DNA from: Schumannella luteola
GTDB taxonomy: Bacteria > Actinomycetota > Actinomycetes > Actinomycetales > Microbacteriaceae
Direction of reading: 5' to 3'
DNA: 64,000 nucleotides
NCBI RefSeq assembly: GCF_013408685.1
Contig: NZ_JACBZY010000001.1
Coordinates: 3,410,001 to 3,474,000 of the forward strand
Positions within the stretch are counted from its first letter, which is position 1. Every line of letters begins with the position of its first letter. Shown here piece after piece: positions 1 to 64,000 of this stretch. The position numbers and the translations under genes are program-made. The notes beneath the pieces are model-generated. The model searched no databases, was not told where the DNA came from, and saw only the letters and a program-made list of their open reading frames with translations.

Positions 1-1671
1 GATCCAGGCGGTCGTCGCCGGCGGCAGCTCCGCACTGAATAACGCCTCGCTCGAGAGCAGCAGCTCCCCTTCGGGCAGCGGGATGCTCGTCTCGCCCAGG
101 TTCGTCACGACCAGCCAGCTGCCGGGACGGCGGAAGGCGAGCACCGCATCCGGGTCGCCGAGCTCGACCCAGTCGAGGGTCTCGTCGCCCTGCAGCTGAC
201 GCCGCAGCGCGAGGGCGCTGCGGTAGAGCTCGAGCGTCGATCCGGGCACGCCCGCCTCGGCCTCGACCGAGCTCGCGCCGAACCAGGCCGGCTGCGGCAG
301 GTGAGCGCCGGCGGAGCCGAAGCCGAACGACGGGCCGCTGATCGTCCACGGGATCGGCACCCGGCATCCGTCGCGGCCGATCTCGCCGCCGTTCGTGCGG
401 AAGAAGGTCGGATCCTGACGCTGATCGGCGGGGATGTCGGCGACCTCGTGCAGGCCCAGCTCCTCGCCCTCGTAGAGATAGGCCGAGCCGGGCAGGCCGA
501 GCAGCAGCAGGGTCGCGGCGCGGGCCCTGCGCAGTCCGCCGAGCGCGTCGAGCGGCGGCTCCTCCCCACCGGAGAGCAGCCAGGCGGTGCCGCCCTTGAG
601 GGTGTCGGCGCCCTCGCCGGTGCCGCGCGGCGGCAGGCCGTAGCGGGTCGCGTGGCGCACGACGTCGTGGTTCGAGAGCACCCAGGTGCTGCTGGATCCG
701 CTCGACGCCGACTGCGCGAGGTTGAAGGAGATGATCTGCCGGAACTGGTCCGCGTCGAAGTCGGCCTCGAGCAGGTCGAAGTTGAAGGCCTGGCCGAGCG
801 CCGTCGCGTAGCGGGCACGCCGGGATGCCGGCACCCAGGCCTCGGCGACGGCGATGCGCGGCGGCGTGTACTCGGCGAAGACGCGGCGCCAGTCGGCGTA
901 GATCTCCTCGAGCTCGTCGCGATCCCAGAGGGCGTGGCTGCCGTCTTCGCGCTTCGCGATCTCGGCCAGCTCGGCGGCGCTCGGCAGCACCGGCGGCAGA
1001 TCCTTCGCGAGGCCGTGCGCGACGTCCACCCGGAAGCCGTCGACGCCGCGGTCGCTCCAGAAGCGCAGCGTCGTGAGGAAGTCCTCGCGCACCTCCGGCA
1101 GCGCCCAGTTCAGGTCGGGCTGCTCGGTGGCGAAGATGTGCAGGTACCACTGGCCGTCGCCGACCGGCTCCCACGCGGATCCGCCGAACACCGACTGCCA
1201 GTCCGAGGGCGGCACCTCGCCGTTCTCGCCGAGTCCGTCGCGGAAGACGTAGCGCGAGCGGGCGTGCGAGCCCTTCGGCGAGGCGAGGGCCTCCTGGAAC
1301 CAGACGTGCCGGTTCGAGCTGTGGTTCGGCACGATGTCGACGATCACGCGGATGCCGGCGCCGTGCAGCGCCACGACCATCGCGTCGAAGTCGGCGAGGG
1401 TCCCCAGGCGCGGGTCGACGTCGCGGTAGTCGTCGACGTCGTAGCCGCCGTCGGCGAGCGCCGAGGGGTAGAACGGGCTCAGCCAGACCGCGTCCACGCC
1501 GAGGTCGCGCAGGTAGCTCACGCGACTCGTGACGCCCGGCAGGTCGCCGATCCCGTCGCCGTCGGCGTCCGCGAAGCTGCGCGGATACACCTGATAGACG
1601 ACGGCCTGACGCCACCAGTCGGGGTCGAGGCCGAGCGGAGCGGCGTCGGATCGGGTGTCGGGCTGGGCCAT
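1..1671 (-). CDS. GH13 alpha-glucosidase (oligo-1,6-glucosidase type), 3' end outside window
   Basis: Hydrolyses alpha-glucosidic bonds of malto- or isomalto-oligosaccharides in the cytoplasm. The frame runs open from the ATG at 1671 to the window edge, giving 557 residues without a stop; the family is usually about 540-600, so little is missing. The start reads WWRQAVVYQVYPRSF, the standard N-terminal strand of the GH13 barrel. Catalytic residues are visible: nucleophile D216 in GFRVDVAHG, acid/base E277 in VAEAW, and D336 in LSNHD. Spacing matches the family. Substrate within the family is not certain. A LacI-type inverted repeat lies about 90 bases upstream (1761-1775). Confidence 0.95.
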   Translation of the reverse strand, partial: MAQPDTRSDAAPLGLDPDWWRQAVVYQVYPRSFADADGDGIGDLPGVTSRVSYLRDLGVDAVWLSPFYPSALADGGYDVDDYRDVDPRLGTLADFDAMVVALHGAGIRVIVDIVPNHSSNRHVWFQEALASPKGSHARSRYVFRDGLGENGEVPPSDWQSVFGGSAWEPVGDGQWYLHIFATEQPDLNWALPEVREDFLTTLRFWSDRGVDGFRVDVAHGLAKDLPPVLPSAAELAEIAKREDGSHALWDRDELEEIYADWRRVFAEYTPPRIAVAEAWVPASRRARYATALGQAFNFDLLEADFDADQFRQIISFNLAQSASSGSSSTWVLSNHDVVRHATRYGLPPRGTGEGADTLKGGTAWLLSGGEEPPLDALGGLRRARAATLLLLGLPGSAYLYEGEELGLHEVADIPADQRQDPTFFRTNGGEIGRDGCRVPIPWTISGPSFGFGSAGAHLPQPAWFGASSVEAEAGVPGSTLELYRSALALRRQLQGDETLDWVELGDPDAVLAFRRPGSWLVVTNLGETSIPLPEGELLLSSEALFSAELPPATTAWI

Positions 1672-1760
1672 GCGGCATCCTCTCGTGCGGGGTCACGTCA
1701 TCGTGTGGTCACGCGGCCCTTCCACCCTGCCGCATCGGGGCGGGATCGCGCACGGCCGCG

Positions 1761-1775
1761 CCGAAATCGTTTCGG
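1761..1775. promoter_or_regulatory. LacI-type operator-like inverted repeat upstream of the alpha-glucosidase
   Basis: CCGAAA and TTTCGG form a perfect 6-bp inverted repeat around a TCG spacer. It lies in the 151-base gap between the kinase stop and the alpha-glucosidase start. LacI-family sites often carry GAAA...TTTC arms, and such regulators commonly control GH13 genes. No LacI gene is present in the window, so the regulator is inferred. Confidence 0.45.
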
Positions 1776-1822
1776 ATGCGGCGGGCATGCTCAGCTCAGC
1801 ACGGGTGCCGGCCGCGGATGGG

Positions 1823-2425
1823 TCAGCGCACGACCGGCGGGTAGCCGCCGACGATCACCAGATCGGCGAGCTCGCGCGGTCGCTCCCGCGCGGCGAACGC
1901 CTCCTCCTGACGCGCCCAGCGCTCCCAGTGCGGGGCATAGGTCTCCCCGTCGCGCCCGATCGCCCGACGCCGGCGCTCGGCGTCGTCGAGGTCGATCCAG
2001 ATGCCGAGGTCGGCGAGCGCGCGGTTCGCGCGGCTCAGCGCACCGCAGCCCTCGATCACGAGCGGACCCCGCTCGCCGTCGGGGCCGACCGGCAGCAGCG
2101 GATGCCACTCCCCCGCGCGGTCGGCATCCCAGTCCCAGCTCGTGTAGCCCGGATCGATCGCAGACAGCACGGTCTCGTGCACGGCCCGGCTTCCCGCCTC
2201 GAGCCCGTCCCAGCCGGGGTAGAGCGCGTCGAGGCTGAGCAGGCGCGCCCCGAGCCGCGGCGCGAGATCGCGGCCGAAGCTCGTCTTGCCGGCGCCCGAG
2301 CGCCCGTCCACCAGCACGACCACCCCCTGCGGATGGGGCGTCGAGGGCAGGCTCCGCACCCGGTCGACGACGAGATCGAGCAGCTCGCCGGCGGACGCCG
2401 GCTCGACACGGCGCGGATCAGCCAC
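1823..2425 (-). CDS. P-loop kinase, uridine kinase-like
   Basis: A 200-residue P-loop NTPase of the uridine kinase/ATP-binding type. The Walker A motif is GRSGAGKTS at about residues 41-49; LLSLDALYPGWDG resembles the region after the P-loop in nucleoside kinases, and LVIEGCGAL is the probable Walker B strand. A basic patch, DDAERRRRAIGRD, resembles the kinase lid. It starts with GTG and overlaps the ecfT stop by 8 bases (GTGGCTGA), so translation is probably coupled to the thiamin-precursor transporter. A role in phosphorylating an imported precursor is inference only; the substrate cannot be read from the sequence. Confidence 0.85.
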   Translation of the reverse strand: MADPRRVEPASAGELLDLVVDRVRSLPSTPHPQGVVVLVDGRSGAGKTSFGRDLAPRLGARLLSLDALYPGWDGLEAGSRAVHETVLSAIDPGYTSWDWDADRAGEWHPLLPVGPDGERGPLVIEGCGALSRANRALADLGIWIDLDDAERRRRAIGRDGETYAPHWERWARQEEAFAARERPRELADLVIVGGYPPVVR

Positions 2426-3230
2426 CGATGAACCTCCACGATCCGGTCAGCACGGATGCCGTCACCGCGATCGCGGCGATGACGACCCCGACGCCGATGA
2501 GCGCCGCGTCGATCCGGCCGAAGCGCGACGGGCGCGCCCAGGTGCGCCGGACGTCGCCGCCGAAGCCGCGCGCCTCCATCGCGGTCGCGAGCAGACCGCC
2601 GCGGCGCAGGGCCAGCACGAGCAGCCCGAAGCACTGCCGCAGCAGCGCGCCCGGGCCTCGACGATCACCGAGTCCGCGCGCGCGGCGGGCGAGCGTGATC
2701 GCGCGCCAGTCGTCGCCGAGCAGAGCGAGCATCCGGAGTCCCGCGAGCGCGCCGATCACGAAGCGCTGCGGCAGCCGCAGGATCTGCCCGAGGCCGTCGG
2801 CGAGATCGGTCGGGTCGACGCCGGCGAACAGCACGATCGCGGGCAGCGCGATCGCCAGCACACGCAGCACCGACGCGATCGCGAGCGCGACCGACCCCTC
2901 GGTCACGTGCACGAGAGCCCAGGAGAAGTACACGGCGCCCGACGCCTGGCCGTAGAGCAGGATCGTCACGGCTCCGAGCGGCGCGAGCACCCAGACGATC
3001 GCGGTGGCCTTCCAGAACCGGCGCCAGCCGATGCCGGTCAGCGGCATCAGCAGCAGCTCCAGCACCAGGGCGACGCCGGCCGACACGGGGTCGATTGTGA
3101 GCACGAGGCCCGCGACGATCGGAGCCGAGGCGATCAGCCGGGCGACCGGATTCGCGGCGGCGACCCGCGCAGGCAGCGAGCGGATGCCCGCGGCCGGACG
3201 CGCGCTCCGGGGCAGGACGGGGGCGGTCAC
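2418..3230 (-). CDS. ECF transporter transmembrane component EcfT
   Basis: The integral membrane coupling subunit of an energy-coupling factor transporter, 270 residues. It links ATPases to the S component. Several hydrophobic helices are seen, and the two Ala-Arg-Gly coupling motifs typical of EcfT appear as ARRARGLG and AMEARGFGG. The GTG start at 3230 overlaps the ATPase stop as GTGA; a longer open frame upstream only runs through the ATPase gene. By position it is the YkoC equivalent of a YkoEDC-type system for a thiamin precursor, probably hydroxymethylpyrimidine. Confidence 0.93.
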   Translation of the reverse strand: MTAPVLPRSARPAAGIRSLPARVAAANPVARLIASAPIVAGLVLTIDPVSAGVALVLELLLMPLTGIGWRRFWKATAIVWVLAPLGAVTILLYGQASGAVYFSWALVHVTEGSVALAIASVLRVLAIALPAIVLFAGVDPTDLADGLGQILRLPQRFVIGALAGLRMLALLGDDWRAITLARRARGLGDRRGPGALLRQCFGLLVLALRRGGLLATAMEARGFGGDVRRTWARPSRFGRIDAALIGVGVVIAAIAVTASVLTGSWRFIGG

Positions 3231-4759
3231 GAACGAGCTCCCGTCGCGGCGGTCTGCACCGCATCCACCCCGCCGTCGAGCCGCAGCTCGCGCGCGCCGA
3301 GCGTCGCGATCAGCTCGCGATCGTGGGTCACCGCGACCACGGCGCTGCCCGACGCGCGCACCTCGTCGAGCAGGGCCACGAGCTCGCGCCAGCCCGTCGC
3401 ATCCTGGCCGAAGGTCGGCTCGTCGAGCACGAGGATGCGGGGTCGCGTCGCGAGCGCCGTCGCGACCGAGAGCCGGCGCTTCTGCCCGCCGGAGAGGCTG
3501 AACGGACTCGCCCCGGCGAGCGCCGCCAGGTGGAGCCGCTCGAGCAGCTCGCCGACGCGGGCGTCGATCTCGGCGCGCGGCAGGCGGAGCTCGGTCGGTC
3601 CGATCGCGAGCTCGGCGCGCACCGTCGAGCCGAGGAACTGATGCTCGGGATTCTGGAACACGGCGCCGATGCGGGTGAGCAGCTGCCGGGAGCGCCAGCG
3701 CCACGGCGCGGCCGCGGCCCCGTCGGCGAGGTCGGGATGCGCCAGCAGGTCGCCGCCCTCCGGCGGCAGCAGTCCGGCGAGCGTGAGCGCGAGGGTCGAC
3801 TTGCCGGCGCCGTTCGGTCCGGTGATCGCGAGCACCTCGCCCGCCGCGAGATCGACGTCGATCCCCGCCTGAACGGTCGTGCCGCGCTGGCGGGCGACGG
3901 CGAGCCCGCGAGCGCTGAGCAGCGCGGCTGAGCGGCCGGCGTCGTGGGACGGGGCGCGACCGTCCGCATCCCCCGGCATCTCTCGCGCGGCCCGTTCAGC
4001 GGACTCCGCCGCGAGCCGCTGCCCGGGAAGCCGCACCCCGCGCGCGGACAGCTCGGCCGCGAGCTCTCCCGCCGCCCGCTCGGGCGTGGTGTCGGCGATG
4101 AGTCCACCGGCGGGATCGAGCACGACGACCCGCGTCGCCAGCTGCCACCACAGCTCGACCCGATGCTCGACGATCACGGCCGTCGCACCGGTCTCGCGCA
4201 GCACGGCGGCCACCGCATCCCGCACCTCGATCGCGCCCTCGGGGTCCAGGTTCGCGGTCGGCTCGTCGAGCAGCAGCAGCTCGGGGCGCATCGCGAGCAC
4301 GCCGGCGAGCGCGAGCCGCTGCTTCTGCCCGCCCGAGAGCCGATGGGTCTCGCGCGCGGCGTCGAGATGGAGCCCGACGGCGCGCTGCGCCTGGGCGACG
4401 CGCCGCCAGATCTCCTCGCGCGGCAGCGCCAGGTTCTCGGGGCCGAAGGCGGTGTCGTCGCCGGCGCGCGCCATGATCATCTGCGCGTCGGGATCCTGCA
4501 GCACGAGCCCGGCGACTCCGCGCGCCTCCAGCGGCCGACGCCCGGCGAGAAGCAGCTCGCCCGCGGCCTGGCCGTCTTCGTCGCCGCCGAGCACGCCCGC
4601 GAGCGCCGCGAGCAGGGTCGATTTGCCGGCGCCCGAGGGCCCGAGCAGCAGCACGCGCTCGCCCGCGTCGATGCGCAGGTCGAGGCCGCTCACCGCCGCG
4701 GCGCGGCGGCCGGCGTGCCGCCAGCCCCAGCCGGTCGCGGCGACGAGCGGATCGGCCAC
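3227..4759 (-). CDS. ECF transporter double ATPase (EcfA-EcfA' fusion, YkoD-like)
   Basis: Cytoplasmic ATPase of 510 residues with two complete ABC domains in one chain. First domain: Walker A GPSGAGKST at about 40-48, signature LSGGQKQR, Walker B LLLLDEPTANLD. Second domain: GPNGAGKST, LSGGQKRR, ILVLDEPTFGQD. The domains are joined by an Ala/Arg-rich linker. The GTG start lies 2 bases after the stop of the S-component gene, and upstream extension would run back through that gene, so the short start is chosen. Together with EcfT and the YkoE-type protein it makes one importer. Confidence 0.95.
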   Translation of the reverse strand: MADPLVAATGWGWRHAGRRAAAVSGLDLRIDAGERVLLLGPSGAGKSTLLAALAGVLGGDEDGQAAGELLLAGRRPLEARGVAGLVLQDPDAQMIMARAGDDTAFGPENLALPREEIWRRVAQAQRAVGLHLDAARETHRLSGGQKQRLALAGVLAMRPELLLLDEPTANLDPEGAIEVRDAVAAVLRETGATAVIVEHRVELWWQLATRVVVLDPAGGLIADTTPERAAGELAAELSARGVRLPGQRLAAESAERAAREMPGDADGRAPSHDAGRSAALLSARGLAVARQRGTTVQAGIDVDLAAGEVLAITGPNGAGKSTLALTLAGLLPPEGGDLLAHPDLADGAAAAPWRWRSRQLLTRIGAVFQNPEHQFLGSTVRAELAIGPTELRLPRAEIDARVGELLERLHLAALAGASPFSLSGGQKRRLSVATALATRPRILVLDEPTFGQDATGWRELVALLDEVRASGSAVVAVTHDRELIATLGARELRLDGGVDAVQTAATGARS

Positions 4760-4761
4760 GG

Positions 4762-5409
4762 TCAGACCTCGGCGCGCAGCTCGCGGCCCGCGGCGAAGCG
4801 GTTCAGCACTCCGGTCGCGGCGAGCGCGCGGGTGATGATCCACCCGAGCAGTCCGGCGAGCACGGCGCCCGACACGATCGACGAGACGACGTAGCTGATC
4901 GAGAACGGCGCTCCCGATCCCGCGTAGTAGAAGACGAGGTCGTTGATCGCCCCGGCGACACCGGCGCCGGCGCCGGCGAGGATCGCGACGGGGAGGCGAC
5001 CCGAGTAGAGGAAGACGAGCAGCACGAGCTCGGCGCCGAGCCCCTGCACGAGGCCGGCCTCGATCGTGGGGAGCCCGCCCCACTGGTTGCCGACGAGCGC
5101 CGAGACCACCGCGGCGACGACCTCGGTGAAGATCGCGGCTCCCGGCTTGCGGATCACGAGACCGCCGATCACGCCGGCGAGCAGCCACGGCCCGTTGAGC
5201 AGACCCTGCAGACCGGGCAGCAGCGGCTCGATCAGGGTCTTCGGCGCGGTGTAGCCGACGTTCCAGGCGAGGAACACGAAGCCGAGCGCGACGCCGAGCA
5301 CGGCCGCGACGACGATGTCGACGACGCGCCAGCGCCAGACGATGCGGCGCTTCGGACGCGCGGACGCGCCACCGGGGACGGGCGGGGTGGAGGTGGATGA
5401 TGCGGTCAC
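4762..5409 (-). CDS. ykoE: ECF transporter S component, YkoE-type (thiamin precursor uptake)
   Basis: Substrate-binding membrane subunit, 215 residues, with about five hydrophobic segments (for example VVDIVVAAVLGVALGFVFLA near the N-terminus). The family is assigned by length, the NGPWLLAGVIGGLVIRKPGA region, its place ahead of EcfA and EcfT, and the TPP riboswitch upstream. The GTG at 5409 is chosen because a GGAAGGGG ribosome site lies 7 bases before it. An ATG at 5490 in the same frame falls inside the conserved riboswitch core and cannot be the start. Substrate: hydroxymethylpyrimidine or thiamin, inferred from riboswitch and family. Confidence 0.92.
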   Translation of the reverse strand: MTASSTSTPPVPGGASARPKRRIVWRWRVVDIVVAAVLGVALGFVFLAWNVGYTAPKTLIEPLLPGLQGLLNGPWLLAGVIGGLVIRKPGAAIFTEVVAAVVSALVGNQWGGLPTIEAGLVQGLGAELVLLVFLYSGRLPVAILAGAGAGVAGAINDLVFYYAGSGAPFSISYVVSSIVSGAVLAGLLGWIITRALAATGVLNRFAAGRELRAEV

Positions 5410-5416
5410 TGACGTG

Positions 5417-5424
5417 CCCCTTCC
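5417..5424 (-). promoter_or_regulatory. Ribosome binding site of ykoE
   Basis: GGAAGGGG, 7 bases before the GTG at 5409. It decides the start codon and lies downstream of the aptamer, where ligand-dependent pairing could mask it. Confidence 0.75.
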
Positions 5425-5472
5425 AGGAATGGTGGGCACGGGATGGGGGCGGCGGCGCCGGACCCGTGAGAT

Positions 5473-5564
5473 GCCTCCCTGCGCCGGCATGATCCGGATC
5501 AGGTTCGACGGTCGAAGCTTGGAGAAGCTTCCTCTCAGCCCGGCTCACCGGACTCCCGTGTTCT
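5473..5564 (-). promoter_or_regulatory. TPP riboswitch (thi box)
   Basis: On the minus strand the conserved TPP aptamer elements are in order: CGGGAGTCC near 5559, a short P3 helix CCGG-TGAG-CCGG, GCTGAGA (5533-5539), then GAACCTGATCCGGATCATGC (5487-5506) and GGCGCAGGGA (5476-5485). These match the thi-box consensus very closely. It represses thiamin synthesis or uptake genes when thiamin pyrophosphate is present. No clear intrinsic terminator follows, so control of ribosome access to the GTG at 5409 is the likelier mode, which is inference. Confidence 0.95.
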
Positions 5565-5572
5565 AGAGCGGA

Positions 5573-5578
5573 AGTCTA
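5573..5578 (-). promoter_or_regulatory. -10 box for the riboswitch-ykoE transcript
   Basis: TAGACT on the minus strand. Transcription starting about 7 bases downstream would place the RNA 5' end at about 5565, just before the aptamer. The fit with aptamer position supports the call. Confidence 0.6.
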
Positions 5579-5586
5579 GCGCCGCG

Positions 5587-6468
5587 TCAGTCCTCGCGGA
5601 TGCGCCCGGCCCCGCCGGCCGCGGCGGCCTCGGTGAGCTGCGCCGTCATCCGCCGCAGCTTCTCGGTGCGCTGGTGCACGTCGCGCAGCCCCTTGACGAG
5701 CGGGTAGATCGTCGCGAACACGACCATCGGCGCGCGGAGGGCGGGGTTGCGGATCGCGTGGGCGGCGTAGGTGCGCTCCCAGCGCCCGACGTAGTGGTAG
5801 TACTGCCGCGGGTTGTCGTCGAGTCGGCGGGCGCTCATCCCGGCGACCAGATCCGAGTCGTAGACGACGCGGTGGCCGCGCTCGAAGAGGTGGATCGAGA
5901 GGTCGATGTCCTCGTGGAACTCGTCGGCCTCATCGCGGCAGACGACGCCGCGGATGTCGCGCCAGGCGCTCGCTCGCAGCGCCATGTTGCTGCCGAAGAG
6001 AAAGTGGTACTCCTTGGCGAGTCGGAGGATCGCGCGCCGCAGCCGGTCGTCGGTGCGCTGCCCGAAGCGGCGCAACGGCATGTCGTAGTAGGCGACGGGG
6101 CCGGTGGCGGCGCCGACCGTCTCGTCGCTGAAGATGCGCTGCGCCTGGGCGATCCAGTCGGGTTCGAGCACCGAGTCGGCGTCGATGCGGGCGAGCACCT
6201 CGCCGGTCGCGGCGTCGAGGCCGAAGTCGCGGGTGGGGATGAGGCCCTGCGCCTGGTCCTGCCGCAGCAGCCGGATGGGGGCGTCGGGATGCGTGCGCTG
6301 CAGCGCCTCGACGATCGCGACGGTGCGATCGGTGGAGAGGTTGTCGATCACGAGGATCTCGTGCGCGGGCGAGGTCTGCTCGAGCGCCGCCGCGACGCAG
6401 TCGGCGATCGTCGCCTCTTCGTTGTACGCCGGGATGACGATCGACACCGTCGGCAGAGCTGACGCCAT
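5587..6468 (-). CDS. Glycosyltransferase family 2
   Basis: A 293-residue GT-A fold transferase that moves a sugar from a nucleotide donor, probably to a cell-envelope acceptor. The N-terminus SIVIPAYNEEATIADCV is the classic GT2 start; the DxD-like metal site is ARIDADSV at about residue 94, and DEADEFHEDIDLSIHLFERG supplies the acidic base region. A C-terminal hydrophobic stretch (APMVVFATIYPLVKG) may be membrane-associated. It is a single gene, not linked to a polysaccharide cluster here. The acceptor is unknown. Confidence 0.93.
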   Translation of the reverse strand: MASALPTVSIVIPAYNEEATIADCVAAALEQTSPAHEILVIDNLSTDRTVAIVEALQRTHPDAPIRLLRQDQAQGLIPTRDFGLDAATGEVLARIDADSVLEPDWIAQAQRIFSDETVGAATGPVAYYDMPLRRFGQRTDDRLRRAILRLAKEYHFLFGSNMALRASAWRDIRGVVCRDEADEFHEDIDLSIHLFERGHRVVYDSDLVAGMSARRLDDNPRQYYHYVGRWERTYAAHAIRNPALRAPMVVFATIYPLVKGLRDVHQRTEKLRRMTAQLTEAAAAGGAGRIRED

Positions 6469-6474
6469 GTCACG

Positions 6475-6480
6475 ACCCTA
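6475..6480 (-). promoter_or_regulatory. -10 box of the glycosyltransferase gene, leaderless type
   Basis: TAGGGT on the minus strand, 6 bases before the ATG at 6468. This spacing predicts an mRNA starting at or next to the start codon. Confidence 0.55.
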
Positions 6481-6581
6481 ACCCGCGGCCTCGCCTGGAC
6501 GCGGGCGCACGAAGCGTGTCCATCCCGGCACGCGTTAATGAGCACGTGCTCGAAATGCTTGCCCGCGACCGCCCGCGTGCC

Positions 6582-6587
6582 TAGCGT
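6582..6587 (+). promoter_or_regulatory. -10 box of the cyclodeaminase-like gene, leaderless type
   Basis: TAGCGT, 6 bases before the ATG at 6594; no Shine-Dalgarno sequence is present. The 125-base gap 6469-6593 holds this promoter and the divergent one at 6475. Confidence 0.55.
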
Positions 6588-6593
6588 GCTCGC

Positions 6594-7730
6594 ATGACCG
6601 ACGACGGCACCCGCATCTCGTTCCGCTACCTGTCGGAGCCCGACATGATCGCCGCCGGGGTCACCGACATGGCGGCCTGCGTCGACGCGATGGAGGAGAC
6701 CCTGCGCCTGGTCGACGCCGGTGACTACCGGATGGGCGGGCCGGAGGGCAACTCGCACGGCTCGATGGTGACCTTCCCCGCCGCGTCGGAGCACGACGGG
6801 ATGCCCCTCGACGGACCGCACCGCCGCATGATGGCGATGCCCGCCTACCTCGGCGGCTCGTTCCAGACCGCAGGATGCAAGTGGTACGGCTCGAACCTCG
6901 CCAACCGCGAGCGCGGCCTGCCCCGCTCGATCCTCATGTTCACGCTCAGCGACAAGGACACCGGCGCCCCGCTCGCCTTCATGTCGGCGAACCTGCTCAG
7001 CGCCTACCGCACCGGCGCGATCCCCGGCGTCGGCGCCCGGCACCTGGCTCGCGAGGACGCGCGCAGCGTCGGCATCGTGGCGCCCGGCGTGATGAACCGC
7101 ACCACGCTCGAGGCCTTCGCCGCCGTGCGCCCCGGCCTCGACACGCTCACGATCGCCGGACGCAGCCGCGCCGGCGTCGACTCCTTCGTCGACTGGGTGC
7201 GCGAGGCGCTGCCGCAGTTCACCTCGGTCACGGTCGTCGACGGCGTGGAGGCGGCGGTGCGCGACAGCGACCTGGTCACGATCGCGCCGACCACGCCGAC
7301 GGGATCGCACAACTACGTGCGCATCGAACGCGAGTGGATCAAGCCCGGCGCGCTCGTCAGCCTGCCGGCCGACATCATGCTCGACGAGGGGCTGCTGCAC
7401 GGCGCCCGGCACGTCGCCGACTTCCGCGGGCTCTACGAGGCCTGGAGCGAGGAGGTGCCGCATCCCGCCCACGAGCACATCGGGCTGCACGGCATGTACC
7501 TGCTCGACCGGATCCGCGAGGGCGCGGTCGCCCCGGAGCGGCTCGAGAACCTGCCCTCGATCATGAGCGGGGCCGCCCCCGGGCGCACCGACGACGACGA
7601 GATCTTCCTGTATTCCGTCGGCGGCATGCCCGTCGAAGACGTCGCCTGGGGCACGGTCGTCTACCGCAACGCCGTCGCGCGCGACATCGGCGTCGAGCTG
7701 CCGCTCTGGGACGCTCCGGCGCTCGTCTGA
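6594..7730 (+). CDS. Ornithine cyclodeaminase/mu-crystallin family protein, tyramine-oxidase subunit B-like
   Basis: A 378-residue NAD(P)-dependent family protein. Features of the ornithine cyclodeaminase/mu-crystallin fold are a conserved Lys region GCKWYGSN, SANLLSAYRTGAIPGVGARHL leading into the Rossmann domain, and VTIAPTTPTG after it. It is followed 79 bases later by a flavin amine oxidase gene in the same direction. That pairing resembles gene pairs that automated pipelines call tyramine oxidase subunits; whether the two proteins form a complex is inference. True ornithine cyclodeaminase activity is unlikely to be deducible from sequence alone. Confidence 0.88.
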   Translation: MTDDGTRISFRYLSEPDMIAAGVTDMAACVDAMEETLRLVDAGDYRMGGPEGNSHGSMVTFPAASEHDGMPLDGPHRRMMAMPAYLGGSFQTAGCKWYGSNLANRERGLPRSILMFTLSDKDTGAPLAFMSANLLSAYRTGAIPGVGARHLAREDARSVGIVAPGVMNRTTLEAFAAVRPGLDTLTIAGRSRAGVDSFVDWVREALPQFTSVTVVDGVEAAVRDSDLVTIAPTTPTGSHNYVRIEREWIKPGALVSLPADIMLDEGLLHGARHVADFRGLYEAWSEEVPHPAHEHIGLHGMYLLDRIREGAVAPERLENLPSIMSGAAPGRTDDDEIFLYSVGGMPVEDVAWGTVVYRNAVARDIGVELPLWDAPALV

Positions 7731-7809
7731 GCCCCGCGCCTGAGCCGCTCGGCGTCTCCGGCCCGCACCTCCCATCCACTCCCTTCCCCGACCAGACAAG
7801 GACTCCCGC

Positions 7810-8988
7810 ATGAGCACGACCGCGAAGAAGCGCATCGTCATCGTCGGACTCGGCGCCGTCGGAGCCATGGCGGCCTGGCGTCTGAGCGATCGCCCCGACG
7901 TCGAGGTGATCGGCGTCGAGCAATACGGCCGGGTGCACGAGCACGGCTCCTACGCCGGCGAGTCGCGGGTCTTCCGCACCGCCTATCACGAGGGCGGACG
8001 CTACGTGCCGATGCTGCAGGAGTCACGCCAGCTCTGGCGCGAGCTCGAGAGCGCCTCGGGCCGTGAGCTCTACCTCGAGGTCGGAGCCCTGTCGATCGCG
8101 CAGGCCGACCGCATCGAGATGCGCACCACGCTCGACACCGTGCGCGAGTACTCCCTGCCGCACACCCTCTACGACACCGATGAGCTGCGACGGGCGTACC
8201 CGCAGCACGCCGTGCACGACGGCGACGTGGGCGTGCTCGACCACCACGGCGGCGGCATCCGCTCGGAGGTCGCCCTGCTGTCGGCGCTCGAGCTCGCCGA
8301 GCGCGCGGGTGCCGAGCTGCGCTTCAACAGCCCGGTGCTCGCGATCGAGGAGGAGCCCGGCGGGGTCGTCGTGCGCACTCCCGCCGAGGCGATCCGCGCG
8401 GATGCGGTGATCGTCGCGTCCGGCTCCTGGTCGACTCGGCTCGACACCCGGCTGCACGATCTGCTGCGCCTGCAGGTGCTCGGGCTGACCTGGTTCCTGC
8501 CCCAGCGGATCGACGCCTTCCTTCCCGAGCGCTTCCCGGCGTTCCTGCGCGATGTCGGGCCGGTGCACTTCTTCGGCGTGCCGACGCTCGACGGCTACTC
8601 GGTCAAGGCGTGCAGCAATCCGACCTGGCCGGTCGCCCGCGACGTGTCCGAGGTGCCGACCGCCTACACGCGCGCCGAGCTGGTGAAGATCGGCCAGCAG
8701 GCGCAGGAGTTCTTCCCGGCGCTCAACCCCGAGCCGGTGCGCTCGAGCGTGCATCACTGCGCTTACACACCCGACCGCACCCCCGTCGTCGATCTCAGCG
8801 ACAGCGGACGCGTCGCGATCGTGACCGGACTCTCGGGCCACGGCTTCAAGTTCGCGCCCGTGCTCGGCGAGTGGGCCGCGCACCTGGCCGCGACGGGTGA
8901 GCGCGGCGACGTCGACGAGCACTTCGCGCTCGCCGCCCACCTCGAGCGTCTCGAGCAGCGCGGCGCCTATGGCGGCGGCGGGCACTGA
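7810..8988 (+). CDS. FAD-dependent N-methyl amino acid oxidase (MSOX/MTOX family)
   Basis: A 392-residue flavin oxidase that oxidises a secondary or primary amine, releasing hydrogen peroxide. The dinucleotide motif is VGLGAVGAMAAW at about residues 12-23. Cys317 in HHCAYTPDRTP matches the cysteine that covalently binds FAD in monomeric sarcosine and N-methyltryptophan oxidases, and GLSGHGFKFAPVLGE is the second FAD contact. AAGGA lies 7 bases before the ATG. It probably acts with the preceding gene. Substrate (sarcosine, N-methyltryptophan, tyramine) is not determined. Confidence 0.93.
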   Translation: MSTTAKKRIVIVGLGAVGAMAAWRLSDRPDVEVIGVEQYGRVHEHGSYAGESRVFRTAYHEGGRYVPMLQESRQLWRELESASGRELYLEVGALSIAQADRIEMRTTLDTVREYSLPHTLYDTDELRRAYPQHAVHDGDVGVLDHHGGGIRSEVALLSALELAERAGAELRFNSPVLAIEEEPGGVVVRTPAEAIRADAVIVASGSWSTRLDTRLHDLLRLQVLGLTWFLPQRIDAFLPERFPAFLRDVGPVHFFGVPTLDGYSVKACSNPTWPVARDVSEVPTAYTRAELVKIGQQAQEFFPALNPEPVRSSVHHCAYTPDRTPVVDLSDSGRVAIVTGLSGHGFKFAPVLGEWAAHLAATGERGDVDEHFALAAHLERLEQRGAYGGGGH

Positions 8989-9008
8989 CCCGCCCCGCAC
9001 CTCCGGGC

Positions 9009-9043
9009 CGGCGGCGTCTCGAACCCGAAGCGAGACGCCGCCG
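9009..9043. terminator. Hairpin between convergent genes
   Basis: CGGCGGCGTCTCG and CGAGACGCCGCCG pair perfectly over 13 bp around a 9-base loop, with no T tract. It lies between the convergent oxidase and yidC genes and could stop transcription from either side. Confidence 0.75.
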
Positions 9044-9096
9044 GTCGCGGCGGAGAGGGGATGCGCGGGTCGACACGACTGCCGACGCCTCGGAGG

Positions 9097-9837
9097 TCAG
9101 CCCGCGGCCGGCAGCGCGGCGGTCGAGACCCCGAGCCGCGGCCAGATCACGCGGCGCAGCACGGCCCGCTCCCCCAGCGTCCAGGCGGTCGACACGGCGA
9201 GATAGAGCGCGGCGGCAAGCGGCACGATGGCGGCGAACACGACCGTGATGAACGGCATCCAGCTCAGCACTCGCGCGAGGGTGCTGTTCGCGGCGGTCGG
9301 GTCGATCGCGAGCCGCTGCGCGCTGCGGCGATGGAACCAGGCCACCACCGCGATGACCGCGAGCACGGCGACACCGACCCACGCCGACGGGTCGAGACGC
9401 AGCAGCGCGTCGAGCGGGTGCTCGCCGAGTGGCGCGCCCCCGAGCGTCGCCGAGAACAGCGGGTTCGTCGCGCCGGCGATCTCGGGATGTGTGAAGACGC
9501 CGTAGACGAGCCCGAGCACGGGCGCCTGCGCGAGGGCGGGCAGCATGCCGGCGAAGGGCGAGACCTTCTCCTGCTGGTAGAGCTCGAGCGTCGCCGCCTG
9601 CAGCTTCTCGGGGTTCTTGGCGTGGCGCTTGCGCAGGGCGGCGAGCAGCGGCGCGATGCGCCGACGGTGCCCCTCGGCGCGCACGACCCGGGCGTTGACG
9701 GGCACGAGCACGAGACGGATGAGCACGGTCACGATGACGATCGCGATCGCGGGGGTGACGACGCCGCCGAGGGCGTTGAGGGCGTTCGACGCCGCCGCGA
9801 GCAGCGCGGCGACGACGGGGATGTCGAAGGGGTTCAT
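9097..9837 (-). CDS. YidC/Oxa1-family membrane protein insertase (short form)
   Basis: A 246-residue inner-membrane insertase that folds or inserts membrane proteins, alone or with SecYEG. The conserved YidC core is seen: an N-terminal helix after MNPFDIPVV, the cytoplasmic segment RHAKNPEKLQAATLELYQQE, then QAPVLGLVYGVF and later helices such as WVGVAVLAVIAVVAW. ATG 9837 is chosen because CAGGAG precedes it; 31 further upstream codons are arginine/serine-rich with no ribosome site. It is shorter than the main actinobacterial YidC beside rpmH and is probably a second paralogue. No lipobox is seen. Confidence 0.92.
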   Translation of the reverse strand: MNPFDIPVVAALLAAASNALNALGGVVTPAIAIVIVTVLIRLVLVPVNARVVRAEGHRRRIAPLLAALRKRHAKNPEKLQAATLELYQQEKVSPFAGMLPALAQAPVLGLVYGVFTHPEIAGATNPLFSATLGGAPLGEHPLDALLRLDPSAWVGVAVLAVIAVVAWFHRRSAQRLAIDPTAANSTLARVLSWMPFITVVFAAIVPLAAALYLAVSTAWTLGERAVLRRVIWPRLGVSTAALPAAG

Positions 9838-9984
9838 GGAAGACGGCTCCTGCCGGGATGAGGTCGATGACGGCGTGTGGCCGTCCACAGCCCGAGCCGT
9901 CGCCGACGACGAGCGCGACGCTGCGCGCACGGCGATCGGGCGCGCGGAGGCGCCGCGATCGGCGGAGTCGACGGGAGAGGCGGG

Positions 9985-10284
9985 CTAGACGGCCGGCAGG
10001 AGCGCGCCGGGAGCCCGCGGGCGCGCGTGACCCCGCGCATCCGGATGCGAGGAGGCCGGCGCGAGCAGCAGCTGCGGTCGCCGTGGGCGCGCGGCTCCGC
10101 GCGGCGGGGCGCGGTGCGTGCCGACGACGCGCAGCAGCACGAGCGCGGCCACGACGACCGCGCCGGCCAGCGAGAGCACGACCAGCAGGGCCAGCGAGAG
10201 CCCGAGCAGGTCGGCGGCGCCGTCGACGAGCAGGCCGAGGAACGCGGCGATGCCGCGCACGAGACTCACCTGCTGCTGGAGCAC
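9985..10284 (-). CDS. Small membrane protein upstream of yidC
   Basis: A 99-residue protein with one or two hydrophobic segments (residues about 8-50, including LSLALLVVLSLAGAVVVAAL), followed by an Arg/Pro/His-rich tail. Similar small proteins next to yidC paralogues are known in Actinobacteria (DUF6412-like), but I cannot confirm membership. It starts with GTG at 10284, 6 bases after a TAGCCT box, and is transcribed toward yidC across a 147-base gap. Function unknown. Confidence 0.7.
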   Translation of the reverse strand: MLQQQVSLVRGIAAFLGLLVDGAADLLGLSLALLVVLSLAGAVVVAALVLLRVVGTHRAPPRGAARPRRPQLLLAPASSHPDARGHARPRAPGALLPAV

Positions 10285-10290
10285 GGTGCC

Positions 10291-10296
10291 AGGCTA
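10291..10296 (-). promoter_or_regulatory. -10 box, leaderless type, for the small membrane protein
   Basis: TAGCCT on the minus strand, 6 bases before the GTG at 10284. Confidence 0.5.
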
Positions 10297-10410
10297 ACCC
10301 CGGCCGCCGGAGATGCCGGTGGGTGTCCGCTCAGGGCGCACGCCCGCTCTCCCGGCGAGCCGGAACGCGCATCCGCTCGAGCCGCCGGCCTGCGCACCCG
10401 CGACGACCGG

Positions 10411-11121
10411 TCAGCTCTCGGCGATCGCCCGGTCGACCCACTCGAGCAGCACGGCGCGCTCCCCCGCGGTCACGCCGGGCAGCTCCGGCACGACGGCACG
10501 GAAGGCGACGAGCGTCGACGCGCGGTCGGCCTGCGCCGGGGCATCGCCGATGATCCGCTCGAACAGCGCGTCGGCGAGCGCCTCCGCGAGGCCGGGGTCG
10601 CGGTCGTCGGGGTCGCGGGAGAGCATCGCCAGCACCGCGCCGACGCCGGCTGCCTGGATCATGCCGACCGCCCGCTCTTCGGCGACACGGAGGCGTCCGG
10701 CCAGGGCCACGCGGTGGACGCGCGCGCGCAGCACGTGCACGCCCGAGCGGGCGGCCGGCGAGCGGCGGGCACGCTCCGGGTCGGTCACGAGGCCGAACAG
10801 GCTCGGGTTCGCGAGACCGAAGGCGATCTGGGCGTCCCAGGCCTCGCGCAGCTCGTCGACCGGGTCGACCTCGGCTTCGGTCGCGGCGGCGACGATCTCG
10901 GTCTTCGCGGCGACGTAGGTGGCCATGACCTGCTCGACCACCGCATCCAGCAGGCCGTCTTTGTCGCCGAACTGGCGATAGATCGTCGGCGCCTGCACCC
11001 CGGCCCGGTCGGCGACGGCGCGGGTGGTGACGGCGGATGCTCCCTCGTCGCGCAGCAGGGCGAGGGCGACGTCGACGATGCGTGAGCGCACGTCGTCGCG
11101 GGCAGCGGGGCGATCGGGCAT
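10411..11121 (-). CDS. TetR-family transcriptional repressor
   Basis: A 236-residue repressor. The N-terminal helix-turn-helix spans about residues 10-58, with AVTTRAVADRAGVQAPTIYRQFGDKDGLL, a textbook TetR recognition region. The C-terminal half is the ligand-binding, dimerising part. It is divergent from the NmrA-like gene at 11202; the 80-base shared region holds an inverted repeat. It most likely represses that gene and itself in response to an unknown small molecule, as is usual for divergent TetR pairs. Confidence 0.95.
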   Translation of the reverse strand: MPDRPAARDDVRSRIVDVALALLRDEGASAVTTRAVADRAGVQAPTIYRQFGDKDGLLDAVVEQVMATYVAAKTEIVAAATEAEVDPVDELREAWDAQIAFGLANPSLFGLVTDPERARRSPAARSGVHVLRARVHRVALAGRLRVAEERAVGMIQAAGVGAVLAMLSRDPDDRDPGLAEALADALFERIIGDAPAQADRASTLVAFRAVVPELPGVTAGERAVLLEWVDRAIAES

Positions 11122-11139
11122 GAATCAACGATAACGCGA

Positions 11140-11153
11140 AAGCGATAGCGCTT
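11140..11153. promoter_or_regulatory. Candidate TetR operator
   Basis: AAGCG and CGCTT are separated by ATAG in the gap between the divergent tetR and NmrA-like genes. Further GCGATA, GCGAAA and TCGCTA half-site-like words surround it. Assignment to the adjacent TetR protein is inference. Confidence 0.5.
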
Positions 11154-11201
11154 ATGTTACCTTCGCTAACGCATTCACGATCCATCGATAACGGAGTTTC
11201 C

Positions 11202-12089
11202 ATGATCGTCATCACCGGCGCCACCGGCGCCTTCGGCGGCGCGACCGTCGACCACCTGCTCGCCGAGCTGCCCGCGAGCGAGATCGCGGTCGTCGCCCGC
11301 GACGTCACGACCGCGCAGCGCTTCGCCGAGCTCGGCGTCGAGGTGCGCGAGGGCGACTACGCCCGACCCGCGACGCTGCCCGCCGCCTTCGCCGACGCCG
11401 AGCAGCTGCTGCTCGTCTCGAGCAGCGACCCGCACGCCGACGCCGTCGCCCTGCACCGCACCGCGATCGATGCCGCAGTGGATGCGGGGGTCGGCCGGGT
11501 GCTCTACACGAGCCACCAGGGCGCCGCGCCGGCATCGCCCTTCTTCCCCGCCCAGCACCACCACGCGACCGAGCGGCTGCTCGCCGACTCGGGTCTCGCC
11601 TGGACCTCGCTGCGCAACGGCTTCTACCTGCACAGCCTCACCTGGCTGCTCGGCCCGTGGCAGCAGTCCGGCGTGATCGCGGTGCCCGCCGACGGACCGG
11701 TGTCGTGGACCTCGCGCGACGACGAGGCGGAGGCGGCCGCCCGCATCCTGCTCGCCGGACGCGCCGCCGGCAGCAGGGCCTTCGACGGCCCCGTCACGCT
11801 CACGGCGAGCGCCGCCCCGAGCTTCGCCGAGATCGCGGCGGTCGCGAGCGACGTCACGGGTCGCGAGATCACGAGCACCGTGCTCTCCGAGGAGGACTGG
11901 GTCGCGCAGCGCGTCGCCGACGGTCAGCCCGAGCCGATGGCCCGCTTCCTGCTCGGCATGTACCAGGCCGCGGGCGCCGGGCTCTTCGCCGGCACCGATC
12001 CGCTGCTCGCCGAGCTGCTCGAGCGCGAGCCCGCGAGCGTGCGCGACTTCCTCAGCGTCGAAGCTGCCGCGGCGACGTCAGCGGGGTGA
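11202..12089 (+). CDS. NAD(P)-binding NmrA/QorB-like oxidoreductase
   Basis: A 295-residue atypical short-chain dehydrogenase. The N-terminal nucleotide motif is ITGATGAFGGATV at residues 4-16; LLLVSSSDPHADAVALH and the active-site-like region TSHQGAA and RNGFYLHSL are typical of the NmrA/quinone oxidoreductase 2 (QorB, YtfG) group. ATG 11202 is preceded by GGAG at a normal distance, so 16 upstream in-frame codons are excluded. Role: probably quinone or aldehyde reduction under control of the divergent TetR. Substrate unknown. Confidence 0.9.
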   Translation: MIVITGATGAFGGATVDHLLAELPASEIAVVARDVTTAQRFAELGVEVREGDYARPATLPAAFADAEQLLLVSSSDPHADAVALHRTAIDAAVDAGVGRVLYTSHQGAAPASPFFPAQHHHATERLLADSGLAWTSLRNGFYLHSLTWLLGPWQQSGVIAVPADGPVSWTSRDDEAEAAARILLAGRAAGSRAFDGPVTLTASAAPSFAEIAAVASDVTGREITSTVLSEEDWVAQRVADGQPEPMARFLLGMYQAAGAGLFAGTDPLLAELLEREPASVRDFLSVEAAAATSAG

Positions 12090-12099
12090 TGCCAGACCG

Positions 12100-12597
12100 T
12101 CAGTCGACCGGGGCGGCGAGCAGGGAGACCACGAACTGCCCGCCCTTGGTCGACTGGCGCCCGACCTCCTCGAAGCCCATACGGGCGTGGAAGGCGAGCG
12201 AGCCCGGGTTCGGCGGCTCGACGTTGACCTCGCAGTCGACCTCGCCGAAGCCGGCGAGACGCGCGCGGTCGAAGACGGCCTCGTAGAGTCGACGGCCGAC
12301 GCCCTGGCCGCGCAGGCTCGGGTCGAGCACGATGCGGTCGACGTAGAGGAAGCTCTCCGAGCGCTCGGCGAACCAGCGGTAGTTCTCGCTGTCGTAGTCG
12401 CGGCCCGGCTCCATCGCCAGCAGGAAGCCGACGACGTCGCCCTCGGCATCCACCGCGACCGCGTAGGCGGCGTGGTCGATGAGCCGCTGCATCTCGTCGG
12501 CGCCGGTGATCGGCACGGCCGGGTAGGCAGCGTCGTTGATCCTCACGATCGCGGGCAGGTCGGCGGCGGTGATCGGTCGGATGACGGGGGCGCTCAC
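12100..12597 (-). CDS. GNAT-family N-acetyltransferase
   Basis: A 165-residue acetyl-CoA-dependent acetyltransferase. It has the GNAT core: IRPITAADLPAIVRINDAAY at the start, strand DVVGFLLAMEP, and the acetyl-CoA loop DPSLRGQGVGRRLYEAVF (R/Q-x-x-G-x-G/A). The ending GFEEVGRQSTKGGQFVVSLLA is also typical. The GTG start at 12597 lies 6 bases after a TAGCGT box. The acceptor substrate cannot be inferred. It is convergent with the NmrA-like gene, with an 11-base gap. Confidence 0.93.
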   Translation of the reverse strand: MSAPVIRPITAADLPAIVRINDAAYPAVPITGADEMQRLIDHAAYAVAVDAEGDVVGFLLAMEPGRDYDSENYRWFAERSESFLYVDRIVLDPSLRGQGVGRRLYEAVFDRARLAGFGEVDCEVNVEPPNPGSLAFHARMGFEEVGRQSTKGGQFVVSLLAAPVD

Positions 12598-12603
12598 CCG
12601 ACC

Positions 12604-12609
12604 ACGCTA
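12604..12609 (-). promoter_or_regulatory. -10 box, leaderless type, of the acetyltransferase gene
   Basis: TAGCGT on the minus strand, 6 bases before the GTG at 12597. Confidence 0.5.
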
Positions 12610-12618
12610 CCCGTCGGC

Positions 12619-12640
12619 CGCTCGGCGGGCCCGCCGAGCG
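12619..12640. terminator. Perfect 22-bp GC-rich palindrome after the M23 peptidase gene
   Basis: CGCTCGGCGGG followed directly by CCCGCCGAGCG. As RNA it folds into a tight hairpin about 35 bases past the M23 stop, so it can end that transcript before the acetyltransferase promoter. No T tract follows. Confidence 0.6.
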
Positions 12641-12673
12641 CGCGCTCCCTGTGGATGACGCGCGAGAGCGGGA

Positions 12674-13426
12674 TCACGCGTCGACGTGCGCGCGCATCCA
12701 CGCGAGCGGCTCGATGGCCTTGCCGCCGACGAGGATGCCGAAGTGCAGGTGCGCGCCCGTGCTCGCCCCGGTGCTGCCGACGGCGCCGAGGATCTGCCCG
12801 CGCGAGATCACGTCGCCCTTCTTCAGGTTCATCGAGCCGGCGAGCATGTGTCCGTAGACGCTCTCGACGACCTCACCGGAGCGGAAGGTGTGCTTGACCG
12901 TCACGTGCCAGCCGAGCTCGCCGCCGGTGCCCGACTCGCTGACGACGCCGTCGGCGATCGCCATGATCGGGGTGCCCATGCCGGGCACCCAGTCGATGCC
13001 GTGGTGGTTCGACGAGCAGACGGCGCAGGGCGCCGGGCGGGGGCCGAAGTAGCTGGAGATCTTGGTCGCCGGGTCGAGCGGCCACGACACCTGGTCGAGC
13101 TGCTCGACGCCGTAGCCGTCACGCTGGGTCGCCTCGGCGTCGACCGCCGACGAGACCTGCAGCGCGGTCGGCAGGCTCGCCGCGACCGAGGCCCGCGCGG
13201 CGGCCTGGCGCACCGGGTCGGCGGCGACGACCGCGTCGGCGGCGGCCGGGGCCTCGTGCACCGCGATCAGCGAGAGCGAGAACAGCGCCGCGCTCATCGC
13301 GACGAGCGGCCGGCGCAGGCGCAGGAATCCGCTCAGCCGCACGTCCGGCACCGGTGTCGCCGCGACCGCGCCGCGACGGCGGTCGGCGGGGGCGGCACGA
13401 TGGGCGGAACGGCGGGGCTGACTCAC
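12674..13426 (-). CDS. Secreted M23-family peptidoglycan peptidase
   Basis: A 250-residue LytM/M23 zinc metallopeptidase that cuts cell-wall peptide cross-links. Residues about 35-65 form a signal or anchor segment (LVAMSAALFSLSLIAVHEAPAAA). The zinc and catalytic motifs are complete: HHGIDW (HxxxD), VYGHM and HLHFG near the C-terminus. KISSYFGPRPAPC opens the domain. A Cys pair (CAVC) may form a disulfide. Start GTG 13426. It probably functions in wall growth or daughter-cell separation. Confidence 0.93.
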   Translation of the reverse strand: MSQPRRSAHRAAPADRRRGAVAATPVPDVRLSGFLRLRRPLVAMSAALFSLSLIAVHEAPAAADAVVAADPVRQAAARASVAASLPTALQVSSAVDAEATQRDGYGVEQLDQVSWPLDPATKISSYFGPRPAPCAVCSSNHHGIDWVPGMGTPIMAIADGVVSESGTGGELGWHVTVKHTFRSGEVVESVYGHMLAGSMNLKKGDVISRGQILGAVGSTGASTGAHLHFGILVGGKAIEPLAWMRAHVDA

Positions 13427-13698
13427 GCGATGGCTCTCGTTTCAGGCGGGGCAGGTCGGGCACGCCGGAATCGGGCGCGCTCGTGCGTCCCCGTCTGGCG
13501 GGTGGACGCCGTCGCGGCGTCTCGGGTGGGTTCCCTCCCGCCCGCACGATGCGGATACGGCACCGGAGCGGAGAGAACCGACGTCAATCATGCACCGCCT
13601 CGCCTGGCAGAACCCTGACCGGCCATTCCGACATCGGAATCGGATGCACCCGGCCCGCCCCGATCCCGCAGCGGCGATCGCCGTCCTAGGGTGGCGGA
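13427..13698. other. 272-base divergent intergenic region with hairpins
   Basis: This region lies between the M23 gene and the acyltransferase. On the minus strand it includes a hairpin GACGCCG-CGA-CGGCGTC (13505-13521), a nearby CCCG-CCAGA-CGGG element, and GGGAGGGAACCCACC. Upstream regions of actinobacterial M23 genes sometimes carry c-di-AMP riboswitches, but the conserved ydaO words are not convincingly present. I call it only a structured leader. Confidence 0.35.
13687..13692 (+). promoter_or_regulatory. -10 box, leaderless type, of the acyltransferase gene
   Basis: TAGGGT, 6 bases (GGCGGA) before the GTG at 13699. Confidence 0.55.
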
Positions 13699-15030
13699 GT
13701 GACCGACGCAGCCGCGAAATCCTCAGCGATCGATCTGTCGAAGCGCGACCTCACCCTCGACATCGCCCGGGTCTTCTGCGTGCTGCTCGTGGTCGTCATC
13801 CACCTGCTCATGGTCGGCGTCGGCCGCGACGACACGGGGGCGCTGTCGATCTCGCGTCCGCTCGAGAGGCAGGACTGGTTCGCGGGCGTCACCTGGGCCG
13901 GCCAGATCATGCCGCTGTTCTTCGTGGTCGGCGGTTTCGCCAGCCTGACCGCGTGGCGCAGCCTGCGCCGTCGGGGCGGCGGCGCGGCCGAGTACGTGCG
14001 CAACCGCGTGCTGCGCCTCGCCCAGCCGGCCCTGCCGCTGTTCCTGTTCTATGTGGTCGTGCTCGGCGGCGCGCAGCTGATCGGCATCGATCCTGAGCTG
14101 CTCAGCGTCGTCGCGATCGGCGCCGGAGCCCCGCTGTGGTTCATCGCCGCCTACGCGCTGTGCCAGGCGATGGTGCCCATCATGGTGCGGCTGCACGCGG
14201 CGGCGCCGAAGCGCACGGTGCTGGCGCTGTTCGCGGGGGCGGTGGTGGTGGATGCGGTGCGCTACTCCACCGGCGTCGACATCGTCGGCACGCTCAACCT
14301 CTTCTTCGTCTGGCTGCTGGTGCAGCAGATCGGCTTCTTCTACGCCGACGGCTGGTTCGCCGCGCGGCGCTGGTGGCAGCTGGTGGCGATCGCCGCCGTC
14401 GCCTACGCGACGCTCTGGCCGCTGACCGCGTGGGGCCCGTACGCCGACGACATGCTCACGAACCTCAATCCGCCGACCCTGCCGCTGATCGCGCTCGGCC
14501 TCGGCCAGGCCTGCGTGCTGCGGCTGCTGCGCCCGGCGCTCGCGGCGCTCATGCGCACGCGCGGCGCGAAGGCGGTCGTCTTCCTGGTCGGCACCCGTCT
14601 GATGACGATCTACCTCTGGCACCTGCCGCTCATCATCATCCTGTCGGGCATCCTGCTGCTCATCCCCGGGGCGAGCCCGCAGCCCGGAACCGGCGCCTGG
14701 TGGTGGAGCCGCCCGGTGCTCTACCTCGTGGTGCTGGTCGCGCTGTTCGGGCTGTCCTTCCTCGTCGGGCGCTGGGAGGCGCCCCGCGAGATCACGTCCA
14801 CTCCCCCGCTGCCGATCGTCGTGATCGCCGCCGTCGCGACCTTCGTGCCGGCCTACGCGGTGATGGAGTGGTTCCTCGACTTCCCCTTCGCCGTCATGGG
14901 CTCGCTCATGCTGACCCTCGCCGTCGTGCTGCTCGGCCGCTGGCCGGGTGCCGACGAGCGGGCTCAGTCGCGGGTGGCGAAGTCGATCAGCTCCTCGACG
15001 CGTCCGAGCAGCGCCGGCTCCAGGTCCTGA
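13699..15030 (+). CDS. Acyltransferase family 3 membrane protein
   Basis: A 443-residue multi-pass membrane O-acyltransferase, probably acylating an envelope sugar or lipid. The family start is clear: RDLTLDIARVFCVLLVVVIHLLMV, with the catalytic His in the first helix, followed by MPLFFVVGGFASL and NRVLRLAQPALPLF. About ten hydrophobic segments follow, including TIYLWHLPLIIILSG. The last 67 bases overlap the 3' end of the convergent DUF3097 gene, so the hydrophilic tail after GRWPGADER is encoded opposite that gene. Confidence 0.92.
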   Translation: MTDAAAKSSAIDLSKRDLTLDIARVFCVLLVVVIHLLMVGVGRDDTGALSISRPLERQDWFAGVTWAGQIMPLFFVVGGFASLTAWRSLRRRGGGAAEYVRNRVLRLAQPALPLFLFYVVVLGGAQLIGIDPELLSVVAIGAGAPLWFIAAYALCQAMVPIMVRLHAAAPKRTVLALFAGAVVVDAVRYSTGVDIVGTLNLFFVWLLVQQIGFFYADGWFAARRWWQLVAIAAVAYATLWPLTAWGPYADDMLTNLNPPTLPLIALGLGQACVLRLLRPALAALMRTRGAKAVVFLVGTRLMTIYLWHLPLIIILSGILLLIPGASPQPGTGAWWWSRPVLYLVVLVALFGLSFLVGRWEAPREITSTPPLPIVVIAAVATFVPAYAVMEWFLDFPFAVMGSLMLTLAVVLLGRWPGADERAQSRVAKSISSSTRPSSAGSRS

Positions 15031-15812
15031 TAGCTGCGCACCCGCGCGAGGATGCGCTGCCAGGCGGCCGCGATGTCGGCCTGGTCGTCGTGCGGCCAGC
15101 CGAAGGCGGCGCAGATGCCGTGCTTCCACTCGACGTTCCGCGGGATGGTCGGCCAGGCGTCGATGCCGAGGCGGGCCGGCTTCACCGACTGCCAGACGTC
15201 GATGTAGGGGTGCCCGACGATGAGCACGTGCTCGCTCTGCAGCCCCTGGGTGATGCGGCTCTCCTTCGACCCGGCGACGAGGTGGTCGACGAGCACGCCG
15301 ACGCGGCGGCCAGGACCCGGGCGGAACTCGCGCAGCACCTCGGCCAGATGGTCGACGCCTTCGAGGTACTCGACCACGACGCCCTCGCCGCGCAGATCGG
15401 CGCCCCAGACCTTCTCGACGAGCTCGGCGTCATGCCGGCCCTCGACGAAGATGCGGCTGGCGCGGGCGACGCGCGCGGGCTGCGGGCTGGTCGCAGCGAC
15501 GGAGCCGGATGCGGTGCGGATCGCCGTCGCGGCCTGCGGCTTCCTCGCCGCGGGCACGAGCACGATCGGCGCCCCGTCGACGAGGAAGGCGCTGCCGACC
15601 GGGAAGACGCGCACCTTGCCGTGGCGGTCCTCGAGCTCGACCGTGCGGCCCTGCATCCGCACCAGTGCGCCGACGAAACCGGAGTCGGCGAGCTCGAGCA
15701 CGAGGCCGCGCTCGGCCGGCACCTGCTTCGGCTTCGCCCGGCCGGCGGAGCGCCAGTCGCCCGAGAGCACATCGGATCCGTAGCGGTCGTTCGGGTTGCC
15801 GGGCGCAGTCAC
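14964..15812 (-). CDS. DUF3097 family protein
   Basis: A 282-residue protein of the actinobacterial DUF3097 family, which has a TOPRIM-like central part. The diagnostic centre is RIFVEGRHDAELVEKVWGADLRGEGVVVEYLEGVDHL, cut here into IFVEGRHDAELVEKVWG and VVVEYLEGVDHL, and GVLVDHLVAGSKESRI supplies further conserved acidic residues. Starts with GTG, 6 bases after TAGCCT. The molecular role is unknown; a nucleic-acid-related function is inference from the TOPRIM resemblance. It is convergent and overlaps the acyltransferase by 67 bases. Confidence 0.92.
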   Translation of the reverse strand: MTAPGNPNDRYGSDVLSGDWRSAGRAKPKQVPAERGLVLELADSGFVGALVRMQGRTVELEDRHGKVRVFPVGSAFLVDGAPIVLVPAARKPQAATAIRTASGSVAATSPQPARVARASRIFVEGRHDAELVEKVWGADLRGEGVVVEYLEGVDHLAEVLREFRPGPGRRVGVLVDHLVAGSKESRITQGLQSEHVLIVGHPYIDVWQSVKPARLGIDAWPTIPRNVEWKHGICAAFGWPHDDQADIAAAWQRILARVRSYQDLEPALLGRVEELIDFATRD

Positions 15813-15818
15813 CTCGGC

Positions 15819-15824
15819 AGGCTA
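15819..15824 (-). promoter_or_regulatory. -10 box, leaderless type, of the DUF3097 gene
   Basis: TAGCCT on the minus strand, 6 bases before the GTG at 15812. Confidence 0.55.
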
Positions 15825-15972
15825 GGCGCGCCCGGCCGCTTCGACCGCGTCGGCACGCGGCTCAGCGTCCGTTCCGAGGGCGGGTCTAGCGTGGATGCGC
15901 AGCCTCGCACGTCCCCACGCCTCGCGCATCGTGCGCCGCCGCTCCCACCACCCCTTTTCGGAAGGATCACGC

Positions 15973-16017
15973 ATGCCCTCCTCCGCTGCCCTCGCGACCA
16001 CCCCCGGGATCCGCTGA
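15973..16017 (+). CDS. 14-residue leader peptide overlapping the alcohol dehydrogenase start
   Basis: ATG at 15973 opens MPSSAALATTPGIR and ends with TGA at 16015-16017. A good ribosome site, GGAAGGA (15960-15966), lies about 6 bases upstream. The stop and the alcohol dehydrogenase ATG share one base (TGATG). The downstream ATG has no ribosome site of its own, so the enzyme is probably made by reinitiation after this leader. No run of a single regulatory codon is seen, so simple coupling is likelier than attenuation. Confidence 0.65.
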   Translation: MPSSAALATTPGIR

Positions 16018-17060
16018 TGCGCGCCACCGTCATCCACGGCGAGCGCGACGTGCGCCTCGAAGAGCGCCCCGATCCGACGATCCAGGGCTCGCGCGACGCC
16101 GTCGTGCGCGTCGTCGCCGCCTGCGTCTGCGGTTCCGACCTCTGGGGCTACCGCGGCGTGCGCCCGGCCTCCGGTCCGATCGGCCACGAGCTCGTCGGCG
16201 TCGTCGAACAGCTCGGCGACGACGTGACGGGCATCGCCGTCGGCGACTTCGTCATCGCGCCGTTCTCGCTCAGCGACGGCAGCTGCCAGGCGTGCCGCAA
16301 TGGCATGAGCGCGGCCTGCGACCACAAGAGCTTCTTCGGCAGCGATGACGCCGATGGACACGCCATCGACGGCGCCCAGGGCGAGCGGGTGCGCATCCCC
16401 TTCGCCGACAGCTCGCTCGTGGTCGTTCCCGGCCCGGTCGACGAGGCGCTCATCCCCCACCTGCTCACGCTCAGCGACGTCATGTCGACCGGTCACCACG
16501 CCGCCGTCTCGGCGGGAGTCGGGCCCGGCGATGTGGTCGCGGTCGTGGGTGATGGCGCGGTCGGACTCTGCGGCGTGCTCGCCGCGAAGCGTCTCGGCGC
16601 CGAGCGGATCATCGTGATGAGCCGCAACCCCGCCCGCCAGGAGCAGGCTCGCCGCTTCGGCGCGACCGACGTGATCGAGCAGCGCGGCGACGAGGCGGCC
16701 GACGCCGTGCGGGCGCTGCTCGACGGCGACCTGGTGGATGCGGTGCTCGAGTGCGTCGGCACCAAGGAGTCCATGCGCCAGGCGCTCTCGGTCGTGCGCG
16801 GCGGCGGCCGTGTCGGCTACGTGGGCGTCCCCGCCGAGGGCACCCAGCTGAAGGTGCAGTACCTCTTCGGCCGTAACGTCGCGATCGCCGGCGGCATGGC
16901 GCCGGCCCGCGACTACATCCCCGAGCTGCTGCCCGACGTGCTCGACGGCACGATCCGCCCCGGCGAGGTGTTCGACCTGACGCTCCCGCTCGACGAGGTC
17001 GCGCAAGCCTACGCCGCGATGGACGAGCGCCGCGCCATCAAGGTGCTGCTCACGACCTGA
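16017..17060 (+). CDS. Zinc-dependent alcohol dehydrogenase (MDR family)
   Basis: A 347-residue medium-chain dehydrogenase that interconverts alcohols and aldehydes or ketones with NAD(P). Catalytic zinc ligands lie in CVCGSDLWGYRG and PIGHELVGVVE; structural-zinc cysteines are reduced to SDGSCQACRNGMSAACDH. The Rossmann motif is VVGDGAVGLCGVLAAK. ATG 16017 is fixed by the family start MRATVIHGERDVRLEE and by the overlapping leader. A long in-frame extension upstream runs through unrelated genes. Substrate unknown. A strong hairpin follows at 17084. Confidence 0.95.
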   Translation: MRATVIHGERDVRLEERPDPTIQGSRDAVVRVVAACVCGSDLWGYRGVRPASGPIGHELVGVVEQLGDDVTGIAVGDFVIAPFSLSDGSCQACRNGMSAACDHKSFFGSDDADGHAIDGAQGERVRIPFADSSLVVVPGPVDEALIPHLLTLSDVMSTGHHAAVSAGVGPGDVVAVVGDGAVGLCGVLAAKRLGAERIIVMSRNPARQEQARRFGATDVIEQRGDEAADAVRALLDGDLVDAVLECVGTKESMRQALSVVRGGGRVGYVGVPAEGTQLKVQYLFGRNVAIAGGMAPARDYIPELLPDVLDGTIRPGEVFDLTLPLDEVAQAYAAMDERRAIKVLLTT

Positions 17061-17083
17061 ACACCGAGCGCTCCGCGCACAGC

Positions 17084-17125
17084 ACGACGGCGCGTGATCC
17101 GCTCTCGCGGATCACGCGCCGTCGT
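17084..17125. terminator. Strong hairpin terminator between convergent genes
   Basis: Two perfect 19-base arms (17084-17102 and 17107-17125) flank the tetraloop TCTC. It lies 24 bases after the alcohol dehydrogenase stop and serves the convergent gene ending at 17197 as well. No clear T tract. Confidence 0.88.
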
Positions 17126-17196
17126 CGTGCGTGGATGCCGCGGTCTGGACTCCGCGCATCCGTCCGGGCCAGGTCAGGGGCCCGGAGTCGTGCGGG

Positions 17197-17919
17197 TCAG
17201 AACCCGAAGTCTCCGAAGTCGCCGCCGAAGTCGCCTCCGCCGAAGTCGCCTCCGCCGAAGTCCCCTCCGGCGTCGGCGCCGGCGGCCTCGGTGGTGCCGG
17301 CGTCTGCCCCGGCATCAGAACCGGAGTCCGCTCCGGGGTCGCCGGAGTCGGCGCCGCCGTCAGCCGCCTGGTCGGCGCCGCCGTCCCACGGCAGGAACGC
17401 GCTGACCAGCGCGGAGCCGATGACGTAACCGGCCACGGTTCCCAGCAGCGAGCTGCCGATCATCGCGCCGATGCCGGGGCCGCGCTGCTGGCCGTAGCCC
17501 TGCTGCTGCGAGGCGGCGCCGGCGGTGCCCGGTGCGACCGCGCCGCTCTGGCCCGCGAAGGCGTTGCCCGACATGATGCGCTCCATGCTGCCGGGCTGGC
17601 GGAACTCGGCGCGGGTGGCCGAGCGGGCGAGTGTGGCCGGCTCGCTCGACAGCGGGCGCTCGCCCGTGCCGGCGCCGCGGCTCAGCTCCTCGTAGATCAT
17701 GGCGCGCTGCTCGTCGCTCAGCTGCGCGAAGGCCTCGCGGTGCACCTGCTCGATCGTCTCCGGCGGCGCCGTTCGCAGCAGGTAGCGGTAGCGCTCGATC
17801 GCGATCTCGTCATCCGTGCGCTGCTCGGGCTGGCGCGGGCGGGTCGCAGTGTCGGTCCGTCGGGGTGCGCTGTCGGTCGCGGTGTCGTCGCCGCCGAACA
17901 GCCGGTCCAGAAATCCCAT
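17197..17919 (-). CDS. Uncharacterised protein with C-terminal Gly-Asp-Phe repeats
   Basis: A 240-residue protein. It starts MGFLDRLFGGDDTATD, followed by a helical part (residues about 35-90), a Gln/Gly-rich segment, one hydrophobic stretch MIGSSLLGTVAGYVIGSALV (about 155-175) and an acidic Gly/Ala/Asp tail that ends in repeated GGDFGG units. ATG 17919 is chosen for the GAGGAGG ribosome site. The layout resembles small actinobacterial membrane proteins with Gly-rich tails. Function unknown. The tail repeats could vary by slippage. Confidence 0.8.
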   Translation of the reverse strand: MGFLDRLFGGDDTATDSAPRRTDTATRPRQPEQRTDDEIAIERYRYLLRTAPPETIEQVHREAFAQLSDEQRAMIYEELSRGAGTGERPLSSEPATLARSATRAEFRQPGSMERIMSGNAFAGQSGAVAPGTAGAASQQQGYGQQRGPGIGAMIGSSLLGTVAGYVIGSALVSAFLPWDGGADQAADGGADSGDPGADSGSDAGADAGTTEAAGADAGGDFGGGDFGGGDFGGDFGDFGF

Positions 17920-17944
17920 CGGTCGTTCCTCCTCTAGAGCACCC

Positions 17945-17950
17945 ACGCTA
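17945..17950 (-). promoter_or_regulatory. -10 box of the Gly-Asp-Phe repeat protein gene
   Basis: TAGCGT on the minus strand, 25 bases before the ATG at 17919. This implies a short leader that includes the GAGGAGG ribosome site. Confidence 0.5.
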
Positions 17951-18017
17951 GGCAGAGGGGCTGGGGGCGTTCTGTGCCGAGCCTGGGATCCTGCGGGGAT
18001 GCGGTGGGAGTGGGCTG

Positions 18018-18049
18018 GGCGGCGCACCCCGGTCGAGGGTCGCGCCGCC
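18018..18049 (-). terminator. Hairpin terminator after the MFS gene
   Basis: GGCGGCGC-ACCC pairs with GGGT-C-GCGCCGCC (12 bp with one bulged base) around a 7-base loop. It lies 11 bases after the MFS stop. Confidence 0.7.
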
Positions 18050-18060
18050 GGGTCGGCTGC

Positions 18061-19581
18061 TCAGCTCGGGCGCTCCTCCTTCGCCTCCTCCTCGTGGATG
18101 AGGGTCAGCGGGTCGGTGACCGATTCGAGCTGCTTGCGTTCGGCATCCACGCCGAAGATGAAGGTGACGATGCCGCCGACCAGCATGATCGCCGAGCCGA
18201 GGAAGTAGCCGATCGTGATCGGGCCGCGGTCGGAGCCGTCGCCGATCATGGCGCCGTAGATCAGCGGCGCGAGCGAGCCGAAGATCTGCGCGATCGAGAA
18301 GAAGTACGAGATCGCCTGGCTGCGCACCTCGAGCGGGAAGATCTCGCTCACCGTGAGATAGGCCGCCGACGCGCCGGCCGAGGCGAGGAAGAAGGCCGCG
18401 CACCAGAAGATCGTCTGCGTCACGGCGTTGAGCACGTCGGCCTGGAACAGCGCTGCCGACACCGCGAGGATCACGCCCGAGCCGCCGTAGGTGACCAGCA
18501 CCATCTTGCGGCGGCCGACGCTGTCGAAGAGCCGGCCGAGCACGAGCGGGCCGACGAGGTTGCCGATCGCGAAGGGGAAGAAGTAGTAGCCGGTCTGCGA
18601 CTTGTCGACGTCGTAGAAGTTCTGCAGCGCGAGCGCGTAGCTGAAGAAGATCGCGTTGTAGAGGAACGACTGGGTGATCATCATCGTCGCTCCGACGAGC
18701 GTGCGCTTCGGGTACATCTTGAAGAAGACCTTGGCGAGGATGTGCGCGGGCACCCGCTCCTGCGGGCTCAGTTCGATCGCGCGGTCGTCGCCGATCTTCT
18801 CCAGCGTGTGACCCGAGGCCTCGACATCCTTCTCGATCTGGTCGACGGTCGCCTCGGCCTCCTTCTCGTAGCCGTGCGTGATCTGCCAGCGGGGGCTCTC
18901 GGGGATGTGCCGGCGCAGATAGATGATGATCAGCCCGAGCACGGGGCCGATGAAGAACGAGATGCGCCAGCCCCAGTTGTCGACCCAGTCGGAGCCGAAC
19001 AGCCCGCTGTTGAGGAAGAGCAGGTTGGCCGCGGCGCCGAGCGCCGCACCGCCCCAGTAGGTGCCGTTGATCGCGATGTCGACGTGGCCGCGGTAGTGCG
19101 AGGGGATGAGCTCGTCGATCGCCGAGTTGATGGCCGCGTACTCGCCGCCGATGCCGGCGCCCGCGACGAAGCGGCACACCCAGAGCAGGATGATGCTGAC
19201 CCAGTTGTTGTCGAAGTGCGGCACCGCTCCCGCGAGGGCGCTGCCGACGAGGTAGATCGCCAGGGTGAGGATGAACAGCTTCTTGCGGCCGAGACGGTCG
19301 GAGAGGCGACCGAAGACGAGCGCGCCGACGACCTGACCGACGAGGTAGACGGTTCCGGTCGCGCCGATCTGCGCCGAATCCATGCCGAACTCGGTCGCGA
19401 AGCCGTTCTGCGAGACGATCTGGATCTCGAGGCCGTCGAGGATCCACGAGATCCCCAGTCCGACGACGATCATCCAGTGGAACTTCGCCCACGGAAGCCG
19501 GTCGAGCCGGGCGGGGACGAGACTTCGGATCGTCCCCCGCTTCTTCTCCGCAGAGGGCTGGGGATCGATCGCGTCGCTCAT
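18061..19581 (-). CDS. MFS transporter, sugar porter/AAHS-like
   Basis: A 506-residue major facilitator with twelve predicted helices. It has motif A in both halves (FGRLSDRLGRKKLF and LGRLFDSVGRRKMV), the cytoplasmic PESPRW motif after helix 6, and ILDGLEIQIVSQ in helix 1, where Asp is common in the aromatic acid and sugar/phosphate families. The long central loop and the C-terminal acidic/Lys tail (HEEEAKEERPS) are cytosolic. Substrate is not clear; sugar, phosphate or organic acid symport with protons is possible. A single gene with its own terminator. Confidence 0.92.
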   Translation of the reverse strand: MSDAIDPQPSAEKKRGTIRSLVPARLDRLPWAKFHWMIVVGLGISWILDGLEIQIVSQNGFATEFGMDSAQIGATGTVYLVGQVVGALVFGRLSDRLGRKKLFILTLAIYLVGSALAGAVPHFDNNWVSIILLWVCRFVAGAGIGGEYAAINSAIDELIPSHYRGHVDIAINGTYWGGAALGAAANLLFLNSGLFGSDWVDNWGWRISFFIGPVLGLIIIYLRRHIPESPRWQITHGYEKEAEATVDQIEKDVEASGHTLEKIGDDRAIELSPQERVPAHILAKVFFKMYPKRTLVGATMMITQSFLYNAIFFSYALALQNFYDVDKSQTGYYFFPFAIGNLVGPLVLGRLFDSVGRRKMVLVTYGGSGVILAVSAALFQADVLNAVTQTIFWCAAFFLASAGASAAYLTVSEIFPLEVRSQAISYFFSIAQIFGSLAPLIYGAMIGDGSDRGPITIGYFLGSAIMLVGGIVTFIFGVDAERKQLESVTDPLTLIHEEEAKEERPS

Positions 19582-19676
19582 CGAAGCTCGTCCTTCCCGT
19601 CCGGGTGAAGGGCGCCCGGGCGACGGCCGCGACGTTACTCCCGGCTCGGACGCCGGTGTGAGGTCGTCTCAGGCTC

Positions 19677-21293
19677 TCAGGGAACGACCAGTCCACCGCG
19701 CACGAGCTCGAGCGTCTCGGCACGGATCTCGTCGAGCACGGCGCGCTCGTCGAGCTCGAGCAGCTGCGCGATCGCCGAGGCGATCACCCCGAGCGCGAGC
19801 TCGCCGTCGTAGGCGCCCACCGCCGCCGCGACCGCGGGCGAGACCCGCAGCGTGCGGGCGAAGCCGCCGCCCTGGCGCAGCACGAGCGCCGAGGGCGACT
19901 CCTCGCCGGGCCAGTGGCTGCGCTCCTCGGTCACGTCGGGGGCGACGCGGAAGGCGTGGCCGTCGATGCCGTCGGGGCCGAGCGCGACGAGTGCGTCGTG
20001 CGCGGCGAGCACGGTCGAGAGGTGCGGCCCGAGCCCGGCGGGGTTCTCGCCGAGCGCCTCGGGGATGCGCTCGACGCGGGCGAGCGGGGCGCGATCGGAT
20101 GCCGCCGTTCCGCTCGCGACCTCGAGCGCGTCGTCGGCCGGGCGCCGCAGCAGCACGTAGCCGAAGCCCACCGCCTCCACGCCGCGGTCGGCGAAGTCGT
20201 CGAGCCAGGCCCCGAGCAGGGCCTCCCACTCGGCACTGCCCGGCTTCGTGCCGCCGTCGCGGATCCAGGTCTCGGCGTAGCGGGCAGGATCGGCCTGCTC
20301 GCGCTCGATGATCCAGTGCTCGAGGCCGGCGTCGCGGGCCCAGGCGGCGGCGCGGTCGAGACCGTCGGCGTCATCGACCTGGTCCGGGGCGGAGCCAGTC
20401 TCGCTGCGGTACTCCCAGTTGCCGAGCAGCTGGGCGATGCCGCCGGGCTCGAGGTGCTCGGCGGCGCCGGTCACGACCGCCGCGACCAGCGCATCCCCCA
20501 CCATGCCGCCGTCGCGGTACTCGTATTCGGGCACACCCGCGCGACGCGGGGTGATGACGAACGGCGGATTGGAGACGATGCGATCGAAGCGCTCCCCCGC
20601 GACCGGCTCGTAGAGGCTGCCGAGTCGGAACTCGATCGTGTCGACGCCGTTGAGCGCGGCATTGAGCCGGCCGAAGTCGAGGGCACGGGCGCTGATGTCG
20701 GTCGCGACGACGCGGTCGGCGAAGCGGCTGGCATGCAGGGCCTGGATGCCGCAGCCGGTTCCGAGGTCGAGCACGCTGCGGGCGCGGTCGGGCAGCATGA
20801 GTCCGCTCAGCGTGGCCGAGGCGCCGCCGATGCCGAGCACGTGGTCGGTGCGCAGGGCGCGTCCGGTGGCGAGCTCGCCGAGGTCGCTCGCGATCCACCA
20901 GGCGGCGACGCCGATCGCGTCGACGACGGAGTAGGGGCGCAGGTCGATCGTGCCGCGCACGAGATCCGCCGCCTCGGCGTCGATCGCGTCGCCGGTTGCG
21001 GCTCCGGCGGTCGGAGCGGGTTCGAGCAGCCCCTGTGCGAGCGCCGTGTCGAGTCCGGTGGTGGGCAGCGCACCGGTCGCCTCGGCGCGCGACACCGCAT
21101 CGCCGAGCACGAACAGCCGGGCCAGGATCGCGGCCGGCTCGGTGCGGCCGGCGAGCGCCCGCAGCGCGGGCACGCGGTCGGCCCGCTGCAGGGCGTCGTC
21201 GGCGACGTCACCCCAGAGTCCGCGCAGCCGGTCGACGGTGTAGACCGCCTGGTCGAGGTCGCGGCGCAGGTCATCGGCGAGGTCGAGGAGCAC
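19677..21293 (-). CDS. Class I SAM-dependent methyltransferase (DUF7059-MTS type)
   Basis: A 538-residue protein with an N-terminal helical domain (residues about 1-160) and a methyltransferase core. SAM-binding motif I is SVLDLGTGCGIQALHA, and the catalytic NPPF tetrad is in RIVSNPPFVITPR, as in PrmC/RlmG-type enzymes that methylate glutamine side chains or exocyclic amino groups in RNA. A long C-terminal domain (about 350-538) is unassigned. GTG start 21293. The target (release factor, ribosomal protein or rRNA) is not determined. Confidence 0.88.
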   Translation of the reverse strand: MLLDLADDLRRDLDQAVYTVDRLRGLWGDVADDALQRADRVPALRALAGRTEPAAILARLFVLGDAVSRAEATGALPTTGLDTALAQGLLEPAPTAGAATGDAIDAEAADLVRGTIDLRPYSVVDAIGVAAWWIASDLGELATGRALRTDHVLGIGGASATLSGLMLPDRARSVLDLGTGCGIQALHASRFADRVVATDISARALDFGRLNAALNGVDTIEFRLGSLYEPVAGERFDRIVSNPPFVITPRRAGVPEYEYRDGGMVGDALVAAVVTGAAEHLEPGGIAQLLGNWEYRSETGSAPDQVDDADGLDRAAAWARDAGLEHWIIEREQADPARYAETWIRDGGTKPGSAEWEALLGAWLDDFADRGVEAVGFGYVLLRRPADDALEVASGTAASDRAPLARVERIPEALGENPAGLGPHLSTVLAAHDALVALGPDGIDGHAFRVAPDVTEERSHWPGEESPSALVLRQGGGFARTLRVSPAVAAAVGAYDGELALGVIASAIAQLLELDERAVLDEIRAETLELVRGGLVVP

Positions 21294-21328
21294 GCATTCA
21301 TTCTCCCGCGCCGCGAGCCGCGGCGACG

Positions 21329-21703
21329 TCAGTCGGCGATGACCGAGAACACGTTGCCGAAGGGGTCCTCGAACCAGGCGATGTCGGGCCCGTGGCCGCG
21401 CATCGCGCCGTCGGCGTCCTGCGGCATCGCGTCGTAGCGCAGCGGCTCGAGTCCCTCGTCGGCGAGCTCGCGGATCGCGGCGGCGACGTCGGGAACCTCG
21501 AGGTTCAGCACCGTGTAGGTCGCCGGCTCGTGGTTCTCCTTGGGGTAGAGGATGACGGTCGCGCCGCCCGGCAGGGTGAGCTGCGAGATGCCGCCCATCC
21601 CTCCGTCGACGATGTCGAGCCCGAGCACGCGGCCGTAGAAGTCGCGGGCGCGTTCGGGGTCGGAGACCGAGAATCCGGTGAAGGCGCCGGTGGTGGTCAG
21701 CAT
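21329..21703 (-). CDS. VOC/glyoxalase superfamily protein
   Basis: A 124-residue single vicinal-oxygen-chelate unit of two beta-alpha-beta-beta-beta modules. It opens with FTGFSVSDPERARDFYGRVLGLDI and ends with FEDPFGNVFSVI, the classic VOC ends. GAGAGG precedes ATG 21703; longer in-frame starts run into the divergent promoter region. It is divergent from a TetR gene (21867) and may be its target. It could be a glyoxalase, a resistance protein or a dioxygenase-like enzyme; the sequence does not decide. Confidence 0.9.
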   Translation of the reverse strand: MLTTTGAFTGFSVSDPERARDFYGRVLGLDIVDGGMGGISQLTLPGGATVILYPKENHEPATYTVLNLEVPDVAAAIRELADEGLEPLRYDAMPQDADGAMRGHGPDIAWFEDPFGNVFSVIAD

Positions 21704-21777
21704 GGGCCGTTCCTCTCCGTCAGAATCGCCGCGAGGATGTCGATGCATCCGCATGAGACACGGCGTCATGTGTACGC

Positions 21778-21801
21778 TGTCAACAATGACACCCGGGTCA
21801 T
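21778..21801. promoter_or_regulatory. Candidate TetR operator between the VOC and tetR genes
   Basis: Two overlapping inverted repeats share the centre: TGTCA-ACAA-TGACA (21778-21791) and ATGAC-ACCCGG-GTCAT (21786-21801). They sit in the 163-base divergent gap, which is richer in A/T than its surroundings. Binding by the neighbouring TetR is inference. Confidence 0.5.
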
Positions 21802-21866
21802 CATCTGTCGAGAGCTCCACCCCGTCAGAGCGCCCGGCGCGCGCTGAGCGCGGCACGAGGAGGACC

Positions 21867-22499
21867 ATGGCCAGCACCGCACCCCGGGCCACCTACCGTC
21901 ACGGCGACCTGCGTCAGGCTCTGGTGGATGCCGGCTTCGCCATGGCGCGCGAGTCGGGGCCGGACGCGGTCGTGCTGCGCGAGGCCACCCGCCGTGCCGG
22001 CGTCTCCCCCAACGCCGCCTACCGCCACTTCGCCGACCGCACCGCGCTGGTGCAGGCCGTCAGCGATGCCGCGCTCGGCGCCGTCGCCGAGGCGATCGAG
22101 GAGGAGTGGGAGCGCATCGCGCGGGCCGGCGACGCCGCCGCCGACGCGCACGCCGAGCTCGAGGCGGTGGGCGTCGGCTACCTGCGGTTCGCCCGCGACG
22201 AACCCGGGCTCTTCCGCGCCGCCTTCACGGTGCCCCGCGACCTGCGCTCGGCGCTGAGCCCCGACAAGGCCGGCCCGCGCGGACGCACGCCCTTCGAGCT
22301 GCTGGGTATCGCCCTCGACGACCTCGTCGCCGCGGGCGAGCTGCCCGCCGAGCGCCGCCCCGGCGCCGAGCTGCTCGCCTGGTCGGCCGTGCACGGCCTC
22401 GCGATGCTCGCGCTCGAGGGTCCGCTGCACGACCTCGATCCCGAGCTCGCCCGCCAGACCGGCCGCCGGGTGATCGCGATGGTCGACCGCGGGCTCTGA
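21867..22499 (+). CDS. TetR-family regulator with WHG-type C-terminal domain
   Basis: A 210-residue repressor. The helix-turn-helix region includes VVLREATRRAGVSPNAAYRHFADRTALV at about residues 32-60. The C-terminal part contains AWSAVHGLAMLALEG, the WxxxHG signature of the WHG ligand-binding domain. ATG 21867 has a strong GAGGAGG ribosome site 4 bases upstream. It is divergent from the VOC gene and probably controls it. Confidence 0.94.
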   Translation: MASTAPRATYRHGDLRQALVDAGFAMARESGPDAVVLREATRRAGVSPNAAYRHFADRTALVQAVSDAALGAVAEAIEEEWERIARAGDAAADAHAELEAVGVGYLRFARDEPGLFRAAFTVPRDLRSALSPDKAGPRGRTPFELLGIALDDLVAAGELPAERRPGAELLAWSAVHGLAMLALEGPLHDLDPELARQTGRRVIAMVDRGL

Positions 22500-22587
22500 G
22501 CCGCGCATCCTCGTCGTCCGCGGATCGGGCGCAGAACCCCGATCCGCTCGCGGCCGACAGCGCTCGGCGGCCGCGCACCCGCGGGCG

Positions 22588-22593
22588 TAGGCT
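22588..22593 (+). promoter_or_regulatory. -10 box of the FBP-domain gene
   Basis: TAGGCT, 10 bases before the ATG at 22604, giving a leader of only a few bases. Confidence 0.45.
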
Positions 22594-22603
22594 CGTCGGC
22601 ACC

Positions 22604-23092
22604 ATGCAGCCGCTGACCGAGACCGAGATCCGCGAATCGATGGTGAACGCCCCCGCGGGCGAGGCCGACCGCATGCCCCTGCCCGGGCTGCACGAGGTCA
22701 TCTGGGATGAGCGCGAGTACCTCGGCTGGCGCGACCCGCAGGCGCCGCAACGCGGCTACGTCGTGTTCTGGCGCGACGGCGCGCCCATCGGGCTCACCCT
22801 GCGCGCCTCGGAATCGCAGCTCGCGCACGGCTCGGCCATGTGCTCGCTGTGCCAGACGCTGCAGCCGGCCGGGCAGGTGCGGATGTTCTCGGCCCGTCGC
22901 GCCGGCGACGCGGGCGATCGCGGCAACTCGGTCGGCACCTACATCTGCTCCGACCTGGCCTGCTCGACGCTGATCCGGCTGCGCGCCCCGGGCACCGAGC
23001 TCGACCACTCGCCGGCTGAGATCATCCAGCACCGCGCCGACGGCCTCACCCAGCGACTGGCCCGGTTCACCGAGAAGGTCGTCGCGGCCTGA
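22604..23092 (+). CDS. FBP-domain protein (EF-G-binding, treble-clef zinc finger)
   Basis: A 162-residue protein similar to the C-terminal zinc-binding domain of FusB-type elongation factor G-binding proteins. The zinc site is CSLC at about residue 83 and CSDLAC about 37 residues later. YVVFWRDGAPIGLTLR forms the hallmark strands. In staphylococci FusB frees EF-G from fusidic-acid-stalled ribosomes; the chromosomal actinobacterial relatives are uncharacterised, so resistance should not be assumed. ATG 22604 follows a TAGGCT box. Confidence 0.88.
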   Translation: MQPLTETEIRESMVNAPAGEADRMPLPGLHEVIWDEREYLGWRDPQAPQRGYVVFWRDGAPIGLTLRASESQLAHGSAMCSLCQTLQPAGQVRMFSARRAGDAGDRGNSVGTYICSDLACSTLIRLRAPGTELDHSPAEIIQHRADGLTQRLARFTEKVVAA

Positions 23093-23222
23093 CCCCGCGG
23101 GGCGCGACGCCGAACGCCCCGCCGCCGGCGCGGACCACGCCTCCTGGATGCGCGACCCGCGTCACCTGAACGCCCGCAGTCAGTGACCGCGCCCGCCGCG
23201 CTGCCGGTGCGAGCGTGACGGC

Positions 23223-23744
23223 ATGAGCGATCAGACCAGCACCCCCGACCCGTCCGACGACCTCGCGACGGTGCGCCGCATCCTCACCTCCGCCCGCACC
23301 GCGACCGTCACCTCGCGCGCGGCGTCGGGTGCGCTGCACAGCCGCCCGCTCGCGCTTCTCGAGCACGGCGTCGACGGCACCGAGAACTTCGAGGGCACGC
23401 TCTGGTTCTTCACCGCCGACCCGAGCGAGAAGACCGACGAGATCCGTCGGCACCCCGAGGTGAACGTCGCGGTCGGCGACGGCAAGGGCTATCTGTCGCT
23501 CAGCGGCAGCGCGAGCATCGACCGCAGCCAGCCCCGCATCGATCTGCTCTGGAACCCCTGGGCCGAGGCCTACTTCGAGGGCGGGCGCGAGGATCCAGCC
23601 GTCGCCCTGCTGCGGGTCGACGTCGAGTCGATCGAGTTCTGGGATCTCGACCGACCCGCGCTCACGCGCGTGATCGAGGTCGCCGCGGCGCTCATCGCGA
23701 AGCGTCCGCCCGAGGTCGGCGAGAGCCGCACGGTCGAGCTGTAG
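23223..23744 (+). CDS. Pyridoxamine 5'-phosphate oxidase-fold protein (general stress protein 26-like)
   Basis: A 173-residue split-barrel flavin-binding protein. RTATVTSRAASGALHSRPLALL and LWFFTADPSEKTDEIRRHPEVNV match the general stress protein 26 type. LSLSGSASIDRSQPRIDLLWNPWAEAYF continues the barrel. The family binds FMN, FAD or F420 and is often stress-induced; catalytic activity is not established. It is convergent with the SRPBCC gene. Confidence 0.9.
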   Translation: MSDQTSTPDPSDDLATVRRILTSARTATVTSRAASGALHSRPLALLEHGVDGTENFEGTLWFFTADPSEKTDEIRRHPEVNVAVGDGKGYLSLSGSASIDRSQPRIDLLWNPWAEAYFEGGREDPAVALLRVDVESIEFWDLDRPALTRVIEVAAALIAKRPPEVGESRTVEL

Positions 23745-23772
23745 GCCGGCGCCCGAGCCGCGGCCCGCCGCC

Positions 23773-24273
23773 TCAGTCGGTCGCGCGGGCCGAGGGCTTC
23801 GCGACCACGACGCCCGCCTGCCGGGCGATGGGCGGCAGCACGCTGCGCATGTAGGGCGCCCAGAACAGGCGCACGATGAGGTGCACGATCGCGCCCCGCC
23901 ACGGCAGCGGCGCGAAGGAGTAGGTCCAGCGGATGCGGGTGCCCTCGCCGTCGTGGGCGAAGATCCACTCCGCGCGGCCGCCGGAGACGAGCGAGCCGAA
24001 CAGCTTCTGGAACCGGGTGAGCTCGTAGACGTGCCGGCGCGGCGCATCCACCTCGGCGACGGTCTCGATGACCGAGCCGCCGTCGGAGAGATGCAGCCGT
24101 CGAGAGGCGCCGACGACATCGAAGGAGTCGGTCTGGTCCGAGACCGAGACGACGGCGGGCAGCGGGCCGAACCTCGGATAGAAGGCGGGCGGGTCGGTCG
24201 CGACCGTCGTGGCGAAGACCTCGGCGAGCGGCGCGGCGACGACGATGTCGACCGTCGCGCTCGCCGCCTTCAC
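23773..24273 (-). CDS. SRPBCC-family (START-like) protein
   Basis: A 166-residue hydrophobic-pocket protein. It opens with TVDIVVAAPLAEVFATTVATDP, the typical SRPBCC start, and continues with GGRAEWIFAHDGEGTRIRWTYSF. Members bind lipids, polyketides or other hydrophobic ligands. The C-terminal segment FWAPYMRSVLPPIARQAGVVV may be membrane-facing. It lies near, but is not paired with, the Rv0909-type gene at 30246. No specific ligand can be inferred. Confidence 0.88.
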   Translation of the reverse strand: MKAASATVDIVVAAPLAEVFATTVATDPPAFYPRFGPLPAVVSVSDQTDSFDVVGASRRLHLSDGGSVIETVAEVDAPRRHVYELTRFQKLFGSLVSGGRAEWIFAHDGEGTRIRWTYSFAPLPWRGAIVHLIVRLFWAPYMRSVLPPIARQAGVVVAKPSARATD

Positions 24274-24295
24274 CGTCGGATTCCGCCGTCCGCGC

Positions 24296-24469
24296 TCAGT
24301 CGAGCTTCTCGAGCAGGTGGAACGGGATGATCAGCGAGATCGCGATCGCCACGAGACCCGAGGCGAAGAGGACGATGTGGAAGGGCTCCGGAACGGCGAA
24401 GGCGTACCCGAAGAGGAAGAACGCGCCGACGAACAGCGCGAGACAGATCACGAACGCGAACACCTTCAT
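24296..24469 (-). CDS. Small two-helix membrane protein
   Basis: A 57-residue protein with two hydrophobic helices: VFAFVICLALFVGAFFLFGY (residues 3-22) and IVLFASGLVAIAISLIIPFH (31-50). ATG 24469 is chosen because TAGGCT lies 7 bases upstream, predicting a leaderless mRNA; further upstream codons lack a ribosome site. It lies 22 bases before the SRPBCC stop region on the opposite side of the gap 24274-24295, with the same orientation. Function unknown. Confidence 0.7.
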   Translation of the reverse strand: MKVFAFVICLALFVGAFFLFGYAFAVPEPFHIVLFASGLVAIAISLIIPFHLLEKLD

Positions 24470-24476
24470 GGAGGTC

Positions 24477-24482
24477 AGCCTA
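24477..24482 (-). promoter_or_regulatory. -10 box, leaderless type, of the small membrane protein gene
   Basis: TAGGCT on the minus strand, 7 bases before the ATG at 24469. Confidence 0.55.
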
Positions 24483-24569
24483 CCGGCGACGCGGCGCGGC
24501 CCGGCGCATTCCCTCGACGAGGCGGATGCGCGAGGATCGGCACGTTCACTTCCCGAGCCAGGAGTCGCC

Positions 24570-25001
24570 ATGACCACCTTCCGCACCACCCTGCTGCAGA
24601 TCGGCAACAACGTCGGCATCGAGGTTCCCGAGGAGGTCGTGCTCGGCTTCGCCGCCGGCAAGCGGGTGCCGGTGAAGGTCACGCTGAACGGCTTCGACTA
24701 CGACTCGACGATCGCCGTCATGGGCGGCAAGTACCTGATCCCGGTGTCGGCGGCGATCCGCAAGTCGGCCGGCGTCGCGGGCGGAGAAGAGCACGACGTC
24801 ACCCTCGAGCACGTCGCCGGCGAGCGCACGGTCGAGGTGCCCGCCGAGCTGGCCGCGGCTCTCGAGACCGCCGGGTCGCGCGCCGCCTTCGATGCGCTGT
24901 CCTACTCGGCGCGCAAGGAGCACGCCCGCTCGGTCGGCGAGGCGAAGGCCGAGGCGACGCGCGAGCGCCGCATCCAGAAGGTGCTCGACAGCCTGAGCTG
25001 A
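24570..25001 (+). CDS. DUF1905/YdeI (OmdA)-type protein
   Basis: A 143-residue protein with an N-terminal DUF1905 barrel (residues about 1-90: FRTTLLQIGNNVGIEVPEEV, VKVTLNGFDYDSTIAVMGGK) and a C-terminal bacteriocin-protection-like helix pair (FDALSYSARKEHARSVGEAK). CCAGGAG lies 6 bases before ATG 24570, excluding upstream codons. Family members are linked to envelope stress or bacteriocin tolerance in other bacteria, but the mechanism is unknown. Confidence 0.88.
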   Translation: MTTFRTTLLQIGNNVGIEVPEEVVLGFAAGKRVPVKVTLNGFDYDSTIAVMGGKYLIPVSAAIRKSAGVAGGEEHDVTLEHVAGERTVEVPAELAAALETAGSRAAFDALSYSARKEHARSVGEAKAEATRERRIQKVLDSLS

Positions 25002-25027
25002 CGGGCCGACCGGATGGGTCGGACGGG

Positions 25028-25555
25028 TCAGCCGCGCAGCCGCACCCACTCGACAGTGGCGCGACCGACCTCGGGATCGAGCGGCTCGATCACCCCGACG
25101 CGCTCGAAGCCAGCGCGCAGCAGGGTCGACGGCGAGGCCTCGTCGTCGACGCGCGTGTGGGCCTCGATGCGGGTGATCGCCGGGTCCTCGAAGCCGATGC
25201 GGCAGAGCGCGTCGACGAGTGGGGCGCCGAGGCCGCGGCCGCGGAACTCCTCGGCGAGCTCGTAGCTCACATCGAGGGCGCCGGGCTTCTCGCTGCGCAG
25301 GCCGCCGTCGCCGATGAGACGACCGGTCTCGGCCTCGATCGCCCAGTACATCCACCGCGCCGCGGCCTCGGGCGCGCGCTGCAGCGCGTTCGCGACCCAG
25401 AGGAACGCGTTCACGTCGGAGGGCCAGCCCTCGGGCAGGGGCGATCGCAGCGCCTCCGCGAGCTGGTCAGGATCCCGGAAGTACGCATCGAGCTGATCCA
25501 GGGTCGCGGGTTCGAGACGAACCCGACCCTCCACGATGTCGGCCATCGCCGCCAT
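25028..25555 (-). CDS. GNAT-family N-acetyltransferase (RimJ/RimL-like)
   Basis: A 175-residue acetyltransferase. RVRLEPATLDQLDAYFRDPDQL is a RimJ/RimL-like start; MYWAIEAETGRLIGDGGLR and DVSYELAEEFRGRGLGAPLV give the core strands and acetyl-CoA loop; NxxS-like positions are replaced by DDEASPSTLLRAGFERVGV. Substrate unknown. It is convergent with the DUF1905/YdeI gene. An in-frame ATG four codons inside is also possible as start. Confidence 0.92.
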   Translation of the reverse strand: MAAMADIVEGRVRLEPATLDQLDAYFRDPDQLAEALRSPLPEGWPSDVNAFLWVANALQRAPEAAARWMYWAIEAETGRLIGDGGLRSEKPGALDVSYELAEEFRGRGLGAPLVDALCRIGFEDPAITRIEAHTRVDDEASPSTLLRAGFERVGVIEPLDPEVGRATVEWVRLRG

Positions 25556-25687
25556 GTTCCTCTGCGGCCGCGAGGGCGGTCAAGCACCCCGAGCGGGGTT
25601 CAGGGGCGGTGCTGAGGTAGCGACGGCGCCGTCGCGCGAGTCCGGCGGTCGGGCGGAGAGCGCCGGCGCGGATGCAGACTCCGCGGC

Positions 25688-27064
25688 TCAGACGATCGGC
25701 TTGTCCCAGCCGCGCGGCCCCGCCGATCCGGCCGCATAGCTCTGCAGCGGCACCTCGTTGCGGCTCCACGCGTCGAGCACGGGGCCGACGATGCGCCAGC
25801 ACTGCTCGGCCACATCGCCGCGCACCGACAGCGTCGGGTCGCCCTCGATGAGCTCGGCCAGCACCTCGCCGTAGGCGCTGAGCTCGTTGGCCGGGAACTC
25901 GGTGCGCAGCGTCTCCCACTCGAGGTCGAAGGGGTCGTCGTGCCCGTTCGTCGCGAGGTCGAGTTCGAGCACGGCGGGCTTGATGCCGACGCGGATGCGG
26001 GCCGTGCGCTTCGGGCCCGACAGTCCGTTCGGCAGGTGCGGCACGTCGCGCAGCGTGAAGACGACCTCCTGCCGCCCGGTGCCGAGGGCCTTGCCCGAGC
26101 GGAGCGTGAACGGCACGCCGGCCCAGCGCCAGGTGTCGATCGCGACCGTCAGCTCGGCCAGCGTCTCGGTGCGACGGGCCGCGACGACGCCGGCCTCATC
26201 GCTGTAGTCGGGCAGGTCGCGGCCGTCGATCCGGCCGGCGGTGTAGCGCCCGCGCCGGCTCGCGGTGCCGTCGGCCTTCCACGGTCGCGTCGCCCGCAGC
26301 ACCTGCGCCATCGCGCCGCGCAGATCCTCCGACTCGACCGACGACGGCGGCTCCATCGCGGCGAGCGCGAGCACGAGCAGCAGGTGGCTCTGGATCATGT
26401 CGCGGGCGGCGCCGGCGCGGTCGTAGTAGCCGGCACGCCCTTCGAGGCCGAGCGCCTCATCCGCGACGATGTCGACGCGCTCGATGTTCTGCGACGACAG
26501 CAGCGGCTCGAGCAGGCGGTTGGCGAAGCGCAGCCCGATGAGGTTGAGCACGGTCGACTTGCCGAGGAAGTGGTCGACGCGAAAGACCTGCTCTTCGGGC
26601 ACGAGCGTCTCGAGCAGCCGGTTGAGCCGGCGGGCGCTCGCGTAGTCGGAGGCGAAGGGCTTCTCGAGCGCCAGCACGAGTCCCGCGGGCCGATCGACGT
26701 CACGCAGCGCCGCGCAGGCCTTCTCGGCGACCGCCGGCGGCAGCGCGAAATAGAGCGCGGTGCGTCCCGTCGCAGCGGCGAGCGCACGGCTCAGATCGTC
26801 GGCGCTGGTCGCGTCGCCGACGAGGTAGCGCGAGGACTTCGCGATGCGCGTCGCCCGCGGCCCGGCGTCCGCGCCGAACGCCGTCGCCACCCGCTTCTGC
26901 CAGGTGGCGTCGTCGAGCTCGGCGCGGTCGACGCCGATCAGGGTGAGGTCGCGGCCTCGCGAGGAGTCGAGCAGCGAGGCGAGTCCGGGCAGCAGCAGGC
27001 GGGAAGCGAGGTCGCCGCCCGCGCCGAGCACGATCAGGGTGTCGATGGGCGGGGTCGAGGCCAT
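25688..27064 (-). CDS. zwf: Glucose-6-phosphate 1-dehydrogenase
   Basis: A 458-residue cytoplasmic dehydrogenase that oxidises glucose 6-phosphate to 6-phosphogluconolactone, the first step of the oxidative pentose phosphate pathway. The coenzyme motif is VLGAGGDLASRLLLPGL at residues 9-25 (usual form GASGDLAKRKL, so one Ser is Gly here). The active-site motif RVDHFLGKSTVLNLIGLRF corresponds to the usual RIDHYLGKE. ATG 27064 fits a TAGCGT box 7 bases upstream. It is not in an opcA/tal/tkt operon, so it may be a second paralogue. Confidence 0.94.
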   Translation of the reverse strand: MASTPPIDTLIVLGAGGDLASRLLLPGLASLLDSSRGRDLTLIGVDRAELDDATWQKRVATAFGADAGPRATRIAKSSRYLVGDATSADDLSRALAAATGRTALYFALPPAVAEKACAALRDVDRPAGLVLALEKPFASDYASARRLNRLLETLVPEEQVFRVDHFLGKSTVLNLIGLRFANRLLEPLLSSQNIERVDIVADEALGLEGRAGYYDRAGAARDMIQSHLLLVLALAAMEPPSSVESEDLRGAMAQVLRATRPWKADGTASRRGRYTAGRIDGRDLPDYSDEAGVVAARRTETLAELTVAIDTWRWAGVPFTLRSGKALGTGRQEVVFTLRDVPHLPNGLSGPKRTARIRVGIKPAVLELDLATNGHDDPFDLEWETLRTEFPANELSAYGEVLAELIEGDPTLSVRGDVAEQCWRIVGPVLDAWSRNEVPLQSYAAGSAGPRGWDKPIV

Positions 27065-27071
27065 GGTCGCG

Positions 27072-27077
27072 ACGCTA
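27072..27077 (-). promoter_or_regulatory. -10 box, leaderless type, of zwf
   Basis: TAGCGT on the minus strand, 7 bases before the ATG at 27064. Confidence 0.5.
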
Positions 27078-27250
27078 CTCCGCGGGCCCGAGCGGATGCG
27101 GGGCTCGCGGCGCGCATCCATCTGAGAGCTCGCTCGGTCGCCGCCTCCCGACACCGCGCGGTCGGCGGCACGTCACCGGAGGTGGATACGGTGGACGGCG
27201 GTGCGCGCCCCGTCGCGCCCTCCCCCGCACCACCCAGGAAGGACCTCCGC

Positions 27251-27673
27251 ATGAACCCCATCTACACCGCCGTCGCCACCAGTCTCGGCGACGGACGCAA
27301 CGGCAGCGCCGCCACGAGCGACGGCAGCCTGCAGGTCGAGCTCGCCGTTCCGGTCGAGATGGGCGGCCCCGGCGGTGCGACCAACCCCGAGCAGCTCTTC
27401 GCGCTCGGCTACGCGGCCTGCTTCCACTCGGCTCTCAAGGGCCAGGGCAAGACCCTCGGCATCCCCGTCGAGGATTCGGCCGTGACCGCCGAGGTCGGCA
27501 TCGGCAAGCTCGAGAACGGCGGCTTCGGCCTGGCCGTCACGCTGCGCATCGAGCTCGGCGGCGTCTCGATCGAGGATGCCCGCAAGGTCGCCGAGGCCGC
27601 GCACCAGGTGTGCCCCTACTCGAACGCGACGCGCGGCAACGTCGAGGTCAAACTCGACGTCGAGGTCGGCTGA
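27251..27673 (+). CDS. ohr: Organic hydroperoxide reductase Ohr (OsmC superfamily)
   Basis: A 140-residue thiol peroxidase that reduces organic hydroperoxides. Both catalytic cysteines are present, in LGYAACFHSAL (about residue 58) and QVCPYSNATRGN (about 122), with the Ohr-type context. GPGGATNPEQLFA is also conserved. AAGGA lies 8 bases before ATG 27251. No OhrR repressor gene is adjacent. It is divergent from zwf, so a link to NADPH supply is plausible but unproven. Confidence 0.94.
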   Translation: MNPIYTAVATSLGDGRNGSAATSDGSLQVELAVPVEMGGPGGATNPEQLFALGYAACFHSALKGQGKTLGIPVEDSAVTAEVGIGKLENGGFGLAVTLRIELGGVSIEDARKVAEAAHQVCPYSNATRGNVEVKLDVEVG

Positions 27674-27693
27674 CCGCCGCCGGCACGACGCTC

Positions 27694-29297
27694 TCAGGAG
27701 GTCGCGGACGAGGAGTCCGCGGCCTCCTTCGTCGTCTCTGGGGCGGTCTGCGCCGTCTCCGGCTGCGTGGCCGTCTCCGGCTGCGTGAGCGGCAGACGCA
27801 CCTCGAACACGGTCGCGCCGGGCTCGCTCACGACCGTGACCGAGCCGTGGTGCGCATCCACGACGGCCTGCACGATCGACAGCCCGAGGCCCGTGCTGCC
27901 CGCGACGCGCGAGCGCGAGTCGTCGCCGCGCACGAAGCGCCCGAAGAGCTTCGGCTGCAGGTCAGCGGGGATGCCGGGGCCGTCGTCGCCGACGCGCAGC
28001 ACCGCCTCATCCCCCTCGCTGAGCACCTCGACCGTGACGGTCGTGCCGGCGGGCGTGTGAGTGCGCGCGTTCGCGAGCAGGTTGACGACGACCTGGTGCA
28101 GGCGGCCGGGGTCGCCGATCAGCTCGACCTCGCCCTCCTCGGGCAGCTCGAGCAGCCAGCGATGGTCGGGCGCCGTCACGTGCGCATCGGCGAGCGAGTC
28201 GGCGACGATCATGCCGAGGCCGACCTCCTCGCGGCGCAGCATGCCGCCCGAGTCGAGGCGGGCGAGCAGCAGCAGGTCTTCGACGAGGCTCGTCATACGC
28301 ACCGACTCCGACTCGATGCGGTCGAGCGAGCGGCTCACGTCGGGCGGCAGGTCGCCGGGCACCCGCTGCGAGAGCTCCGCATAGCCGCGGATCGACGCAA
28401 GCGGGGTGCGCAGCTCGTGGCTCGCGTCGGCGACGAAGCGCGTCAGCCGCTCCTCGCTCGCCTGGCGAGCGCGCAGCGCATCCTCGACGTGGCTCAGCAT
28501 GGTGTTGAAGGCGCTGCCGACCTGGCCGACCTCGGTGCGCGCATCCGTGTCGCCCTCGGGCACGCGCTCGCGGATCTCGGCCTCGCCCGCGAGCGGCAGC
28601 TCGGCCACCCGCTTCGCCGTCGCCGCGACGCGACCGAGCGGACGCAGCGCGAGCCGCACGATGATCGTGCCGGCCACCGCGGCGAGCAGCAGCGCGGCGA
28701 GGGTCACGAGCACGAAGATGAGCGTCAGATCGAGGGTCGTCTTGGTCACCTCGTCCTGCGACTGCGCCACGATGAGCCGCACGCCGTCGCGCGAGCGCTC
28801 GGCCGCCCGGAACTCGCCCAGCCCGGAGAGCTGCACGCTGGAGGGATGCGTCGCCGACAGCCCCGCGTCGACGAGCGACTGCACCTGCGCGATTGTGAGG
28901 GTCTTCTGCACGCCGTCGTCGCCGACGTACTCGGCGCGCACGATCACGTCGTCGAGGATCAGCACGGTCAGGTTGCCGACCCGGCGCTGCGGCCCGGAGT
29001 CGTTCTCCGACTCGCCGGACCCGCTGCCCGAGCCGTCGGAGCCGCTCGATCCCGAGCCCGACTGGCCCGAGCCGTCCGACCCGCTCGATCCCGAGCCGGA
29101 TCCGCTTCCCGGATTCGACGGCACGACGACCGGCCCCCCGCCGAAGCTCAGCGAGGCGACCACCTGCTCGTCGAGACGCGTGAGCAGGTTCTGCCGCAGC
29201 GCGACCACGCTGATCGTGCCGACGACGATCGCCAGCACCGCCAGCAGCGCGACGATGCCGACGACCAGGCGTCGCCGCAGCGACCAGGGCGCGCGCG

Positions 29298-29301
<4 letters not shown>
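27694..29301 (-). CDS. Sensor histidine kinase (HAMP, HisKA, HATPase)
   Basis: A 535-residue membrane sensor. The first helix is at about 10-32, followed by an extracellular region (35-165) with a Gly/Ser/Asp-rich repeat linker (about 66-100), the second helix (170-195) and HAMP. The phospho-His is in DASHELRTPLASIRGY; ATP-binding boxes are NLLANARTHTP, VGDDGPGIP and GSTGLGLSIVQ. The C-terminal tail is a Thr/Gln/Glu repeat. It overlaps the upstream regulator gene by 4 bases (ATGA). Signal unknown; the TcrY/PrrB-like architecture is common in Actinobacteria. Confidence 0.95.
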
Positions 29302-30041
<740 letters not shown>

Positions 30042-30104
30042 AGGCAACCCCCGAACCCTATGCGCCGACTGTGAGCGGGGCCGGGAGTCGCCCAGTGGCG
30101 CGTC

Positions 30105-30137
30105 GGCGCCGGGTCGGCGCCGGGTCGGTGCCGGGTC
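30105..30137. repeat. Three tandem 11-bp repeats upstream of the response regulator gene
   Basis: Units GGCGCCGGGTC, GGCGCCGGGTC and GGTGCCGGGTC follow one another without gaps, 64-96 bases before the regulator start. OmpR-type regulators commonly bind direct repeats spaced by about one DNA turn (10-11 bp). This suggests autoregulation. The repeats also sit about 110 bases before the divergent gene at 30246. Confidence 0.6.
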
Positions 30138-30245
30138 GATGCGCGGTCTGCGCACGCTCTGCCGAGTCTTCACGTGACGGGGGTCTTGTGAGCGCCCGGA
30201 TGCGGCGGGAGCATGAGCACACCATCCACCGATGAGAGGTCAGTC

Positions 30246-30458
30246 ATGAGCGGTCTGGACGACATCACCAAGAAGGCCCAGGAGTTCCTCGGCAGCGACG
30301 ACGTGAAGAACGCGCTGAAGAGCGAGCAGGCCGAGGACATCAGCGACAAGGTGCTCGACGGCGTCGCCGACACCGTCAACAAGGTCACCGGCGACAAGTT
30401 CAAGGAGCAGGTCGACGGGGCTCGCGACGCGGCCGACAAGGCCATCGGCACCGAGTGA
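30246..30458 (+). CDS. Rv0909/MT0933-type small protein (antitoxin family)
   Basis: A 70-residue charged helical protein, MSGLDDITKKAQEFLGSDD onward, matching the mycobacterial MT0933-like antitoxin family. In Mycobacterium tuberculosis Rv0909 is reported paired with the SRPBCC-type toxin Rv0910. Here no toxin gene follows: a terminator comes 13 bases after the stop. AGAGG precedes ATG 30246, so 11 upstream codons are excluded. It may be a stand-alone stress protein (CsbD-like in composition) instead of an antitoxin. Confidence 0.75.
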   Translation: MSGLDDITKKAQEFLGSDDVKNALKSEQAEDISDKVLDGVADTVNKVTGDKFKEQVDGARDAADKAIGTE

Positions 30459-30471
30459 GCCGAACGAGGTG

Positions 30472-30514
30472 AACGAAGAAGGGGCCCGACGTCGCGTCGG
30501 GCCCCTTCGTCGTT
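30472..30514. terminator. Very strong hairpin terminator
   Basis: AACGA-A-GAAGGGGCCCGACG pairs with CGTCGGGCCCCTTC-G-TCGTT around a TCG loop: 19 bp with one mismatch. It lies 13 bases after the Rv0909-type stop. Confidence 0.9.
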
Positions 30515-30516
30515 CC

Positions 30517-30563
30517 CCGGTGCGCGGTGCGGCGCGCGGCGGCGCGCCGCGAGCACGCACCGG
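30517..30563. terminator. Second hairpin, after the esterase gene
   Basis: An outer stem CCGGTGCG/CGCACCGG and an inner stem GCGGCGCGC/GCGCGCCGC (30529-30537, 30542-30550) form a nested hairpin 10 bases beyond the minus-strand esterase stop. It stands back to back with the terminator at 30472. Confidence 0.7.
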
Positions 30564-30573
30564 CACGCCCCGC

Positions 30574-31326
30574 TCAGCGAGAGAGCGGCAGCCAGTCGAG
30601 CACGCGCGGGATCTCCGCATCCCAGAAGCCCCATTCGTGCTCACCGGGCCGCAGGTTCCGCTCGATCGGCACGCCGAGCACCTCGGCCTGCGCGAGGAAC
30701 GCGAGGTTCTCCTCGACGAGGTAGTCCTGCTCGCCGCAGGCGAGGTAGAGCGCCGGCAGCTCGGCCACGGGAGTGCGGCCGAGCAGGTGCAGCACGTCCT
30801 CGTCGGTGTCGGTCGCATCCGCTTCGCCGAGCACGGTGTGCCGCAGCTCGCGCAGCTCGTCCGGCCACTCGGGCGTCGGCATCCGTCGCGCCCAGCCGAG
30901 CGCGCCGGACAGGCTCGCGGCGGCGGCGAAGCGCTCGGGATGCCGCAGCGCCAGCTTGAACGCGCCGTAGCCGCCCATCGAGAGCCCGGCCACGAAGGTC
31001 GTCTCCCTCGACCGGTTCAGGTTGAGCATCCCGCCGAGCCGCTCGGGCAGCTCGTCGGCGATCCAGGTCCACCAGCGCAGGCCGTGCGCCTCGTCGGTGT
31101 AGAAGCTGCGCCCGCCCGAGGGCATCACGACCGCGATGCCGTGCTGCTCGGCGTAGCGCTCGATGCCGGTCCAGCGCGTCCAGGCGGTGCCGTCGTCGCC
31201 CAGGCCGTGCAGCAGGTAGAGGGTCGGGTACCCGCCCGCGGGCGGCGGGGTCTCGGGCAGGGTCACGACGACCTCGGTCTGCATCTGCAGAGCCGGGGCG
31301 CCGAGGTGGATGTCGAGAACGGCCAC
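30574..31326 (-). CDS. Alpha/beta-hydrolase esterase (esterase D/tributyrin esterase-like)
   Basis: A 250-residue hydrolase. LYLLHGLGDDGTAW carries the oxyanion-hole HG; the nucleophile elbow is GLSMGGYG at about residue 124; ACGEQDYLVEEN gives the catalytic Asp and PGEHEWGFW the His. This matches the esterase family that includes S-formylglutathione hydrolase-like and tributyrin esterases. GTG 31326 is chosen for GGGAG upstream and because it lies just after the stop of the preceding gene (26 bases). Substrate not known; cytoplasmic. Confidence 0.92.
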   Translation of the reverse strand: MAVLDIHLGAPALQMQTEVVVTLPETPPPAGGYPTLYLLHGLGDDGTAWTRWTGIERYAEQHGIAVVMPSGGRSFYTDEAHGLRWWTWIADELPERLGGMLNLNRSRETTFVAGLSMGGYGAFKLALRHPERFAAAASLSGALGWARRMPTPEWPDELRELRHTVLGEADATDTDEDVLHLLGRTPVAELPALYLACGEQDYLVEENLAFLAQAEVLGVPIERNLRPGEHEWGFWDAEIPRVLDWLPLSR

Positions 31327-31352
31327 GCTGTCGTCTCCCGTCTTCCGGTGAG

Positions 31353-31991
31353 TCAGTACCCGACAGTGAAGCGGGCGCGGTGGTGCGCGGGCTTCTCGAG
31401 CTCGTCGACGAAGGCGATCGCGTAGTCCTCGCCGCCGATCGTCGATTTCCCGTCCGCGTCCACGACCAGGTCGTCCTCGGCCGTGCGGTACGCGCCGGTG
31501 CGCTCGCCGCGCGCCCACGCGCCGTACTCGGCGGCGGGGCTGAGGAAGAACCAGTCGACGCCGGTGTCGGCGGCGCGCAGGGTCTCGAGCACGGTGATGA
31601 GCGCGGTGGCCTCGGGCTTCCACTCCTCGGGGAAGCCGTCGTCGATCACGAGCGGGCCGTCGGGACGGGTGCGCAGCGCGGCGGCCCCGCCGACGATGCC
31701 GAGTCGCGCGTTCGCGGCTTCGGCCGCCGCGACCAGGATGGGCAGCACCTCGGGCAGGTCGCCGCCCTCCATCTGTCCACGGGTGGCGCTGACGATCGCA
31801 TCCACCCCCTGCGTCACGGTGGCGATCGTCGTGGCGTCGTGCACGTCTCCCGCGACGACGCTGACGCCCTCGGGCGTCTCGGCGTCGAGCGTGCGACGCG
31901 CGAGCCCGATGACCTCGTGCCCGCGGGCGACGAGCTCGCGGGCGATGTTCGATCCGGTGTACCCGGTGATTCCCAGAACGGCGACCTTCAT
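31353..31991 (-). CDS. NAD(P)-binding oxidoreductase (YwnB/NmrA-like)
   Basis: A 212-residue atypical short-chain dehydrogenase. The nucleotide-binding start is MKVAVLGITGYTGSNIARELVA, with ITGYTGSN as a GxxGxxG variant. VVAGDVHDATTIATVTQGVDAIVSA follows, and DWFFLSPAAEYG is the family's C-terminal motif. It is upstream of the esterase and probably in one transcript with it. The reaction is unknown. TAGCGT and GGAGG both precede ATG 31991. Confidence 0.9.
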   Translation of the reverse strand: MKVAVLGITGYTGSNIARELVARGHEVIGLARRTLDAETPEGVSVVAGDVHDATTIATVTQGVDAIVSATRGQMEGGDLPEVLPILVAAAEAANARLGIVGGAAALRTRPDGPLVIDDGFPEEWKPEATALITVLETLRAADTGVDWFFLSPAAEYGAWARGERTGAYRTAEDDLVVDADGKSTIGGEDYAIAFVDELEKPAHHRARFTVGY

Positions 31992-31997
31992 GCCTCC

Positions 31998-32003
31998 ACG
32001 CTA
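31998..32003 (-). promoter_or_regulatory. -10 box for the oxidoreductase-esterase pair
   Basis: TAGCGT on the minus strand, 6 bases before the ATG at 31991. GGAGG overlaps the spacer, so either leaderless or short-leader initiation is possible. Confidence 0.5.
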
Positions 32004-32047
32004 TGCCGCAGGGCGGGGCGTGGAGGGGGAAGGCCGCCGGGTTCGGA

Positions 32048-32815
32048 TCACTCGGCCAGGATCAGGTAGAGCGCGCGGCGGGCCTCGTCGAGCTTCTCGG
32101 CGGCGGCCTTGCGCTGCGCCTCGCTGGCGCCGTGGTGGAACTGGCCGATCACGCCCATGAGCTTGCCGATGCTCTCGCCGAGCTCCTGCATCGACTCGGT
32201 CGGGCGCGGGGTGCGCTCCCAGGCCGCGTCGACCTGCTCCTGGTTCTCGGCCAGGTAGGCGCGGCCGGCGTCGCTGAGTTCGTACTCGGTGCCGCGGCCC
32301 TCGCCGCGTGCCACGATGAGCTCCTCGTCGACGAGCTGCTGCAGGGTCGGGTACACCGATCCCGGGCTCGCGCGCCAGGCGCCGTCGGTCTTCTCGGCGA
32401 TGGCCTTCATGAGGCCGTAGCCGTTGTTCGGGCCGTCGGCGAGCAGCGAGATGATCGCCGAGCGCACGTCGCCCTTGCCGCGGCGACCGCGACGACCGCC
32501 GAAGCCGGGGCCGCCGGGGAATCCGGGGCCGAAACCGGCGCCGGGTCCGAATCCGCCGGGGCCGAAGCCTCCGCCGAAGGGGCCGCCGGCCGGGAAGCCC
32601 GTGCCGATGCCGCGGTTGTAGTCACGCGGGCCGCGACCGCGACCGCCGTGACCGTGGGCCTCGTGCTCGTGCGGCTCGTTGTCACGGCCGTGGTGCGCGC
32701 GGGCGTCGTGCGGGAGGGAGCCGAACCGGGCGCGGTGCGCCTCGGGTCCGAAGCGTCGGCCGCCGCGGCGACCGAAGGGGATGCCCTCTGCGGGGCTGAA
32801 GTGTGCGCGAGTCAT
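32048..32815 (-). CDS. PadR-family transcriptional regulator with Gly-rich N-terminal extension
   Basis: A 255-residue PadR regulator. Residues about 1-110 are a His/Arg/Gly-rich extension with many FGPG and GGPG units; the winged helix follows (DVRSAIISLLADGPNNGYGLMKAI, SPGSVYPTLQQLVDEELI), then a helical dimerisation tail. ATG 32815 is chosen for AAAGGA upstream. The extension is unusual for a family of about 110-180 residues, though similar His/Gly-rich forms occur in Actinobacteria and may bind metal. Two inverted repeats upstream suggest autorepression. Confidence 0.93.
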   Translation of the reverse strand: MTRAHFSPAEGIPFGRRGGRRFGPEAHRARFGSLPHDARAHHGRDNEPHEHEAHGHGGRGRGPRDYNRGIGTGFPAGGPFGGGFGPGGFGPGAGFGPGFPGGPGFGGRRGRRGKGDVRSAIISLLADGPNNGYGLMKAIAEKTDGAWRASPGSVYPTLQQLVDEELIVARGEGRGTEYELSDAGRAYLAENQEQVDAAWERTPRPTESMQELGESIGKLMGVIGQFHHGASEAQRKAAAEKLDEARRALYLILAE

Positions 32816-32856
32816 GCGTCCACGTCCTTTCGATGATGTCTTTCGACGTTGTGACC

Positions 32857-32872
32857 TACGAGCTGTCTCGTA
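32857..32872. promoter_or_regulatory. Inverted repeat in the padR leader
   Basis: TACGAG-CTGT-CTCGTA is a perfect 6-bp inverted repeat with a 4-base spacer, about 42 bases before the padR start. It may be a second operator or an mRNA hairpin. Confidence 0.45.
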
Positions 32873-32888
32873 AGTTCTACGATGCGTC

Positions 32889-32902
32889 AACGATATATCG
32901 TT
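32889..32902. promoter_or_regulatory. Perfect 14-bp palindrome, candidate PadR operator
   Basis: AACGATATATCGTT lies 74 bases before the padR start, in a promoter-like A/T-rich patch. PadR-type repressors bind short A/T-centred palindromes and usually repress themselves, so this is the best operator candidate. Confidence 0.65.
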
Positions 32903-33018
32903 AAGAACATTCCCGCAAGAGGCATCTCCACTGGGCCGGCGGCGGTGCCGTCGCCGCCGGGCGCAGCCGACGGCCTCGCCGCCGCGTCCGCGCCCACCGT
33001 CCCGTCACCGCCCGTCGC

Positions 33019-33024
33019 TAGGCT
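33019..33024 (+). promoter_or_regulatory. -10 box, leaderless type, of the NYN-domain gene
   Basis: TAGGCT, 6 bases (CGCGAC) before the ATG at 33031. Confidence 0.6.
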
Positions 33025-33030
33025 CGCGAC

Positions 33031-34041
33031 ATGGCCGATCCCTCCAGTCCCCGCGTCGCCGTCTACATCGACTTCGACAACATCGTCATGTCGAACTACG
33101 ACCGCACCTTCCGGCCGGAGGGACGCGAGGCCTGGCGCCGCGACAACGCCCGCGCGCACGTCATGGGATCGGCGAGCGTCGTCGGCGGCAAGCTCAAGCA
33201 GGCCGAGGTCGACCTTGGCGCGATCCTCGACTACGGCTCGTCCTTCGGACCGGTCGTGCTCTCGCGCGCCTACGCCGACTGGTCGGTTCCGGCGAACGCC
33301 AGCTACTACGCGCAGCTCACCGACCGGGCGATCGACCTGACCCAGCTCTTCCAGTCGTCGAGCGGCAAGAACGGCGCCGACATCCGACTGTCGGTGGATG
33401 TCGTGGAAGACCTCTTCCGTCTACCCGACGTCACGCACGTGGTGATCGTCGCCGGCGACTCCGACTACGTCGCCCTCGCCCAGCGCGCCCGCCGTCTCGG
33501 CCGCACCGTGATCGGCGTCGGCGTCGGCGGATCGACCGGCGCGGCCCTGATCAAGGCCTGCGACGTCTTCACGCTCTACGAAGACCTGCCGGGCCTGCTC
33601 GACGACGAGATCGACGACGAGGATGACGACGAGGAGGAGTCGGCTCCTGCCGCCGCGACGGCCTCCCGCGCTGCCGCCCCGGTCGCCGCGACGACCACCG
33701 GCACCGGCATCGCCCGCGAGGACATCGCGTCCTCGACCGGTGACGCCGCCGACGGTGACGGCGGTCGCGCCGCGACGCCGCGCATGTCGAAGGCCGCCGC
33801 ATCCAAGCTGCTCGTACGCGCCATGCAGCTCGTCGCCGAGAAGGACGACGAGGAGTGGCTGACGCCCAGCGAGGTGAAGACGCAGATGCTGCGCCTCAAC
33901 TCGGCGTTCCGCGAGCGCTCGCTCGGCTACGAGAGCTTCGGCGACTTCCTCACCTCACGCCAGGGCCTCGTCGAGATCAAGCCCAAGACCCAGCCCAACG
34001 AGCGCCGCCTCAAGCTCCGCCCGCACACCCGCGGGGAGTAG
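33031..34041 (+). CDS. NYN-domain RNase-like protein with C-terminal OST-HTH/LOTUS domain
   Basis: A 336-residue protein. The PIN-like NYN domain (residues about 8-185) has the expected acidic residues in VAVYIDFDNIVMS, GADIRLSVDVVEDL and VIVAGDSDYVALAQRA. An acidic linker (about 192-205) and an Ala/Thr-rich stretch lead to a C-terminal OST-HTH/LOTUS-like fold (about 255-330: KLLVRAMQLVAEKDDEEWL, LGYESFGDFLTSR). NYN proteins are presumed RNases; LOTUS domains bind RNA structures. The substrate is unknown. Confidence 0.93.
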   Translation: MADPSSPRVAVYIDFDNIVMSNYDRTFRPEGREAWRRDNARAHVMGSASVVGGKLKQAEVDLGAILDYGSSFGPVVLSRAYADWSVPANASYYAQLTDRAIDLTQLFQSSSGKNGADIRLSVDVVEDLFRLPDVTHVVIVAGDSDYVALAQRARRLGRTVIGVGVGGSTGAALIKACDVFTLYEDLPGLLDDEIDDEDDDEEESAPAAATASRAAAPVAATTTGTGIAREDIASSTGDAADGDGGRAATPRMSKAAASKLLVRAMQLVAEKDDEEWLTPSEVKTQMLRLNSAFRERSLGYESFGDFLTSRQGLVEIKPKTQPNERRLKLRPHTRGE

Positions 34042-34095
34042 CGGGACAGACTGCACGCCCCCACTTCTGGCTACTAGCGACGAATGCTCTGATTT

Positions 34096-34109
34096 GGAAT
34101 CATGATTCC
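34096..34109. promoter_or_regulatory. Perfect 14-bp palindrome before the low-GC orphan gene
   Basis: GGAATCATGATTCC lies 27 bases before the chosen start of the orphan gene, in DNA much richer in A/T than its surroundings. It looks like a repressor site; no candidate regulator is adjacent. Confidence 0.45.
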
Positions 34110-34136
34110 CCATCATCGTTCGAAGTGGAGCTGGAA

Positions 34137-35372
34137 GTGCCGGAAACCGCCGACGAAAGCGCGGTGCTCGCGCAAGCCTCACCGCCCGCGGAAGTTACTT
34201 TCGCGCGAATCGGAATAGCGATCCTCAACCTCCCGGCCGTCGAGCCTGCGGGCACAAATCAGCATCATTCGCTGCCCGATCCCGAGACTGTTTACGCCCG
34301 GGTGGTCGATCGCCTCAATGCCGATTCGCGCGTCTCGGAGGTTCGAGCGCCGAGCGCAAGCTCGAACAAGTTCCGATCATTGGCGTTCTCGGCGATGCGA
34401 ACTACGACATCGTCGCTGTCAGCCGAGCCAGCCCCACCTCACCAACACGTCCACGCGCTTTCCTTCCGGGACCCGATCGCATTCTCGGTCAACGTGCCTC
34501 GGCGCTTGCAAGCCAGCGCGGACGCTGCACACACCGTTCCAACCGAAAAGTATTGGGCCGCGTGGGACGGCGTCGTGCTATTCATCGGCTGGACTTCGAC
34601 GGCTCCCAGTCCGTTCGGTTCAGCCGCGGGTCTCTCAGTTCTCGAAGTCCTCCGCGACGCAATCAGGGAAGCGGGGTACTCACTTAGGAGCCAACCCTGC
34701 GGCCCTAGTTGCAACTACCCGTTCGCTCACCAGGACCTGTTGGTCGACAGCGCGAGCACTCACTCGGAAGTTCGGCTCGAGGAACTCGACAGATGGACCA
34801 CTCGCATCAAGACACCGATCGCAGGTGATCGTCTTAGCCTGGCCTCCAACCTCGTGTCTGAGTTCTCCTATCTAGGTAATGTTTTCGCGCATTTGCGAAG
34901 CAATGGCCAGGTGGTGCGCCAGTCCGAACGTGCCGCGCGCAAAGATCTCGGAGACCTGCTTCGCCTTCAGTACGAGCGCGCCGCGATCACAGCTATGGAT
35001 CCGTTGAGGTCGATTCCAGAACGCTGGCGCAAACGGTCTAACTCGAGCGCAACCGCTCGATTGATTGCGGGCTTGTGGCTGCGCCTCGCGTCGCTCGATC
35101 AGAACAAGCGGAACTGGGACGCCGATCGTTACCGATACGACCAGAGCGGCACGGAAGGGGACGCACGACTCCTGTTCAGGTCTGAGTTCCCCGATGAAGT
35201 GAACGGCATTGAAACGCTAGATATCGATAGCTTGCAAGCGTCATTGGTCCAGATGTCCGCCCAAGCCGACTCACGATCATTGGCTTGGGCCACCGCGGTG
35301 GGAGCGCTGGCTGGAGGCGTGCTCGGTGCCGCACTTGGGGCTGTATTTGGAGCCATATCGGGCCAGGGGTGA
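34137..35372 (+). CDS. Low-GC orphan protein with C-terminal membrane segment
   Basis: An unrecognised protein, 411 residues from GTG 34137 (GGAG 6 bases upstream); GTG 34125 or an upstream truncated start are alternatives. Codon use and base composition differ sharply from neighbours (about 48-63 percent GC in the lines I counted), suggesting transfer. It has a CGPSCNYPF cysteine pair, a charged helical middle (QSERAARKDLGDLLRLQYER), and a Gly-rich hydrophobic C-terminus (AVGALAGGVLGAALGAVFGA). Around 34345-34440 another frame reads more naturally, so frame integrity needs checking. No function is assigned. Confidence 0.65.
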   Translation: MPETADESAVLAQASPPAEVTFARIGIAILNLPAVEPAGTNQHHSLPDPETVYARVVDRLNADSRVSEVRAPSASSNKFRSLAFSAMRTTTSSLSAEPAPPHQHVHALSFRDPIAFSVNVPRRLQASADAAHTVPTEKYWAAWDGVVLFIGWTSTAPSPFGSAAGLSVLEVLRDAIREAGYSLRSQPCGPSCNYPFAHQDLLVDSASTHSEVRLEELDRWTTRIKTPIAGDRLSLASNLVSEFSYLGNVFAHLRSNGQVVRQSERAARKDLGDLLRLQYERAAITAMDPLRSIPERWRKRSNSSATARLIAGLWLRLASLDQNKRNWDADRYRYDQSGTEGDARLLFRSEFPDEVNGIETLDIDSLQASLVQMSAQADSRSLAWATAVGALAGGVLGAALGAVFGAISGQG

Positions 35373-35522
35373 CCAGCTAATTCGCTTGCGGAATCTCAGT
35401 CAATCGCGAGTCAGACAATCGCCCTTCCCGGGCGGGATACGAGGACGGGGCTCGGAACTCGACGACTCGATCGCGATCGAAAAGTGACGCGACGACGAGA
35501 CCGCGGCGCGGGAACGGGTGCG

Positions 35523-35548
35523 GGGGCTGGATGCGCGCATTCAGCCCC
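35523..35548. terminator. Hairpin after gatB
   Basis: GGGGCTGGATGCG followed by CGCATTCAGCCCC pairs with one G-T mismatch, 13 bases beyond the gatB stop. It also bounds the low-GC segment, whose orphan gene ends at 35372; the 189-base gap between holds nothing else that I recognise. Confidence 0.7.
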
Positions 35549-35561
35549 TCACTCGTGTGGC

Positions 35562-37076
35562 TCAGGCCTGGGCGCGCTCCAGCACGAGCTCGCGCACGCG
35601 GGCCGCGTCGGCCTGGCCCTTCATGGCCTTCATGACCGCGCCGATGACGGCGCCGGCGGCCTGCACCTTGCCGTCGCGGATCTTCTCGAGCACGTCGGGC
35701 TGGGCGGCGAGCGCCTCGTCGATCGCGGCGATCAGGGGGCCGTCGTCGGAGACGAGCTTGAGTCCGCGCTTCTCGACGACCTCGGCCGCCGAGCCCTCGC
35801 CCTCGATGACGCCCTCGATGACCTGGCGGGCGAGCTTGTCGTTGAGGGTCCCGTCGTCGACGAGCGACTGCACCTCGGCGACAGCGGCCGCGGTGATCAG
35901 CTCGGCGGGCTCGGCGCCCTTCGTGTTGGCGATGCGGGCGATCTCACCCGTCCACCACTTGCGGGCCTGCGCCGGGGCGACGCCGGCGGCGACCGTGTCC
36001 TCGATCTCGGCGAGGAGTCCGCTGTTCTTCACGTCGCGGAACTCGAGCTCGGTGAAGCCCCACTCCTCGAGCAGGCGACGGCGACGCACGGCCGGCGACT
36101 CCGGCAGCGCGGCGCGCAGCTGCTCGATCAGCTCGGCCGAGGGCTGCACGGGCAGCAGGTCGGGCTCGGGGAAGTAGCGGTAGTCGTCGGCATCCGACTT
36201 CGGGCGCCCCGGCGAGGTCGTGCCCGTGTCCTCGTGCCAGTGGCGGGTCTCCTGCGTGATCGTGCCGCCCTGGGCGAGGATCGCCGCCTGACGCTGGATC
36301 TCGTAGCGCACCGCGCGCTCGACGCTGCGCATCGAGTTGACGTTCTTCGTCTCGGTGCGGGTGCCGAGCTTCTCCTGGCCGTGCGGGCGCAGCGACACGT
36401 TCGCGTCGCAGCGCAGGTTGCCGAGCTCCATGCGGGCCTCGCTGATGCCGAGGGCGCGCACGATGTCGCGGATCGTCGACACGTAGGCCTTGCCGACCTC
36501 GGGCGCGCGACCGGCGGCGCCGAAGATCGGCTTCGTCACGATCTCCACCAGCGGAACGCCGGCGCGGTTGTAGTCGACGAGCGAGAACTCGGCGCCCTGG
36601 ATGCGGCCGGTCGCGCCGCCGACGTGGGTGAGCTTGCCCGCGTCCTCTTCCATGTGCGCGCGCTCGATCGGCACGGTGAAGACCGTGCCGTCTTCGAGCT
36701 CGATGTCGACCGAGCCCTCGAAGGCGATCGGCTCGTCGAACTGGCTGATCTGGTAGTTCTTGGCGAGGTCGGGGTAGAAGTAGTTCTTCCGCGCGAAGCG
36801 CGAGCTCTCGGCGATCGAGCAGCCCAGCGCGAGGCCCAGCGAGATCGAGTAGTGCACGGCGGTCTCGTTGACGACCGGGAGCGAGCCCGGGAGTCCGAGA
36901 TCGACGGGCGTGATCTGCGTGTTGGGCGATGCGCCGTGGTTGCCGGCGAACGCGGGGTTCGGGGCGTCGGAGAACATCTTCGTGCGGGTCGACAGCTCGA
37001 CGTGCACCTCGAAGCCGAGCACCGGCTCGTAGAGTTCGAGGGCCTTGTCGTAGTCCATGAGTTCGGCGCGGGCCAT
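35562..37076 (-). CDS. gatB: Asp-tRNA(Asn)/Glu-tRNA(Gln) amidotransferase subunit B
   Basis: A 504-residue tRNA-binding and kinase-like subunit of GatCAB, which amidates misacylated Glu-tRNA(Gln) or Asp-tRNA(Asn). Typical features are [15 protein letters not shown], the central [13 protein letters not shown] and [14 protein letters not shown] motifs, [15 protein letters not shown], and the C-terminal YqeY-like tail ending in [16 protein letters not shown] 37076 gives the usual [19 protein letters not shown] start and lies 7 bases after TAGACT. It is separated from gatCA by one small gene, an unusual arrangement compared with a gatCAB operon. Confidence 0.97.
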
Positions 37077-37083
37077 GCGGACG

Positions 37084-37089
37084 AGTCTA
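37084..37089 (-). promoter_or_regulatory. -10 box, leaderless type, of gatB
   Basis: TAGACT on the minus strand, 7 bases before the ATG at 37076; no Shine-Dalgarno sequence is present. Confidence 0.55.
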
Positions 37090-37154
37090 CCGACGCCGCG
37101 GTCCCCCCAAATGCTGACTCGACGTCGCATTCGTTTGCATGGGACTGTTCCTGC

Positions 37155-37499
37155 ATGACCTTGCCGGAGGCGTTTCTCACCGTGGTGATCGCCTTCCTCG
37201 TCATCGGCGGCGGCATCCTCATCGTGCAGCGCTGGCTGGCCTGGGTCGCCCTGCGCATCGAGCCCTTCGACGGGCAGAAGCTCGACCCGGTCGTCTGGCC
37301 GGCGCGCGCCGACCCGCCCCAGGTTCCGACTCCGGAGTCGCTCGCCGCACGCGCGGCCGCCCTCGCCGAGAGCGGCGTCGAGCTGACGACGCTCAGTGCC
37401 TCGCTCGCGGCCCGCACCGCCTCGCTCGCCGCCGGCAACGCCCGACTGCGCGACCTGCGCGAGACGCACACCGAGGCCGCGCGCCGCGTCACGTCCTGA
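37155..37499 (+). CDS. Small single-pass membrane protein between gatB and gatA
   Basis: A 114-residue protein with one N-terminal helix ([20 protein letters not shown], residues 4-23) and a cytoplasmic, partly coiled tail ([20 protein letters not shown] onward). It is divergent from gatB and convergent with gatA, so it interrupts what is often one operon. No ribosome site is seen before ATG 37155. Codon use fits its neighbours. Function unknown. Confidence 0.7.
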
Positions 37500-37536
37500 C
37501 GGCTTCGCACCGCTTCGGGTGGCCCCGAGAACGACA

Positions 37537-37564
37537 TCGGCCCCGCGCGGATGCACGGGGCCGA
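37537..37564. terminator. Hairpin between the small membrane protein gene and gatA
   Basis: TCGGCCCCG and CGGGGCCGA pair perfectly over 9 bp around a 10-base loop, between convergent stops at 37499 and 37607. Confidence 0.75.
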
Positions 37565-37606
37565 GAGGTCAGAGGCCGAACGCCTCGCTGGAGCAGACGC
37601 GGAAGA

Positions 37607-39115
37607 TCAGAGCTTCGGAGCCCGATCGAGCAGCGGCCCGCCCCAGCGGTCGACGAGCAGCGCCTCGAGGGCCGCGCCCACGTGGTACAGCCGCTCGTCG
37701 GCGCGAGCCGGCGCCATGAACTGGATGCCGACCGGCAGCCCGTCCTCATCGGCCAGACCCGCCGGCAGCGAGATGCCGGGCACGCCCGCGAGGTTCGCGG
37801 GGATCGTGGTGAGGTCGTTGAGGTACATCGACAGCGGGTCGTCGGTCTTCTCGCCGAACTTGAACGCCGTGGTCGGCGCCGAGGGCGAGACCAGCACATC
37901 CACCTTCTGGAACGCCGCCGAGAAGTCCTGCTGGATGAGCGTGCGCACCTTCTGCGCGCTGCCGTAGTAGGCGTCGTAGTAGCCGGCCGAGAGCGCGTAG
38001 GTGCCGAGGATGATGCGGCGCTTCACCTCGGGGCCGAAGCCCTGCTCGCGGGTCGCGGCCATGACCTGCTCGACCGTGCCGCCGCCCTGCGGGGTGACGC
38101 GCAGGCCGAAGCGCACCGAGTCGAACTTGGCCAGGTTGCTCGACGCCTCGGCGGGGAGGATCAGGTAGTAGGCCGAGATCGCGTACTCGAAGTTCGGCGC
38201 GGCGACCTCGACGATCTCGGCGCCGTTCTGCTCGAGCAGCTCGAGCGACTCGCGGAAGCGGGCGAGCACGCCGGGCTGGAAGCCCTCGCCGCCGGCGAGC
38301 TCCTTCACGACGCCGACCTTGAGGCCCTTGAGCGAGCCCTCCTGGGCGCCGCGGCGGGCGGCCTGCTCGAAGCTCGGCCAGGTGTCGGCGAGCGAGGTCG
38401 AGTCGCGCGGGTCGTGGCCGCCGATCACGTCGTGCAGCAGCGCCGCATCCAGCACCGTGCGCGTGACCGGGCCGACCTGGTCGAGCGACGACGCGAGAGC
38501 GATGGCGCCGTAGCGCGAGACGCCGCCGTAGGTGGGCTTGACGCCGACCGAGCCGGTGACCGCGGCGGGCTGACGGATCGAGCCGCCCGTGTCGGAGCCG
38601 AGGGCGAGCGGCGCCTCGAAGGCGGCGACGGCCGCGGCCGAGCCGCCGCCGGAGCCGCCGGGGATGCGCTCGAGGTCCCACGGGTTGCGGGTCGGGCCGT
38701 ACGCCGAGTACTCGGTGGAGGAGCCCATCGCGAACTCGTCCATGTTCGTCTTGCCGAGCGGCACGAGGCCGTTCTCGCGGAGCTTGCGCACCGGCGTCGC
38801 GTCGTAGGGCGGGATCCAGCCCTCGAGGATGCGGCTGCCGGCGGTCGACGGCATGTCGACCGTGCACAGCACGTCCTTGATCGCGACGGGCACGCCGGCG
38901 AGGGTCGGCAGCTGCTCGCCGGCGGCACGGCGGGCGTCGATCGCCTCGGCGGTCGCGATGGCCTGCTCGCTGACGTGCAGGTAGGAGTTGACGCTCGGCT
39001 CGACCGCGGCGATGCGGTCGAGGTGCGCGCGGGTGACCTCGGCGCTCGAGACCTCGCCCGCGGCGAGCTTCGCGGCCAGGTCGGCGGCGGTGGCGGTGAT
39101 CAGCTCGGCGCTCAC
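37607..39115 (-). CDS. gatA: Asp-tRNA(Asn)/Glu-tRNA(Gln) amidotransferase subunit A
   Basis: A 502-residue amidase-signature enzyme that releases ammonia from glutamine for GatB. The catalytic Ser-cisSer-Lys triad is visible in [11 protein letters not shown] (Lys), [13 protein letters not shown] (cis-Ser) and [13 protein letters not shown] (nucleophile Ser). [14 protein letters not shown] and the C-terminal [10 protein letters not shown] are also conserved. The GTG start overlaps the gatC stop by 4 bases (GTGA). Confidence 0.98.
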
Positions 39116-39411
39116 TGCTCCTCCCCCAGGATCGCGCTGACCTTGAAGCGGTCGGAGGCGTGCTCGGGGGCGCCGGCCAGAGCCTGCGCAGGCGTGAGGG
39201 TCTCACCGGGCACGTCGGCGCGGAACACGTTGCTCAGCGGGATCGGGTGGCTGGTCGCCTCGACGTCGGGCGTGGCCACCTCGCTCACCTTGGCGACGTT
39301 GTCGACGATCGAACCCAGTTCGCCCGTGAGCTTCTGGATCTCGTCGTCGGTGAGGGCGATGCGGGCGAGGTCGGCCAGGTGGGCCACGACCTCGGGCGTG
39401 ATTTCAGACAT
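39112..39411 (-). CDS. gatC: Asp-tRNA(Asn)/Glu-tRNA(Gln) amidotransferase subunit C
   Basis: A 99-residue stabilising subunit that wraps around GatA. The family pattern is [20 protein letters not shown], then [20 protein letters not shown] and [15 protein letters not shown] 39411 is preceded by GACGGAG. It is the first gene of a gatC-gatA transcript. Confidence 0.97.
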
Positions 39412-39450
39412 GCGTCTCCGTCGCGCGTGGGCTTCAGGGGGAACCGCACC

Positions 39451-39456
39451 AGTCTA
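39451..39456 (-). promoter_or_regulatory. -10 box for gatC-gatA
   Basis: TAGACT on the minus strand, 39 bases before the gatC ATG, giving a short leader that contains the GGAG ribosome site. Confidence 0.5.
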
Positions 39457-39630
39457 GGCGGGCGGCGCGGGGTCGCTCGGCGGGGAGGCACGGCGGGTGG
39501 CGCGGTAGGTGCTCGGCTGACGGTCGTTCGCGGTCGAGTGATCGGCGAGCAGGCCGTTCGCTCACCCACCCCAACGTTTCCTTTCCGGCGCACGTCGAAC
39601 AGGATGAGAGGAACGACGAGGAGGGAGACC

Positions 39631-40266
39631 ATGCTCCGGATCACCACAGGACATCGGCTCGGGACGGTGCGCGCGGCTCGCGCGACGAGCGTCGCGGGCG
39701 CAGCGGGAGCGGCGGGAGCGGCGCTGCTCGCGCTCGGGCTGCTGAGCGGCTGCGCGAGCGGGAGCTCGGACGGGGCCTCGCCCGGCGCCGGCGGGTCGGG
39801 ATCGGCGAGCGCGACTCCGGGCGGCGACGGATCGAGCGACTCGGGCGGCTCGGCTGGCTCATCGGCGGGCAGCGACCTGGATGCCGACGTCGCCCAGCTC
39901 TGGCTGCTCACCTCGATCACCGACGACCAGGGCACGCTCGCTCCGCCGACCGTCTCGGCGACCCTCGACCTCCGCGAGAGCGGCAAGGTCAGCGGCAACG
40001 GCGGCTGCAACGGCTTCGGCGCGGATGTGAAGGTCGGCGACTCGGGCCACGTGACGGTCGGGCCGATCATCTCGACGAAGCGCGCCTGCGCCGAGCAGTC
40101 CGCGAACGAGCAGGAGACGCGGTACCTCGCGGCGCTGCAGAGGGCGGATGCCGTGAAGCGCAGCGGTGAGGGGCTCATCGTGTCGGGCGACGGCATCCAG
40201 CTCGTCTACGCCCCCGACGCGACCAAGTCGGCCGGGCCGAGCACGGACGGCGCCCAGCCGAACTGA
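39631..40266 (+). CDS. META-domain lipoprotein (HslJ-like)
   Basis: A 211-residue lipoprotein. The signal peptide ends in the lipobox LLSG-C41; a Gly/Ser linker (about 42-85) leads to the META domain: LWLLTSITDDQGTLAPP, GKVSGNGGCNGFGADV and IISTKRACAEQSANEQETRY. GGNGCN-type and TxxxC motifs are the HslJ hallmark. ATG 39631 is chosen for GAGGAGGGAG upstream. HslJ-like proteins are linked to envelope stress and heat response; biochemical role unknown. Confidence 0.92.
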   Translation: MLRITTGHRLGTVRAARATSVAGAAGAAGAALLALGLLSGCASGSSDGASPGAGGSGSASATPGGDGSSDSGGSAGSSAGSDLDADVAQLWLLTSITDDQGTLAPPTVSATLDLRESGKVSGNGGCNGFGADVKVGDSGHVTVGPIISTKRACAEQSANEQETRYLAALQRADAVKRSGEGLIVSGDGIQLVYAPDATKSAGPSTDGAQPN

Positions 40267-40276
40267 TCGCCGCACG

Positions 40277-40297
40277 ATCTCGGTTCCGCCCCGAGAT
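40277..40297. terminator. Hairpin between convergent lipoprotein genes
   Basis: ATCTCGG and CCGAGAT pair around a 7-base loop, 10 bases after the META-lipoprotein stop and 50 bases past the convergent gene's stop. Confidence 0.6.
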
Positions 40298-40348
40298 ATC
40301 GCGCGGCGAAGCCAGGATCGCCGCGCCACCCTGCGGATTCCGGAGGCG

Positions 40349-42079
40349 TCAGAGGCGCACGACGCGGACGAAGCGGACGGTGAGGTCGTCGGCGGTCGAG
40401 GCGACGCCGAGGCGGAGGCGGTGGTCGCCGCCGAGGGCGCCGGCCGGCAGGGTGACGGTCGCCGTCATCCACGCGCCCGAGTCGGTCCGCGGAATGCGGG
40501 CGGCCGCCTCGCCCGCCGAGGTCGTGACGGTCACGTCGCCCGAGCCCTCGTCGAGGTAGGTGACTTTGAGCACCGCCGCGTCGGACCCGGCCGCCTGCGC
40601 GAAGCGCGCATCCACGTCGAAGACGAAGCCGGTGTCGCCTCCGGCGACGTCGGTCGTGAGGCCCTCCCAAGCGGTGCCGTTGTCCTTCTCGAGCACGTCG
40701 CGGTGCACGTCGGCATCGCTGCGGTGCGCGACCGAGCCGGGCTCGTCGACCTGCACGAGCCAGCGCTCGAGGTTGCGGATCCTCCGGTCGATCGCCGTGT
40801 CCTCGGCCGTGCGCAGGTCGGCCCAGGCATCCGAGCTCGTGGATGCGGTCTGCCCCATCGACAGCCGCACCCAGTCCCAGTGCTTCGCGAAGCGCGGCAG
40901 GTACGAGTCGGCGGGCACCACGTAGATCCAGTTCATGCGCAGCTGCAGCGCCTTGAGGTTCGACTGGCGCACCGCGTAGTAGGGGTCGTCGGTCTCGTAG
41001 CCGCAGGCCGTGTAGCACTCGTTCTCGGTCGCGACGATGCGGGTGCCGTCGTGGATGGGCAGGCTCTCGTCGACCACGAGGTGCCCGTCCTCCTGCACAC
41101 TCGAGCCGTAGGCGGGGGCGTCGCTGAGGTGGAAGTTCGACAGCTCGGTGATGCCGGTGCGGATGCCGAGGCCATCATCCACCGCCTGCTTCGCGAGCAG
41201 ATCGTCCTTCTTCCCGAACGGGCCCCACGGGTGGTCTTCTCCGGTGAAGACGAGCTTGTGCGCGTCGGGTCCGAAGACCTCGACGAGGTCGGTCCAGGCG
41301 TGCGAGTACCAGGAGCTGTACTGCGCCCAGGTCAGGTCGCCCTTCTTCGCGGCGTCGCTGATGATGTCGTAGTCGAACTCGGCCCAGGTGAAGGCGCCGG
41401 GCACGTAGACGAAGCGCAGCTTCGGATCGACGGCGAGCCCCTGGTCGCGGAAGAGCGCGCGGTAGGTCGCCAGCAGGTGCGACCACACGCACTCGTTCCA
41501 GATCGGCAGGTGGCGCTCGCCGTCGTAGTCAGGGCCGTAGGTCGTGACCTTGCACTCGGCGGCCACGCGCTTCGGCGCCCAGTCCTCGCCGCTCGCGAAG
41601 AGCCGCATCCAGTAGCCGCCGTCGCTCGCGCGGGCAGCCTTCAGCTGCGCGTCGAGCGAGGCGAAGTCCATGCCCTGGGCTGTGCCCTTCGCGGAGCCGT
41701 CGATCGCGTCGTCGGCCTTCGACGCGACCTGCCGCCAGCTCACGTCGATGCTGCGCACGCCGACGCCCCACTGCGGGCTCGCCTGCTCGCTGAAGAAGCC
41801 CGAGTTCGCCGCCGGGCGGGCGCTCGCGGGCAGGCTCCAGTCGTCGCCGGCGCGCACGGTCACCCCGCTGTCGCCGGCGCCGAGGAAGTCGTAGGCCGGA
41901 CCGCCGTGCACGGTCAGGCCGGTGCCGTGGTCGTCGAGGCCGCTCGTGTCGTCGATGCTCGACTCGGAGGCGCCGGTCTTCGCGGGCGTCGGAGCCGGCC
42001 CGCCGGTGCACGCCGCGAGCACGAGGGCAGTCGCGCCGGCGAGCAGGACGACGGCGAGGCGGCCGCGCGAGGAGGTCAT
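40349..42079 (-). CDS. Secreted lipoprotein, probable glycoside-hydrolase-like
   Basis: A 576-residue exported protein with lipobox LVLAA-C24. After a short linker, the main domain (about 55-420) reads like a TIM-barrel hydrolase: WGVGVRSIDVSWRQVA, YWMRLFASGEDWAP, FVYVPGAFTWAEFDY, IVATENECYTACGYE. The C-terminal 110 residues are beta-rich and resemble a carbohydrate-binding domain. I do not recognise the family. It is the last gene of the long minus-strand sugar-use run, so action on an extracellular glycan is likely but unproven. The Glu in ATENECY is a candidate catalytic residue. Confidence 0.8.
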   Translation of the reverse strand: MTSSRGRLAVVLLAGATALVLAACTGGPAPTPAKTGASESSIDDTSGLDDHGTGLTVHGGPAYDFLGAGDSGVTVRAGDDWSLPASARPAANSGFFSEQASPQWGVGVRSIDVSWRQVASKADDAIDGSAKGTAQGMDFASLDAQLKAARASDGGYWMRLFASGEDWAPKRVAAECKVTTYGPDYDGERHLPIWNECVWSHLLATYRALFRDQGLAVDPKLRFVYVPGAFTWAEFDYDIISDAAKKGDLTWAQYSSWYSHAWTDLVEVFGPDAHKLVFTGEDHPWGPFGKKDDLLAKQAVDDGLGIRTGITELSNFHLSDAPAYGSSVQEDGHLVVDESLPIHDGTRIVATENECYTACGYETDDPYYAVRQSNLKALQLRMNWIYVVPADSYLPRFAKHWDWVRLSMGQTASTSSDAWADLRTAEDTAIDRRIRNLERWLVQVDEPGSVAHRSDADVHRDVLEKDNGTAWEGLTTDVAGGDTGFVFDVDARFAQAAGSDAAVLKVTYLDEGSGDVTVTTSAGEAAARIPRTDSGAWMTATVTLPAGALGGDHRLRLGVASTADDLTVRFVRVVRL

Positions 42080-42163
42080 GGCGTCAGTCTGCGATCCGGC
42101 CGATGACGCGGAGATGACGCACCCGATCGGCCGGCGCCGAGCGTGAGGTCGACGCCGCGGCCG

Positions 42164-43294
42164 TCATGAGTCGAGAGCCTCGACACGGATGCGCTCGGTC
42201 GCCGCGGCGACATCGTCGGCCGAGAAGCGGCCGGCTCCGAGCGCGCGGGTGTTGGCGCTGCCGGCCGCGCTCGCGCGGGCCAGGGCGCTCGCGGTCGTCT
42301 CCCCCGCGGAGAGGCCGGCGACGAGTCCGGCGAGGAAGCTGTCGCCGCTGCCCACCGCGAAGCGACCGGGTTCCGGGTCGGGATGCGCGAGCCAGGCTCC
42401 GTCGGCATCGAGTGCGAGAGCGCCGTGCGCGCCGTCGGTGACCACGACGAGTCCGCCGTCGCCGTCCGGGCGCGAGGTGAGCGTGCGGAGCGCGCCGGCG
42501 AGCTCGCGCAGCGGGGTCTGCTCGGGCAGTTCGAGGGCGCCCGCGGCCTCCGAGCGGTTCACCTTGACGACGTGCGGGCGCGCCTCGAGCAGCGCGCGGA
42601 GTCCCTCGCCCGAGCTGTCGACCGCGAGCCGCACGCCCGCGGCGAGCGCCGCCTCGACGACGGGGCCGAGCCCGGCGATGAGCGCCGGCGGCAGGCTGCC
42701 GGAGATCGCGAGCCAGACCGGGCCGGCAGGTGCGGCGGGCGTGCTGGCGTCGGGCGACGTCGACGGTCCTGCCGCCGCTGTCCCCTCCGACGCACCCGAC
42801 GCCTCCGCCGCGCCGGAACCCCAGAGCGAGCCGCCGCCCGACCGAGCCGACGCTGCCGGTGCGACGGCCGCGACCGCCGCATCCCCGATCGCCTCGCCGG
42901 CGAGCGCCCCCGCGAGCTCCTCCCCCACGGCCGAGGCCAGCGAGCGCGCCTCGCGCGCGCTCAGCTCGGGTGCCGGCTCGTACGACTCGGTCGGCGATCC
43001 GGCGTCGGGCACGAGCGAGAGGCACTGCCGCGCCTCGGCCGCGATCGGCACGGCGCGCACATCCAGCCCCTCGTCGACGGCGAGACCCGCGACGACGACA
43101 CCCATCCGCCCGCCCAGCGGCACGACCGCACGCGCCGGCAGCCCGAGGGCGCGCGCCGCCCGAACGACGTTGAGCGCCTTGCCTCCCGCGAGGCGCACGA
43201 CCTCGGTCGGGCGGTGGATGCCCCCGTCGGCGAGCGCGCCGATGCGGTGCGTCACGTCGAGGGCGGGGCTCGGCGCGAGCGCGATGAGGGTCAT
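42164..43294 (-). CDS. PfkB-family sugar-phosphate kinase (1-phosphofructokinase/LacC type)
   Basis: A 376-residue kinase, probably for tagatose 6-phosphate or fructose 1-phosphate. Family marks are LAPSPALDVTHRI at the start, RLAGGKALNVVRAARALG, LAISGSLPPAL and the catalytic GSGDSFLAG near 303. Residues about 136-190 are an Ala/Gly/Ser/Thr-rich insertion between lid and core; without it the length matches the family (about 310-320). The start lies 4 bases after the permease stop, so it is in the transporter operon. With the SIS isomerase and class II aldolase nearby, a tagatose-6-phosphate route is likely. Confidence 0.9.
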   Translation of the reverse strand: MTLIALAPSPALDVTHRIGALADGGIHRPTEVVRLAGGKALNVVRAARALGLPARAVVPLGGRMGVVVAGLAVDEGLDVRAVPIAAEARQCLSLVPDAGSPTESYEPAPELSAREARSLASAVGEELAGALAGEAIGDAAVAAVAPAASARSGGGSLWGSGAAEASGASEGTAAAGPSTSPDASTPAAPAGPVWLAISGSLPPALIAGLGPVVEAALAAGVRLAVDSSGEGLRALLEARPHVVKVNRSEAAGALELPEQTPLRELAGALRTLTSRPDGDGGLVVVTDGAHGALALDADGAWLAHPDPEPGRFAVGSGDSFLAGLVAGLSAGETTASALARASAAGSANTRALGAGRFSADDVAAATERIRVEALDS

Positions 43295-43298
43295 GCAC

Positions 43299-44234
43299 TC
43301 AGCCTTTCAGGCCCGAGAGGGTCATGGTCTGCACGAACTGCTTCTGCGCGAAGAGGAAGAACACGATCAGCGGCAGCGTCGCCACCACGTTGCCCGCCAT
43401 GAGCAGCGCCCACTGCGTGCGCCGGGTGCCCTGGAAGTTGGCGAGACCGAGCTGGAGAGTGAACGCCTGGTCGTTGTTGATCGCGATGAGCGGCCACACC
43501 AGGTCGTTCCACGAGCCGAGCAGGGTGAAGATCGCGAGCGTCGTCAGCGCCGGCTTCGCCAGCGGCAGGATGATGCGCGTGAACACCTGCCAGCGGTTCG
43601 CGCCGTCGAGCATCCCCGACTCCTCGAGCTCGGCCGGCAGCGACAGGAAGAACTGCCGCATGAGGAAGATGCCGAACGCGCTCGACAGCCACGGCACGAT
43701 CGCCGCGCCGAGGCCGTTCACGAGGCCGAGCTGCGAGAACAGGATGTAGGTCGGGATCATCAGCAGCTGCGTCGGGATCATGATCGTCGCGAGGATCGCG
43801 AACATGCCGACCTGGCGCCCGCGGAACTTGAGCCGGGCGAAGCCGTAGCCGGCGAGCGAGCAGAGCACGAGGTGCGAGGCGATGCCGACCGTGGACACGA
43901 TGACCGTGTTCAGCAGCCAGAGCAGGATGTTCGACTGCGTGAACAGTCCCTCGTAGCCGCCGAAGTCGATGCGCGACGGGATGAACGGCGGCGGGAAGCT
44001 GACGAGCTCCTTCTCGGGCGACACCGAGGCGAGGAACATCTGCACGAACGGCAGCAGGAACAGCACCGACACCGGGATGAGGAACAGGTGCCAGGCGCTC
44101 GGCAGCCGGCGCTTGCGGCGCGCGGCTCCGGAGACGACGCGACCGCCGGCGAGGGCGCCCGTGTCGCGCGCAGCGGCCCGCGAGCCGGCCCCGGCCACGT
44201 CGAGAACCGAGCGAGTGGATGTCGTGATCGCCAT
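43299..44234 (-). CDS. Carbohydrate ABC transporter permease (CUT1, MalG-like)
   Basis: A 311-residue inner-membrane permease with six helices. The EAA coupling loop is LEESGMLDGANRWQVFTRIILPLAKP, with a Gly/Leu variant of the usual EAA start. ATG 44234 overlaps the stop of the previous permease (TGATG). It works with the permease at 44234-45184 and the binding protein at 45188. No ATPase is encoded nearby; a shared MsiK-type ATPase elsewhere is the usual actinobacterial solution. Confidence 0.95.
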   Translation of the reverse strand: MAITTSTRSVLDVAGAGSRAAARDTGALAGGRVVSGAARRKRRLPSAWHLFLIPVSVLFLLPFVQMFLASVSPEKELVSFPPPFIPSRIDFGGYEGLFTQSNILLWLLNTVIVSTVGIASHLVLCSLAGYGFARLKFRGRQVGMFAILATIMIPTQLLMIPTYILFSQLGLVNGLGAAIVPWLSSAFGIFLMRQFFLSLPAELEESGMLDGANRWQVFTRIILPLAKPALTTLAIFTLLGSWNDLVWPLIAINNDQAFTLQLGLANFQGTRRTQWALLMAGNVVATLPLIVFFLFAQKQFVQTMTLSGLKG

Positions 44235-45184
44235 CAGAAGGCCTCCTGCCCGCGGCGGCGCCCGTAGACGACGACCGCGATCGTGATGAGCAGCGTGATG
44301 CCGAAGAGCACGTAGGCGACGGCCGAGCCGTATCCGAACCGCAGCTCGCGGAATGCCTTCTCCCACAGGTAGTAGACGATGGTCTGCGTCGCGTCGAGCG
44401 GACCGCCGCGGGTCGAGGTGTAGACGAGATCGAAGAGCTGGATCGACTGGATGACCTGCCAGATCGTCGTGAACACGGTCACCGGGCTGAGCTGCGGCCA
44501 GACGACCCGCCAGAACGCCTGCCAGCGGTTCGCGCCGTCGAGGCGAGCCGCCTCGAGCAGCTCGGTCGGCACATCCTGCAGGGCCGCGAGGTAGATGACC
44601 GTCGTGAACGCGGCCTGCCCCCAGAGCGACATGATCGCGATGACGAACATCGCCTGACCGCGGTCTTCGAGCCAGCCCTGCTGCGGCAGCCCGAGCACGC
44701 GCAGCACGTTGTTGACGAGGCCGAACTGCGGGTTGAAGAGGTAGGTCGAGAGGATGCCGGTGGCGGCCGCCGAGGCGACGAAGGGCACGAAGATCGCCGT
44801 GCGGTAGAAGCCGATGAACCGGATGCGGCGGTTCAGCGCCACCGCGAGGAACAGGCCCGCCAGCACCGACATCGGCACGAACAGCGCCGTGTAGACGCCG
44901 GTGTGCAGCACCGCATCCCAGAAGTCGCCGTCGCCGACGAGCTCGGAGTAGTTGCCGCCGCCGACGGCCTCGGGCGGGCTGAAGCCGTCCCACTTCTGGA
45001 AGCTCAGCGCGAGCGCCCAGACCGCCGGGAAGATCGACAGGCCGAGCACGAGTGCCGAGCCGGGGATGACGAAGGCCCAGCCGCCGAGGTCGTTCTTCCA
45101 GCGGCGCAGACGCGCGCCGGGGCGCTGCCCGGGGCGCTGCGCGGGCCGTTTCGGGCGGGATGCGGTGAGAGCGGAGGCGGTCAT
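44234..45184 (-). CDS. Sugar ABC transporter permease (CUT1, MalF-like)
   Basis: A 316-residue permease with six helices; the first is WAFVIPGSALVLGLSIFPAV. The EAA loop is LEAARLDGANRWQAFWRVVWPQL. It starts 3 bases after the binding-protein stop and overlaps the next permease by one base. It is part of importer 1 of the locus. Confidence 0.96.
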   Translation of the reverse strand: MTASALTASRPKRPAQRPGQRPGARLRRWKNDLGGWAFVIPGSALVLGLSIFPAVWALALSFQKWDGFSPPEAVGGGNYSELVGDGDFWDAVLHTGVYTALFVPMSVLAGLFLAVALNRRIRFIGFYRTAIFVPFVASAAATGILSTYLFNPQFGLVNNVLRVLGLPQQGWLEDRGQAMFVIAIMSLWGQAAFTTVIYLAALQDVPTELLEAARLDGANRWQAFWRVVWPQLSPVTVFTTIWQVIQSIQLFDLVYTSTRGGPLDATQTIVYYLWEKAFRELRFGYGSAVAYVLFGITLLITIAVVVYGRRRGQEAF

Positions 45185-45187
45185 CGA

Positions 45188-46498
45188 TCAGGACCCGGCG
45201 AGCGCCTTGTCGGCCTTCTCGGCGGCCTTCCTCAGCTCGGACTTCGTGTCGCCGTCGCCCTGCAGCACGTGCGAGATCGCGTCGCCGATCGCCTCCGACA
45301 GCCCCACGTAGCCCGAGACGGTCGGGCGCGCGACGGTCGCGTTCTCAGCGTTGGCGGCCATGACATCCAGACCGGGGTAGGTCTCGACCTGCTTCTGGAA
45401 GGCGTCGGAGTCGACCTCCGAGCTGCGCAGCGGCAGGTTGCCGATCTCGACGTTCCAGCGCTCATCCTGCTCGGCGCTCGTCAGCCACTTCGTGAACTCG
45501 TACGCCCAGTGCGCGCGGTTGACGTCCTTGTGGTCGAACAGGGCCCAGATGTCGGGGCCCGAGACCGTCGTGTGCTTGCCGTCGGTGCCGGGCAGCTGCA
45601 CGACGCCGTAGGGCGTATTCGCCTTCTTGAGGTCGAAGAGCTGCCACGGGCCCGAGGTCATCATGCCGATGCGGCCGGCGGCGAAGAGCTGGCCGAACTT
45701 GGTGTCGGTCTGGTCGAGGTAGACGCTCTTGTCGTCGACGGCCATGCCTTTGAGGAAGTCGAGCGACTTCACCCCGGCCTCCGAGTCGAAAGCGGCCTTG
45801 TCGCCGTTCAGGATCTCGCCGCCGTTCTGCCACAGGTGCGGCCAGAACTGCCAGGTCGTCTCCTCGGAGCCCGACACCGAGTAGGCGTAGCCGTAGGTCT
45901 CGGTCGACGGGTCGGTGATCTTCTTCGCGGCGTCGCGGAAGTCGTCCCAGGTCCAGTCTTCGGTCGGCGCGGCGACGCCGGCATCCTCGAACAGCTTCGT
46001 GTTGTAGATGAGCGAGATGTTGTCGACGATCGCCGGGAAGCCGATGGTCTTCTTGCCGCTCGGCTGCACGGTCTTGCGCGCGGCCTCCGAGAACTCATCC
46101 CACTTCACGTCCGGGTCGGCGACCTGCTTCGTGATGTCGAGCGTGCGCCCCGAGCTCTCGAGCTGGCTCGCCCACGAGCCGAAGCTGTAGGAGATGTCGG
46201 GGTAGCTGTTGCCGGCGAATCCGGCGCTGAGCTTCTGCAGCAGCTCCTCGGTGGAGGAGGCTCCCGGCGAGACGTCGATCGTGACGTTCGGGTGCTCCTT
46301 CTCGAACTCGTCGGCGAGCTTCTGCAGCAGCTTGCTGGCATCCGCATCCTGCCCCGTCCACCAGGTCAGCTTCACGTCGGCCTTGGTGTCGAGCTTCGTC
46401 GCACCGGACGGCCCGGCGCAGCCGGCGAGGCCGGCCAGGCCGAGGGCGCCGATCGCGAGGGCGGCGGCGGTGCGGATGAGTCGGTTTCGAGTGGTCAC
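45188..46498 (-). CDS. Extracellular sugar-binding lipoprotein (ABC importer 1)
   Basis: A 436-residue substrate-binding protein of the CUT1 class. Lipobox LAGLAG-C27; mature start includes VKLTWWTGQDADASKLLQKL, and NISLIYNTKLFEDAGVAAP and GRIGMMTSGPWQLFDL are typical of this family. GGAG precedes GTG 46498. It captures a sugar outside the membrane and passes it to the two permeases downstream. Ligand unknown; the neighbours suggest a galactoside or amino-sugar oligosaccharide. Confidence 0.95.
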   Translation of the reverse strand: MTTRNRLIRTAAALAIGALGLAGLAGCAGPSGATKLDTKADVKLTWWTGQDADASKLLQKLADEFEKEHPNVTIDVSPGASSTEELLQKLSAGFAGNSYPDISYSFGSWASQLESSGRTLDITKQVADPDVKWDEFSEAARKTVQPSGKKTIGFPAIVDNISLIYNTKLFEDAGVAAPTEDWTWDDFRDAAKKITDPSTETYGYAYSVSGSEETTWQFWPHLWQNGGEILNGDKAAFDSEAGVKSLDFLKGMAVDDKSVYLDQTDTKFGQLFAAGRIGMMTSGPWQLFDLKKANTPYGVVQLPGTDGKHTTVSGPDIWALFDHKDVNRAHWAYEFTKWLTSAEQDERWNVEIGNLPLRSSEVDSDAFQKQVETYPGLDVMAANAENATVARPTVSGYVGLSEAIGDAISHVLQGDGDTKSELRKAAEKADKALAGS

Positions 46499-46520
46499 GG
46501 GGTTCTCCTCGGTGCCGGTA

Positions 46521-46573
46521 GTGCAGGGGCGATGCGGTGCAGGGGCGGTGCGCGTGCGGTGCAGGGGTGGTGC
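46521..46573. repeat. Imperfect tandem repeat upstream of binding-protein gene 1
   Basis: GTGCAGGGGCGATGCG (46521-46536), GTGCAGGGGCGGTGCG (46537-46552) and, after 6 bases, GTGCAGGGGTGGTGC (46559-46573). It lies 23-75 bases upstream of the GTG at 46498 within the 215-base gap after the SIS gene. Function unknown; it may act in the 5' leader of the importer transcript. The rest of the gap shows nothing I can name. Confidence 0.6.
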
Positions 46574-46713
46574 TTCTGCGGGCGGCGACGTCGTTGTCGG
46601 ATGAGGTGCGGTGCTGGTCGTTCGAGCGGTGCGGGTCGGTCTGGGTTCCGGCGATCGGCGGCCGGTGCGGCGGCGACGCGAGAAGCCCAGCTCCCCGCGC
46701 CGCCGCCCTGCCC

Positions 46714-47592
46714 TCAGCTGAGGATGATCGACCGGGTCAGGTGACGCGGCTGGTCGGGGTCGAGCCCGCGCTGGGCGGCGATCGCGACGGCGAGGCGCTG
46801 CGCCTGCACGAGGTCGACCAGCGGCTCGGCGGATCCGAGCAGCACGCGGGCGCCGGTGCGGCGGATGTCGTCGGCGAGCGCCGCGTCGGCGCTGCCGAAG
46901 AGCCAGACCAGCGAGCCCGGGTGGGCGACCGCGAGCGGGCCGTGGCGGTAGTCGAGCACGGGGTACGACTCCGACCAGGCCTGGGCGGCCTCGCGGATCT
47001 TGAGCGCCGCCTCCTGCGCGAGGCCGTAGGTCCAGCCGGTGCCGAGGTAGACGAAGTGATCGAGCCCGTCGAGATCGACCGGCAGCGGCAGCGCGAGGGC
47101 CTCCTCGACGGCCGCGATGGCCGGCTCGACGTCGTAGCCGAGAGCGGCGCGGGCGAGCGTGAGGAAGGTCGTGGGGAAGCGGGTCTGCACGACCGACTTC
47201 TCGTCGGCGGCGGCGAGGTCGAGGATGTCGTCGGCGAACTCGGCGACGGGCGAGTCGGCGACGCCGGTGACGACGACGCGGCGCACGCCCGCGGGCACCT
47301 CGCGCAGCGCGGCGATGACCTCGGTCGTGGTGCCCGAGCGGGTGATCGCGACCACGCGATCCCAGTCGCGCCAGGCGCGCGGCTCGCTGGCGTAGCCGGC
47401 GTCGGTGACGCCGTGGCCGGCCTCCTCGCGCAGGAAGGCGAGCGACTCGGCGACGAAGGCGGAGGTGCCGCAGCCGATCACGAGCACCTTCTCCCCCGGT
47501 GCGGCGAGCAGTTCGCGGGCCTGGTCGAGCCCCGCGAGGGCCTCACGCCAGAGGCGGGGCTGCGTGGCGATCTCGTCGTCGGTGATGCTCAT
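46714..47592 (-). CDS. Double SIS-domain sugar isomerase/deaminase (AgaS/FrlB/GlmS-like)
   Basis: A 292-residue protein with two sugar-isomerase domains. The phosphosugar-binding motifs are VIGCGTSAFVAESLAFL and VAITRSGTTTEVIAAL; the C-terminal half has YLGTGWTYGLAQEAALKIREA and YRHGPLAVA. It lacks a glutaminase domain, so it is a deaminase or isomerase of an amino-sugar phosphate, as in AgaS (galactosamine 6-phosphate to tagatose 6-phosphate), although shorter than AgaS. GGAG precedes ATG 47592. An operator-like repeat lies upstream. Confidence 0.9.
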   Translation of the reverse strand: MSITDDEIATQPRLWREALAGLDQARELLAAPGEKVLVIGCGTSAFVAESLAFLREEAGHGVTDAGYASEPRAWRDWDRVVAITRSGTTTEVIAALREVPAGVRRVVVTGVADSPVAEFADDILDLAAADEKSVVQTRFPTTFLTLARAALGYDVEPAIAAVEEALALPLPVDLDGLDHFVYLGTGWTYGLAQEAALKIREAAQAWSESYPVLDYRHGPLAVAHPGSLVWLFGSADAALADDIRRTGARVLLGSAEPLVDLVQAQRLAVAIAAQRGLDPDQPRHLTRSIILS

Positions 47593-47655
47593 GATGACTC
47601 CGGTCTGGTCGTGCGGGTCGGCGCCTCGCGCCGTCAGGGACAGTGTGGGATGGAT

Positions 47656-47690
47656 TGCGCGTTCAGTCACGAGATTGCGCGAAACGCGCA
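47656..47690. promoter_or_regulatory. Candidate DeoR operator A, upstream of the SIS gene
   Basis: Three copies of the TGCGCG core: TGCGCGTT (47656-47663), TGCGCGAA (47676-47683) and AACGCGCA (47683-47690); the last two form the inverted repeat TGCGCG-AAA-CGCGCA. Most of the site lies inside the 3' end of the DUF4874/4832 gene. The same core recurs at 52791-52820 and 57529-57550. Confidence 0.65.
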
Positions 47691-49435
47691 TTATGGTTGC
47701 GTGAACCCTGCGCATCGACTCGGCGACGCCGACGGAATCCGATCAGCAGGGCTCCCGCGACGACGGCGATCACCGCCGTCAGCGCGCCGGGCGACGCGAA
47801 CTCGGATCCGGTCGCGGCGAGCTGCGGGGAGGCGTCGCCCGGGGCGGCCACGGCGGCCGGATCAGCCGGCACCGCGATGGTCCCGGCGTCCGTCGCGACG
47901 ACCGTCTGGCCCAGGGCGTTGACTCCGGTCGCGGCATCCCAGGTGCCGACGTTCGCCGTGCGGATCGCGAAGCGCGGGTCGCTGGCCGGAGCGGCTGCGG
48001 CAGCCGCCGCCGAGACCGCGGCGGCCGGAGCGGCAGCCGCGGCAGCGCGCGTCGTCGGCGCCGCATCCTCGTCGCGCACCGGCGCGCGCAGCGCCAGCGC
48101 CGCCGCGTAGTCGCCCTGCGCGAGGTCGCGCAGCGTCGCCGTCAGCGTCGTCGTGGTTCCCGGGAGCCAGCGGCGGATGTCGGGTCCGTCGAGCGCGAAC
48201 TCGGTCTCGGCGCCGTCGGCGGCGGTCAGCACGAGCGTCACCGGGCGTGGCGTGTACGGCGCCGCCCAGCCGTCGTTGCGCACGTGCACGGTGACCGCTG
48301 CGCTGCCGTCGGCGGCCGGGGCGATCGTCGAGTCAGTCAGCACGAGCCGGTAGCCGAGCAGCTTCGACGCCGTGTCGATTCCGGCATCACCCCACGACGC
48401 CAGCACCTCGGGCTGGTAGTCGCGGTTGAGGTAGCTGTAGTGGTAACGCGCCAGCTCGGCTGAGGCGCTCGCCCACTCCGAGCGCGGCGGGTTGACGTTG
48501 CAGGTCTCGCCGCCGACCGGCACCCAGGCGCTGTCGGCCTCGAGGTACTGCTGGTCGAGCTCGATCGGGTCGGAGAGGAAGGTGCCCCAGTCGTCGGGCG
48601 CCGCGAGCAGGCAGTCGTTGTGGTGGCCGACGCGCGACAGCGCCGTGCCGGTCGTCGCCTCCGCGCTCGACACGGCGCCGGCCGCGCCGGTCGGCACGCC
48701 GAGCTGCTTCTGCTTCATCTGCATCGTGCGCAGCTGAACCGAGCGGTCGGCCGGCAGCTCGTCGAGCAGCGCCTGCGTGACCTGGGCGCGCTTCGCCCAG
48801 TCGGCATCCGTCACCGTGCCCGGGTCAGCCGGATCGGTGACGAAGTGGTCGGTGTAGTAACCCTCGCCCCACAGGCCGATCAGCCCCTCCTGCACGACAG
48901 GGATGACATCCGCGTTCGCCCGCAGGATCGGACCGAGCTGGTGGATGTGCGCCAGCACCACGTCGAGCGGCGCGTCGCCGTAGGGCGGCTCGTAGGGCCA
49001 GTCGCCGCCCTGCACGTAGGCGAAGCGGGTGATGACCGAGACGCCGGCGGCGCGGGCGGTCGCGTAGTCGGCCGTGATCTTCTCGAGCAGGTCGGGCGCG
49101 AGCGTCGGCGTCGCCGTGAAGGCGTCGAGGTAGAACACGCGCAGGATCTGCGTGATGCCCTCGGCGCGGTAGCTCTCGAGCGTCGCCGCCTCGAGCGGCT
49201 CCCAGCCCGCGCCGCCCGTGCGGTAGTGGGTCTCGGTGTGGTGGTAGAAGCCACGCTGCGGGTTCGCGATGACGTCGTCGCTGGCGGCGAGCGTGACGGT
49301 CGAGGGCGCGGCGGCGGCCGCGTCGCCGCTCGCGTCGTCGGCCGCGAACGCCGCGCTCGGGGCCAGCAGCCCGACCGCGGCGAGCGCCGCGACGGCGAGG
49401 GCCGCGGGGGCGGCCGGGATCCTGCGAGAGCTCAT
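47663..49435 (-). CDS. DUF4874/DUF4832 secreted protein with LAxTG wall anchor
   Basis: A 590-residue exported protein. The signal peptide ends at AAFA; NPQRGFYHHTETHY and VQEGLIGLWGEGYYTDHF are marks of DUF4874, and HNDCLLAAPDDWGTF opens DUF4832. A Thr/Ala/Pro-rich region precedes LAATGSE, a hydrophobic helix and RRRRR, a class E (LAxTG) sortase signal. These domains resemble glycosidase-type barrels and often lie in polysaccharide loci. It is probably wall-bound and acts on an external glycan. Its last codons overlap operator A. Confidence 0.9.
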   Translation of the reverse strand: MSSRRIPAAPAALAVAALAAVGLLAPSAAFAADDASGDAAAAAPSTVTLAASDDVIANPQRGFYHHTETHYRTGGAGWEPLEAATLESYRAEGITQILRVFYLDAFTATPTLAPDLLEKITADYATARAAGVSVITRFAYVQGGDWPYEPPYGDAPLDVVLAHIHQLGPILRANADVIPVVQEGLIGLWGEGYYTDHFVTDPADPGTVTDADWAKRAQVTQALLDELPADRSVQLRTMQMKQKQLGVPTGAAGAVSSAEATTGTALSRVGHHNDCLLAAPDDWGTFLSDPIELDQQYLEADSAWVPVGGETCNVNPPRSEWASASAELARYHYSYLNRDYQPEVLASWGDAGIDTASKLLGYRLVLTDSTIAPAADGSAAVTVHVRNDGWAAPYTPRPVTLVLTAADGAETEFALDGPDIRRWLPGTTTTLTATLRDLAQGDYAAALALRAPVRDEDAAPTTRAAAAAAPAAAVSAAAAAAAPASDPRFAIRTANVGTWDAATGVNALGQTVVATDAGTIAVPADPAAVAAPGDASPQLAATGSEFASPGALTAVIAVVAGALLIGFRRRRRVDAQGSRNHNARFAQSRD

Positions 49436-49504
49436 GGTCGTCTCCTTACGGGTAGGGCGGATCGCGCCGCGACCGGCCGGCCGCGGCGGAGAGAGATGGA
49501 TCGG

Positions 49505-50377
49505 CTACTTGAGTCCCGAGTGCGCGAGGCCGTCGATGACCCGGCGCTGCAGCACGATGAACAGCAGCAGGATCGGCGCCATCGCGAGCATGCTGGCCGC
49601 CATGATCACCGGGTAGTCGGTGTTGTTCTTGTCGCTCACGAGCGTCGCGAGCCCCGCCGAGAGCGGCATCTGGTCCTGGTAGGTCGAGACCAGCAGCGGC
49701 CAGAGCAGCTCGTTCCACGACCACAGCGCCGCCGTGATCGCGAGCACGTTGATGCTCGGCCGGGCGAGCGGCAGCATGACCGTCCAGAAGATGCGCACGG
49801 GCGACGCCCCATCCAGTCGCGCCGCCTCCTCCAGCTCGTTCGGCATGTTGAGGAACGCCGTGCGCATGAGGAAGGTGCCGAAGGCGCTGAACAGGCCGGG
49901 CGCGACGATGCCGGCGACGGTGTTGAGCCATCCCAGCCCCTGCACGATCTGGTACTGCGAGATCAGGTAGGCCTGCGACGGCACCATGAGGATCGACAGC
50001 GCCAGCCCCATGAGCAGGAAGCGCCCGCGGAAGCGCATGCGCGCGAAGGCGTAGCCGGCGGCCGTGCACAGGATGATCTGGGCGAGCGTGCGGATCACGG
50101 TGATCCACACCGAGGTGCCCAGCTGCGAGAAGAAGGGCAGCCGCTCGAACACGGTCGCGTAGTTCTGCCAGCGCAGCTCGGCCGGCCAGAAGGTCGGCAC
50201 GACGCTCTGCACCTCGGCGTTCGTCGACAGCGACATGATCAGCTGCCAGAGGAACGGGAACGCCATGAGCACGGCGCCGGTCGCGAGGACGACGTGGGCC
50301 ACGACGTGCGAACCCTGACGGCCGCCGCGTCGGCGGGTGCGCGGCTGGGCGCGGAATCGGCCGAGCGCGTCAGTCAT
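49505..50377 (-). CDS. Carbohydrate ABC transporter permease (CUT1, MalG-like), importer 2
   Basis: A 290-residue permease with six helices. The EAA loop is LEEAARLDGASPVRIFWTVMLPLARP. It overlaps the previous permease gene by 8 bases (ATGACTGA), so the two subunits are translationally coupled. Importer 2 has its own binding protein at 51386. Confidence 0.96.
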   Translation of the reverse strand: MTDALGRFRAQPRTRRRGGRQGSHVVAHVVLATGAVLMAFPFLWQLIMSLSTNAEVQSVVPTFWPAELRWQNYATVFERLPFFSQLGTSVWITVIRTLAQIILCTAAGYAFARMRFRGRFLLMGLALSILMVPSQAYLISQYQIVQGLGWLNTVAGIVAPGLFSAFGTFLMRTAFLNMPNELEEAARLDGASPVRIFWTVMLPLARPSINVLAITAALWSWNELLWPLLVSTYQDQMPLSAGLATLVSDKNNTDYPVIMAASMLAMAPILLLFIVLQRRVIDGLAHSGLK

Positions 50378-51374
50378 TCGAGACCCACTTCCGCTGCAGG
50401 CGCACCTGGATGAGCGTCACCACGCCGATCACGACGAAGATCAGCATCGCGATCGCCGCCGCGTAGCCCTTCTCGTTGTCGACGAAGCCCGCCTGGTAGA
50501 ACCAGTAGACGAGCGACATGCTCTTCGGCAGCGCCGGGTTCTGGGCGCCCATGATCGCGTACAGCAGGTCGAAGAGCTGGAAGCTGCCGATGACCGTCAC
50601 GATCGAGACGAAGACGATGCTCGGCGCCAGCAGCGGCACCGTGATCGAGCGGAACTGCCGCCAGCGCGAGGCGCCGTCGAGCTGCGCCGCCTCGTAGAGC
50701 TCGTCGGGGATCGCCTTGAGCCCGGCGGCGAGCACGATCATCGAGAAGCCGAGCGACGACCACAGGCCGACGATCGCGACGGCGGTGATCGCCCATCCCG
50801 GCGTGCTGATCCAGTACGGGCCGTCGATGCCGACCAGCCCGAGCACCCAGTTGAGGATGCCGTGATCGCCGCGGAAGATCATCCGCCAGACCATCGCGAC
50901 CGCCGTCGGCATGGCCACGTAGGGCAGGAAGTAGAGCACCCGGTAGACGGCGGCGAAACGCAGCCCCGGCAGGTTCAGCAGGCTCGCCAGGCCGACCGCG
51001 ATCGGCACCCCCAGCAGCACGATCGCCGTGTAGAGCACCGTGTTGCCGAGCGACGAGAGCAGGTCGGGGTCGGTGATCATGCGCGCGTAGTTCGCGCCGC
51101 CGATCCAGGTCGTGCCGCCGAAGACGCCCCACTCGGTGAACGAGTAGTAGAGCGTCTGGATGATCGGCCACAGGTAGAAGACGCCGACGCCGAGCATGAG
51201 CGGCCCGACGAACAGCCACGGCCAGGCGCCGTCGCGTCGCCGGGCCGCCGCCTCGCCGCCCGCGCGCGGCAGGCGTCCACCGCGGCGCGCGGACTGCGAC
51301 TCAGCCGGCCGGCCGGAGCCGGGCTCGGTACCGCGGTCGGCGCGCCTCGGGCGTGCGCCGACCGCGGTGGTCAT
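50370..51374 (-). CDS. Sugar ABC transporter permease (CUT1, MalF-like), importer 2
   Basis: A 334-residue permease. A cytoplasmic N-terminal segment of about 45 residues rich in Arg and Ala precedes WPWLFVGPLMLGVGVFYLWP. The EAA loop is LYEAAQLDGASRWRQFRSITVPLL. It starts 11 bases after the binding-protein stop. Upstream in-frame codons run back through that gene and are not used. Confidence 0.95.
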   Translation of the reverse strand: MTTAVGARPRRADRGTEPGSGRPAESQSARRGGRLPRAGGEAAARRRDGAWPWLFVGPLMLGVGVFYLWPIIQTLYYSFTEWGVFGGTTWIGGANYARMITDPDLLSSLGNTVLYTAIVLLGVPIAVGLASLLNLPGLRFAAVYRVLYFLPYVAMPTAVAMVWRMIFRGDHGILNWVLGLVGIDGPYWISTPGWAITAVAIVGLWSSLGFSMIVLAAGLKAIPDELYEAAQLDGASRWRQFRSITVPLLAPSIVFVSIVTVIGSFQLFDLLYAIMGAQNPALPKSMSLVYWFYQAGFVDNEKGYAAAIAMLIFVVIGVVTLIQVRLQRKWVSND

Positions 51375-51385
51375 CCGGAGTGAGC

Positions 51386-52714
51386 TCACTTTTCCTTCGC
51401 CAGGTCGGCGTCCATCTGCTTCGCCAGGTCGTCGCCGACGCTCTTCACCGACTTGTCGCCGCTGAAGGCATCCGGCAGCAGCTTCGTCTCGAGGGCGTTC
51501 CAGGCGGCGCTGTTCTTCGACACCGGCAGCGGCACCGAGTAGTCGACCGCGTCGAGGAAGACCTTGAGATCCACACCCGGCAGCGAGTCGGCGAAGGCCT
51601 GCTGAGTTCCGGTGAAGGCGGGGATGATCGATCCGGCGTCGCCCTGCTGCTTCTGCGCCTTCTCGCTGGCGAGGTAGTTCTGCAGGGCGCGGGCGGCCTG
51701 GGCGTTCTTGCTGTTCGCGGCGACGACGTTCGCGACGCCGTGGATGACGGTGGCCTGTTTCTCGCCCTTCGGCAGCGGCGCGACCTGCACCGCATCCTTC
51801 ACCGGAGCATCCGACAGCGCGGCCCGGAACCAGCTGCCGCCGTAGTACATGGCGACCTTGCCGCTCGTGAACCACTGGTCACCGGGGGTGTCGGTGAGCT
51901 GCTGCATGGTCGGCGAGGCGCCCGACTCGATCAGGTCGGTCCAGAACTCGAGGCCCTTCTGCGTGGCCGCGTCGCCGTAGCCCGACTTCGTGCCGTCGAC
52001 GACCGATCCGCCGGCCTGGAAGATCGTGTTGTAGTACGTCGTCTGGCCGTCCATGCCGCCCGCGACGCCGTAGACGCCGTCGCCCTTGAGCTTCGACGAG
52101 ATCGTGTTCGCGGCGGACGAGAGGTCGGTCCAGGTCCAGTCGGCGGTCGGCTCGGCCACGCCGGCCTGCGCGAAGAGGTCCTTGTTGTACCAGAGGCCGA
52201 TCGTGTCGAAGTCCTTCGGCACCCCGTACTGCACGCCGTCGAGGTTGTAGAGCTTCACGAGCGACTCGGGATAGTTCTTCGGGTCGATGTAGCCGCCCTT
52301 CACCTGCGAGGTGATCGGGGCGACCTTGCCGTTGGAGGCGTAGAGCTGGAAGTTCGGTCCGTTGAGCCAGAACAGGTCGGGCAGCGTGTTCGACGAGGCC
52401 TGCGTCTGGATCTTCGTCCAGTAGGTCTCCCACGGCGTGACGTCGAGGTTGACCTTGATGTTCGGGTACTCCTCGTTGAAGCCCGCGATGTTCTCCTTGA
52501 TCGCCTTCGTCTGCGTCGCATCCCAGTAGGCGTAGGTGATCTTCGCGCTGAGGTCCTTGGCCGGCGGGGTGTAGTCGGCATCCGCGCCGCCACCCGATCC
52601 GCCGCCCGACGAGCAGGCGGCGACGAGGGCGAGCACGCTCGCCGAGACGGCGGCGGTGACGGCGAGGCGGAGGGCGGAACTCGTGGAGCGGGAGTTGCGG
52701 GGGCTGCGGCTCAT
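51386..52714 (-). CDS. Extracellular sugar-binding lipoprotein (ABC importer 2)
   Basis: A 442-residue CUT1 binding protein with lipobox LALVAA-C34 and a Gly/Ser linker. ITYAYWDATQTKAIKENIAGF opens the mature domain, and TIGLWYNKDLFAQAGVAEP and KVAMYYGGSWFRAAL are family motifs. It heads the run 52714 to 40349. Its promoter region carries operator B, shared with the divergent amidohydrolase. Confidence 0.95.
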   Translation of the reverse strand: MSRSPRNSRSTSSALRLAVTAAVSASVLALVAACSSGGGSGGGADADYTPPAKDLSAKITYAYWDATQTKAIKENIAGFNEEYPNIKVNLDVTPWETYWTKIQTQASSNTLPDLFWLNGPNFQLYASNGKVAPITSQVKGGYIDPKNYPESLVKLYNLDGVQYGVPKDFDTIGLWYNKDLFAQAGVAEPTADWTWTDLSSAANTISSKLKGDGVYGVAGGMDGQTTYYNTIFQAGGSVVDGTKSGYGDAATQKGLEFWTDLIESGASPTMQQLTDTPGDQWFTSGKVAMYYGGSWFRAALSDAPVKDAVQVAPLPKGEKQATVIHGVANVVAANSKNAQAARALQNYLASEKAQKQQGDAGSIIPAFTGTQQAFADSLPGVDLKVFLDAVDYSVPLPVSKNSAAWNALETKLLPDAFSGDKSVKSVGDDLAKQMDADLAKEK

Positions 52715-52790
52715 GACGACCTCTCGGCGGTGAAGGGGGAAGTGGGTCGATGCTCACCCCGACTCACCATTCGGGCAAGGAAGTGATCTG

Positions 52791-52820
52791 AACGCGCACT
52801 CTTTCTGCGCGTTTCGCGCT
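52791..52820. promoter_or_regulatory. Candidate DeoR operator B, between importer 2 and the amidohydrolase
   Basis: AACGCGCA (52791-52798), TGCGCGTT (52806-52813) and TTCGCGCT (52813-52820). The last two form the same inverted repeat as operator A with one change. It lies 77 bases before the binding-protein start and 41 before the divergent amidohydrolase start, so it could control both. Confidence 0.65.
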
Positions 52821-52860
52821 GATCATCGCTCGTCGCGCATCCGGATGCTGGGATGACGGC

Positions 52861-54024
52861 ATGCCACGCAGCTGGGAAGAACTCCGCGAACTGCCCGTCG
52901 TCGACTGGACCCCGCAGCAGCAGCTGCGGCCCGCGGAGTCGGTCGTCGAGCGCGCCGCGGTGCCGGCCATCGACATCCACAACCACCTCGGCCGCTGGCT
53001 GACCGACGACCACGACTGGATGATCGACGACCCCGCCGCGCTGATCGAGGTCATGGATGCGGCGAACGTCGCGACCGTCGTCAACCTCGACGGGCTCTGG
53101 GGCGACGAGGTCACCGTCAACGTCGAGCGCTACGACCGCGCGCACCCCGGCCGCTTCCTCACGTTCTGCCAGCTCGACTGGGCGCGGCTGGAGGAGTCGG
53201 CGGGGCTCGAGTCGGGCCCCAGCTCCGGTGCGGGCGCGGCTGACGCCGCTGGTGCGCCACTCACCGCCGACTCGCCCGCGGTGCTCGCCGACCCGATCGT
53301 GCGCGAGCTGATCGCCTCGCTCGACGACAGCGCCGCCCGCGGCGCCCGCGGCGTGAAGGTCTGGAAGAACCTCGGCCTCACGTTCCGCGACGCGAGCGGC
53401 GCGCTCGTGCTGCCCGACGACCCCCGCGTGATCGCCGTGCTGCGGCACGCCGGCGAGCTCGGGCTGCCGGTGCTCATCCACACCGCCGACCCGAAGGCGT
53501 TCTTCGCCCCGCTCGACGAGAAGAACGAGCGCCTCGACGAGCTGCTCGTCATGAAGGAGTGGTGGTTCGGCGACACCGAGGTCTACCCGACCTTCGACCG
53601 GCTGCTCGCCGCGCACGCCGCGCTCGTCGCCGGCGCGCCCGGAACCCGCTTCATCGGAGCGCACTTCGGCTGCGCCGCCGAAGACCTCGACCTGGTCGAG
53701 CGGATGCTCGCCGCATCCCCCAACTACACGGTCGACATCGCCGGACGCATGGCCGAGCTCGGCCGCCAGCCGCGCCGCCTGCGCGCCCTGCTCGACCGCT
53801 TCCCCGACCGGGTGCACTTCGGCACCGACATCTACCCGGCGACGCTCGAGCAGTACCGCCTGCACTTCCGCTTCCTCGAGACGCTGGATGAGGCCTTCAC
53901 CTACGCGCCCGAGTCCGACATCCCGCCGCAGGGCCGCTGGACCGTCTCGGCGCTCGGCCTGCCGCCCGAGCTGCTCGCCCGCGTCTACCGCGACAACGCG
54001 GCCCGCGTGCTCGGCCTCGCCTAA
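52861..54024 (+). CDS. Amidohydrolase family 2 protein (metal-dependent TIM barrel)
   Basis: A 387-residue hydrolase or decarboxylase of the amidohydrolase-2 group. The metal motif IDIHNHLG (His40, His42) is near the N-terminus; LPVLIHTADP and FIGAHFGC supply further ligands, and VHFGTDIYPA the late Asp. Residues about 112-141 form a Ser/Gly/Ala-rich insertion. Divergent from importer 2, sharing operator B. Possible roles are lactone hydrolysis or hydrolysis of a sugar derivative; the sequence does not decide. Confidence 0.9.
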   Translation: MPRSWEELRELPVVDWTPQQQLRPAESVVERAAVPAIDIHNHLGRWLTDDHDWMIDDPAALIEVMDAANVATVVNLDGLWGDEVTVNVERYDRAHPGRFLTFCQLDWARLEESAGLESGPSSGAGAADAAGAPLTADSPAVLADPIVRELIASLDDSAARGARGVKVWKNLGLTFRDASGALVLPDDPRVIAVLRHAGELGLPVLIHTADPKAFFAPLDEKNERLDELLVMKEWWFGDTEVYPTFDRLLAAHAALVAGAPGTRFIGAHFGCAAEDLDLVERMLAASPNYTVDIAGRMAELGRQPRRLRALLDRFPDRVHFGTDIYPATLEQYRLHFRFLETLDEAFTYAPESDIPPQGRWTVSALGLPPELLARVYRDNAARVLGLA

Positions 54025-54053
54025 CTCGCCCCTCCTCCCCCTCCCGCCTGACG

Positions 54054-54115
54054 ATAGATCGGTCGCAAATCGTCGCCTGGCGCCGCACCTAGGCGACGAT
54101 TTGCGACCGATCGAT
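54054..54115. repeat. Long palindrome, distal copy, containing the nuclease stop codon
   Basis: Two 25-base arms (54054-54078 and 54091-54115) pair with one mismatch around a 12-base loop. The core of each arm is GGTCGCAAATCGTCGC. The right arm encodes the last eight residues (IDRSQIVA) and the stop of the nuclease-like gene. Almost the same element stands on the other side of the gene at 55092-55153. As RNA it can also act as a terminator for both convergent genes. Confidence 0.9.
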
Positions 54116-55024
54116 CTGTTCACGCACAGCGAGATGGCGGGCGATCGCGCGACGGATGCGGTTCAACAGCTCGATCGGTTCGTCGAAGTCACGTGCATTG
54201 ACCTCGAGGATGAGCCAGCCGTCGGCTCGCAGCCGCTCCATGCGTGTCTGGTCAGCCCGGTACTGCGCCGGGTCGGCGTGGTGAGCACCCTGGAACTCGA
54301 TGCCGACCAGAAGCTCCGGCATGGCGATATCCAGCCGATAGCGGTGTCCGCTGGAGACGGTCACCTCGTGGTTGGCCGCCAGCCCCGTGAGACCAGCGCC
54401 GGAGAGCAGCAGCCGCAGCTTCGTCTCGTACCGACTCTGCGACCGGGTGTCGAGCATCGCCAGCGCCGCGGCCATCATCGAGCGCCCACGACGCCCCTTC
54501 GAGCGCTCGACCTCCCGTTGCAGATCGGTCACGGTGCAGATCTTCAGATCCCATCTCACGAGGTGGTCGCCGGCGATCACCAGGTGCTCCAAGTCCACGG
54601 CCGCGGCGAGGTCGGTCCACGTGCGGGCCGGAGCCGCCACACGCAGTCCCGAGATCTCGCGCACCGGCGCGAGCCGGAGGTCGAAGCTGTGACCCGTGAT
54701 CCCCGCGCCGCGCGGGGCGCGTCCCGGTCTCGGGATCGCGACGTGGATCGTCGACGCCACCTCGTGGCGCCGAGGAAGAGGCGTGCCGTAGAGCAGCGCC
54801 GCTGTGGGTCCGCAGATGAAGCTGCCCGTCGCGACCCGCAGCAGAGCGGCCTGGCAACGTTCCCGCAGATCGAGGTCGCTCGTCGTGCTGCGGACGCCGT
54901 GGAAGGGTCGCGAGAGATCTGTGCGTCGCAGCCGCTCGATCGAGACGCCGTGGAGTTCGACCGCTTCGCGCACAGCGAAAAGTTGCGACCCGAGTGAATC
55001 GGGTAGACGTTCCGGGGCGGGCAT
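54089..55024 (-). CDS. AbiEi/DUF559-like protein with Vsr-type nuclease fold
   Basis: A 311-residue protein. The N-terminal third has a winged-helix-like start (DSLGSQLFAVREAVELHGVS, LRRTDLSRPFHGVR) and a middle domain of the AbiEi type. The C-terminal PD-(D/E)xK/Vsr-like part has E200 (YETKLRLLL), D232 (YRLDIAMPE), E243-x-Q245 (GIEFQGAHH) and DGWLILEVNARDF. Q replaces the usual K or D in the ExK position, so cleavage activity is uncertain. ATG 55024 is taken from the family start; GTG 55081 is possible. It sits between two palindromes and convergent sugar genes. No toxin partner is adjacent. Confidence 0.88.
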   Translation of the reverse strand: MPAPERLPDSLGSQLFAVREAVELHGVSIERLRRTDLSRPFHGVRSTTSDLDLRERCQAALLRVATGSFICGPTAALLYGTPLPRRHEVASTIHVAIPRPGRAPRGAGITGHSFDLRLAPVREISGLRVAAPARTWTDLAAAVDLEHLVIAGDHLVRWDLKICTVTDLQREVERSKGRRGRSMMAAALAMLDTRSQSRYETKLRLLLSGAGLTGLAANHEVTVSSGHRYRLDIAMPELLVGIEFQGAHHADPAQYRADQTRMERLRADGWLILEVNARDFDEPIELLNRIRRAIARHLAVREQIDRSQIVA

Positions 55025-55091
55025 GCCCGGCACGATCGCACTTCGCACCGCTCGCGCGCAGACGTTGTCCACACCCCGCACCCCGAGTGAA

Positions 55092-55153
55092 ATCGATCGG
55101 TCGCAAATCGTCGCGTGACGTGCGGTCTAGGCGACGATTTGCGACCGATCGAT
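55092..55153. repeat. Long palindrome, proximal copy, upstream of the nuclease-like gene
   Basis: Two perfect 23-base arms (55092-55114 and 55131-55153) surround a 16-base loop. Arm cores equal those of the distal copy. Read in the gene's direction, the first 27 bases of both copies are identical and 1038 bases apart, including a CCTAG that is the stop codon in the distal copy. Confidence 0.9.
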
Positions 55154-55183
55154 GGGAGGAACGGGCGTGTGCAGCAGGGCGGG

Positions 55184-56188
55184 CTACGGGAGGAGGGTGA
55201 GGATGCGGGCCACCTCGGCGGTCATCGCGGCGCGGGACGCGGCGAGGGGCTTGCGCGGGTCGACCGCGTCGGGGCGCTCGGCGAGGGCGGCGCGCAGCGC
55301 GGCGGTGCCGACGACGTTGAGCGCCGTGCCCACGTTGATCTTGCGGATGCCGGCGCGGGCGGCCGCCACGAGCAGGTCGTCCGGCACGCCCGAGGAGCCG
55401 TGCAGCACGAGCGGCACCGGCACGGCGGCGGCGAGCCGCTCGATCAGACCGAGGTCGAGCGCCGCGGTGCGGGAGGTCATCGCGTGCGAGCTGCCGACGG
55501 CGACGGCCAGCGCATCCACGCCCGTCGCGGCGACGAACGCCGCCGCCTCGGCCGGGTCGGTGCGCACGCCGGGCGCGTGAGCGCCGTCCTTGCCGCCGAC
55601 CTCGCCCAGCTCGGCCTCGACGAAGAGGCCGGTGGATGCGGCGGTCGCGCCAGATGCGGACGGCCGGCTCGGTGACGCGGTGGCCCCGCCATCGGGTGCG
55701 GCAGCAACGCCATCGGACGCGAACGCACGGCCGACGTCGACGGCGTCGCCGCCGGGCCCCGCGTCCGCGAACGGCACCGCACCCAGGTCGAGCGCGTGGC
55801 CGCGGGCGGCGAAGGCGGCCGTCTCGGCGACGTTGGCGGCGTAGTCGAGGCGGGCGGCATCCACCATGACCGACGACAGGCCGACGGATGCCGCGACGTC
55901 GAGCGACCGCGCGAGCAGCCCGGCGTCCTGCACGTGGTCGAGGTGCAGCGACACCGGGACGGGTGCCGCGGCGGCGAGGGCCCGCGCCGCGCTCAGCAGC
56001 GGCACCGGATCCCCGCCGTGGAACAGCGTCGCGTTCTCGCTCAGCTGCACGATCACCGCGCGATCGGCCTCGACCGCGCCGGCGACGATCGCCTCGACGT
56101 GCTCGAGGGTGATCGCGTTGATCGCGGCGACCGCTCCCCCGCGGGCGCCCGCGTCGGCGACGAGGTCACCCGTGCGGGCGAGCGTCAC
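55184..56188 (-). CDS. Class II (zinc) ketose-bisphosphate aldolase, GatY/KbaY-like
   Basis: A 334-residue aldolase that cleaves tagatose 1,6-bisphosphate or fructose 1,6-bisphosphate to two triose phosphates. The catalytic Asp and zinc His are in VSLHLDHVQD (D84, H85); FVEAELGEVGGKDG, AVGSSHAM and LVLHGSSGV give the other zinc and phosphate sites. Residues about 131-187 are an Ala/Gly/Ser-rich insertion not seen in standard members (about 285 residues). GTG 56188 overlaps the GH4 stop (GTGA), so the two are one operon. Confidence 0.9.
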   Translation of the reverse strand: MTLARTGDLVADAGARGGAVAAINAITLEHVEAIVAGAVEADRAVIVQLSENATLFHGGDPVPLLSAARALAAAAPVPVSLHLDHVQDAGLLARSLDVAASVGLSSVMVDAARLDYAANVAETAAFAARGHALDLGAVPFADAGPGGDAVDVGRAFASDGVAAAPDGGATASPSRPSASGATAASTGLFVEAELGEVGGKDGAHAPGVRTDPAEAAAFVAATGVDALAVAVGSSHAMTSRTAALDLGLIERLAAAVPVPLVLHGSSGVPDDLLVAAARAGIRKINVGTALNVVGTAALRAALAERPDAVDPRKPLAASRAAMTAEVARILTLLP

Positions 56189-57501
56189 GGAAGAACCAGG
56201 TCGACGTCGCCGCCGAGCGAGCGCGGCATCAGCGGCTTGTGCGCGTCGAGCATCTCGTCGACGAGCGAGGCCAGGGCGGCCGGCGTGAGCGACGACGACG
56301 CGTTCGGGTCGACGAGCACGGCCTGGTGCACGAGCTCGCGCGAGCCGGTGCGGGCCGCCTCGATCGTCAGCTCGGCCACCGAGAGATAGGTGCGGTTGAG
56401 CGCCGCGCCCGCGGTGGGGATCGCGCCGACCGCGAGCGGGGTGACGCCCGCCGCATCCACCCGCGACGGCACCTCGACGACGGCGCCCTCGGGCAGGTTG
56501 TCGATGAGACCGCGGTTGACGACGTTGGTGTGGATCTCGCGCTCGGTTCCGGTGAGCATCGAGTGGATGATCTGGGGCGCGTACTCGGCTGCCCCCTCCT
56601 CGAGCTCGAGGGACACGCCCGAGGCGAGCGCCTCCTGCGCGTGGTGGAACTCGGCGACGTTCTGCTCGGAGATGCCGATGTACTCCAGCGGCTGCAGGCG
56701 GAAGTGCTCGATCTGCGCGTCGTCGCGCAGGAACCACGACAGGTACTCGCTCGAGTGCTCGCTCGTCTCGGTCGGGTAGAAGCCGATGCGGCGGAAGATC
56801 TCGACCCGCACGCGGCGCTCGAGCTCGGGATCGGCCGCGATCTTCTCGCGCAGGGCCGGGTAGAGCGACTCGCCGTCTCGCGACCACTCGTAGAGCCACG
56901 CCTGGTGGTTGACGCCGGCGGCACGGAAGGAGGTGCCCTCGAGCGGGACGCCGACGAGCTCGCAGAGGTCGTTGACCGTCCAGTAGACGCTGTGGCAGAG
57001 GCCGGCGGCCTTGATCGAGGGGGCGACCGTCGCCATCCACCAGATGTTCATGGCCATCGGGTTCGTGTAGTTGAGGAACCAGGCGTCGGGGCAGAGCTCG
57101 AGCATGTCGCGGGCGATGCCGGAGAGCACGGGGAAGGTGCGCAGGGCCCGGAAGACGCCGCCGATGCCGGTGGTGTCGCCGATGGTCTGACGCAGGCCGC
57201 GGGAGGCGGGCAGCTCGAGATCCACGCGGGTGGCGTCGATGCCGCCCACCTGGATCATGTTGACCACGAAGTCGGCGCCGGCGAGCGCCACGCGGCGATC
57301 GAGCGCGGGCACGACCTCGAGGGTGCGTCCGCGGCGCTCGGCGACCTGGCGGGCGGTGCCGACGGCGACGTCGAGGCGCGCGGCGTCGATGTCGTGCAGC
57401 ACGAGGGTGAGCGGCGGCAGGTCGTCGTAGGACATCAGGTCGGCGACGAGCTGGCGGGTGAACACGACGCTTCCCGCGCCGAGGAAGACAACACGAGTCA
57501 T
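56185..57501 (-). CDS. GH4 family alpha-galactosidase/alpha-glucosidase
   Basis: A 438-residue NAD- and manganese-dependent glycosidase of the MelA type. The NAD motif VVFLGAGSVVFTRQL starts the protein; FLNYTNPMAMN, GLCHSVYWTVNDL (Cys metal ligand) and AAGVNHQAWLYEW (His) are family signatures. This family cleaves alpha-galactosides or alpha-glucosides through transient oxidation at C3. MelA-like alpha-galactosidase is the best guess given the aldolase. ATG 57501 gives the usual start. Operator C lies 28 bases upstream. Confidence 0.93.
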   Translation of the reverse strand: MTRVVFLGAGSVVFTRQLVADLMSYDDLPPLTLVLHDIDAARLDVAVGTARQVAERRGRTLEVVPALDRRVALAGADFVVNMIQVGGIDATRVDLELPASRGLRQTIGDTTGIGGVFRALRTFPVLSGIARDMLELCPDAWFLNYTNPMAMNIWWMATVAPSIKAAGLCHSVYWTVNDLCELVGVPLEGTSFRAAGVNHQAWLYEWSRDGESLYPALREKIAADPELERRVRVEIFRRIGFYPTETSEHSSEYLSWFLRDDAQIEHFRLQPLEYIGISEQNVAEFHHAQEALASGVSLELEEGAAEYAPQIIHSMLTGTEREIHTNVVNRGLIDNLPEGAVVEVPSRVDAAGVTPLAVGAIPTAGAALNRTYLSVAELTIEAARTGSRELVHQAVLVDPNASSSLTPAALASLVDEMLDAHKPLMPRSLGGDVDLVLP

Positions 57502-57528
57502 GGCTCGATGATCGACACGACTGCTCAT

Positions 57529-57550
57529 TTCGCGCAACATTCTGCGCGAA
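57529..57550. promoter_or_regulatory. Candidate DeoR operator C, between GH4 and deoR
   Basis: TTCGCGCA (57529-57536) and TGCGCGAA (57543-57550) form a perfect 8-bp inverted repeat with a 6-base spacer, in the gap between the divergent GH4 and deoR genes. The core matches sites A and B. Confidence 0.75.
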
Positions 57551-57560
57551 TCCACCTAAC

Positions 57561-57608
57561 ATGAGCACCATGACTGCTCGCTTCTTCGCTGACGGGCCTG
57601 CACGATGA
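57561..57608 (+). CDS. 15-residue ORF overlapping the deoR start
   Basis: ATG 57561 (or ATG 57570) opens MSTMTARFFADGPAR and stops at TGA 57606-57608, overlapping the deoR ATG as ATGA. It begins 10 bases after operator C and has no ribosome site, so a leaderless start is possible. It may couple translation to deoR. Alternatively it is chance; there is no independent evidence of expression. Confidence 0.4.
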   Translation: MSTMTARFFADGPAR

Positions 57609-58417
57609 CCCTCAGCCCACCCGAGCGCCCCGCCGCCTCGGGCAAGCGCTCACGGCGCATGCTCGCGATCCTCGAGCTGCTCGCCGAGCGCGAGAGCATC
57701 GAGCTCGAGGCCCTCGCCGCCGAGCTCGCCGTCTCGCCCGCGACCGCGCGCCGCGACCTCGCCGACCTCGCCGACCAGCGCCTGCTGCTGCGCACCCACG
57801 GCGGCGCCCGCCTGCTCGAGAGCCGCACCGAGGTTCCCGTCGCGCTGCGAGACAGCCGCAACCAGGAGGCGAAGCGCGCGATCGCGACCGCCGTCGCCGC
57901 GCTCGTGCCGAAGCAGCGCTACGCGGTCGCGCTGAGCGGCGGCACGACCACCGCGTCCGTCGCCCGCGCGCTCGCGAGCCACGGCGAGCTGACGATCGTG
58001 ACGAACTCGCTGACCATCGCGCAGCTCGTGACGACGCATCCGCAGCTCAAGGTGATCATGACCGGCGGCGCGCTGCGGCACGAGTCGCTCGAGCTCGTCG
58101 GCGTGCTCGCCGAGAACACCTTCAAGGCGATCAACCTGGGCATGGCGATCCTCGGCGCCGACGGCGTCAGCCCCTCGGGCGGCGTCACGACGCACGACGA
58201 GACCGAGGCGCGCACGAACTCGGCCATGGTGCAGCACGCGCAGCGCGTGATCGTCGTCGCCGACGGCTCGAAGCTCGGCCGCGCCGCCCTCGCCCCGGTC
58301 GCGACGCTCGACGAAGTCGATCTGCTCATCACCGACGAGACGGCCGACCCGGATGCGGTGGCCGCGCTGCGTGCCGCCGGGCTCGAGGTGCGCATCGTGC
58401 CCGCCGCGCGCGGCTGA
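57605..58417 (+). CDS. DeoR/GlpR-family sugar-phosphate-responsive repressor
   Basis: A 270-residue regulator. The helix-turn-helix (about residues 18-70) includes ELLAERESIELEALAAELAVSPATARRDL. The sensor domain has VALSGGTTTASVARAL, TNSLTIAQLV and GADGVSPSGGVTTHDETEA, the fold that binds phosphorylated sugars. It lies divergent from GH4-aldolase and is the only local regulator for the sugar locus. It likely binds the TGCGCGAA repeats at three promoters and releases them on binding a sugar phosphate intermediate. Confidence 0.95.
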   Translation: MTLSPPERPAASGKRSRRMLAILELLAERESIELEALAAELAVSPATARRDLADLADQRLLLRTHGGARLLESRTEVPVALRDSRNQEAKRAIATAVAALVPKQRYAVALSGGTTTASVARALASHGELTIVTNSLTIAQLVTTHPQLKVIMTGGALRHESLELVGVLAENTFKAINLGMAILGADGVSPSGGVTTHDETEARTNSAMVQHAQRVIVVADGSKLGRAALAPVATLDEVDLLITDETADPDAVAALRAAGLEVRIVPAARG

Positions 58418-58485
58418 GCCCGCACCGCATCCGGCACACCGCGGCCGTCGACGCGACACCGGCGGAACCGCGCCCCGACCGGCCC

Positions 58486-58491
58486 TAGAGT
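58486..58491 (+). promoter_or_regulatory. -10 box, leaderless type, of purU
   Basis: TAGAGT, 7 bases before the GTG at 58499. Confidence 0.5.
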
Positions 58492-58498
58492 TGCTCGG

Positions 58499-59359
58499 GT
58501 GACCGCCAGCCCCGCCACGCACTGGATCCTGACCCTGGTCTGCGACGACCGCCCCGGCATCGTGCACGCGATCAGCGGCGCCGTGGTCGAGGCGCGGGGC
58601 AACATCACCGAGTCGCAGCAGTTCTCGAGCGACGACACGGGTCGCTTCTTCATGCGCCTGCAGGTGGAGTCGGAGGCGAGCCGCGACGAGTTCGTCACCG
58701 CCCTCGCGCCGGTCACCGACCGCTACGCGATGGACTGGCAGCTGGATGTGGTGAACCGCCCGCTGCGCACGCTCGTGCTTGCATCCAAGGCCGGTCACTG
58801 CCTCAACGACCTGCTGTTCCGCGAGCGCGCCGGACAGCTGTCGGTCGAGGTGCCGCTCGTGCTCGCGAACCACGCGGAGCTGGGCTCGCTGGCCGAGTTC
58901 TACGGCGTGCCCTTCGAGCACCTGCCGGTCACGAGCCCCGACGAGAAGGCCGCCTTCGAGCGGCGCGTGCTCGACGTCGTCGAGCAGCACGACATCGAGC
59001 TGGTCGTGCTCGCGCGCTACATGCAGATCCTCTCCCCCGAGCTGTGCGAGAAGCTCGCCGGGCGGGCGATCAACATCCACCATTCCTTCCTGCCGGGCTT
59101 CAAGGGCGCGAATCCCTACAAGCAGGCGCACGCGCGCGGCGTGAAGATCATCGGCGCGACGGCGCACTTCGTGACGAGCGACCTCGACGAGGGCCCGATC
59201 ATCGAGCAGAACATCGTGCGCGTCGATCACACCCGCTCGCCGCAGCAGCTCGTCGCGATCGGTCAGGACGAGGAGAGCCGCACGCTCACCCAGGCCGTGA
59301 AGTGGTTCTCGGAGCACCGCGTGCTGCTCGACGGCGCGCGCACGATCATCTTCCGCTGA
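58499..59359 (+). CDS. purU: Formyltetrahydrofolate deformylase
   Basis: A 286-residue enzyme that hydrolyses 10-formyltetrahydrofolate to formate and tetrahydrofolate, balancing one-carbon pools. An N-terminal ACT domain (about 8-90: LTLVCDDRPGIVHAISGAVV) precedes the formyltransferase-like domain: VLASKAGHCLNDLL, INIHHSFLPGFKGANPY and GATAHFVTSDLDEGPIIEQ, with catalytic His and Asp present. It begins with GTG. It has no obvious functional link to the sugar genes around it. Confidence 0.97.
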   Translation: MTASPATHWILTLVCDDRPGIVHAISGAVVEARGNITESQQFSSDDTGRFFMRLQVESEASRDEFVTALAPVTDRYAMDWQLDVVNRPLRTLVLASKAGHCLNDLLFRERAGQLSVEVPLVLANHAELGSLAEFYGVPFEHLPVTSPDEKAAFERRVLDVVEQHDIELVVLARYMQILSPELCEKLAGRAINIHHSFLPGFKGANPYKQAHARGVKIIGATAHFVTSDLDEGPIIEQNIVRVDHTRSPQQLVAIGQDEESRTLTQAVKWFSEHRVLLDGARTIIFR

Positions 59360-59377
59360 GTCGGGCTCGGAGACGAC

Positions 59378-59429
59378 AGACGGGGGCCCCGCCAGCACAC
59401 CCCCTGTGCTCGCGGGGCCTCCGCCGTCT
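59378..59429. terminator. Nested hairpin between purU and the alpha-mannosidase gene
   Basis: Three stacked pairings: AGACGG/CCGTCT, GGCCCCG/CGGGGCC and AGCACA/TGTGCT around the loop CCCCC. It lies between convergent stops at 59359 and 59436 and can serve both. Confidence 0.8.
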
Positions 59430-59435
59430 CACGGA

Positions 59436-62400
59436 TCAGGCGCGCGGGATGCGCACCGTCACCAGCTCGAAGGGACGCAGGTTCAGCTCGAGCGCGTCGT
59501 CCGAGGTCGCCCCACGACCGCCGTCCGTCGCGGCCGCCCCCTCGAGCGCGCGCTCGAGCAGGTCGGTGCGCACGGCGGCGCCGGCGGCGAAGCCGGGCTC
59601 GAGGCGACCGGCGGCACGGCCGCCTCGCGCCTCGTAGAGCCGCACCACGACATCCCCCGACCCGTCTTCGGCCAGCTTGACCGCATCGATCAGGATGGAT
59701 GCCGACGCCGGTCCCGTGACCTTCACCAGCGGCTCTGCGGCGAGCGCCGCGCCGGCCGCCTCAGCGCCGTCCGCGCTGCCGGCTCCGCCCGCGACCGTGC
59801 GCAGCGGCAGATTGACGCGGTATCCCGCGCCGATGCCGTCGAGCAGCTCGCCGGGCACGATCACGTGGTGGAACACGTGCCGCCCCTGGTCGGCGTGCGG
59901 GTCGGGGAAGGTGGGCGCGCGCAGCAGCGACTCGCGCACGAGCGTCGTGGTGCCGCCGTCGTCGCGCGTCGTGCGGGTCACGTCGTGGCCGTAGACGCGG
60001 TCGTTCGCGACGGTCACGCCGAAGCCGGGCTCGTCGACGTGCACCCAGCGGTGGGCGCTCGTCTCGAAGCGCGCCATGTCCCACGAGGTGTTCGCGTGGG
60101 TGGCGCGGCGCACGTGGCCGAACTGCACCTCGCTCGCGGCGGTCGCGGCGTGCACGTCGAAGGAGAAGGCGAGCTTGAGCAGCTTCTGCCGCTCGTGCCA
60201 GTCGATCTCGGTCTCGATCTCGAGGCCGCGGCCGTCGCCCGACAGCGCGAGGCGCTGCACGATGCTCGACTCGCCGACCGTGCGGTGCAGCACGACCGTG
60301 TCGCCCTCGATCGTCAGCGACTCGGTGCTGACCGCGTCGATCGGGATGCGCTGGTAGGCCGCGTCGATGTCCCACGCGTCCCACTGGTTCGGGGTGTCGC
60401 GGAAGAACTGCAGCTCGTTGCCGCGCCCTCCCGGCGCGATCGCCTCACGACCGGCGCCGGCAGCGCCGTCGCGCCGCACGAGCGACACGAGGTGCCCCTC
60501 GCGGTCGAGCCGCGCGGTCAGGCTGTCGCTCGCCAGCTCGGCTCCGCCGTCATCCGTCGCGGTGACACGGGTGGATGCGCGGCGCACGACGCCCGCCGAG
60601 AGCGCCGGGATCCCGTCCACCTCGACCGGGCTCGCGTTGAACGCGACCGGCTCGCCGGCGCCGGTCGAGGCCTCCGCGCCCCCGCTGAGCGTCCCGAGCG
60701 CGTCGCCGATCAGCCCCTCGAGGCTCTCAGCCACCGCGGCGTAGTTGCGCTCCGCGTCCTGGTGCACCCAGGCGATGGACGAGCCGGGCAGGATGTCATG
60801 GAACTGCTGCAGCAGCACGGTCTCCCACGCCTGACGCAGCGCATCCGCCGGGTAGGCGGCACCGGCCCGCACGGCCGCCGTCGCCGCCCACAGCTCCGCC
60901 TCGCGCAGCAGGTGCTCGCTGCGGCGGTTGCCCTCCTTGGTGCGCGACTGCGAGGTGTAGGTGCCGCGGTGGAACTCGAGGTAGAGCTCGCCCGACCAGA
61001 CCGCCGGCTTCGGCAGCGAGGCGCGCGCCTCGGCGAAGAACTCGTCGGGCCGCTTGAGGTCGACCTTCGCCGAGCCGTCGAGGTCGTGCTTGCGATGCGC
61101 GGTCTCGATCATCTCGCGGGTGGGTCCGCCGCCGCCGTCGCCGTAGCCGTAGGGCACGAGCGACAGGTCGCTGACGCCGCGCTCGCGGTTCTGGCTCTCG
61201 GCCCGGGCCAGGTCGGTGCCCGAGAGATCGGAGTTGTAGGTGTCGACCGGCGGGAAGTGGGTGAAGATGCGCGTGCCGTCGAGCCCCTCCCAGAGGAAGG
61301 TGTGGTGCGGCATGACGTTGGTCTCGTTCCACGAGATCTTCTGGGTGAGGAAGTTGTCGCTCGCCGAGGCGGCGACGATCTGCGGCAGGCCGGCCGAGTA
61401 GCCGAAGCTGTCGGGCAGCCAGACCTCCTTCGTCTCGACGCCGAACTCGCGCAGGAAGAAGCCCTTCCCGAACACGAACTGACGGGCCATCGCCTCGCCG
61501 CCCGGCATGTTGGTGTCGCTCTCGACCCACATGCCGCCGACCGGCACGAAGCGCCCCTCCTTCACCCGCGCGCGGATGCGCTCGAACAGCTCGGGGTAGC
61601 CCTCCTTCATCCAGGCGTACTGCTGGGCGCTGGATGCGGCGAAGACGAAGTCGGGGTAACGGTCCATCAGGTCGAGCACGTTCGAGAAGGTGCGGGCGAC
61701 CTTGCGGCGGGTCTCGCGCACCGGCCACAGCCAGGCGGAGTCGATGTGCGCGTGGCCCACGGCGACCGTGCGGTGGGTGCTGCCGGCGGCGCGGTCGGCG
61801 AGTACGCCGGCGATCTCCGCACGGGCGGCCGCGGCCGTCGCGCTCACGTCGTCGGGGTCGAGCACGTCGATCGCGCGCTCGAGCGCGCGCAGCAGCCCGG
61901 CACGACGCGTCGAGTCGACCGGCAGGTTCTCGAGCACGCCGAGCAGCGTCCACACATCCCGCTCGAGCGCGAAGGCCTCACGATCGAAGACGCCGAGATG
62001 CGCGCCGGTGAAGCGGTAGATCGGATCGCGCGGCGCCGTGGCGAGGTCGCCGAGCGGCGTCGGGGTGTTGCTCCAGTCGCTGCCGACGTCGGGGTTCGAC
62101 GCGGCTTCGATGTAGAGCGTGAAGCTCTCCCCCGGCCCGGCGGGCACCGGCACGAAGGTGTTCTTCGGCTCGAGTCCCTTGACGACGACGCCGTCCTCCG
62201 ACCAGATCAGCCCCTCCGACTGGAAGCCGGGGCCGCTCGGCAGGAAGCCGAGGTCGGCGACGAGCTCGATCGCATCCGCCGGCCAGTCCGCGGGAACCGT
62301 GCCGGTCACCCGCAGCCAGGTCGTGCCCCAGGGGCGCCCCCACATCCGCCCCATCTCGAAGGGCTCGAAGGTCTGGCCGACGGCCTCGGCGAAGGGCACC

Positions 62401-62525
62401 GGCTCGCCCGGCGCCTCCCACGCCGTCACCTCGACGGGTGCGGTCGCGGAGTAGGCGGCGGGCAGGATGCGCTCGCGGTAGCTGCGGCGGATGCGCGCCT
62501 CGATGAGCGCGGCGGTGTCGTGCAT
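59436..62525 (-). CDS. GH38 alpha-mannosidase
   Basis: A 1029-residue retaining alpha-mannosidase. The zinc site begins with VGHAHIDSAWLWPVRETRRK; the nucleophile is D372 in WLPDSFGYSAGLPQI; GWNETNVMPHHTF-like text appears as SWNETNVMPHHTFLWEG. Large beta domains follow (about 600-1029). Small Ala/Gly/Ser inserts are seen near 600 and 930-945. ATG 62525 has GGGGAG 7 bases upstream. No signal peptide, so it acts in the cytoplasm on imported mannosides. It lies downstream of importer 3 in the same direction (70-base gap). Confidence 0.95.
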   Translation of the reverse strand: MHDTAALIEARIRRSYRERILPAAYSATAPVEVTAWEAPGEPVPFAEAVGQTFEPFEMGRMWGRPWGTTWLRVTGTVPADWPADAIELVADLGFLPSGPGFQSEGLIWSEDGVVVKGLEPKNTFVPVPAGPGESFTLYIEAASNPDVGSDWSNTPTPLGDLATAPRDPIYRFTGAHLGVFDREAFALERDVWTLLGVLENLPVDSTRRAGLLRALERAIDVLDPDDVSATAAAARAEIAGVLADRAAGSTHRTVAVGHAHIDSAWLWPVRETRRKVARTFSNVLDLMDRYPDFVFAASSAQQYAWMKEGYPELFERIRARVKEGRFVPVGGMWVESDTNMPGGEAMARQFVFGKGFFLREFGVETKEVWLPDSFGYSAGLPQIVAASASDNFLTQKISWNETNVMPHHTFLWEGLDGTRIFTHFPPVDTYNSDLSGTDLARAESQNRERGVSDLSLVPYGYGDGGGGPTREMIETAHRKHDLDGSAKVDLKRPDEFFAEARASLPKPAVWSGELYLEFHRGTYTSQSRTKEGNRRSEHLLREAELWAATAAVRAGAAYPADALRQAWETVLLQQFHDILPGSSIAWVHQDAERNYAAVAESLEGLIGDALGTLSGGAEASTGAGEPVAFNASPVEVDGIPALSAGVVRRASTRVTATDDGGAELASDSLTARLDREGHLVSLVRRDGAAGAGREAIAPGGRGNELQFFRDTPNQWDAWDIDAAYQRIPIDAVSTESLTIEGDTVVLHRTVGESSIVQRLALSGDGRGLEIETEIDWHERQKLLKLAFSFDVHAATAASEVQFGHVRRATHANTSWDMARFETSAHRWVHVDEPGFGVTVANDRVYGHDVTRTTRDDGGTTTLVRESLLRAPTFPDPHADQGRHVFHHVIVPGELLDGIGAGYRVNLPLRTVAGGAGSADGAEAAGAALAAEPLVKVTGPASASILIDAVKLAEDGSGDVVVRLYEARGGRAAGRLEPGFAAGAAVRTDLLERALEGAAATDGGRGATSDDALELNLRPFELVTVRIPRA

Positions 62526-62595
62526 GGGTGTCTCCCCGGATGGTGGATGGATCAGGTGATTCGAGGTCGGAGGTGCTCGGCGGCGCCCGCCCGGG

Positions 62596-63435
62596 TCAGC
62601 CCTTGACCGCGCCCGCAAGCGCGAAGGAGCCGCCCGAGAAGCGCTGCACGAGCACGTACAGCGCCAGCACGGGCACCGAGTAGAGCAGCGAGAACGCCGC
62701 CAGCTGGCCGTAGGCGACGGCCCCGTAAGCGCCGAAGAAGTTGTAGATCGTGACCGCGGCGGGCATCTGCCCCGGATCGGTGATGAGGATGAAGGGGACG
62801 AAGAAGTTCCCCCAGGCCTGAATGAACACGAAGATGAACACCACGCCGATGCCCGGCCGCATGAGCGGCACGACGACGCGCAGCAGCGTCGACAGCATCG
62901 ACGAGCCGTCGGTCCAGGCCGCCTCCTCGATCGAGATCGGCACCGAGTCCATGAAGTTCTTCGCCATCCAGATCGCCATCGGCAGGCTGGTCGCGGCGAG
63001 GAACAGGATGATGCCGGGGAACGAGTTGAGCAGGTCGAGGGCGACGAACAGGCCGTAGACGGGCACCATCATCGCTGTGATCGGCAGGCAGGTTCCGAAC
63101 AGCACCCCGTAGAGGAACGGCCGGTTGATGCGCAGCGAGTAGCGCGACAGCGGGTAGGCGGCGAGCACCGCCACGACCACCGTCAGCAGCGCGGTGCCGG
63201 CCGAGATGATGAGGCTGTTGCCGAGCGGGATCCACGCGTTCTCGGGCGTGAGCACCTTCGTGAAGTTGTCGAGCGTGAACTCGGGCGCCTTCGCGGTGAG
63301 GGTCGCGCGGGTGTCGAAGCTGGCGAGCACGAGCCACACCATCGGCAGCAGGAACGCCACCCCGATGAGCACGAGCACCAGGTTCGAGACGATGCGCAGC
63401 CCGCGGCCGCGCGGCGAGGTCAGGGCGAGCGACAT
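62596..63435 (-). CDS. Carbohydrate ABC transporter permease (CUT1, MalG-like), importer 3
   Basis: A 279-residue permease with six helices. The EAA-type loop is IEEAAWTDGSSMLSTLLRVVVPLMRP. It starts 1 base after the previous permease stop. Since the GH38 gene follows, importer 3 probably takes up mannose-containing oligosaccharides. Confidence 0.95.
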   Translation of the reverse strand: MSLALTSPRGRGLRIVSNLVLVLIGVAFLLPMVWLVLASFDTRATLTAKAPEFTLDNFTKVLTPENAWIPLGNSLIISAGTALLTVVVAVLAAYPLSRYSLRINRPFLYGVLFGTCLPITAMMVPVYGLFVALDLLNSFPGIILFLAATSLPMAIWMAKNFMDSVPISIEEAAWTDGSSMLSTLLRVVVPLMRPGIGVVFIFVFIQAWGNFFVPFILITDPGQMPAAVTIYNFFGAYGAVAYGQLAAFSLLYSVPVLALYVLVQRFSGGSFALAGAVKG

Positions 63436-63436
63436 G

Positions 63437-64000
63437 TCAGTCGACCTCCGGCTTCAGGGCGCGGATGTACACGATCGAGCACAGGGCGCCGACGACGAGC
63501 AGGATGAGCGCGATCGCGGTGCCGAAGCCGAGCTGGCCGAAGGAGATGCCCTCCTTGTAGGCGAGCAGCGGCAGCGTCGACGAGTTCGTGCCCGGCCCGC
63601 CGCCCGTCATGACGTAGATGAGGGTGAACACCGACAGGGTCTGCAGCGTCGTCAGCATCAGGTTGGTCGAGATGCTGCGGCGGATCATGGGGATCGTGAT
63701 GCGGATGAGGCGCTGCCAGCCGGCGGCGCCATCCACCTCGGCCGATTCGGTGATCTCCGGCGGCACGTCGTTGATGGCCGCCGAGTAGACGAGCATCGAG
63801 AACGCGGCGCCGCGCCAGATGTTGGCGAGGATGACGGCGAGCATCGGGAAGCTGTAGAGCCAGCTCGGTCCGTCGATGCCGATCGCCGCGAGCATCCCGT
63901 TGAGGGTGCCCGCCTTCGTGAAGAAGGCGTAGGCCGCGAAGGAGGCGACGATCTCGGGCAGGATCCACGCGCCGACGACGATCGTCGACACGAGGGCCCG
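63437..64000 (-). CDS. Sugar ABC transporter permease (CUT1, MalF-like), importer 3, 5' end outside window
   Basis: The last 187 codons of a permease; the frame runs open to the window edge and the N-terminal part is missing. Three or four helices are seen, with the loop ITESAEVDGAAGWQRLIRITIPMI as EAA motif (Ser replaces one Ala). The GTG at 63991 lies mid-helix and is not the real start. Its binding protein is expected just outside the window. Confidence 0.93.
   Translation of the reverse strand, partial: RALVSTIVVGAWILPEIVASFAAYAFFTKAGTLNGMLAAIGIDGPSWLYSFPMLAVILANIWRGAAFSMLVYSAAINDVPPEITESAEVDGAAGWQRLIRITIPMIRRSISTNLMLTTLQTLSVFTLIYVMTGGGPGTNSSTLPLLAYKEGISFGQLGFGTAIALILLVVGALCSIVYIRALKPEVD

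Follow-up and report, generated by a model that had tools for sequence, protein, structure and literature searches.

A gene for a predicted AbiEi–nuclease protein and the palindromes that bracket it in Schumannella luteola

What is a nuclease-like gene doing between two long, near-identical palindromes, and do the palindromes belong to it? The question arises from a stretch of 64,000 nucleotides of the Schumannella luteola genome (the window, hereafter), in which the initial annotation had described such an arrangement and had likened it in logic to REP/RAYT or homing systems, with a Vsr-type protein as the enzyme. In the portions of the literature that we examined, where dispersed bacterial palindromes have a dedicated enzyme, it is a transposase of the RAYT type. 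In this genome, an enzyme unrelated to the RAYT appears to stand in the same relation to its repeats as the RAYT does to REP.

The gene, its protein and the two framing palindromes

The sequence shows one copy of a palindrome of about 56–62 bp on either side of the gene (Table 1). The copies are 85% identical over 62 nt, start 1038 positions apart and have in common a direct string of at most 27 nt (CTAGGCGACGATTTGCGACCGATCGAT), in agreement with the near-identity first reported for them. The further claim that one palindrome encodes the C-terminus of the protein also proved correct, for the copy at 54054. A 16-nt core of the arm, with up to three mismatches, occurs seven times in the window, and the four exact occurrences all fall in these two palindromes. 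As 100 shuffles of the window gave a mean of 2.3 and a maximum of 6 occurrences, the pair is not attributable to chance. The two palindromes were also the longest stems in a hairpin scan of the whole window. Rfam returned two weak matches, both far under the gathering scores, and no known RNA was found by that search.

Table 1. Positions of the gene, its parts, its palindromes and a decayed relative (window coordinates unless a locus or contig is named)
Feature	Position	Strand	Remarks
Nuclease gene	54089..55081	-	330 aa from GTG start; AbiEi-like part fused to EDxHD/Vsr-type nuclease part
AbiEi-antitoxin-like part, predicted DNA-binding	54449..55018	-	about residues 22-211
Nuclease part	54128..54439	-	about residues 215-318
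3' palindrome	54054..54115	.	overlaps stop codon; perfect arms of 22 bp at 54057-54112
Centre of 3' palindrome, 12 bp	54079..54090	.	centres vary between copies; putative cut region
Last eight codons and stop within 3' palindrome	54089..54115	-	IDRSQIVA-stop
5' palindrome, upstream of gene	55092..55153	.	perfect arms of 23 bp; putative binding site, possibly autoregulatory
Centre of 5' palindrome, 16 bp	55115..55130	.	between the 23-bp perfect arms
Nuclease-gene stub between two family-C palindromes	L033 1275-1720; G000:C1 about 3526500-3526960

The protein is predicted to consist of an AbiEi-type DNA-binding part joined to an EDxHD/Vsr-type nuclease. The AbiEi-like antitoxin fold is indicated by the predicted fold together with PADLOC models, and the EDxHD/Vsr-type nuclease fold, with its conserved acidic and histidine residues, by the predicted fold. 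The original AbiEi/DUF559/Vsr assignment holds, although both Pfam matches of the protein lie under Pfam's own cut-offs; the models matched are AbiEi and, weakly, DUF559/MTES_1575. Glu219, Asp251, His268, Asp277 and Arg280 of the nuclease part are invariant among 45 aligned proteins. One of the alignments has the window protein without its first codon. The GTG start at 55081 is perhaps too early. Since Met20 of the window protein is the first invariant column among four aligned members of the genus, a start at this residue, at 55024, is likelier.

Palindromes around related genes and across genomes

A protein search of the own genome added an intact relative, L032, and a decayed one, L033, each framed by palindromes of a family different from that of the window gene, and a domain search of 30 genomes, the own genome included, returned many more small nuclease genes. 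We measured bracketing as the longest exact string common to the two 460-base flanks of a gene, with a threshold of at least 15 nt. Of 151 non-redundant relatives, 76 reached this threshold, whereas among 295 control ORFs 6 did and among Markov shuffles 0.26%. Of the six passing controls, at least two (L073 and L095) abut a target gene's own palindromes. Related nucleases are thus often flanked by shared repeats; that they never would be was one of the findings named as speaking against the initial annotation. The other 75 genes share no 15-base flank string, through decay, divergence or true absence, and some still have clear hairpins. In the first gene set the proportion was 24 of 41 genes (2 of 82 control ORFs), these being 41 of 43 loci, after L032 (wrong ORF picked) and L033 (no intact ORF) had been left out. 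In a scan of named genomes it was 35 of 76 usable loci, four of the 80 having been dropped (three because they lie at the edge of a contig and one for want of an intact frame), and in the wider class 20 of 39; the latter are the usable members of 50 loci, 20 of them hand-picked from the profile list, after removal of 11 without an ORF that passed the motif filter. Seven intact small-frame genes were examined in the own genome. Five (L031, L032, L066, L067 and L068) share a flank string of 17-27 nt, and L064 and L065 have no such string.

Among the 76 bracketed genes, a hairpin could be located on the 3' side of 41; its median length is 59. It overlaps the stop codon in 15 and lies within 30 bp after it in 17. 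The overlap with the stop codon that had been noted for the window gene is therefore not a general rule. Hairpins on both sides were detected in 40 of 114 genes, and in 31 of these 40 the two hairpins resembled each other more than did 99% of the 1,560 pairs formed across genes (L110, one of 119 genes, was entered with wrong bounds). Likeness of the palindromes followed likeness of the proteins with a Mantel r of 0.40 (none of 2,000 permutations was as high) and a Spearman coefficient of 0.11. The two are correlated only among close relatives, and shared descent alone could give this result.

The palindromes are not confined to the genes. That of the window gene, searched for by its exact outer arms (family A), occurs 12 times in the own genome (3.75 Mb, one contig), two copies being at the gene and ten elsewhere. 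A genome-wide search for the repeat, here and in other genomes, had been suggested at the outset; across 19 genomes it gave these 12 copies, nine in Schumannella soli (G004), one in the congener G003 and none in the other 16. The own genome and G004 both have the family-A gene. None was found in G003, which has a degenerate copy besides the single one. A second family (B) has 30 copies in the own genome, 31 in G003 and 5 in G004, and it is in these three genomes that a B-locus gene with flanks of the GTGGCCA type was found. The family-B pattern matched six times in other genera (five times in G025, once in G023), in all cases without the conserved loop. One half of this loop is conserved (GACACGCCG), which makes the family-B palindromes oriented units. 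They often occur in clusters of two or three, and 10 of 11 clusters have an exact spacing of 74 bp, the remaining one having 85; examples on contig C1 of the own genome are 885786-885987, 1065756-1065957 and 1135573-1135774.

The GAGGGGTC family has 16 copies in the congener G002, whose gene at the locus of the window gene carries GAGGGGTC, and none in four other members of the genus. Three Cryobacterium genomes (G032-G034) have 12, 18 and 18 copies, with the inner arms of their own genes. Further genomes whose gene carries this palindrome hold 3, 4 and 1 copies, and G041 has nine, though its identified gene has other outer arms. Family C has eight copies in G003, where its gene is intact, four in the own genome, where the gene is decayed, three in G004 and none in G001 and G002. 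The decayed gene (L033) corresponds by locus to the intact one of G003 (L079), the neighbours being 98% and 87% identical; one neighbour of L033 is presumably a succinyl-CoA ligase subunit. Most of the gene is gone from L033, and both family-C palindromes are left. In G192 and G193, the flanks of the gene have little in common with the solo copies. A prediction drawn from the B-gene flanks of G004, that GAGTGGCC-type copies would occur throughout that genome, was weakly borne out: three were found, two of them at the gene, compared to one in the own genome. A reversed control pattern gave no match in the searches for family A, the GAGGGGTC family, the GAGTGGCC type and family C, and one match in each of two genomes of other genera in the family-B search.

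At the level of sequence, different gene lineages have different palindromes, and a gene's own palindrome is scattered in its genome. From genomes without the gene, that palindrome is mostly missing. Copies without an identified cognate gene do exist (family A in G003, family C in the own genome and in G004).

Positions and sequences between species

The gene lies, as first annotated, between two convergent sugar genes, an amidohydrolase (Pfam Amidohydro_2; 52861-54024, plus strand) and a class-II fructose-bisphosphate aldolase (F_bP_aldolase; 55184-56188, minus strand). The same locus holds the gene in three species: the own genome, G004 (L147) and G002. Between the own genome and G004, neighbours at this locus are 93.5, 96.4 and 98.2% identical and the aldolase 84.8%, whereas the nuclease is only 51% identical. 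The nuclease of G002 has 42% identity, and a clearly different palindrome stands on both of its sides. At a second conserved locus, an AzlC permease neighbour is 96.9% identical and the nuclease 61.8%. The divergence extends to both halves of the protein, which are 49.7% and 54.8% identical. Thus, at two conserved loci, the sequences of the gene and its palindromes have diverged between species to a far greater extent than those of the genes beside them. The aldolase has a feature of its own, an Ala/Ser/Gly-rich stretch in mid-protein (window 55631-55828) without a match in the G002 aldolase.

Nine of the ten solo family-A sites of the own genome were compared with G004; the tenth (C1:2432285) was left out. 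Seven of the nine are occupied at the same place in G004, three of them by degenerate palindromes (L115, L128 and L009), and for L115 the left flank alone could be matched. At L118 and L009, the inner arms in G004 are sometimes different and still largely pair. Two of the seven shared sites are occupied in G003 too. As most sites are occupied in both species while their sequences have changed, the positions of the palindromes appear to be old and their letters young. At the remaining two sites, L020 and L124, G004 has no palindrome, yet 8 and 11 bp of its end are kept; these remnants lead us to read the absences as deletions. A pre-existing target that resembled the palindrome end is a possible alternative. 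Near the position of L124, the congener G002 has a palindrome of another sequence (GTTTCTCCGCATC...; L243 1438-1485), as if this spot attracted palindromes of different families. Solo sites lie outside called genes in 14 of 15 cases for family A (two genomes) and in five of nine for family B, by the calls of a rough caller based on third-position GC.

No clean empty site and no clean presence–absence polymorphism was found at the nine solo sites compared with G004 or, among the three species, at the amidohydrolase/aldolase locus. The want of a clean empty site among the nine weakens a claim of recent mobility. The suggestion that the gene unit is mobile was not supported by this comparison, the gene being at one locus in three species, and neither was the suggestion that the proximal palindrome was left by an earlier copy. 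A phage or plasmid origin of the gene was considered as well and rejected: of 50,697 phage records just one had a relative, and of 72,556 plasmid records five did.

A candidate mechanism and competing readings

The palindromes themselves suggest how the protein might act on them. Inner arm positions that the search pattern did not fix are 82-95% identical within a family, compared to 38-56% for the centre (11-19 positions); the comparison covered 15 of the 16 G002 copies (one was not listed), 18 copies of G033 and 21 of family A. The search admitted lengths of 45-70 bp, yet all but one of the 22 family-A copies measure 55 or 56 bp. The arms of 21 of these copies (the 53-bp copy was left out) keep their pairing through change in 139 of 147 cells, a value reached by none of 2,000 shuffles. 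Pairing was weaker in two Cryobacterium families, where 35 and 235 of 2,000 shuffles were as high. In the aligned copies of family A, then, the arms stay paired around a variable centre of nearly fixed length. The site bound by AbiEi consists of two inverted repeats of 23 bp with 3 bp between them, and Rv2827c binds repeat pairs separated by 13 bp (PMC7319586); the EDxHD homing nuclease I-Bth0305I forms a dimer on its target, which is nearly 60 bp long (PMC3943268). Arms of 22-23 bp with a centre of 12-16 bp fit both of these published geometries, which suggests a dimer that holds the arms and cuts a centre that it does not recognise.

In the mechanism that we propose, two protein molecules would bind the two arms of a palindrome, as AbiEi-type antitoxins do on paired 23-bp repeats, and this would place the nuclease parts over the centre, as with the dimeric homing nuclease on its target of about 60 bp. 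Once the centre had been nicked or broken, it could be repaired from another copy of the palindrome. Such repair would rewrite existing palindromes in place and occasionally seed new ones, so that palindromes and protein would turn over together with positions mostly fixed. The gene itself would be inherited vertically, living between two source palindromes. Binding, cutting and spread by this nuclease are inferred. The reading of the unit as a site-specific nuclease accompanied by recognition palindromes private to it, in an arrangement that is like REP/RAYT but made from an unrelated enzyme, has in our estimate a probability of about 0.6. The repeats at half of the relatives and the way in which family A follows its gene lend support to the logic that was first suggested for the locus.

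The most serious competitor, which we nonetheless regard as unlikely, takes the AbiEi-like part for a transcription factor and the 5' palindrome for its own operator. The solo palindromes would be a regulon, or spare sites that titrate the protein; the nuclease would act on, for example, foreign DNA, and nothing would move. AbiEi and Rv2827c do control their own expression at pairs of 23-bp inverted repeats with a spacing of 3 or 13 bp (PMC7319586), and one copy of the palindrome does lie upstream of the gene. Positions mostly common to sister species, and in 14 of 15 family-A cases overlapping no called gene, would also fit old regulatory sites. For an operator, however, the regular presence of a second copy at the 3' end is odd (in 32 of 41 genes the hairpin covers the stop codon or begins no more than 30 bp beyond it), and a different palindrome at the same locus and genome-wide, as well as family-B clusters at 74-bp spacing, fit a propagating repeat better than a regulon.

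It is more doubtful still that the whole gene moves by homing or transposition, with the palindromes as its ends or target and the solo copies left by gene loss, like solo LTRs. Gene copies are few and at conserved loci whereas solo palindromes are many, the gene is absent from G004 at all nine solo sites compared, and relatives are as rare in phage and plasmid records as given above. Last, it is very improbable that the palindromes are ordinary hairpins, either bidirectional terminators or stems that stabilise mRNA, which stand next to the gene by coincidence: the stem-loops are strong, mostly between genes in family A and often at or just past the stop codon, but terminator and promoter consensus scans of 53900-55400 found nothing, including any terminator-like site with a T-run, and terminators need no gene-private sequence, upstream match, fixed length or genome-specific family.

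The nuclease-and-palindrome reading can be set against known systems. It resembles REP/RAYT in that a chromosomal gene is flanked by copies of a palindrome that is also dispersed in the same genome, and in that each palindrome has its particular gene; tables of PMC3686654 contain RAYTs that are orthologous and yet have differing REPs (REP/RAYT is treated also in PMC3733652). The protein of REP/RAYT (REPtrons, TnpA-REP) is an HUH/Y1 tyrosine transposase, whereas the protein here is AbiEi-like with an EDxHD/Vsr-type nuclease. A REP is a repeat of 20-40 bp with a GTAG-type foot, compared to the mostly 55-66 bp palindromes with long variable centres described here; by eye, no GTAG-type tetranucleotide was seen at the foot of families A, B, C and GAGGGGTC, and many palindrome families, not all, start with (T/C)GAG. 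A search for the HUH/Y1 transposase (PF01797) in ten palindrome-bearing genomes found none in nine, the one match (G001) having an inner stop, and a RAYT as hidden driver was rejected on this account. With an unrelated enzyme, Y1 missing in nine of ten genomes and no GTAG-type foot in the four families read, the unit is not a member of REP/RAYT. The logic of the arrangement has its precedent there, and the protein and repeats look to be of different origin.

An EDxHD homing endonuclease cleaves the allele that lacks its gene, and the gene is then copied into that allele. The likeness to I-Bth0305I lies in the EDxHD/Vsr-type nuclease fold and the target of nearly 60 bp; the difference is that no intron or intein was seen here. 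The gene stands free, has its own palindromes with scattered copies, and encodes a DNA-binding part of the AbiEi type. In AbiE type IV toxin–antitoxin systems and Rv2827c, by comparison, the AbiEi part is not fused to a nuclease as here, and the repeats are not found on both sides of the gene and elsewhere; no adjacent gene for an AbiEii nucleotidyltransferase toxin was found, the immediate neighbours being Amidohydro_2 and F_bP_aldolase. The Vsr mismatch repair endonuclease nicks at T:G mismatches. Vsr and DUF559 proteins such as NGO0050 and Caulobacter VsrA differ from the window protein, which has an AbiEi-like part in addition and is flanked by private palindromes; repeats of this kind were not met with in the portions of the literature examined. 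Nor did the literature searched, which lacked most subscription papers and bioRxiv's own preprints, link palindromes, whether flanking or dispersed, with proteins of the DUF559, Vsr or AbiEi type; a description may exist elsewhere.

A profile of the protein family matched in 124 of 148 sampled genomes of the class, at most 15 candidates being scored per genome. A wider proposal, which we advance tentatively and at somewhat less than even odds, is that Actinomycetes harbour a large unrecognised class of AbiEi–EDxHD palindrome-making systems that arose independently of REP/RAYT. In each, a dimer would bind the arms of a private palindrome of about 57 bp and cut its centre, and repair from other copies would create, keep up and rewrite a palindrome population specific to the genome, in co-evolution with a protein that changes fast. 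If true, many scattered palindromes of high-GC genomes would be explained, a natural series of protein–site pairs would be at hand for reading AbiEi-type DNA recognition, and the spread and rewriting of palindrome populations would become testable with a single enzyme.

Two further observations can be added. Palindromes with CTCAAGGAGTTGCTGT arms, in units of about 81-85 bp, flank a distant branch of nucleases in two species of the genus (L066 and L077), the members of which are 19-20% identical to the window protein. In the genomes of one genus (G046, G091, G108 and G124), the profile gave from 6 to at least 15 matches each. Several of these loci (L302, L307 and L311, within L300-L313 of G046, G091 and G124) have flanking palindromes of their own, and the genus is a good place for studying the pairing of paralogues with palindromes.
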